A stretch of 28,305 nucleotides of DNA from IMG/VR virus record IMGVR_UViG_3300021085_000159, positions 1-28,305 of that record; one strand, written 5' to 3'. The notes under the pieces are model-generated. The model made no database searches and had not been told where the DNA came from. It was given only the letters and a program-made list of their open reading frames with translations. Position 1 is the first letter of the stretch. Each line of letters opens with the position of its first letter. This DNA comes from a virus. The translations under genes were made by a program, and so were the position numbers. Below, in pieces: positions 1 through 28,305 of this stretch.

Positions 1-1345
1 ATAGATTTATAATACCATCTTCTGTATCAAGTTTAATAGTTCCGTCTGAATTAACAGTAAAGTTATCTGAATTAATTGTAAATGCATTTGAACCTGCACT
101 AATCTCATGTGTTGATGCATCGAATACTGATTCGATTTCTCCGATGGCTCCAACCAAAGTAGCTTTATGTGATGTGGTTAATGATGTAACATCTCCGATA
201 TCGCCTTGAATTTCTGTGATACCAGTTACAGCTGTTGTTGCTGAATATCCTGTTGCATTATTAATATCATTATGATTACCAAGTTCTGCTCTTAATTCTT
301 CTATCGCGCCTTTAAAATGTTTTGAAGTTAATCCAGTAAAGCTTCCTGTAGTAGATGTATATAAATCTGTTTCGTGTTCATTAATTGCTGTAACTAAATC
401 ATTAGCAGTTGTGGCTAGATTTTCTACTGTACCTATATCATCTTGCAATTCATTTATTGAATCTACCACATCGCCAGTAATAATTTTAATCGCTTGATTA
501 TTAGTTGCTGGTGTATTAAGTTCAATAATATGTGATTCGGTAGAAGAATATGTTGAAAGAGCCCCATGATTAGCACCCACAATAGTTTGTGAAAGTCCTA
601 AGAATCTAATTAAAGTTCCTGCATTTAAATTTCCCGCATATGTTTTTAGAAGTATGATAGAACTATTAATGTGATATACAGTTCCGTACCAAGAAGCATT
701 GGCCTCTACATCTGCAGCACTACTTTGAGAATCTCCCTGATAAGCTAATGTACCTTCTGTAATATCTGTAAGAGTTGATGATCCAGTTAGTGGGATAGAT
801 GCGGCAATAGTAGGTACATGAAATCCATCTGCTTCTAAATTTTGAGAAACAACTGATCCGTCTTTAGTTACTCTAACAGAACCTACATTATATCCTTCTG
901 ATATAATTCTTAATAAATTACTAGCTGTGATCGTACCCGTGCCATCTGTTAGGTTTTGTGCTGGATTAAAAGTTCCTGTTGTATTTTTTACTAGTAGTTT
1001 TTTCTTACCATCTACTACGGATGAACTTACTAAAGTTGCAGAAAACCCACCTGATTGTGTTAAAGTATCACCTGAAGAAAATGATGCAGGAATAGAGGTT
1101 CCATCTTTTAGAATAATATACCCGCCAGTATTATCTAGTGAAAGATCAGGAAGGTAATGAAATGATAAACTATTTCCATAAAATTTACCACCATTAGAAG
1201 TCGTTGCAGTAAAGTCATATACTTTATCTGCTAACCTTGTTATATCGAGTTGTGTATTATCACCCTGATTAAATGAGATTTCATTTGTCTTTTGTCTCAA
1301 TTCCTCTAAAGTATTATTCTTTAAAACTTTTATATCATTTGCCAT
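1..1345 (-). CDS. Tail fibre-like structural protein (3' end outside window)
   Basis: The reading frame runs from ATG at 1345 to the window edge without a stop (448 codons seen), so it is partial. Its place downstream of the baseplate wedge genes and its make-up suggest a tail fibre or other adhesion protein. The N-terminal ~45 residues look like an attachment helix. Residues about 83-141 carry a small Gly/Thr-rich beta module also seen in other proteins of this window. From about residue 250 there are recurring short helical motifs of the type AINELQ..IG (INELQDDIG, TAINEHETDL, GAIEELRAELG, EIQGDIGDV, VGAIGEIES), typical of trimeric fibre shafts. The start overlaps the preceding gene in TAATG, so translation is probably coupled. 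The receptor-binding tip is not in view. The fibre role is inferred from repeats and position, not from a recognised family. Confidence 0.7.
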   Translation of the reverse strand, partial: MANDIKVLKNNTLEELRQKTNEISFNQGDNTQLDITRLADKVYDFTATTSNGGKFYGNSLSFHYLPDLSLDNTGGYIILKDGTSIPASFSSGDTLTQSGGFSATLVSSSVVDGKKKLLVKNTTGTFNPAQNLTDGTGTITASNLLRIISEGYNVGSVRVTKDGSVVSQNLEADGFHVPTIAASIPLTGSSTLTDITEGTLAYQGDSQSSAADVEANASWYGTVYHINSSIILLKTYAGNLNAGTLIRFLGLSQTIVGANHGALSTYSSTESHIIELNTPATNNQAIKIITGDVVDSINELQDDIGTVENLATTANDLVTAINEHETDLYTSTTGSFTGLTSKHFKGAIEELRAELGNHNDINNATGYSATTAVTGITEIQGDIGDVTSLTTSHKATLVGAIGEIESVFDASTHEISAGSNAFTINSDNFTVNSDGTIKLDTEDGIINL

Positions 1346-1545
1346 TATTTACCACCTAGTGTCTTAAGGATCTCTTTTATCTCTGCCATGTCGGCCTTTA
1401 AACTTTGAAACTCTTCATTGAATTTCTCTTGCTTTTTAATCTGGGATAATCTATTTTCATATCCATTCTTATTAGTATTTATAACTGCATTACTATGGAT
1501 ATCTCGTTCTAATTCCAAATTGTCTTTTATTTTTACTCTATTCAT
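1345..1545 (-). CDS. Small coiled-coil protein between giant baseplate protein and fibre
   Basis: This gene encodes 66 residues, charged and Lys/Glu/Asn-rich. The second half (about 35-64) has heptad-like spacing of Ile/Leu/Met (FQSLKADMAEIKEILKTL) that predicts a coiled coil. Both ends overlap neighbours in TAATG, so it sits in a translationally coupled chain of 1803-residue protein, this protein and fibre. No family is recognised. A trimeric coiled-coil adaptor or fibre-assembly protein would fit the position, but that is inference. Confidence 0.6.
   Translation of the reverse strand: MNRVKIKDNLELERDIHSNAVINTNKNGYENRLSQIKKQEKFNEEFQSLKADMAEIKEILKTLGGK
1476..1483 (-). promoter_or_regulatory. 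Possible T4-type late promoter octamer (TATAAATA) before the fibre gene
   Basis: The octamer TATAAATA on the minus strand lies inside the 66-residue gene, about 130 bases before the fibre start. T4 late promoters use this -10 element alone. At this A+T content several such octamers are expected by chance, so the position within a coding region makes it weak. Confidence 0.3.
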
Positions 1546-4500
1546 TATGTATTCGCAATTGCCCTAAAGTTTTTAACAGTTGGTACATAAGCACTATTTG
1601 CACTTCTTAATACTATCTTAACTGAGAATGCATTGAATGGGAATCCTGTAGCAACATTAAAGTGAGCTTCATTATATTCACTCTCTGTATTATTAACAGG
1701 TATTGGTAGTTCAGGTAATATCGGTCCTGTCCAGCCAATATTATCAAAGTCTATATCTGTATCATCAGTTGCTTTATAATAAACATCAACTGATGTGCCA
1801 CCAGGTCTATTAATATCCATAAAGATATCTAAATTATTACCGTCTGTATTAAGTTCAACTTTCTTAGTAATATATTTTGCAACGTTACTTGTACCTGTAG
1901 GATTTGATTCTGCTTGATAAGTACCTCTTACAGTATATGCATCTGCATTACCTGTAGCATCATTAATTCTATTTTGAACACAAATTGCAGAAGTTCTATT
2001 TAAGTCAATTACAGGAGATAAATTTTCTATTCCGTTATTACTTAATGTCGCATTAATTCTATATGTTCCTTGCTGTGTAAGATTATTACCTGTTCTATTG
2101 ACTTCTGACATAACAGCCTGTGGGTAACTAAATTGGGTATTCTCATTTGCAATTATAGGTAACTGAGAAGCATTAGTATAAAGTGTTTGAGTGCCATCAT
2201 TATCGCCATCCATTGACTTAGTTGTAACACCAGTATGTTTAAACTCTATCTTCACATCATCTTCGGTTGTATCTGGGTCACCAGGGAACTCAATGATTGA
2301 TGTGCTGAGTTTAGTTAGATTATACATTTGATTTTCTGTGGCAGTAATTCCAACTCCACCACCTCTTCTAGTATTATCTGCAACTGTAGCATTTTCGTGA
2401 TCTGGTAATACTATTACATATGAGTCATGCTCCATAGATGTAATAGTATGAGTTGTATTTACAAATACTGATCTTGCAAGTCCATTAATTGTTGATGTAG
2501 TACTAGGAATTGATAACTGCACCACATGGTTAGAAGTTGAACCATACATGCCATGATTGGGGTGTAATACTCTAACAGTAGTTGTATTCGCAGAAGAATT
2601 CTTAGAGATAAAAACAAAAGGATCTGCCTCTAAAGGTTTGGCTGGAACAACATCATTACATAAATTAATTTGTGCTGATGTCCCAGTAAATGACGCTCTA
2701 TTTAATTTAAACTTAAGGTCTTTAGTTTGATCAGGAGTCCATGTAGAAGCATTTGCTGAAGTAAAGAATACTCCATTATATGGCTGTTTACTAATCTGAT
2801 ATGAACTATCTGTTAAATCAATCTTACTTGTTTCTGCTACATATACTTTATATTCACTTGAATTAGAAATAAGTACTACCGCATATTCTTGGCCTTCTTT
2901 TAAGAATACTGGATGGTCCCAACTAATAGTAGTCGCGACGTTAGCATTACCAACACCTTCATTTGCAGTCATATCTGTTGGTAAATTAATACTTGTAGGA
3001 TATACTACTGTAGACGCACCTGGTACTTCTCTCTGAGTCGGAGTACCATTTTCTACTTCTCTAATAGAAACGTGAATTGGTATATTGGCATCTTTAACTG
3101 CAAAGAATAGATCAATACTTGTAGTAAAGATTCCACCTTTCTTAGTAATTAAGAAAGTTTCTGCAACTGGATCAACCCATCTAGTAACTTCTGGTAATTG
3201 AATTCTTCTTTGAACTGTACGTGATTCACTTACTTCTCTATATGCAATTCTTGGTACTTTAGTTGAAACTATTGTTCTCTGATAAGTTTCTAAGATACCT
3301 TGTGCAAAGAAGTTAACTGCAGCCCTTGTTGTAGAGTCATTTGCATTAGTTGCTGAATCTGTTAGTTTAAATTCTCTTGTACCAGCCTTAAATTTTAATT
3401 GTTCGTTTCTAGGAATAACAAATGAACCTATAATTCTTCCTGAGGCATTTGTTTCTAATTTATCGGAGTTAGTATAACTTGGGTGTTGTGTTTTATCTTC
3501 ATAAGTTATTACAGATGATCTATCAGTAAATTCTACGAAGGAAGATTCCTGTTTACAATAGTCTGTAACATCTACTCCATTAAAGAATGCATATACTCTT
3601 GTGTTTGGTTTCATTAACTCAGCATCAAAGTAAATTTTTCTTGATCTCATAAATGGAATAAAGTTTACTTCTACTACACTATTACCAATTTCCTTGGTCT
3701 CTCTATCGAATGCAACATATGCATCTTGCCCTGTTCTTGTTGCTGTACCTGTTTCTACTATAGCATTTTGAGTTGTTCGAACATCTTGTCTGCCTCTACC
3801 ATTAGGGTTAACTGTTCCAGTTAATCTATTTGGCTCTCTTCCCTCATTAGCAATCCATAAATCATTAACTACATTTAAGCCAGTAGTAGTTGTTCCAGTC
3901 CAATTAGTTTCCCATTCATTCCATACTGTTCCTAAAATACCATTCTGTTCGGACATAGTTACGAATTGATCAAATGCGCTTGTATCATCAATGATGATAT
4001 CTGGTCTTTGGTCTACATCTTTCCACTCATCTGATTCTGGAGAAAGTCTAATAGTTCCGTCCCAAACCACAACATCATATGGATTTACAAATTCTGAATA
4101 AGAAGAATACGGCTGATTAATCTCCGTTACGTGAGTATATGGCATTGTAACAATACCACCCTTAGATGATTTTACAGCAGTTCCACTATCACCAGTTTCT
4201 CTAATTAAATTAATACTTCTTTCATCAAACTTAGGTCTTAGTATGCCTCTATTTTTATCTACTGAAACATCATAATCTGGATGTGATGCATCTCCTATAT
4301 TATGCCCAAAGAATCCATCAACAATGAATCCGTTTTTAAATCTTGTTGCACCATTTCCGTCAAATAGTTGTGCTTCTTTTGCTGACTTTTCTAATAGAGA
4401 TAATGATGTGTAATATTCCAGTCTCTTAACACGAGAATCAAGTTTACCAATGTCTTGCATGGTATATCTTTTATTATCAACTTTAGTAACTTTAATATCA

Positions 4501-6956
4501 CCTACATCAAATACGTAAGGTCGTAAATTAATATTATAAAGATGAATCGCATTTTCTATGCTTTGTGGTTCTACTGGTATTAAACCTGCCTTTCCTTTTA
4601 CTACTTTATAACTTCCATCTTTTACTAAGAATAATTTATCAATTCTACCAACATAATGTTTAAGTGTATATGAAATTGATCCGACTGGCTGAATCATATT
4701 ACAACCTGAAGGGCCTTGACCAGATGAAAATTCTGAACCAGTAGTCGCGCCAGATCTTGCTTTTGTAGGTCTAAAGTCTATTGCATCTCTAAGAGAAACT
4801 CCTTTATAAGAAGGAATAGAATCGTAATCTGAATATGAATCTGCAGAGAAATAATTACCTGCTGTATTATGTTGGAAACATTTAAAGTTTACAGTAAAGT
4901 TACCTGCAGGTAATACTGCTCCACCTTTTAGAATTACTTTACCGATATCATAGAATGAATCCCTTTGGCCATTATCTAAAATAAATTTATCTGTAACATT
5001 ATTATTAGCAGAATCTATAATAGAAATGATTTCTGTAATATCAACTTCTCCTAGATCATAGCTTGATTGTGATGAACTATAAGTTAATGTTGCAGATTTA
5101 GTAAGTACACTACCTTTTGCTTTCACTGCACCTGCTGTAATTTGGCCAGTTACAATAGCAGTTATGGCAGTACCATTAGCTGCAGTTATTGCTATAGTTG
5201 CAACCCCTTGGCCTACACCACCAACTGCAGTATCTGCAACTTCTAATGCATTAGATGCTCCAGCCAAGTATACTACAACATCATCATCGTTAGCTAAAGT
5301 TATACCTGATGGCATAGGTATGTTGGCCGAATTATTACTACCAACTTGGCCTGTTATTTTTACTCTTACGTTATACGCTGCAGTAAAGTTATTTCCTGCA
5401 ACATCTTTAAGAGATGAAACAGCAGTTGCTGGTAACGGAAATACTAAACTATTATTACCAGTTTCAAACCTTGTTCCTTGAATGCCTGATATAACCAATG
5501 AACTACCATTTCTTACACCTAGGTCTGCAGTGAATGAACCCTGTTTAACTGATTTAACACTAGCAAAACTTTCTCCAGTTTCCATTGTAACATCAAAGAT
5601 ATAAAGTCTGAAGTGTTTCGAAGTAGATGTAGAATCGTATTCAATTCCTCTTGCTCTTGCTGTACCTATTTTATTACTACCTGACTGAGTACCTGATACT
5701 ACTACACTATGTAAATCTAGTGTGGTAAAGTTATTAACATCTGGAGTTTCGACTGTATTATTTGGATCTAACTTAATATAGTTACCAAATCCTATAGACT
5801 GAGTATTACCCACAACAGTTCTTTGATCTGAAGAATCTCTACCTTTATCAATTACTACATGCTCTGTTGCTACTTTTTCTATTCTTCTTCCATCTATATA
5901 TGCAATAGAAGGTTCAATACCAATGGCAATCTTTTCTGCATCACCATTTGTTAAGTAGCCATTATTATTATTTTCGTTTCTATGTTCTTTTATATCTAAT
6001 ACGAATGGTGAAAGAATATAATCGCCTGACTCTTCTGATGTTCTTTGTTCAAATCTATCTGAAAGTTGAGTATCAATTGGAGCGTCATCTTTTCTAATTA
6101 CTATACCATTTTTAATATCTGCAAGGTATACATATTTACCTACAGTTCTATTTGCTAGATCAATAGGTTCTTTAATTAGATTAAGAGAAATTACATATCT
6201 GTTAGCGCCTGGTGCTGATGCATTAGGACTGCCCTGTGCATTATCATTAAGATCAGAATATCCAGTATCTAAACTACTCTTTATTCCATCTGTAATTTTT
6301 AAACCTACAATGTATGTAGGAGTATTAGTATATTTGTCAAGTAAAATTAACTCTGATGGAGTATGTACAAATGAACCATTTACGAAAAAGATACCTTCTT
6401 CAATTGCATATGCAGAACCAAACCCAATTGGATTTAGAGTAGGATTAGAACCAGTTGTTGAACTAATAGTAGCACTTACAACCGTACCAGTTGTAGTAGA
6501 TATTACATCTCCCTGGCTAAATACTGAAGTTTCTTTGTTAGTACCTGAGTTTATATATTCAAGATAAAGAGTATCAGGTTCTGCAGTATTACCAACTGTT
6601 TCTGCAGGAACTACTTTAATTACTTTTGCCTGTAATCCAGCAGTATTTTGAATTATCTTTCCAGCGAAAGTAGAAAGATAAGTAGAAATGGCCGTATTAC
6701 TATGAGTAGGATCCAATTTAATATATTGAAAGTTATCAACTAAGAGGGTTTGTTTACCACCAAGTACTCTATCACCATCAGCAAAAGTATACTGACCTAG
6801 TTTATCTATCTGAGATTGTAATGCAGTTTGTAACTGTGTTAGTTCTCTTGCCTGAACTGCAAATCCCGGACGGAATAGGATTCTGTGATAATTCTTAGTT
6901 TCGTCAAAATCATCAAAGTGTGGATCGCCGAAAGTTTTTACGTTTGTTATAGCCAT
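1545..6956 (-). CDS. Giant DUF4815-type baseplate/tail structural protein
   Basis: This gene encodes 1803 residues. The N-terminus (HFDDFDETKNYHRILFRPG, then QARELTQLQTALQSQI at about residues 35-50) is the signature start of the large DUF4815-type virion proteins of marine T4-like phages. The rest is Ser/Thr/Asn/Gly-rich and beta-predicted, with a module at about 98-168 resembling segments in gp53, gp8 and the fibre. It occupies the slot that genes 9-12 hold in T4, downstream of gene 8 and before the fibre, so it probably forms the outer baseplate and fibre attachment. I see no recognisable gp9, gp10, gp11 or gp12. A TATAAATA octamer lies just upstream of its ATG, giving a likely independent late promoter. 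The family call is firm, the exact role is inferred. Confidence 0.8.
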   Translation of the reverse strand: MAITNVKTFGDPHFDDFDETKNYHRILFRPGFAVQARELTQLQTALQSQIDKLGQYTFADGDRVLGGKQTLLVDNFQYIKLDPTHSNTAISTYLSTFAGKIIQNTAGLQAKVIKVVPAETVGNTAEPDTLYLEYINSGTNKETSVFSQGDVISTTTGTVVSATISSTTGSNPTLNPIGFGSAYAIEEGIFFVNGSFVHTPSELILLDKYTNTPTYIVGLKITDGIKSSLDTGYSDLNDNAQGSPNASAPGANRYVISLNLIKEPIDLANRTVGKYVYLADIKNGIVIRKDDAPIDTQLSDRFEQRTSEESGDYILSPFVLDIKEHRNENNNNGYLTNGDAEKIAIGIEPSIAYIDGRRIEKVATEHVVIDKGRDSSDQRTVVGNTQSIGFGNYIKLDPNNTVETPDVNNFTTLDLHSVVVSGTQSGSNKIGTARARGIEYDSTSTSKHFRLYIFDVTMETGESFASVKSVKQGSFTADLGVRNGSSLVISGIQGTRFETGNNSLVFPLPATAVSSLKDVAGNNFTAAYNVRVKITGQVGSNNSANIPMPSGITLANDDDVVVYLAGASNALEVADTAVGGVGQGVATIAITAANGTAITAIVTGQITAGAVKAKGSVLTKSATLTYSSSQSSYDLGEVDITEIISIIDSANNNVTDKFILDNGQRDSFYDIGKVILKGGAVLPAGNFTVNFKCFQHNTAGNYFSADSYSDYDSIPSYKGVSLRDAIDFRPTKARSGATTGSEFSSGQGPSGCNMIQPVGSISYTLKHYVGRIDKLFLVKDGSYKVVKGKAGLIPVEPQSIENAIHLYNINLRPYVFDVGDIKVTKVDNKRYTMQDIGKLDSRVKRLEYYTSLSLLEKSAKEAQLFDGNGATRFKNGFIVDGFFGHNIGDASHPDYDVSVDKNRGILRPKFDERSINLIRETGDSGTAVKSSKGGIVTMPYTHVTEINQPYSSYSEFVNPYDVVVWDGTIRLSPESDEWKDVDQRPDIIIDDTSAFDQFVTMSEQNGILGTVWNEWETNWTGTTTTGLNVVNDLWIANEGREPNRLTGTVNPNGRGRQDVRTTQNAIVETGTATRTGQDAYVAFDRETKEIGNSVVEVNFIPFMRSRKIYFDAELMKPNTRVYAFFNGVDVTDYCKQESSFVEFTDRSSVITYEDKTQHPSYTNSDKLETNASGRIIGSFVIPRNEQLKFKAGTREFKLTDSATNANDSTTRAAVNFFAQGILETYQRTIVSTKVPRIAYREVSESRTVQRRIQLPEVTRWVDPVAETFLITKKGGIFTTSIDLFFAVKDANIPIHVSIREVENGTPTQREVPGASTVVYPTSINLPTDMTANEGVGNANVATTISWDHPVFLKEGQEYAVVLISNSSEYKVYVAETSKIDLTDSSYQISKQPYNGVFFTSANASTWTPDQTKDLKFKLNRASFTGTSAQINLCNDVVPAKPLEADPFVFISKNSSANTTTVRVLHPNHGMYGSTSNHVVQLSIPSTTSTINGLARSVFVNTTHTITSMEHDSYVIVLPDHENATVADNTRRGGGVGITATENQMYNLTKLSTSIIEFPGDPDTTEDDVKIEFKHTGVTTKSMDGDNDGTQTLYTNASQLPIIANENTQFSYPQAVMSEVNRTGNNLTQQGTYRINATLSNNGIENLSPVIDLNRTSAICVQNRINDATGNADAYTVRGTYQAESNPTGTSNVAKYITKKVELNTDGNNLDIFMDINRPGGTSVDVYYKATDDTDIDFDNIGWTGPILPELPIPVNNTESEYNEAHFNVATGFPFNAFSVKIVLRSANSAYVPTVKNFRAIANT

Positions 6957-6976
6957 TTATATTCTCTCTTTTTATA

Positions 6977-6984
6977 TATTTATA
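6977..6984 (-). promoter_or_regulatory. T4-type late promoter for the 1803-residue gene
   Basis: TATAAATA on the minus strand lies in the 34-base gap between gp8 and the 1803-residue gene. With T4 spacing the transcript would start near 6971, leaving a leader of about 15 bases that contains a purine-rich GAGAGA ribosome-binding stretch. The intergenic position makes it much more credible than octamers inside genes. Confidence 0.65.
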
Positions 6985-6990
6985 GAACTT

Positions 6991-8430
6991 TTAGAATTCT
7001 ATAATACATTTAATATCTTCAATTTGTGATGCAGTTCTTGAAATAGGTGCTCTATTTTCTAGGAAGATTAACTGTCCACTTCCTTCAACAAATTCTGAAT
7101 TTTGTACTGCGTCTGACCCATCAGAACTTGAACTACCACCTGTTGGTAAAGTTCCGTTAATTGCTTCTCCAGTATCGGTAAAGTTTCCAAAACCAGTTTT
7201 TCTATTTTGATAATAGTATAATCTTTTATTAGTAGTATCAATTTCTGCAAGGTATGCCTTAGCACCTGAAGTACCACCAGTAAGTAAACAGTCTACATTG
7301 TATGCAGTAACATCAGCACCTGAAGCCATTTGTAAATACTTCAAGCCTTTAAGAGTACCTGCAGTTGCAACTGTAGTAGTTGCCGCTCCATTTTCTTCGG
7401 ATGTATGACCACTATCTGTATTAGTTGCCCTCTTAAAAGGATTCTTAATAATTGATATTTGTCTAAAGTCATTGTTTACAGTTAAGTCTCCACCCTCAGC
7501 TGAATCTAACTGAGCATTAAGTCCGACATAAAATGCACCTAACTCTTTTACTGGATCAAGTCCATGTCCGCCAGAAGGAGAGATAACTGCTCTTGCAGTA
7601 CCACCAGTACCTCCACCACCAGAGATTACAATATCAGCAATAGTATAGTCTGTTCCTTTTGCAGATCCTGATGTACTAGTACCTATTCCAATTGCAGTAA
7701 TTGCTCCACCACTAATAGTAATATCTGCAGCTGCAACTGTTGCACCTGAGCCATCTCCTGTAATAGTAACAGTTGGGGCCGAAGTATAACCAGAACCACC
7801 AGCAGTAACTACTATTCTTTCAATACCAGCCGCTGTTGCTGAATCTCTTGAAGTTTGTTGTGATTCTTGTTGTGGTCTATCAACACTAGTACCTGCTAGA
7901 TCAGGGCTCATTGCTAGTGTTTTTACTGGCATATAAGAATTAGTTAAAAACTTTTCTGAATCTGCTGTAGTAATAGTATACATATATTTCCAAGTATACC
8001 CATCACCTAAAGTAACTGGATCAACACCAGTATGAACTGGCTGTACTGATGTTACTGAGGCCCCGGCCTTGATACATTTATAAACTTTAAATTCTGATTT
8101 AGTCATCACATAAAATTTTTCATCATAAATATCGGAATCTTCTGAATCCCATGCTACGTATTGTGCCCCATCTTCATAATTGTATCTTGGTATAACGTGA
8201 GATACATCACTTGATGTTACTCTTTTAAGACCAAGTATTTGTTGAAATGCCTCATTAGTATCGTTAATATGATCTCCAGGGACTGAAGGTGTAGTGTCAG
8301 AGAGGTCTGATGTTGCATTCGACCAAACATCTGATTTACCGATGGCCAAATAAACACTGGAGCCTGTGACATCTTCCTTGAAATTCTCGGCATTGAGAAC
8401 TCTAAAAGGTGTTGTAATAATTGCTGCCAT
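6991..8430 (-). CDS. gp8: Baseplate wedge protein gp8
   Basis: The protein has 479 residues against 334 in T4. Landmarks of gp8 are clear: IGKSDVWS near residue 30, DGYTWKYMYTI at 143-153 (T4 DGYVWEYLFEI), FRQISIIKNPF at 322-332 (T4 FRQISIITNPL) and GQLIFLENRAPI at 452-463 (T4 GEMIYMENRPPI). gp8 is a baseplate wedge component that dimerises and contacts gp7, gp10 and gp6. The extra length comes from a Gly-rich beta insertion at about 202-290 (GGSGYTSAPTVTI followed by GGGGTGGTA) and a second one at about 380-430 (LLTGGTSGAKAYLAEI). Both resemble modules in neighbouring proteins. The start is ATG with an AGGAT ribosome site. A late promoter octamer lies inside the end of the preceding gene. 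Confidence 0.93.
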   Translation of the reverse strand: MAAIITTPFRVLNAENFKEDVTGSSVYLAIGKSDVWSNATSDLSDTTPSVPGDHINDTNEAFQQILGLKRVTSSDVSHVIPRYNYEDGAQYVAWDSEDSDIYDEKFYVMTKSEFKVYKCIKAGASVTSVQPVHTGVDPVTLGDGYTWKYMYTITTADSEKFLTNSYMPVKTLAMSPDLAGTSVDRPQQESQQTSRDSATAAGIERIVVTAGGSGYTSAPTVTITGDGSGATVAAADITISGGAITAIGIGTSTSGSAKGTDYTIADIVISGGGGTGGTARAVISPSGGHGLDPVKELGAFYVGLNAQLDSAEGGDLTVNNDFRQISIIKNPFKRATNTDSGHTSEENGAATTTVATAGTLKGLKYLQMASGADVTAYNVDCLLTGGTSGAKAYLAEIDTTNKRLYYYQNRKTGFGNFTDTGEAINGTLPTGGSSSSDGSDAVQNSEFVEGSGQLIFLENRAPISRTASQIEDIKCIIEF

Positions 8431-8454
8431 AATTCTATCCTATGTTTATGTTAG

Positions 8455-10635
8455 TTAGTCTAAGTTTATAAAACTACTAGTGTTATATCTATTTATAGTG
8501 TTTTTATAATCGTTTTGTATAATATGTGAACCTAATTGTTCAATTGTAAGGTTCGAATTGAACCTATAGTTACTTTTATTAAATCTATCTTCTTTACTAT
8601 TAAAGTAGTTATTTGATCTTGCTTGATTTAAGTCATTAAGTAATATAATAAGTATTGCCTTAATATCTTTTGCTCTTAATTCTGTTACTGTAGTAGAACC
8701 TAAAGTAACTGATGGATCTAATACATAACCGTTACCAGGGTTAGTAATATTTATAGTAGTAATACCTGCAGGTAACATAAATGAATCTGCAACTGCATTA
8801 CTTCCACCGCCACCTGAGAAAGTTATTGTAGGTGGCTGTATATATCCACTGCCTTGTTTAGTTATATGTACCCCATCAACTTCACCTAGTTCATTAATAT
8901 TTGCAAATCCTTCTGCAGTTGTACCACTTGGTGGTGCTGAGAAAGTAACAGTTGGTCTTGATGAATAACCAGAACCACCTGATATAATTTTTACTCTTTC
9001 AACTCCAGTTGCTTCTAAATTAAACTGTGCAGTTGCCTGTACATTAGTGCTTAATAAGTTTCCGTCTGCATCTTTAGCAGTTGGTGTGCCTATTCTAATA
9101 ATAGGTGGTCTACGATATTGTTTCATAGATACCGATTCTGTTGGGAATGAAAGATTAGTAACTGTTCCCACACCACTGTTGGCTGCTACTGCCAATGAAG
9201 CAGTAGTATAACCTGTATTTGTTCCACCTATAGTAACTGACTCTATTTCACCAAGTGAATTAATTACTGGAGTTAATGTTGCATTACCACCTTCTGCAAT
9301 AGTAATACTAGGTGGAGAAGAAAATCCAAATCCGGGATTAATAACTTCAACATTTGTTATAGCACCACTTGATACTGTCGCAGATAGTACTGCGTTACGA
9401 TTAATTTTTGCTTCTGCAGTAGGAGTAAACATAGAAGCAAATGCCTCTACAAGTAATGGTAAATCTTCTGCACCGATCAAGCCTGGTTGAATACCTGGCA
9501 TAGATGATAATGTAAATCTATTAGCTCTATCACCTCCGTATACATTTACCAATTGATTAACAAGTAATCCCGTTTCTGGATTCTTAGTCTGAACTGTTAT
9601 ACCCTTTGAGGAATCTCCAAAAAACTGCCTTGTAAGTTGTAAAATAATTAAAATTTCTCCGAAGAATACAAATCCTGCAGGGTGTACTAATCTATTAAAT
9701 GTTGAGTCCCAATCTTTAAAGTTTCTACCAGTCTTAATTAGATAACTATATTTTTGGTATCTGTAACTATCTTGTAATCTAATTTTCTTTTCTGAAATAA
9801 AACCTTTAGTAGAAATAAATTGATTTGCATCTGAATCCCAATTACCTGATGAGGGAATAAGAGTGTTATCCCACGGCCGTGTTACTTCTACTTCATCTTC
9901 AAAGAATAGTCTAAAGAAAGTTGCAATAGAATCTTGTGAACCTCTTACTCTATAAAAGTCAATAATTCTTTTGTAAAGGGTTGCCTTATTAACTGTAACA
10001 TCTCTAGGAATGATTGCCGCAATTTCTTTTTGCATAAATCTAAGATATTCACTAGTAGGATCTGCATTATCATCTAAGTTTTTATCAATGTCCATTGCAT
10101 CTTCTAGTGCGTTAAGTACATAAGAAGGCCCTGGCCCTACCCAGTGTTTAATTGGAGTTGTAAGTGTTGCTGTCTGGCCATTATAAGAACCTAATCCAGT
10201 CACAGTAAATGTTTTACCGTGTTCCGTAGTAGATGCGGCCAGTGAACCAGGAAGCTCATTACCATTTGATATTTGAACATTAATTGAAGTTAGTGTAATA
10301 GTTGTAGTACCAATCTTTAAAGTACTATTACCGCCGTCATGGTCTGCAAAGAATTGAGTACCAGTTCCGTCTGGATCTGGATATCTAAAGACTGCTTTAC
10401 CATCTAAAATTCTATCAGTAAATGTTTCGGTATCTTGGTATATAAACTCGTTCATATTCATAAAATCATAATATGATTCCAAAAGTTTTTCAATACCTAC
10501 ATTACCATTTGAAGTATTAATACCATCTAAAATACCATCAGGAATTAATTGGCTTATTTGCAAGTCTTCTTTGGACTTTCTCTTTGAAGAAAATACCGAC
10601 TCTACATATCCGGGTGAATTATTATCTATTGACAT
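8455..10635 (-). CDS. Baseplate wedge protein in the gp7 position
   Basis: The protein has 726 residues. By order (gp25, gp6, this gene, gp8) it takes the place of T4 gene 7, the wedge initiator, but T4 gp7 is longer (about 1030 residues) and I cannot align them by eye. The N-terminal part (1-330) contains a helical segment with YLRFMQKEIAAIIPRD (197-212), YKRIIDFYRVRGSQDSIATF (221-240) and FEDEVEVTRPW (245-255), recurrent in baseplate proteins of marine T4-like phages. The C-terminal half holds about five Gly-rich beta repeats of the pattern V-x-I-x-x-x-G-x-G-Y-x-x-x-P-x-[VI]-T (415-485 and 544-647), closely resembling the insertion in gp8. It probably lies between gp6 and gp8 in the wedge. 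The gp7 assignment rests on synteny. Confidence 0.75.
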   Translation of the reverse strand: MSIDNNSPGYVESVFSSKRKSKEDLQISQLIPDGILDGINTSNGNVGIEKLLESYYDFMNMNEFIYQDTETFTDRILDGKAVFRYPDPDGTGTQFFADHDGGNSTLKIGTTTITLTSINVQISNGNELPGSLAASTTEHGKTFTVTGLGSYNGQTATLTTPIKHWVGPGPSYVLNALEDAMDIDKNLDDNADPTSEYLRFMQKEIAAIIPRDVTVNKATLYKRIIDFYRVRGSQDSIATFFRLFFEDEVEVTRPWDNTLIPSSGNWDSDANQFISTKGFISEKKIRLQDSYRYQKYSYLIKTGRNFKDWDSTFNRLVHPAGFVFFGEILIILQLTRQFFGDSSKGITVQTKNPETGLLVNQLVNVYGGDRANRFTLSSMPGIQPGLIGAEDLPLLVEAFASMFTPTAEAKINRNAVLSATVSSGAITNVEVINPGFGFSSPPSITIAEGGNATLTPVINSLGEIESVTIGGTNTGYTTASLAVAANSGVGTVTNLSFPTESVSMKQYRRPPIIRIGTPTAKDADGNLLSTNVQATAQFNLEATGVERVKIISGGSGYSSRPTVTFSAPPSGTTAEGFANINELGEVDGVHITKQGSGYIQPPTITFSGGGGSNAVADSFMLPAGITTINITNPGNGYVLDPSVTLGSTTVTELRAKDIKAILIILLNDLNQARSNNYFNSKEDRFNKSNYRFNSNLTIEQLGSHIIQNDYKNTINRYNTSSFINLD
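8490..8497 (-). promoter_or_regulatory. Probable T4-type late promoter for gp8
   Basis: TATAAATA on the minus strand lies within the last codons of the preceding gene, about 60 bases ahead of the gp8 start. This gives a leader of roughly 50 bases. It overlaps coding sequence, so chance cannot be excluded. Confidence 0.45.
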
Positions 10636-10636
10636 A

Positions 10637-12505
10637 TTATCTTAACCTAGAATTTACTGAGTAATCAATTGAGCCAGATGAACCTGCTGTAGATATTGTA
10701 TCTATCTGTCCTGTAATATCTACATAAGTTTGGTCTATATTAATTAACTGATCTCTTTTAGGAGCAATATCCAAAGAGTTAGGAGCAACAGTAATTCTTA
10801 TTGGAGTTGAATTACTAGAAGCACTAAAGTTTTCAAGTTTTATTTTACCCTTAGATGGTTCAATAAGTCCAGCATCTTGTATTACTGTAATATTTTGACC
10901 ATCTACAATTTTATAAACTATTACTTGTCTATTTGTAGAACCACTAATGGCAATATCTCCAAAGTAATGATCTGGGCCATCTATGTTAATTTTAAATGCA
11001 TTAGAACCAATTAAATAATTTGCAGAATCCCCTGTTTCATAAAATGGTGAAGCAAAGGATAGATTAAATACATTATCTATTGCATTAGTTCCTGCAGTAA
11101 TTGTTTGGAACATATAAGGTCTAATTGTTGAGTTAATGATTGCTGGATCTGCTGCATCAATTAATTTTAATAATTGTGAATGTCTAAAGACTCCATCGAA
11201 CTTATTTAAGTTATTAAAGTTATAATCTGATATTACATCTCTTACAACATTTGCTAATTCTATATTAGTTCTATCAGTAAGATTTGGATTATACTTAAAG
11301 AATACATCTAACTCCAAATGAGTAAAGTTTGGATCCACGATCTCGGGTGTAATAGAAACAATATTTTTACCTTTTAATACTGTATCCTTAATAGCAAGTT
11401 TTTCAGAATCTAAAAGAGTTTCTGCAGTAAGTGGTTTAATTGCAATGTAAACTGTACCGAAGTCAGGTGGATCATTATCTTCACCACCCCATGTTGATAT
11501 GGAAGAAATATTTGCAAAACCTTTAAGAATGATTGATCTATAATCTTCTGCTGTAACTGCTCTGTTCTGTGAAGTAAATGTTAGAGGAGCATTAAATCTG
11601 ATTGATTCTACCGACTCTTCTTCAACACCACCCGAAGAATTAGTAAGAGTAGTTACTGTATTAGTGAATACTCCAGTTAATTGTGGAATAGTTCCTGTAA
11701 AGGTAAATCTATCTGCACCATTTGCAGCTTCACCATCGGTATAGATATAATCAAGAGTTACAATATTATCATTAACTGGTTTCTTACCTGTAATACCATC
11801 TCCGAAATATACTTCAAATTTACCATTAGGATTTTCCTGTAAGTAATAAACTTGAGATTTAGAATTTACATTAATAAGTGATTCAAATCGTGTGTAAATA
11901 TTATACGCAGTTGATTTTTCGTTGTCTTGTACTCTTACTCTTAATGTGCTTGTATCTGCATCACTATCTGCAAGTTGAAATTTCTGATTATCTATATCAT
12001 TATCAACTCTATATAATAGTGTTTTAAATACACCCTGAGTGAGTTCAATATTATTAAAAGTATATGTATTATTTGTAGAATTTAATTGAGCAGAGTAGTT
12101 TTGAGAAACTGCAAAATCATACTTAGTACCACTAATGTTTGATTGGAACTTTGTGCCTCTTTTAAGAATAAGTGTTTCTGGTCTTATATTTTCGAATGCA
12201 GCATTAACAGTAAAGTTAATTGTGGCCCTAGAAGCCAGTTTAGATCTGGGTGTATACCCTAAAAGTTTAGCACGAGTAACTACATTGCCTCTAATTTGTG
12301 CTGAGTCTAAGAATGCTTCGTTTAGTGCATAGTGTGCTGCCATCGCATTGTAATGTGTATTATATGCAAGAACATCTAAGAGAACACTAAGGCTACTCCC
12401 TTCAAAATTAAAATCATTAAATTGATCTTGATTCTTTAAATAATTTTTTAGATTATCCTTTATCTGATCAAAATCTAATTCTGTTACGTTTAAATTACTG
12501 GCCAT
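10637..12505 (-). CDS. gp6: Baseplate wedge protein gp6 (baseplate J-like)
   Basis: The protein has 622 residues (T4 gp6 660). The N-terminus has the recognisable gp6 pattern: LKNQDQFNDFNFEGSSLSVL, then LAYNTHYNAMAAHYALNEAF (47-66), DSAQIRGNVVTRAKLLGYTP and RASRATINF-like beta strands, followed by VYFGDG near 235. gp6 forms the inner ring that joins the wedges around the hub and corresponds to baseplate protein J of simpler phages. The gene begins six bases after the gp25 stop with an AAGGTAA ribosome site inside the gp25 terminus. Its own stop overlaps the ribosome binding region of the next gene. Order gp25-gp6 matches the functional module seen in most contractile systems. Confidence 0.93.
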   Translation of the reverse strand: MASNLNVTELDFDQIKDNLKNYLKNQDQFNDFNFEGSSLSVLLDVLAYNTHYNAMAAHYALNEAFLDSAQIRGNVVTRAKLLGYTPRSKLASRATINFTVNAAFENIRPETLILKRGTKFQSNISGTKYDFAVSQNYSAQLNSTNNTYTFNNIELTQGVFKTLLYRVDNDIDNQKFQLADSDADTSTLRVRVQDNEKSTAYNIYTRFESLINVNSKSQVYYLQENPNGKFEVYFGDGITGKKPVNDNIVTLDYIYTDGEAANGADRFTFTGTIPQLTGVFTNTVTTLTNSSGGVEEESVESIRFNAPLTFTSQNRAVTAEDYRSIILKGFANISSISTWGGEDNDPPDFGTVYIAIKPLTAETLLDSEKLAIKDTVLKGKNIVSITPEIVDPNFTHLELDVFFKYNPNLTDRTNIELANVVRDVISDYNFNNLNKFDGVFRHSQLLKLIDAADPAIINSTIRPYMFQTITAGTNAIDNVFNLSFASPFYETGDSANYLIGSNAFKINIDGPDHYFGDIAISGSTNRQVIVYKIVDGQNITVIQDAGLIEPSKGKIKLENFSASSNSTPIRITVAPNSLDIAPKRDQLINIDQTYVDITGQIDTISTAGSSGSIDYSVNSRLR

Positions 12506-12509
12506 ATTA

Positions 12510-12959
12510 TTACCTTAATCTTCTTAGAACAATGTCTAGCTTTTGTATTTCATTGTTCTCTTTTATTCTAAATTTTATAGTGATATCATATTTATTTTCT
12601 ACTTCATTGCCCTTAACACTTATTTTTAAAATATTTACTCTTGCTTCCTTTTTAACAATCGCACTAATAATATCTTCCATAGTAGTTTCTGTAAGAAAGT
12701 TTATAGGTTCAAAAAGTAAAGCTCTTAGATTGCCACCTAAGTTTCTCTGGAATGGTCTTTCGAATGTATCTGTGTTAAGTAAGTTTTTTAATGAATTCTT
12801 TATTGCTCTATCATCTTTTAGTGGCATTATATCCTTTTTAAATGGATGTAGTGCAAGTGAAAGGTCTAAATCACTGTAACCTTTCTTATTGGCGATAGTA
12901 GATGCACCACCAGGGTAGTCCGATAAAATTCTATTACTTCTGTTATTTTCTTCTGCCAT
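12510..12959 (-). CDS. gp25: Baseplate wedge protein gp25
   Basis: The protein has 149 residues (T4 gp25 132) and belongs to the GPW/gp25 family. Family marks are the N-terminal YSDLDLSLALHP (28-39), AIKNSLKNLLNTDTFERPF (52-70) and the core NLGGNLRALLFEP (73-85) that includes the conserved Glu-Pro. gp25 joins gp6 and gp53 in the core wedge bundle and contacts the sheath initiator interface. No good ribosome binding site lies within the 12 bases before the ATG. A TATAAATA octamer sits five bases upstream, which would start a transcript exactly at the A of ATG. Confidence 0.95.
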   Translation of the reverse strand: MAEENNRSNRILSDYPGGASTIANKKGYSDLDLSLALHPFKKDIMPLKDDRAIKNSLKNLLNTDTFERPFQRNLGGNLRALLFEPINFLTETTMEDIISAIVKKEARVNILKISVKGNEVENKYDITIKFRIKENNEIQKLDIVLRRLR

Positions 12960-12964
12960 ATACT

Positions 12965-12972
12965 TATTTATA
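12965..12972 (-). promoter_or_regulatory. T4-type late promoter abutting the gp25 start
   Basis: TATAAATA on the minus strand is in the 32-base gap before gp25. Counting the octamer as -13 to -6, as in T4, +1 falls at 12959, the first base of the gp25 ATG. The message would be leaderless. Position in an intergenic gap supports a real promoter. Confidence 0.6.
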
Positions 12973-12991
12973 ACGCCTTAGTATGAGAATG

Positions 12992-14305
12992 TTAATCAAT
13001 AACTAATAAAGTTAGTCCTGCAGTTGGCTGTGAATCGAGTGTTACACTACTTGCGTTATGAGTAAACCCTGTTGTTAACTTCACACCATCCAAAAATACT
13101 AAGCCGCTTCCCCCTGTTGGTCCGTATTCAGTTTTATTATTTTCTGTGGTAAATTGATAAGTTTCTGCAGTACTTGTATTTGCAGCAGACTTAAAACTAT
13201 CACCTACATTTGATCCTTCTGTGCCTAAAGTAGCCGCTCCTGTAGTTACTAAACCATTAAGAATAAAATCGCCATCTAATGTTATAGTGCTTGGCATTCC
13301 AATTAACTTCATAAAGTCACAGAAATCAAATGTTACCCAATCTAAAATGGCACCTAAACCAATAGCATCTAGGAACTTCTTTACCTTCTCTAACCATTCC
13401 ATTATTAAATACTTAGGGAATTCTTCTATAAAATTTGTAGCCCTAGTAATTAATCTTTCTTTTTGTCTCTCTGGATTTTCAAGGTATTCATTTGGTTCAC
13501 CACCTAAAATATCAATAATACTAAATCCTGCAATATTTATTTCTCTTAGTTTATCTATGATCTGTCCTTCAATCTCTGCTCTTAAATCTGCAGGCGCATC
13601 ATCAAGTTGTTGCTGTAAGTCTTCAATAACTTCGTTGATTATTTCTTCAATATCTAAAGTTAATATTGCAGGTAATGAAGGAAGTCCAAGAGCATCCCAT
13701 ATCTCTTTAAACATATCAATCAATTTACCTGCTGCACTATATATGAGTTTAAGTGCACCTTGATTTAGTTGTGACATTATATAATCCCAAATAGATTCGG
13801 CCTTAAATTCTGGAGACTCTAGTGTACTATCTTCACCATATCTTCTTAACTGTTTAGGAAGTAGTGCATCTAGGTCATCTAATTTTTCTGATACCTCTAA
13901 TTTTAATTCGGCCCTATAAGCAGAATCTTCAAATATTCTTAGTATATCTATTTTAAGACCCAGTATAGGAATTATAAAATCTATAGGTATTACTTTTGCA
14001 ATGATCTCTAATATTTTTACTTGAGGAAAAAGATGGTACTCTTCTATGAGTGCAGTAATTCTTCTTTCCCATTCTATCTCTGGTATTTCTATTGTAGGAT
14101 AAATTGGATTAGTTACAGAAATAGGATAGTTACCTAGAGCCTTTTCTACAGTCTCTAAGATTTCCATGATCTTATCTGCTTCATCTTGTTTACCAGATAA
14201 CGCCAAAAGATTTGCAATATTTAATACTTCAGTAAATGTATTTGCCAAATCAGCAGGTTTGGGTAATAAGACCTTAGCGCATGGGATCTCTATTTCTGTG
14301 GTCAT
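12992..14305 (-). CDS. Unrecognised structural protein between gp5 and gp25
   Basis: The protein has 437 residues. It is largely alpha-helical and acidic from 10 to about 330, with many Ile/Leu/Glu-rich segments (EEIINEVIEDLQQQLDDAP around 215-240). It then has a distinct C-terminal beta-type domain (about 340-437) rich in Gly/Thr/Ser, ending in VTLDSQPTAGLTLLVID. The start overlaps the gp5 stop in TAATG. Location inside the hub-and-wedge block strongly suggests a virion baseplate component. T4 has no obvious counterpart between genes 5 and 6, although gp28 of the distal hub is a conceivable functional analogue. I do not recognise the family, so no function is assigned beyond probable baseplate protein. 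Confidence 0.6.
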   Translation of the reverse strand: MTTEIEIPCAKVLLPKPADLANTFTEVLNIANLLALSGKQDEADKIMEILETVEKALGNYPISVTNPIYPTIEIPEIEWERRITALIEEYHLFPQVKILEIIAKVIPIDFIIPILGLKIDILRIFEDSAYRAELKLEVSEKLDDLDALLPKQLRRYGEDSTLESPEFKAESIWDYIMSQLNQGALKLIYSAAGKLIDMFKEIWDALGLPSLPAILTLDIEEIINEVIEDLQQQLDDAPADLRAEIEGQIIDKLREINIAGFSIIDILGGEPNEYLENPERQKERLITRATNFIEEFPKYLIMEWLEKVKKFLDAIGLGAILDWVTFDFCDFMKLIGMPSTITLDGDFILNGLVTTGAATLGTEGSNVGDSFKSAANTSTAETYQFTTENNKTEYGPTGGSGLVFLDGVKLTTGFTHNASSVTLDSQPTAGLTLLVID

Positions 14306-15561
14306 TAAACTGTTCCAAAGATAGTTAATCCAACAACTTGGCCACCGGCATCACGTAATGAATCTCTAAACGCAATGTTTTGTTCACCAGGTTTTAAATA
14401 AGCATCATCTCTAACTGCAGAGAAGTTTTGCCAAGATTTATTTACACCAGATAAGTTAGCCTTTATTGCGGCAGATACTTCATCTCCAGTATTAACTGTC
14501 ATATTTCTAAACGGCCCTGTTGGCCCTCTATTATACTTAGTGCCCATAACTCCAGAAAATTGTGGAATGTAATTACCATTTTTTGTATAAACCTGAGTAA
14601 CAACTCCAGTAATAGTGGTATTTCCTCCATAATTATTTCTTACTCTATTTAATACAACACCTACCACAGAAGCACGTTCTTTCGCATTTGGAGATGCCTC
14701 ACTAGCAGCAGTTCTTATTAAGTAATTATAATCACTATCTGTAATACCATAGTCGCCACCTAAGTATTCTATAATCGCATCTTTAGTATCTTGATCAGGT
14801 ACGTATTGATCAACTTCAAAGTTACCGACTAAAGCGCCTACATCTATATCATCTTGTGAAGGATTTGAATTTGATCTAGGTATTGCAAGACCAGGAGCTC
14901 TCTTTGCATTATTAAGAGAAAGTGTACCTGCGTTCATCTTAATTCTACCACCACCTGTTGCCGATAAATTAATATCAGCACCTGTTGTTTGTATATACAC
15001 GGGAGAGGTTGCAGATGGTTCAATTGAAATATAATTTTGGCCATCAAGTCCTAGTTTATCTCTTAATCTAATAATTTGAGAATTACTTTGTATATCTACT
15101 CCGCCATACTCATCCATAGATATTCTTGAATTGTTAGTGCCATGGAATATTTCAACCTTTTCTCTACCATCAGAGTTGTTAAATCTTATTCTATGACCTG
15201 CTTTAGTTTTTATGTACTTATCATCATAATCACCATTATGCTCAAGTGGCGCGTCTCTAACACCCGCAGTCTGAGATGCAATAGAACCCATAACTAGAGG
15301 GTCTTGTGCAGAGGGGCCATCTCTAAAGAATCCAACGACCCAAGAACCAATCTCTAATTGATGATTAGTAGAATTACCTTGCATCGATGCTGTATCACAT
15401 GGCATCATAACTGTCGCCCATGGTAGATCATCTACATTTACTTCTGTATCATAAAAACCTAAACACCTTACTTTTACCCTATTCATATATTCTGGGTCTT
15501 GTACATCTTCCACAATACCTGTAAACCAAGTAAACTGTTGCCCTATAAACTCATCACTCAT
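14305..15561 (-). CDS. gp5: Baseplate hub/spike protein gp5 with C-terminal SleB-like hydrolase domain
   Basis: The protein has 418 residues (T4 gp5 575). Residues about 8-98 form the gp5 OB-fold: FTWFTGIVEDVQDPEYMNRV, VRCLGFY, LPWATVMMP and GSWVVGFFRDGPSAQDPLVMG. Residues about 120-215 show alternating beta strands (RIRFNNSDGREKVEIFHG, DIQSNSQIIRLRD, INLSATGGGRIKMNAG) like a short spike beta-helix. Residues about 270-410 resemble cell wall hydrolases of the SleB/Hydrolase_2 type: LIRTAASEASPNAKERASVV followed by VVLNRVRN, with Glu288 the likely catalytic acid. In T4 the lysozyme lies between OB-fold and helix and belongs to another family. The protein would pierce the outer membrane and open peptidoglycan. 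It is coupled by TAATG to genes on both sides. Confidence 0.88.
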   Translation of the reverse strand: MSDEFIGQQFTWFTGIVEDVQDPEYMNRVKVRCLGFYDTEVNVDDLPWATVMMPCDTASMQGNSTNHQLEIGSWVVGFFRDGPSAQDPLVMGSIASQTAGVRDAPLEHNGDYDDKYIKTKAGHRIRFNNSDGREKVEIFHGTNNSRISMDEYGGVDIQSNSQIIRLRDKLGLDGQNYISIEPSATSPVYIQTTGADINLSATGGGRIKMNAGTLSLNNAKRAPGLAIPRSNSNPSQDDIDVGALVGNFEVDQYVPDQDTKDAIIEYLGGDYGITDSDYNYLIRTAASEASPNAKERASVVGVVLNRVRNNYGGNTTITGVVTQVYTKNGNYIPQFSGVMGTKYNRGPTGPFRNMTVNTGDEVSAAIKANLSGVNKSWQNFSAVRDDAYLKPGEQNIAFRDSLRDAGGQVVGLTIFGTV

Positions 15562-16952
15562 TAGCTATTTTCTCCACTATCATCATTTACATCAATATCT
15601 ACTGCAGTAGAATCCCTTACGACTGTAACCTTTTGTAAAAACTTGTCTTGAAATTCTCTTAGAATATTGGTAACTAAATATTTTCCACTTATATATTTAT
15701 TAAATGTCCCTGTATTTAGTTCACCCTCTTCATTTGTATTGGAACTCGAACCTATAATGTTAAGATTTATAACTTGACCTACTTGTAAGTCTAAGTCACC
15801 TGCCAAAGAAAGTACATACTGATAACTCTTTAAGTTTGCTAAAATAGAATTAACTTCAGACTTACTAGAATCTTCGTGCATATTTTGTGCATTTTCATCA
15901 GAAGTTTGGAATGACATACTATTCTTTGAAATATAATATGTCTTTGAATCCAATGTTTCTTCATATTTTTCTTGTGCTGAAAATGGTTTTTGAGATTCGA
16001 GTGTTTTATTTTCTCCAGTACCTTTATGAGTAAATGGAGTATTAGTATGTGTCTTTGTGCTAATATCAATATGTTGAAGAGAAGATGCATATGCTCCTTC
16101 TTGAACGGCAATAAATTTTGAAGAACCAGATCTTGAACTTAAATTTCTAATAAGTTCTCGTTCTTCATTAAATGTTTGTGTGTCTTGAGCCGATACTCCC
16201 GGCTTATAGATGTATGTAAAATATTCTTTATTTTCTTTTCCATCTTCCAATAGTTTTTTATATGATTTGAAATGTAATATTCCATCACTTGTTTGGTATA
16301 AGAAAAGTGGGGTCTGACTATCGTGTGAGTGTTTTCTTAACCAATTCATTGCGTTTCTAGGCTTTAATCTAGGGTATATACCTTTAATAATATTAACGCC
16401 GTCTGTTTGTATCTCTAACTTATCAGATGGTATTTTAAGATCACCAGTACAAATGTTTTTTACAAGAGTCCCTATAGATCCATTAAAACTTCTTTTAAGT
16501 AATAACTTATTTGCTTCATGAACGTGTTCTGTAACACAATTAAATGAATAAGTTAATACACCATCTCTTGCTCTTGCCAGATTTTGTACTTCTATTATTC
16601 TTAAATCTAATTTAATTTCTTGCGTTTCTGAAAGTGGAGATAGACCATCAGTAAGTTTAGGAGGCATCTTTCTAGTTACTGTAAGTTTTATTTTTTCATC
16701 ACCAGTGATTTTATATTTATTATAATAACCATTAGTATCACCAATGGAAAGTCTTACAGTAATTTCTTGTAGCCCTAAGTCTTCTGTAATAGTAAAGAAC
16801 TGTACTAAACTACTAATATCAACTTCGGAATCTGCAGAAACTTCTCCGTACTTATGGACATATAGTTTTGCTGAATAAACATAACCAGTTGCGGTTACGT
16901 TAGTCGCGGCACTATTGACTATGCCTCCAGCCTGAACTCCATCATTATTCAT
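15561..16952 (-). CDS. Probable baseplate hub protein, gp27-like
   Basis: The protein has 463 residues (T4 gp27 391). It is placed immediately ahead of gp5, its partner in the (gp27)3-(gp5)3 hub of T4, and overlaps it in TAATG. The sequence has the beta-rich character of hub proteins: SLVQFFTITEDLGLQEITVRL near 47-67, KLDLRIIEVQNL near 115-126, then an alpha/beta region MNWLRKHSHDSQTPLFLYQT near 202-222 like the second tube-type domain. The C-terminal part QVINLNIIGSS and ISGKYLVTNILREFQD (about 390-440) resembles the terminal strands of tail hub proteins of many contractile systems. No motif is diagnostic. The call rests on position, size and general pattern. Eight bases overlap the gp53 end. 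Confidence 0.65.
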   Translation of the reverse strand: MNNDGVQAGGIVNSAATNVTATGYVYSAKLYVHKYGEVSADSEVDISSLVQFFTITEDLGLQEITVRLSIGDTNGYYNKYKITGDEKIKLTVTRKMPPKLTDGLSPLSETQEIKLDLRIIEVQNLARARDGVLTYSFNCVTEHVHEANKLLLKRSFNGSIGTLVKNICTGDLKIPSDKLEIQTDGVNIIKGIYPRLKPRNAMNWLRKHSHDSQTPLFLYQTSDGILHFKSYKKLLEDGKENKEYFTYIYKPGVSAQDTQTFNEERELIRNLSSRSGSSKFIAVQEGAYASSLQHIDISTKTHTNTPFTHKGTGENKTLESQKPFSAQEKYEETLDSKTYYISKNSMSFQTSDENAQNMHEDSSKSEVNSILANLKSYQYVLSLAGDLDLQVGQVINLNIIGSSSNTNEEGELNTGTFNKYISGKYLVTNILREFQDKFLQKVTVVRDSTAVDIDVNDDSGENS

Positions 16953-17895
16953 TTAATAAATCCATATAATCTTTTGCGAATTGGGCAATACTATCTGGTC
17001 TTATCACTCTTAGATTAGACCTTTCATCATTTAATCTTATAATATGTGCTCTGTTGCTTTCATACTGTAAACCATTTTCAGAAGCACCAGTAGCATCTGC
17101 TTCTGCTAATTGTGATCTTTGTGGAATCCCGATCTCATCAAGTAAACCTTCTTCTGTTGCATATGAGGGTTCGTAATTATTATTAATAACATTATTTATG
17201 TTACCAGTATTAACCGCATCTGGAGATTCAGTAAACACAATATTTGAAAATTCTCTTTCTGTTATGTTACCATTTGCATCAGCAACATTTTTATAATATC
17301 TATGTGGTGCATCTGCATATTTCCAAGCTTTAAATGTACTAACACTATCTTGGCTTGTAGAACCAACTACTAATTCGGTAACAGTTCCTGTGCCTATAAA
17401 AGAACCAGTAACATTTTTTACTATTAATTGATTTTTGTCAATGTCTTTCTTAATAAGAGTACCTGTGGCATTAGAAGTACCTCCTGTAATGGTCTCTCCT
17501 AATTGAAACTTACCTGCAATGGAATTAATATGTGTATTAGTAATACCATCAGAATCTGGATCAGGTGTTGGATTAGATGAAATAGCCCAACCTTCAAATT
17601 CTTTTTCAATGTATGACTCTAGCATTCGTGTACTCATAGGCCATACTTTATATCCATCATGTAAAAAATTATTTACTACAAAGAATGTCCAATAATATAT
17701 TGGAGTACCATATAATCTTTGAGATACAATATCTGGTCTTTCACCATCTTGTACTCGGTACTGGGTATAAGAGTACTGTTGATCTAACCTATCATTTAAC
17801 GGTCTTACTTGTCTATAGATATCTACAACTTGCTGAGTAGAACCAGTTCGGTTAATATCATATGGTACTGTTGGAAACTTTTTAAAATAATTCAT
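16945..17895 (-). CDS. gp53: Baseplate wedge protein gp53
   Basis: The protein has 316 residues (T4 gp53 196). The first ~100 residues carry the gp53 signature: YRVQDGERPDIVSQRLYGTP (46-65) followed by IYYWTFFVVNNF (66-77), comparable with the T4 segment RPEELANAIYGNPQLYWVLL. gp53 joins the gp6/gp25 core and has a LysM-like fold at its N-terminal part. The extra length is an inserted Gly/Thr-rich beta module at about 126-181 (FQLGETITGGTSNATGTLI, NQLIVKNVTGSFIGTG), a pattern that recurs in three other proteins of this window. The C-terminus (IRPDSIAQFAKDYMDLLNE) resembles the T4 end. The start overlaps the gp48-like stop in TAATG. Confidence 0.9.
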   Translation of the reverse strand: MNYFKKFPTVPYDINRTGSTQQVVDIYRQVRPLNDRLDQQYSYTQYRVQDGERPDIVSQRLYGTPIYYWTFFVVNNFLHDGYKVWPMSTRMLESYIEKEFEGWAISSNPTPDPDSDGITNTHINSIAGKFQLGETITGGTSNATGTLIKKDIDKNQLIVKNVTGSFIGTGTVTELVVGSTSQDSVSTFKAWKYADAPHRYYKNVADANGNITEREFSNIVFTESPDAVNTGNINNVINNNYEPSYATEEGLLDEIGIPQRSQLAEADATGASENGLQYESNRAHIIRLNDERSNLRVIRPDSIAQFAKDYMDLLNE

Positions 17896-18701
17896 TATTC
17901 GCTCTCATCTTTTTGCAACGTTGGGTCATCACCTTCATATAAATCCCCTCTTGTAAGTTGTCTTACCTCTTGGAATGATAACTGAATTGTTGTATCTGTT
18001 GGTGCACCATCTTTATGGAACATATTACTATTCTCATTATAAGAGGTAGATAAACCAGTTAAATAACAATTTGCTAATTTAGGCATAAATTTATCTCTTT
18101 TTGCGCCTCTAAAAAACTCTACTTTTATTTCGGGTGGATACTTTAATGAGAATCCTAAATTAGATCCTTTTTCTGGATACATATTTTTCCTAAATGTATT
18201 TTCTATATAACTAATTGTTCTGGAATCGGATGCACTAGATGGAACTAATTTAAAAGTAAATGAAAACTGCCTAATACCCATATCTTCAAATGTAGCTACA
18301 GTTTTATTATTCAATGCTATCTTAGATTGTGCAGATTGTCTTAATAGAGTATCAACTGCTAAACCACTACCGCCAGAACTTTGCATAATAGCTGCAGTGA
18401 TCATGTTTATTTCACCATCAGACGCGCCATTAATTTGAGCCCTTGCCCCTTCTGTGCCAGTATTTAATGTTTTACCAAATTGACTTATTGCATCTATTGT
18501 TCCGAAATTCATAGAGCCAAAGTTTGCGCTATCTTCTATTGAAAATCCATTAGGTACGTATAATGCAATAACCTTAATAGGCGAACTGGCGTCTGAATTT
18601 AATATACTAAACTTTACATATGCACTACCTGGATCATTTTCTTTTGTAGGTGACTCCACCAAACTGCCAGGAAACTTGGTTATTTCAACTGATTCTGCCA
18701 C
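17895..18701 (-). CDS. gp48: Baseplate tail tube cap protein, gp48-like
   Basis: The protein has 268 residues (T4 gp48 364). The C-terminal segment TTIQLSFQEVRQLTRGDLYEG matches the pattern at the T4 gp48 terminus (TLEITMREIITLNRASLYAG). A tube-type central part FSFTFKLVPSSASDSRTISY precedes it. gp48 sits on the hub and, with gp54, starts tail tube polymerisation. The start codon is GTG (18701-18699), supported by an AAGGGG ribosome site six bases upstream. It is the first gene of the minus-strand structural block and is preceded by a TATAAATA octamer at 18748-18755. The divergently coded gp54-like gene lies just over 1 kb away. Confidence 0.8.
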   Translation of the reverse strand: MAESVEITKFPGSLVESPTKENDPGSAYVKFSILNSDASSPIKVIALYVPNGFSIEDSANFGSMNFGTIDAISQFGKTLNTGTEGARAQINGASDGEINMITAAIMQSSGGSGLAVDTLLRQSAQSKIALNNKTVATFEDMGIRQFSFTFKLVPSSASDSRTISYIENTFRKNMYPEKGSNLGFSLKYPPEIKVEFFRGAKRDKFMPKLANCYLTGLSTSYNENSNMFHKDGAPTDTTIQLSFQEVRQLTRGDLYEGDDPTLQKDESE

Positions 18702-18713
18702 GTTTTTACCCCT

Positions 18714-18721
18714 TATAAATA
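18714..18721 (+). promoter_or_regulatory. T4-type late promoter for gp4
   Basis: TATAAATA on the plus strand is in the 54-base divergent gap. T4 spacing places the start near 18727, about 29 bases before gp4. It forms one arm of an inverted pair with the minus-strand octamer at 18748-18755. Confidence 0.7.
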
Positions 18722-18747
18722 GATATATTATTAATTAACATATAGAG

Positions 18748-18755
18748 TATTTATA
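18748..18755 (-). promoter_or_regulatory. T4-type late promoter for the gp48-gp53-hub block
   Basis: TATAAATA on the minus strand ends directly at the base before the gp4 ATG. T4 spacing puts the start near 18742, giving a ~41-base leader to the GTG of the gp48-like gene. The resulting transcript would run through the opposing promoter. Confidence 0.7.
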
Positions 18756-19202
18756 ATGGCTTATAGAGGGAAATATACAATTAAACGTAAAGATAAATAT
18801 CTGGGTGATGCATCCAGTGTAGTTTATCGTTCATTATGGGAAAGACAAGCATTCAAGTGGTGTGAAAGTAATCCTAAAGTAAAAAGATGGAATAGTGAAG
18901 AGATAGTTATTCCCTATAAGTGTAAGACCGATAACAAGCTGCATAGATATTATGTAGACTTACTTATTGAATTAGATAATAAAGAAATCATTTTGGTTGA
19001 AATTAAACCAAAGAAAGAAACATCACCTCCTAAAAAGCCCTCTCGCAAAACTAAAAGATATATCAATGAGGTTATGACATATATTAAGAACCAATCTAAA
19101 TGGGAAGCAGCACAACAATACGCAGATCATAAAGGTTGGAAGTTTCAAGTGTGGACCGAAGATACTTTAGGCAATCTAGGTATCAAACTACTGAAAAGTT
19201 GA
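18756..19202 (+). CDS. gp4: Head completion protein gp4 (PD-(D/E)XK nuclease-like)
   Basis: The protein has 148 residues (T4 gp4 about 150). Conserved blocks line up with T4: KDKYLGDASSVVYRSLWER (12-30; T4 KYVGNPSLIVYRSLWER), WNSEEIVIPY (45-54), HRYYVDLLIEL (63-73) and LVEIKPKKETSPPKKPSRK (80-98). Asp68, Glu82 and Lys84 in D-x13-E-I-K, with Glu29, match a restriction-endonuclease-type active site. gp4 (50) acts at the final step of head filling, before tail joining, and its fold suggests trimming of packaged DNA ends. It is the first gene of the plus-strand late block, with only a weak ribosome site, and its stop is one base from the next late promoter. Confidence 0.95.
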   Translation: MAYRGKYTIKRKDKYLGDASSVVYRSLWERQAFKWCESNPKVKRWNSEEIVIPYKCKTDNKLHRYYVDLLIELDNKEIILVEIKPKKETSPPKKPSRKTKRYINEVMTYIKNQSKWEAAQQYADHKGWKFQVWTEDTLGNLGIKLLKS

Positions 19203-19210
19203 TATAAATA
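19203..19210 (+). promoter_or_regulatory. T4-type late promoter for the 197-residue gene
   Basis: TATAAATA starts on the base after the gp4 TGA stop, in the 29-base gap before the next gene. The predicted start near 19216 leaves a short leader containing the AGGAG ribosome site. Confidence 0.7.
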
Positions 19211-19231
19211 GTTATACAGGAGAAAAACTTT

Positions 19232-19825
19232 ATGGCATCATTGTTCGATACATTACAGGCCCAGGCTTTCAGAGCAGGTATTACTGCACGTACTAAAAAG
19301 TCCCAGAAGTGGTTTCGTGATAAAATTGAAGATATGAAAATGCCGAGTAGACAAAGTCTACTTAAAGATGATGCATTAGACCCTACAACAAGAGAGTTAA
19401 GAGGTTCAATGTATATGTATTTTTATGATCCAAAACATAAAGCAACATTACCTTATTATGATAGATTCCCTTTAGTTCTTTTAATAGAGCCAAGGAAAAA
19501 TGGCTTTTTAGGATTAAACTTACACTATCTAAGACCAGATATCCGTGCAAAGTTTCTTGATGAGTTAATGAAACTATCTCCAGCAAAAGTAAAAGATACA
19601 TCACGATTAATAAAAGCAAGATATGATCTTCTAACCTCTACAAGAAAATATAAAGAATTTAGGCCATGTCTTAAAATGTATTTAAGCGATCACGTAAAAT
19701 CTAGGTTAGTAAGAGTACCTATGAGTGAATGGGAAATAGCAATATTCTTACCAACTGAACAATTTAGAAAATCAGGTAAGAGTAAGGTTTGGGCAGAATC
19801 AATTAAAATTGCGAGACAGACATGA
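19232..19825 (+). CDS. Conserved phage protein of unknown function between gp4 and gp54
   Basis: The protein has 197 residues, basic, starting MASLFDTLQAQAFRAGI. Notable parts are ARTKKSQKWFRDKI (19-32), GSMYMYFYDPKHKATLPYYD (57-76), FPLVLLIEPRKNGFLGLNLH (77-96) and a basic C-terminus. The YFYDPK...LPYYD.FPL pattern is one I associate with conserved virion-region genes of large marine myoviruses, but I know of no function. It has its own late promoter and a clear AGGAG ribosome site, and its stop overlaps the next start (ATGA). A structural or head-tail joining role is plausible from context only. Confidence 0.65.
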   Translation: MASLFDTLQAQAFRAGITARTKKSQKWFRDKIEDMKMPSRQSLLKDDALDPTTRELRGSMYMYFYDPKHKATLPYYDRFPLVLLIEPRKNGFLGLNLHYLRPDIRAKFLDELMKLSPAKVKDTSRLIKARYDLLTSTRKYKEFRPCLKMYLSDHVKSRLVRVPMSEWEIAIFLPTEQFRKSGKSKVWAESIKIARQT

Positions 19826-20457
19826 ATGTAGATAAACTAAAATCAACAATTGCAAAACGTGGTGGTATTGCCAGACTGAATAGATTTAAGGTAATCTTAA
19901 CACCTCCAAAACAAAGTTTATTTAATATAGACCCAGAGGCAATTTTCACCAGTCTTATATCTGGCGATGGTGTTAATGTTAAAAGTCTAATTAATGACCC
20001 TCGTGATATTTCTATGTTGTGCACAGGAGCTCAGATTCCTGGAAGAGAATTTTCAACAGATGAAATAACAATGGAAAAACAAACCGTAAAAATGCCTTAC
20101 GGATTTATTGATCCAGATGTAGAATTAAAGTTTATGTGTACAAATGATATGTACATGAAAAAGATGTTTGATGGTTGGTCGAGATCAGTAATAGATTCAG
20201 AGACATATACATTAGGCTATAAAGATGATTATACAAGCGATATAATCATTCAACAATTAAATATGGACAATAAAGTCACATATGGTGCAAAGTTAATTAA
20301 TGCATATCCAGTAGCTGTCGGCTCAATAGATTATGAATCTGGGTCGGAAGAAGTTGCTGAATTTACAGTATCATTTGCATATGATAAATATGAATTGGAA
20401 GGTGGATTAAGTTCTACCCTCTCTGGAGTAACAGAAGCTCTAGGCGTTTTAGGATAA
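19822..20457 (+). CDS. gp54: Baseplate tail tube initiator, gp54-like
   Basis: The protein has 211 residues (T4 gp54 320, tail tube gp19 163). It has the tube-protein pattern: NRFKVILTPP at the start of the first strand, LCTGAQIPGREFSTDEITM (70-88), then VKMPYGFIDPDVELKFMCT (92-110), MKKMFDGWSRSVID (116-129) and the terminal SEEVAEFTVSFAYDKYEL. The order IPGR, F-x-D-x-W and a final acidic beta strand fits gp54 and gp19, which share a fold. Position between gp4 and gp26, away from a sheath gene, favours the initiator rather than the main tube protein. The start overlaps the preceding stop in ATGA. If a separate 160-residue tube gene follows a sheath gene elsewhere, the gp54 call stands. Confidence 0.72.
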   Translation: MNVDKLKSTIAKRGGIARLNRFKVILTPPKQSLFNIDPEAIFTSLISGDGVNVKSLINDPRDISMLCTGAQIPGREFSTDEITMEKQTVKMPYGFIDPDVELKFMCTNDMYMKKMFDGWSRSVIDSETYTLGYKDDYTSDIIIQQLNMDNKVTYGAKLINAYPVAVGSIDYESGSEEVAEFTVSFAYDKYELEGGLSSTLSGVTEALGVLG

Positions 20458-20481
20458 TTATATTATAGGAGAATAAATATT

Positions 20482-21204
20482 ATGGCGTTACCAGTAGTGA
20501 ATTCCTCTCGTTATGAGGTAGAAATTCCAAGTATGGGAGTTACAGTTGAGTACAGACCATTCTTGGTAAAAGAAGAAAAAGTTTTAATGATTGCATTGGA
20601 ATCTAAAGATCAGAATCATGTTCTTAGAGCCATTAAAAATGTATTAAAATCATGTATCTTTGATGAAGTAGATGTTAATAATTTTGCATCTTTTGATTTA
20701 GAGTATATCTTCTTAAAGTTGAGGCAAAAGTCAGTTGGGGAAACAGTAGATTTAAAACTTAACTGTCAGAATGAAGAGTGTAATAATAAGATTGATCATA
20801 CAGTAAACTTAGAAGAAATTAAGCTTACTGGTTTAGATAAAGAAAGAATCGTTATGATTACAGAAGAGGTCGGTATTCAGTTTGATTACCCATCACTTGA
20901 TACTTTGGCTGGACTTAAAATAGATGAAAAGTCTAATCAAGATCAACAGTTACAAGAGACAATGAAGTTGATTAGAAGTTCAATTACAAATATCTTTGAT
21001 GATGATAATGTATATCCATCTAATGAAAGTACAGATGAAGAACTTAATGATTTTTTAGATGGGCTTAATTCAGAACAGTTTAAGAAGATAGCAGACTGGT
21101 TTGGTAATACACCTTCATTAGTAAAGAATGTAGAATATAAGTGTGGTAAGTGTGGCAACGAGAATAGTTTGGAGTTAAGAGGTCTCCAAAGTTTTTTTAC
21201 TTAG
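20482..21204 (+). CDS. gp26: Baseplate hub/tail assembly protein gp26
   Basis: The zero-frame product has 240 residues (T4 gp26 208) and belongs to the T4 baseplate gp26 family. Seen are the N-terminal PSMGVTVEYRPFLVKEEKVL (16-35), a helical region, and four cysteines in two pairs: Cys95/Cys100 (NCQNEECNNK) and Cys221/Cys224 (YKCGKCGNEN), which look like a zinc-binding knuckle. The terminus LRGLQSFF is a motif conserved at the end of this family as I recall it. In T4, gp26 and gp51 act in hub assembly and are coded upstream of the tape measure gp29, as here. The codons for the two final Phe residues form a T-TTT-TTT slippery heptamer, so a fraction of ribosomes probably continue into the gp51-like tail. 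Confidence 0.88.
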   Translation: MALPVVNSSRYEVEIPSMGVTVEYRPFLVKEEKVLMIALESKDQNHVLRAIKNVLKSCIFDEVDVNNFASFDLEYIFLKLRQKSVGETVDLKLNCQNEECNNKIDHTVNLEEIKLTGLDKERIVMITEEVGIQFDYPSLDTLAGLKIDEKSNQDQQLQETMKLIRSSITNIFDDDNVYPSNESTDEELNDFLDGLNSEQFKKIADWFGNTPSLVKNVEYKCGKCGNENSLELRGLQSFFT

Positions 21205-21233
21205 CCCTGGCTCATGATTCCTTAGTGAATCAT
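21177..21233 (+). promoter_or_regulatory. Candidate programmed -1 frameshift signal of gp26
   Basis: Seven consecutive T at 21192-21198 sit in the exact X-XXY-YYZ phase of the gp26 frame (agT TTT TTT act tag). The zero-frame stop follows after one codon. A Shine-Dalgarno-like AAGAGGT at 21177-21183 lies nine bases upstream. A perfect 7-bp hairpin (ATGATTC 21214-21220, six-base loop, GAATCAT 21227-21233) lies downstream. These three parts are the standard layout of bacterial -1 signals, although the hairpin spacing of 15 bases is longer than usual. Confidence 0.7.
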
Positions 21234-21395
21234 TATAAAACAAACTTTGCTATGATGCAACATCATAACTATAGTTTAACAGAGCTAGATAATATGATAC
21301 CATGGGAAAGAGAAATTTATGTGGCTTTATTGCAGAATCATATTAAAGAAGAAAATGATAGGCAAAAATCACAAGAAAGAAAAATGAGGAAATAG
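21198..21395 (+). CDS. gp51: gp51-like C-terminal extension reached by -1 frameshift
   Basis: After a -1 shift on the heptamer, translation continues for 65 codons to TAG at 21393-21395, giving a 304-residue gp26 fusion. The extension (YLALAHDSLVNHYKTNFAMM, then YSLTELDNMIPWEREIYVAL) ends in a charged helix KEENDRQKSQERKMRK. The MIPWEREIY...LL..EE pattern resembles the helical tail of phage tail assembly chaperone fusions and what is annotated as gp51 in marine T4-like phages. The frame is open back to about 21168 but has no start codon with a ribosome site. The first in-frame ATG (21252) would yield only 47 residues and lacks a Shine-Dalgarno. This argues for frameshifting rather than independent initiation. 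Confidence 0.7.
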   Translation, partial: YLALAHDSLVNHYKTNFAMMQHHNYSLTELDNMIPWEREIYVALLQNHIKEENDRQKSQERKMRK

Positions 21396-21397
21396 AA

Positions 21398-21727
21398 ATG
21401 GGAGAAGATGAAATAAAGGCTAGCGGACATCATCCAGCAGATACTAATGGTGATGGAAAGGTAAGCAGAAAAGAACAAGAAATGTATTTAGAGTTTAAGA
21501 GAAAAGAACTTGAAGATGCAGATGCTATGAGAGATGCTCAAAGAAAGATGGCATGGTTTGCTCTCGGCGGTATGTTACTATATCCCTTTGCAGTAGTTGT
21601 TGCAGTATTATCTGGGTTAGATCAAGCAAGTAAAATTCTCGGAGACATGGCAGCAACATATTTTGTTGCAGTTGCTGGTATTGTAGCCGCATTCTTTGGA
21701 TCACAAGCATTTGGGAATAAGAAATAA
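21398..21727 (+). CDS. Small membrane protein with an EF-hand-type loop
   Basis: The protein has 109 residues. Residues 15-26 (DTNGDGKVSRKE) make a textbook calcium-binding loop with acidic or polar residues at 1, 3, 5, 9 and Glu at 12. A charged helix with DADAMRDAQRK follows, then two hydrophobic segments at about 51-73 (MAWFALGGMLLYPFAVVVAV) and 80-103 (MAATYFVAVAGIVAAFFGSQ). A two-helix membrane hairpin with a soluble N-terminus is predicted. The gene starts two bases after the gp51-like stop with a GAGG ribosome site and overlaps the next gene in TAATG. Similar genes occur near gp26 in marine T4-like phages as far as I recall, without known function. Holin-like, virion membrane-piercing or assembly roles are all open. 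Confidence 0.7.
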   Translation: MGEDEIKASGHHPADTNGDGKVSRKEQEMYLEFKRKELEDADAMRDAQRKMAWFALGGMLLYPFAVVVAVLSGLDQASKILGDMAATYFVAVAGIVAAFFGSQAFGNKK

Positions 21728-21843
21728 TGGAAGGGTTAACAGAAATTAATAACCTAAGTTATTTTGATGGTATAATGCTAACATTTTGGTTAGGTATAGT
21801 ATATTATGGGAAATGTTGGATAGACAATAAATTTAAGGATTAG
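21727..21843 (+). CDS. Tiny single-span membrane protein
   Basis: This 38-residue frame starts at an ATG overlapping the preceding stop (TAATG) and ends two bases before the next start. The middle (GIMLTFWLGIVYYGKCWID, about 15-33) is hydrophobic enough to span a membrane. It carries an AAGGATT-type ribosome site for the downstream gene in its last codons. Its exact tiling between two genes in a block with no spare bases supports that it is translated. No family is recognised. It may act with the adjacent two-span protein. Confidence 0.55.
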   Translation: MEGLTEINNLSYFDGIMLTFWLGIVYYGKCWIDNKFKD

Positions 21844-21845
21844 TC

Positions 21846-23594
21846 ATGGCCGATAATAAAAAACTAAGAGAAAAAGCTAAAAAAGAAGCAGCTGCTATAA
21901 AGCAAAAGCAACAAGATTTTCAAAATGAAAGAAAAGGTAGGATGGTTAAGGTTGCTGAAGAACATAAATCTCTCTTAGAAAGAGCCAATAAAGCCATACA
22001 AGATGGTAACACTGAACAGGCTAAAGGTTTAAAAGAAAGAGCTTCACATTTTGCAAAAGTTCTTAATGGCACTGGCCGTCAACTTAGTAATAGTTATTTA
22101 AAAAGTATACTAGAATCGTCTGAACAACAAGACCTAGACTCAAAACAAAATTTAGATTCAGTCAGACATGCAATCGAAAAACAAACAGAAGAGTTTGAAA
22201 AAAGTAGCAAAAAAGCAGCCGCATTTGCACAAGCACAACCTCTTCTAAAACCATTAGAAGCACTTAATAAAAAAATAGAACTATCAAATAAGGCAGAAGT
22301 TGCAAGAGAAAAACTTGGCCAAAATGCTCTAGGTAAAAGACTGAGAGACTTAGGAAGTGCATTTGGTAAAGCCGCTTCAAAGTCTGATATGCTTAGAGCC
22401 AAAGAACTTCAAGAACAATATGCAATTGCAGATCAAAATTTACAAAAGGCAATGGCCGGTGGTAATGATGAAGAGATAAAACTTGCTCAAGAACAAGTTG
22501 ATAGACTTGATGAGACTGTAAAATCTGAAGAGGATAGAAGAGAACAGACTAAGAAGGCCGATGAAGCAAATAGTTTATTAGCAAGAATTAGTACTGGAGT
22601 TGAAGATTTCGGTAGTAAGCTAGGTGGGTTCTTAAAAGGTGGTAGTATCTTGGGTGGACTTATAGGTGCTGCTCTTGCATTATTCTCACCTGAAAAGTTT
22701 GCTGAAATCGTTAGAGCAGCAATTGAGAAAGTAATGACAGTAGTTGATTTTATAAAAGATTTAATAGAAGGAGACTTTACAAATGCTTGGGAAACTTTTA
22801 AGAATAATTTAGGAACATTTGCAATTATTATAGGTGGTTTATTACTTTATCTTGGGCCGGGTTTAATAACAGCAGCTAGTAGTTTATTTGGAGTAGTAAA
22901 AACAGTAGGACTCTTTTTAAGATTTACTGCTTTCCCAGCACTAATAACTGGCCTAACTTCACTTGGAACTATGATGGGATTTACTGCAGGAACTATAGGT
23001 GTAATCGCCGCCCCTGTAATCGCAATCATTGCGGCACTTGGTCTTATATATTTCGGATTTAAAAAATTACAAGATTCCCTGGGCCCAGGTGCAGGTATAT
23101 TAGATACTTTAAAAGTTGCAGGTCTTTACTTCTTAGACGCACTATCATTTATCGCTAATGCAATTACTTTCTTACCTCGTAAGATATTTGAATTTCTTGG
23201 AGGTGGTAGATTAGCAAGATGGCTATTCGGTGATGGTGCTGGTGATATGGCAGATCAGTTTCTAGGTGAAGGTTTAGACACAAATAGAGGCCGTACAGCA
23301 CAGAATGAAATTAGACAAAGAAATGAAGAAGAGGCCGAGATAGCTAGATTACAAGCTTTAGAAGATGCTAGAAATGACCAGACAGCCGCAACTTTAACTG
23401 ATCCAAATAATGTTGCAAACTTAGGTGCAGTTCCTAATATTGATATGGCTGCACTTAATGATGCATTGGCCCAAGCAGGTGGTGGTGCCACAGTAGGTGT
23501 TAGTACTAATAATATTGCACAAGATAACAAACAAATTACTCAAGTCATAGATCAAGGTATAAGTCAAAGCAATTCTGCTCTGGCAATAAACTAA
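21846..23594 (+). CDS. Probable tape measure protein, gp29-like
   Basis: The protein has 582 residues, close to T4 gp29 (590). The first 240 residues are almost entirely charged helix of coiled-coil type (KKLREKAKKEAAAIKQKQQD, EEIKLAQEQVDRLDETVK). Residues about 255-282 and 321-405 are hydrophobic and Gly/Ala-rich (IIIGGLLLYLGPGLITAA, IGVIAAPVIAIIAALGLIYF), as in the membrane-inserting segments of tape measures. The C-terminal third is polar, ending in Asn/Gln/Ser-rich sequence. It follows gp26/gp51 as gp29 does in T4 (with gp27 and gp28 relocated). The tape measure fixes tail length and enters the cell at ejection. At about 1.5 angstrom per residue it would predict a tail near 90 nm. The start is ATG with an AAGGA ribosome site. 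Family identity is by architecture, not by aligned motifs. Confidence 0.68.
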   Translation: MADNKKLREKAKKEAAAIKQKQQDFQNERKGRMVKVAEEHKSLLERANKAIQDGNTEQAKGLKERASHFAKVLNGTGRQLSNSYLKSILESSEQQDLDSKQNLDSVRHAIEKQTEEFEKSSKKAAAFAQAQPLLKPLEALNKKIELSNKAEVAREKLGQNALGKRLRDLGSAFGKAASKSDMLRAKELQEQYAIADQNLQKAMAGGNDEEIKLAQEQVDRLDETVKSEEDRREQTKKADEANSLLARISTGVEDFGSKLGGFLKGGSILGGLIGAALALFSPEKFAEIVRAAIEKVMTVVDFIKDLIEGDFTNAWETFKNNLGTFAIIIGGLLLYLGPGLITAASSLFGVVKTVGLFLRFTAFPALITGLTSLGTMMGFTAGTIGVIAAPVIAIIAALGLIYFGFKKLQDSLGPGAGILDTLKVAGLYFLDALSFIANAITFLPRKIFEFLGGGRLARWLFGDGAGDMADQFLGEGLDTNRGRTAQNEIRQRNEEEAEIARLQALEDARNDQTAATLTDPNNVANLGAVPNIDMAALNDALAQAGGGATVGVSTNNIAQDNKQITQVIDQGISQSNSALAIN

Positions 23595-23596
23595 AC

Positions 23597-23630
23597 AAAA
23601 AAAGGGAGAGGTTTCCCTCTCCCAAAAGTA
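23597..23630 (-). terminator. Intrinsic terminator between convergent blocks
   Basis: A perfect 8-bp GC-rich stem (GGGAGAGG 23604-23611, loop TTTC, CCTCTCCC 23616-23623) has seven A at 23597-23603. On the minus strand these read as a run of U directly after the hairpin, so it should end the gp32 transcript. On the plus strand the stem is followed by AAAAGTACTTCGTATTTT, a weaker end for the tape measure transcript. Only about 78 bases separate the two stop codons. Confidence 0.85.
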
Positions 23631-23672
23631 CTTCGTATTTTCGGCAGTCCGCCTAGTTATTATTATAACTCT

Positions 23673-24575
23673 TTACGAATCATTTGCAAGTTTTGCAAAG
23701 TATGATAGTGTATCATCATCGCCATCTGAAGATGCTTCAACAGCAGGGGCCGCTTCCGCAGTCTGCATAGTTGGAGCCTCCATGACATCTGATACTACTG
23801 GTTCTGCTACAGGTGCATGACCTGCATCTACCCCTAGTACTCTATTCAACTTAGTTTTTAATTCATCATAAGTTTTATAGTTTTTAGGATCAAGGAAGTC
23901 TTGAAGGGCATATAGTTTCCCATATACATCTTCTAATCTAGCCTCATCACCTTCATGTAGTGCACTTGGTGTAGCAAACTCTGACTTATCATAGTTTACC
24001 CAACCTTCTACTTTACGGATTTTAATTTTAAAGTCCGCACCTTCCCAAAAGTCATAAGGATTACATGGTGTTTCATCTTCGAAAGCAGGTTGCATAGCTT
24101 CCATGATCTTATCAAAGATTTTCTTACCAAACTTATAAAGGAATACTTTTCCTTCATTCTCTGGGTTTGCAGGGTCTGAAATAACAAGCACATTACTTAC
24201 ATAATGTAACCTTCTCTTTCTATCTCTTGCAATGGTTTTATCTTCTTCCCTACCTGAGTTCCATAGAACCGAGTTCATCTCTGATACTGGATCCGGTTGT
24301 CCGATAGAAGTTAAAGAGTTTTCAATATACCATAGACCATTAGGACCTTTAAATCCGTGATCCCAATATCTTACCCATGGAAGGTCTTCACCATCCATTG
24401 CCGGTAAAAATCGGACTACGGCATAACCGTTTCCTGCTTTATCTCTGGTAGGTTTCCAAAATCTATCATCCGCGTAGGAATTAGATTCTTTCTTAGTAGT
24501 TGATACTGCTTCTGCAGCCTTTACGAGTTTGTCGATAGACGAGCCTCGAGAGCTCTTTAAGTTAGCAAATGACAT
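23673..24575 (-). CDS. gp32: Single-stranded DNA-binding protein gp32
   Basis: The protein has 300 residues (T4 gp32 301). It coats single-stranded DNA during replication, recombination and repair. Matching blocks are KAGNGYAVVRFLP (46-58; T4 NAGNGQAVIRFLP), HGFKGPNGLWYIE (73-85), NVLVISDPANPENEGKVFLY (near 129-148) followed by FGKKIFDKI, and FWEGADFKIKIRKVEGWVNYD. The terminus is acidic (SSDGDDDTL), the tail that in T4 binds gp59 and other partners. The N-terminal basic region for cooperative binding is present. The T4 zinc ribbon is lost: His73 remains but the three Cys ligands are replaced by Asn/Ser/Pro-type residues. The gene has its own promoter and a repeat-covered ribosome binding region. 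Confidence 0.96.
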   Translation of the reverse strand: MSFANLKSSRGSSIDKLVKAAEAVSTTKKESNSYADDRFWKPTRDKAGNGYAVVRFLPAMDGEDLPWVRYWDHGFKGPNGLWYIENSLTSIGQPDPVSEMNSVLWNSGREEDKTIARDRKRRLHYVSNVLVISDPANPENEGKVFLYKFGKKIFDKIMEAMQPAFEDETPCNPYDFWEGADFKIKIRKVEGWVNYDKSEFATPSALHEGDEARLEDVYGKLYALQDFLDPKNYKTYDELKTKLNRVLGVDAGHAPVAEPVVSDVMEAPTMQTAEAAPAVEASSDGDDDTLSYFAKLANDS

Positions 24576-24601
24576 TGTATTCTCCTGTATTGCATTGTAT
24601 T
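24576..24601 (-). promoter_or_regulatory. 10-base-periodic AATACA repeats over the gp32 ribosome binding site
   Basis: On the minus strand, AATACA occurs three times, at 24601-24596, 24591-24586 and 24581-24576, exactly 10 bases apart. The linker between the second and third is the Shine-Dalgarno GGAG, and the third abuts the ATG. T4 gp32 represses its own mRNA by cooperative binding to an unstructured AU-rich leader, so this could be the operator. Confidence 0.5.
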
Positions 24602-24637
24602 ACTGAATTATCCACTTTTCTCATAATATAAGTTATT

Positions 24638-24666
24638 ATTATACTACATTTTCATGCAGTTGTAAA
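24638..24666 (-). promoter_or_regulatory. Sigma70-type promoter of gp32
   Basis: On the minus strand, TTTACA (24666-24661) and TATAAT (24643-24638) are separated by 17 bases. The start would be near 24631, giving a ~55-base leader. The -35 lies at the end of the gp59 gene. The -10 is preceded by TGTAG, as in the promoter at 26970. Confidence 0.8.
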
Positions 24667-25242
24667 CCCTTTTATTAACAAATTTTTACATTTGTAAACA
24701 TCAAAGTTTACGAATGGGGTATATTTCTTGATTCTCCTTTTAAGATCAGGCCACATAATAGTGTCATTGATCTGTTTGGATTCTCTTTCCACAAACCCCA
24801 ACATTGAATCCAAGATAGAAACAGTATCTAAACTAATCTCCTCTTGCATCAATAGTTCTATAATTAAAGGAACTTGTCCATCGATAGATGTAAGACACTT
24901 ATCGAAGTTAGGTTCTTGTTCACATAGGTTATTTATATCAATTGAAAACACTCTATGTATACTTTCTTTAATTTTTTTATATTTATTATAGTTATCTTCT
25001 CCATCATGGTTTATCATATCGCCTACATATGATACACCTTCTTTAAAGTTGGCGACATAATAACCAATTACATCTTTGTCATAATTTTTACCAATCTTGG
25101 CAAAGAAGTATTTGTCCTTTCTTTTAAGAAATGAATTTGCAGTTACATTTGATTTATAGTTATACTTAATTGCATCATAACTATCTGTTTCAAAATGTAA
25201 CTTTAGTGCATTATATATCTTATAAGAATCAAATGGGTCCAT
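24652..25242 (-). CDS. gp59: Helicase loader gp59
   Basis: The protein has 196 residues from the ATG at 25242 (T4 gp59 217). Strong matches are SYDAIKYNY (T4 KYDVIKYNW), RKDKYFFAKIGKNYDK (T4 RRDKYFFQKLSEKYKL), GYYVANF with VGDM, the EEISLDTVSILDSMLGFVER segment (T4 NIISFETFILLDSFLNIID) and the terminal KCKNLLIKG. gp59 loads the gp41 helicase on gp32-covered forks. A TTG two codons upstream is possible but would leave no spacing after the AGG. The ATG has AGG six bases upstream, and so was chosen. It overlaps the end of DsbA closely, in the same order as in T4 (32, 59, then 33 and dsbA). Confidence 0.95.
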   Translation of the reverse strand: MDPFDSYKIYNALKLHFETDSYDAIKYNYKSNVTANSFLKRKDKYFFAKIGKNYDKDVIGYYVANFKEGVSYVGDMINHDGEDNYNKYKKIKESIHRVFSIDINNLCEQEPNFDKCLTSIDGQVPLIIELLMQEEISLDTVSILDSMLGFVERESKQINDTIMWPDLKRRIKKYTPFVNFDVYKCKNLLIKGFTTA

Positions 25243-25244
25243 TC

Positions 25245-25505
25245 TCAACCTAAGATTCCTTCATATAATGCTTCAACATCTTCAACTTCTCCGACGACTT
25301 CACTTAGATTTTGTTTGTGATAAATATTAGCCATCTTTCTTAGATGTTTCTTATCTATCTCTACATCTTCTACGCAAGAATTAATTGCCTCTTTAATAAA
25401 ATCCCTTTGTGCATCCATAAGGGTCATAGCGTTACTAATCTCCTGAATACAATTTTTAATTCTAGTTTTATCTTCATCGGATGAAGGTATAATCACATTA
25501 CTCAT
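25245..25505 (-). CDS. dsbA: Double-stranded DNA-binding protein DsbA
   Basis: The protein has 86 residues (T4 DsbA 89). The C-terminal half aligns with T4: KKHLRKMANIYHKQNLSEVV, then VEDVEALYEGIL (T4 KMFNRLLALYHKDNRDVFEA and EEVVELYDTVF). The N-terminal half is helical. In T4, DsbA binds double-stranded DNA near late promoters and origins and is not essential. Here it lies between gp33 and gp59, whereas in T4 the order is 59, 33, dsbA, so the two small genes are swapped. An AGGAG ribosome site precedes the ATG. Confidence 0.88.
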   Translation of the reverse strand: MSNVIIPSSDEDKTRIKNCIQEISNAMTLMDAQRDFIKEAINSCVEDVEIDKKHLRKMANIYHKQNLSEVVGEVEDVEALYEGILG

Positions 25506-25513
25506 AATTTCTC

Positions 25514-25768
25514 CTATATTGGTAATTTATTGGTTTTACTTGCACCTCTAATAAGATTAAGAGTATTTGCTTCATGCTCTATCTTATCTTTTAGTGAATC
25601 GGTTAATAGTTTTTTCAGGTTCTGATATTGCATACCCCTTTCTTCTATTATCATAACTGCGGCATCTATGTAACTAATATCATTATTATTTGCTACTAAA
25701 TTCTCTACAGCCATTGAAAATCTTTTCTTAGTCATAATCTTATGTTGAAATATTTTTTCTTCTGTCAT
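25514..25768 (-). CDS. gp33: Late transcription coactivator gp33
   Basis: The protein has 84 residues from ATG 25768, which overlaps the preceding stop in ATGA and follows AAGGA by six bases. An upstream ATG at 25789 would add seven residues but lacks such a site. T4 gp33 has 112. The helical core aligns: ENLVANNNDISYIDAAVMII (T4 EKMVEEFGMSYLEATTAFL) and DSLKDKIEHEANTLNLIRGA (T4 SGIIEKIQSEAIDENLLRPS). gp33 binds the RNA polymerase beta flap and, by its C-terminus, the sliding clamp, so that late promoters become replication-coupled. The terminus here is KTNKLPI, where T4 has KTN followed by LDFLL as I recall, so the clamp-binding tail looks shortened or altered. Confidence 0.88.
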   Translation of the reverse strand: MTEEKIFQHKIMTKKRFSMAVENLVANNNDISYIDAAVMIIEERGMQYQNLKKLLTDSLKDKIEHEANTLNLIRGASKTNKLPI

Positions 25769-26940
25769 AATGTCCTTAATAAAATACAATCTTGGTTTAT
25801 TCTTCCGTTAGGAGTATTCACCTTAGTTGTAATCTGATCTTTCCAAACTTGTTTTTCAATTTGTTTGGCAGTCTTGGTTAATATTAAAGGAAGTATCACA
25901 TCTGGTTTTCTTAATTTAGTACACTTAGATAATTTATCATCAAAGTTTTTAATTGTGGTACCGCCCACTTCAAAGCCTTTAGTTGAGGTGGTTACATATT
26001 CATATAGGTTTCTATTCTTTGTGTTAAATACAAAGAGTGTAGAGGCACCTGGAATAGTAATAGGATTAATAGATGTTAATTTATAATCCATATCTTCTAT
26101 CTTAAACTTTAAGTTCTTAACTTGCTGATCAGTGGCTTTTGGTTTTCTAGCCCTTGGTGTTCTAGTTGCCTTAAATGATAGTTGTAATTTATCTAGGTCA
26201 GCATAGATACTATCCATCTGTTTCAACATTTTCTTTTTATTGGCAGTAGTAATATGTGAGTGGCCTTCTACACATTGCTCACATGTTTTATCTAGTGCCG
26301 ATTTAATCTCTTCATAGTATCCGTCAATGATCTTTTTAAATGGGGCAATTGCATTACCCTTTAGACTATTTTCTTTGAATAAGGCAAATACATCAATAGT
26401 ATTTTTAAAGTTTTTATCAAACCAGCCTTCTACTATGATTTCATCCCATGCCGTATAGATGGTATCCATCATTTTTCTACGAGTTCTTTCAGCCACAGAA
26501 ATGACTGGAGGGGCATTCTTTTTCTGTTCTTTTTGTTCTGCAACAATAAGTTTTGCAGCATCTACTTTTTCTTTTGCAAATTCTTTATATCTTTCAATCT
26601 GCTCTTCTGAATATTCATAACCACGATAGTGTAAACGAGCAATCTTACCAAGATTACCCGATACTTCCCAATCTCTTAATTTCTTGAGCGATGTTGCCTC
26701 TTCTTTCGTAAAGCCACATACCTCTTCAACAAAATCGATTACATAAGGAACATAATCTTTTGCCTTGTAATGATAGTTATACCAATTAGCGCCCTTAGTC
26801 CATAAGGTGTCTCTATCTTTTATGCCAGGGGATGTCTGCCCTGGTTCATATACAGGTTCATAACCTATATATTGGTCTTCAATAGTAACTCTATTTCTAC
26901 GACCTTTCTTTCTTGTTGCTTCTAATTTTTTACTTACCAT
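25765..26940 (-). CDS. Conserved phage protein of unknown function upstream of gp33
   Basis: The protein has 391 residues from ATG 26940; a TTG at 26958 also opens the frame, but GGGAG within that extension fits better as the ribosome site. The N-terminus is very basic (KKLEATRKKGRRNR). A compact C-x2-C-x3-H-x-H motif (CEQCVEGHSH, about 220-229) could bind a metal. The region 150-260 is helical, and 270-391 looks alpha/beta with a short basic stretch (RTPRARKPKA, near 260). It overlaps gp33 in ATGA and has a strong promoter, so it is made with gp33, DsbA and gp59. A nucleic-acid role is suggested by charge and context only. T4 has rnh in this area, but I see no RNase H motifs. Confidence 0.7.
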   Translation of the reverse strand: MVSKKLEATRKKGRRNRVTIEDQYIGYEPVYEPGQTSPGIKDRDTLWTKGANWYNYHYKAKDYVPYVIDFVEEVCGFTKEEATSLKKLRDWEVSGNLGKIARLHYRGYEYSEEQIERYKEFAKEKVDAAKLIVAEQKEQKKNAPPVISVAERTRRKMMDTIYTAWDEIIVEGWFDKNFKNTIDVFALFKENSLKGNAIAPFKKIIDGYYEEIKSALDKTCEQCVEGHSHITTANKKKMLKQMDSIYADLDKLQLSFKATRTPRARKPKATDQQVKNLKFKIEDMDYKLTSINPITIPGASTLFVFNTKNRNLYEYVTTSTKGFEVGGTTIKNFDDKLSKCTKLRKPDVILPLILTKTAKQIEKQVWKDQITTKVNTPNGRINQDCILLRTL

Positions 26941-26969
26941 AATTTTAAATACTCCCAATTAATAATACT

Positions 26970-26998
26970 ATTATACTACACTTTGAGTATAAAGTAAA
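26970..26998 (-). promoter_or_regulatory. Sigma70-type promoter of the 391-aa/gp33/dsbA/gp59 group
   Basis: On the minus strand, TTTACT (26998-26993) and TATAAT (26975-26970) are separated by 17 bases. The -10 is preceded by TGTAG as in the gp32 promoter. The -35 directly abuts the hairpin at 26999-27048. Confidence 0.8.
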
Positions 26999-27048
26999 GG
27001 GGCCAAGGACATAAATTGTAAATTAAAAGGAGTAATGTCCTTGACCCC
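26999..27048 (-). terminator. Large hairpin ending the small-gene cassette
   Basis: Arms 26999-27012 and 27035-27048 pair over 14 positions with one mismatch (GGGG-x-CAAGGACAT type), around a 22-base AT-rich loop. It begins four bases after the stop of the 87-residue gene. On the minus strand it is followed by TTTACTTTAT, a poor U tract, so termination may be partial. An mRNA-processing or 3'-protection role is an alternative. Confidence 0.55.
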
Positions 27049-27052
27049 GTGA

Positions 27053-27316
27053 CTATTGATCTAGCTCATAGTTAAAGTTTAAGGGCCTTTCATAATTCTT
27101 AATGCCCATCACAAAGTTTTCTGCTGCATTTTCTGCATAGATTACATTGTGTGCAGGATACCATTCTATTGCTAATGATTCTCCTTCTGATAACATTCTG
27201 ATACCATAATAGTTATGAGGTTCATGACCGACTGTTTGTAAAACTTCGGCCGTACGTGATTTAAATTTATCACTCCCTTGATATTCAGATATTAATGTAT
27301 AATTTACTTTTGACAT
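27053..27316 (-). CDS. Small unknown protein, last gene of the early cassette
   Basis: The protein has 87 residues. It shows a beta-rich pattern (NYTLISEYQGSDKFKSRTAE, then GESLAIEWYPAHNVIYAENA) and acidic character, and no recognised family. The start overlaps the preceding small gene in TAATG. It ends four bases before a strong hairpin. Position behind a strong sigma70-type promoter suggests early expression. Confidence 0.6.
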   Translation of the reverse strand: MSKVNYTLISEYQGSDKFKSRTAEVLQTVGHEPHNYYGIRMLSEGESLAIEWYPAHNVIYAENAAENFVMGIKNYERPLNFNYELDQ

Positions 27317-27468
27317 TATGTATTATCTCCATCCCTATTTTTAACCTCATTCTTATCGAATAAAGATTGACCTTTTTGATTAGCTACTGCTTCTGCTGAT
27401 CCTATTGCAAAGAACATTGCAAATGCTAGTAGTACAAATCCTCCAATAAAACTAATTTCTGTTTCCAT
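27316..27468 (-). CDS. Tiny membrane protein
   Basis: This 50-residue frame starts with ATG at 27468 after an AGGAAA ribosome site and its TAA overlaps the next ATG. Residues about 6-25 (SFIGGFVLLAFAMFFAIGSA) are strongly hydrophobic, followed by a polar tail. It could be a single-span inner membrane protein or an exported peptide with signal-like start (the AEA after the hydrophobic run resembles a cleavage site). No function can be given. Confidence 0.6.
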   Translation of the reverse strand: METEISFIGGFVLLAFAMFFAIGSAEAVANQKGQSLFDKNEVKNRDGDNT

Positions 27469-27470
27469 AA

Positions 27471-27788
27471 TTATTTTCCTATATGTTCCACGTCCTTTCG
27501 TGGGATTACTTGATACGCACCTTTGTTATACGCTGGTGCAACTGTAAAATTTTTAGATACTTCAGTTTTCCAACTTTCATCTTTTTCTGGTTTATATGTA
27601 TTACCCATAGGAGCTGAAGGATATAATTCTCTATGCCTACGTGATTCTTGTAAGGCAAAGGATTCTTCTGCTACCATAGGGGTAAACTTAGGTTTAATTT
27701 TAGTCGCTGGTTTCATGGAGTTAGTTTTTCTTTTACGACCATGAATATCATATCGCAAACTTCCCTGATAAAAATTAGTAGCGCCCAT
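27471..27788 (-). CDS. Small basic protein of unknown function
   Basis: The protein has 105 residues, basic and Lys/Arg/Tyr-rich, with little predicted hydrophobic core. Notable parts are YDIHGRKRKTNSMKPATKIK near the start and ESRRHRELYPSAPMG in the middle. The ATG overlaps the previous gene in TAATG, and a usable AAGGAG ribosome site lies in that gene's end. No family is recognised. A nucleic-acid-binding or host-takeover protein is possible but unsupported. Confidence 0.55.
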   Translation of the reverse strand: MGATNFYQGSLRYDIHGRKRKTNSMKPATKIKPKFTPMVAEESFALQESRRHRELYPSAPMGNTYKPEKDESWKTEVSKNFTVAPAYNKGAYQVIPRKDVEHIGK

Positions 27789-27937
27789 TAATTAATTAGC
27801 TCCTTTACTACACTTTTAATTTGGTTCTTTTCTAGCTGTTGTTGCTTTTCTTTCCACAACTGTTTGAATTCTTTATTATTTGCTTTCTTCTCTGCTAGAT
27901 TTAGATAAGCCATTCTTTGTTCATATGTATTTGGCAT
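27788..27937 (-). CDS. Tiny helical charged protein
   Basis: This 49-residue frame has ATG at 27937 overlapping the stop of the preceding gene and TAA overlapping the next ATG (TAATG at both ends). It is nearly all charged helix (LNLAEKKANNKEFKQLWKEK, QQQLEKNQIKSVVKELIN). The perfect tiling between two genes and an AAGGAG for the next gene inside it argue that it is real. Function is unknown. Confidence 0.5.
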   Translation of the reverse strand: MPNTYEQRMAYLNLAEKKANNKEFKQLWKEKQQQLEKNQIKSVVKELIN

Positions 27938-28203
27938 TAGTAATCCCAATCGTTCTTAGTTGCCAAATATGTTTCCATATAACTACTACCTGCAAGATAA
28001 TCTCTAGTCTGCCTATCGGTGTAGTGTCTATTCTTATCGTGAAAACATTCTAAACTATTTGGAGCCTGATGTGAAGCCTTAGCAATGGCTTTGTTAAGTT
28101 TGGCCATTGTATTAATTGACTTCTTTCTCTTATCAATTTTACTAATGGTTTTTGCCATCTTTTGTTTCTCGGCGGCTTTCTTTATCATTTCTAGTCTATC
28201 CAT
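27937..28203 (-). CDS. Small basic protein, first gene of the early cassette
   Basis: The protein has 88 residues. The first half is a highly basic helix (IKKAAEKQKMAKTISKIDKR, MAKLNKAIAKA) and the second half is mixed, with ECFHDKNRHYTDRQTRDYLA and an acidic-aromatic end. It has an AAGGAG ribosome site and directly follows the strong promoter at 28230-28258. No family is recognised. Confidence 0.6.
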   Translation of the reverse strand: MDRLEMIKKAAEKQKMAKTISKIDKRKKSINTMAKLNKAIAKASHQAPNSLECFHDKNRHYTDRQTRDYLAGSSYMETYLATKNDWDY

Positions 28204-28229
28204 ACTTTTTCTCCTTGATTAATATGTTT

Positions 28230-28258
28230 ATTATAACATGCTTTTTTTACAATGTAAA
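28230..28258 (-). promoter_or_regulatory. Sigma70-type promoter of the small-gene cassette
   Basis: On the minus strand, TTTACA (28258-28253) and TATAAT (28235-28230) are separated by 17 bases. The region upstream to the window edge is almost pure A on this strand, like an UP element. A short palindrome TTTACA-N-TGTAAA (28246-28258) overlaps the -35. No gene is seen from 28259 to the window edge. Confidence 0.85.
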
Positions 28259-28305
28259 GTGTTTTTTTCATTTTTTTTAATTTTTTTTTCTAAGTGTAAC
28301 ATTTT

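Follow-up and report, generated by a model that had tools for sequence, protein, structure and literature searches.

gp26 and gp51 of an uncultured marine T4-like phage as the probable short and long products of one frameshifted tail assembly chaperone gene

In phage lambda, the tail assembly chaperones G and GT are made from one open reading frame, in which a -1 shift near the end gives a short and a long product encoded beside the tape measure gene, and a 2016 review still listed T4 as the exception (PMC5009743). The question raised by the viral DNA analysed here, a stretch of 28,305 nucleotides from IMG/VR record IMGVR_UViG_3300021085_000159 (henceforth the window), is whether its gp26 gene and the gp51-like frame overlapping the end of that gene form a pair of the same kind. 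The evidence of sequence, reading frames, conservation, homology and predicted fold makes it very probable that this phage expresses both gp26 and gp51 from a single tail assembly chaperone gene, via a -1 frameshift. The features of the locus are collected in Table 1.

Table 1. Features of the putative chaperone locus and its neighbours, in positions of the window.
Feature	Position	Strand	Evidence or remark
Tail tube gene	19822-20457		upstream of gp26
gp26 / TAC-N (G-like) ORF, 240 aa	20482..21204	+	PF12322 2.7e-58; PHROG 150 2.4e-62
First Cys pair C95-x4-C100, likely zinc-binding Cys4 site	20764..20781	+	invariant among close relatives
Second Cys pair C221-x2-C224	21142..21153	+	invariant among close relatives
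SD-like AAGAGGT, probable stimulator	21177..21183	+	anti-SD pairing vs synonymous null
Slippery heptamer T_TTT_TTT	21192..21198	+	sequence; T_TTT_TTY kept in 184/201 distinct junctions
-1 frame extension, gp51/T-like domain, 65 aa; gp26-gp51 fusion (TAC-NC)	21198..21395	+	PHROG 634 5.5e-30
gp26 0-frame stop TAG, one codon past heptamer	21202..21204	+	same spacing in 163/184 relatives
7-bp hairpin	21214..21233	+	perfect stem, not conserved, probably incidental
109-aa ORF between chaperone and tape measure	21398..21727	+	EF-hand-like DTNGDGKVSRKEQ, hydrophobic segments
Probable tape measure protein	21846..23594	+	weak PHROG 1533 match 7e-4, position

The shorter product belongs to the T4-type gp26 family as judged by its profile, because the Pfam search with PF12322 gives 197.7 bits against a cut-off of 24.5 over positions 3-218 of 219. 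An AlphaFold2 model of gp26 (pLDDT 85) was compared with known structures by VIA-align, which places residues 1-95 on four best neighbours, all of phage or prophage type and one of them the HK97 tail assembly chaperone: 3fgx (Z 8.8), HK97 TAC 2ob9 (Z 7.1), YqbN 3klu (Z 6.5) and 5ir0 (Z 4.7). The next row is unrelated, at Z 3.0; 3fgx and YqbN we take to be prophage chaperone-like proteins. Foldseek on the same model returned weak E-values only, which are not significant alone, and among PDB sequences the gp26 profile found no match. The N-terminal part, residues 1-90, is thus modelled as a tail assembly chaperone fold, which is supportive of the assignment and not proof of it. The original prediction had also placed a Cys4 knuckle in gp26, and both pairs are indeed read in the sequence; in the alignment Cys95, 100, 221 and 224 show no variation among close relatives, the second pair being no longer invariant once cyanophages are included. 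The site is likely to bind zinc, and VIA-align gives a weak match to the ZPR1 zinc domain over residues 91-235 (Z 3.0).

At the 3' end of gp26, the codons from 21190 read AGT TTT TTT ACT TAG, which places the heptamer in the correct phase relative to the gp26 frame with a stop one codon on, exactly as had been proposed. The first codon after a slip would be TAC (21198-21200), and the -1 frame runs from there to a stop at 21393-21395, its 65 residues including the motif PWEREIY. This -1 product matches the gp51 family profile (PHROG 634) over positions 58-120 of 121 and is assigned to that family by homology; the domain is modelled as helical (pLDDT 78), and Foldseek found no PDB fold match for it. 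The preceding stop in the -1 frame lies at 21165, and no ATG, GTG or TTG occurs between it and GTG 21225, the first ATG being at 21252. Since no start codon stands before GTG 21225, ordinary initiation cannot reach the conserved YLALAHDSL block, and the claim that this frame lacks a start of its own is borne out. No second gp51 or gp26 was found elsewhere in the virus record, although its 28 kb may be only a fragment.

The check that the original prediction called for, conservation of the heptamer and of the -1 frame among relatives, was made on gp26 loci gathered from IMG/VR and from named phages, in which every 3' end was read to give 201 distinct junctions. An in-frame T_TTT_TTY is present in 184 of them, including those of cyanophages, Pelagibacter phage Mosig, Sinorhizobium phiM12, Stenotrophomonas Yut3, Aeromonas phiAS5, Vibrio K566 and Vibrio VmeM-32. 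In 163 of these 184 a single codon separates the heptamer from the stop, and in the remainder the spacing is zero to eight codons; the -1 frame continues for 56-73 residues wherever the junction sequence reaches the frame end. A phased slippery site near the 3' end is therefore accompanied by a conserved overlapping-frame extension, as far as can be read from the junctions, and the profile matches together with this degree of heptamer retention are confirmed to lie far beyond chance.

The codons themselves point the same way. Among 42 clusters at 60% identity, drawn from junctions with the heptamer, every one (42/42) has TTT as its first Phe codon, while the TTT share in the rest of the gene is 63% (log10 P about -8.5 to -10.4). 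The preceding codon invariably has T in its third position, whether it encodes Ser, Asn, Asp or Ala (log10 P about -10.9). These P values treat the clusters as independent, which is only partly true. Other conserved Phe columns of gp26 mix TTT and TTC. Sampling by heptamer does not create the pattern in other phages, because all 17 junctions that depart from it fall in, or group with, Ackermannviridae. The choice of codons at the heptamer thus goes far beyond the amino-acid requirement, a case of strong codon-level conservation supported by these counts.

Two further elements had been pointed out around the heptamer. The SD-like AAGAGGT is present 8 nt upstream of it; its anti-SD pairing exceeds a synonymous null in the 42 cluster representatives, with 0/500 shuffles as strong, and by this measure the element is under selection. 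The perfect 7-bp hairpin, in which ATGATTC (21214-21220) pairs with GAATCAT (21227-21233) starting 15 nt past the heptamer, is equally present in the window, but it was rejected as a conserved stimulator: only 59.8% of cells are paired, covariation is little above shuffles, and RNAalifold returned no consensus structure. Folds downstream of the slip site show, on average, no more than mild stability (mean z -1.66), and the window's hairpin is probably incidental.

In the proposed mechanism, most ribosomes would terminate at TAG 21202, yielding the 240-aa gp26 (TAC-N, G-like). A minority would pause by anti-SD pairing with AAGAGGT and move back by one base on U_UUU_UUU, a site at which the two Phe tRNAs would be able to re-pair, and would then translate 65 more codons to give a gp26-gp51 fusion of ~304 aa (TAC-NC, GT-like). 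By analogy with lambda, the common gp26 part would coat the tape measure protein and the rarer gp51 tail would recruit tail tube subunits. The slipping, its efficiency and the assembly roles are inferred, the roles from position, fold and lambda.

The gene order agrees with such roles in outline. The locus lies between the tail tube gene and a probable tape measure gene, the latter being a candidate with a weak match, and the chaperone precedes the tape measure as expected; in correction of the original prediction, the two are not directly adjacent, since the 109-aa ORF intervenes. The EF-hand-like loop of that ORF gives a Pfam EF-hand_5 match below the cut-off. Elsewhere in the window, the homologue of head-closure gp4 (18756-19202) matches a TnsA-like endonuclease N-terminal domain (Pfam 4.7e-19), and a 437-aa ORF on the minus strand (12995-14305), within the run of baseplate genes, has no PHROG match.

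The two domains were also compared with the T4-type proteins. Residues 1-201 of T4 gp51 (249 aa) cover the gp26 family profile in full (4e-52); T4 gp51 also matches T4 gp26 itself in BLASTP (2e-6), and its C-terminus aligns with the -1 product of the window (7.7e-5). An HMM built from the fusions of frameshift phages only recovers gp51 of Aeromonas 31 (3e-19), Krischvirus (1e-15) and T4 (2e-12) with both parts covered; a single-sequence hhalign comparison of T4 gp51 with the gp26 alignment had covered no more than a short Cys region, whereas the fusion HMM resolved both parts. By these alignments, T4 gp51 consists of a gp26-like domain followed, in the same frame, by the domain that the window encodes in its -1 frame. 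The proposal that T4-type gp26 and gp51 are a pair of the G/GT kind therefore stands, T4 gp51 carrying a full gp26-like domain plus a T-like domain. It is well supported by homology that T4-type phages devote two paralogous genes to the short and the long chaperone, whereas the window phage would obtain both from one gene by frameshifting.

The T4 gp26 gene ends in AGA GGC CTC AAA GAG TTC TTT (GLKEFF), with the heptamer broken, and genes 26 and 51 are divergent in T4 and Aeromonas 31. In a tree whose root is arbitrary and which has several long branches, T4-type gp26 and gp51 proteins form a common group (98/94) in which gp51 is a single clade (99/97), the pattern that one duplication predicts. 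In RB43, gp51 and a gp26-like gene follow one another on the same strand and overlap at their ends (1501-2794 of the RB43 locus sequence), unlike the divergent pair of T4. T4 gp28 was considered as a further gp26 paralogue and set aside, PHROG 1140 giving a weak match to T4 gp26 (9e-4) and profile comparison finding nothing.

Other explanations of the junction have to be weighed against a ribosomal shift. If gp51 were a separate small gene, reached by re-initiation or a cryptic start past the gp26 stop, the poly-T run would be incidental; such a gene is suggested by the CDS annotated in P-SSM2, phiM12 and Mosig, by an ATG near the stop in a few relatives (10/184), and by the TAATG overlap in Vibrio phage YC, Ag3 and Limestone. 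An early -1 start codon is nevertheless absent in 159/184 relatives, leaving most junctions without a start before the conserved block, and in 34 the -1 frame is closed no more than 12 nt upstream. Nor would a separate gene need the fixed third positions of the heptamer codons, and T4-type gp51 is a full-length fusion, all of which makes a separate gp51 very unlikely.

A change of frame by RNA polymerase slipping on the T run, instead of by the ribosome, is less likely still: the window does carry seven T in a row, but in 132/184 relatives the run is limited to six T and then a C (TTTTTTC), which argues against transcript slippage, and ribosomal slipping fits both the selected SD-like element and the phased heptamer with its one-codon distance from the stop. 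That the -1 frame is a decayed remnant, giving a fusion without function, has the least probability of all. The -1 domain is invariant at 19 positions across 16 IMG/VR sequences, is intact in all the non-Ackermann relatives seen, and is contained in T4 gp51, which is essential (PMC3004832). The frameshifted G/GT-type chaperone pair is the reading upheld by codon-level conservation, the modelled chaperone fold and the architecture of T4 gp51.

The exceptions lie in or near Ackermannviridae. The 17 of 201 junctions without T_TTT_TTY (Kuttervirus, Taipeivirus, Agtrevirus, Limestonevirus, Miltonvirus, Kuja, D504 and YC) carry N_NTT_TTY or a close variant in the heptamer's place, for example A_ATT_TTC-type, G_GTT_TTC, G_GCT_TTC (YC), C_CTT_TTT or A_CTT_TTC, followed by one codon and a stop, and their -1 frame is open and gp51-like. 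YC, Ag3 and Limestone have TAATG at the stop, but Kuttervirus, Taipeivirus and Miltonvirus lack it; the Ag3 record states that no ribosome-binding site is identifiable for the second ORF. Since SH-Ab 15599 groups with the exceptions and still has T_TTT_TTT, the heptamer was probably altered within this lineage. The heptamer being replaced with the one-codon spacing and the open -1 frame kept, a third route to the chaperone pair may tentatively be suggested in Ackermannviridae and near relatives, involving either a slip of only the A-site tRNA or stop-start coupling, although the odds are somewhat against it.

The pairing of T4 genes 26 and 51 is, according to papers that cite it, already published: Vladimirov, Gautam & Davidson (Virology 2022) describe the gp26/gp51 chaperone pair in T4-like phages (cited in PMC10885494 and PMC12846349), the PRFect paper citing it for a short gene and a longer fused gene in some T4-like phages (PMC10885494) and the Adele paper for poly-T slip sites in their TAC-N genes (PMC12846349). 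The window adds a well-supported further case. Sullivan et al. 2010 reported cyanophage gp51 lacking about 200 N-terminal residues, at ~20% of the T4 length, and gp51 as absent in phage Aeh1, in a text in which the word "frameshift" does not occur and no frameshift explanation is given (PMC3037559). Frameshifting would explain both the truncated-looking cyanophage gp51 and the seemingly missing gp51 of Aeh1, because the rest of the long product is gp26 in frameshift phages. The separate gp51 CDS given in many public records is probably not a gene in its own right. In P-SSM2 (AY939844, gp51 at 7217-7390), phiM12 and Mosig, the gp51 CDS starts after or at the slip site, and the S-CAM1 and S-WAM1 records have no gp51 annotation; errors of annotation are the probable reason in all these cases.

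Compared with lambda G/GT, the window phage shares one ORF, a probable -1 shift near the 3' end, two predicted products and a place near the tape measure gene; it differs in that the lambda heptamer is G_GGA_AAG and that of the window phage and its relatives is T_TTT_TTY, and in that its gp26 has an extra Cys4-bearing region past the TAC-like N-domain. HK97 TAC (2ob9) resembles gp26 in the predicted fold of residues 1-85, but is not found by the gp26 sequence profile and, as a chain of 107 residues, has no counterpart of the C-terminal Cys4. T4 gp26 and gp51 have domains homologous to those of the window, and the T4 gp26 gene still ends in GAG TTC TTT, a broken heptamer; the difference is that T4 uses two divergently transcribed paralogous genes, with gp51 fused in frame and no frameshift needed. 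Compared with the T4-like phages of Vladimirov 2022, as the citing papers present them, the genes are apparently the same, and the window represents a further uncultured marine member that would use the frameshift route.
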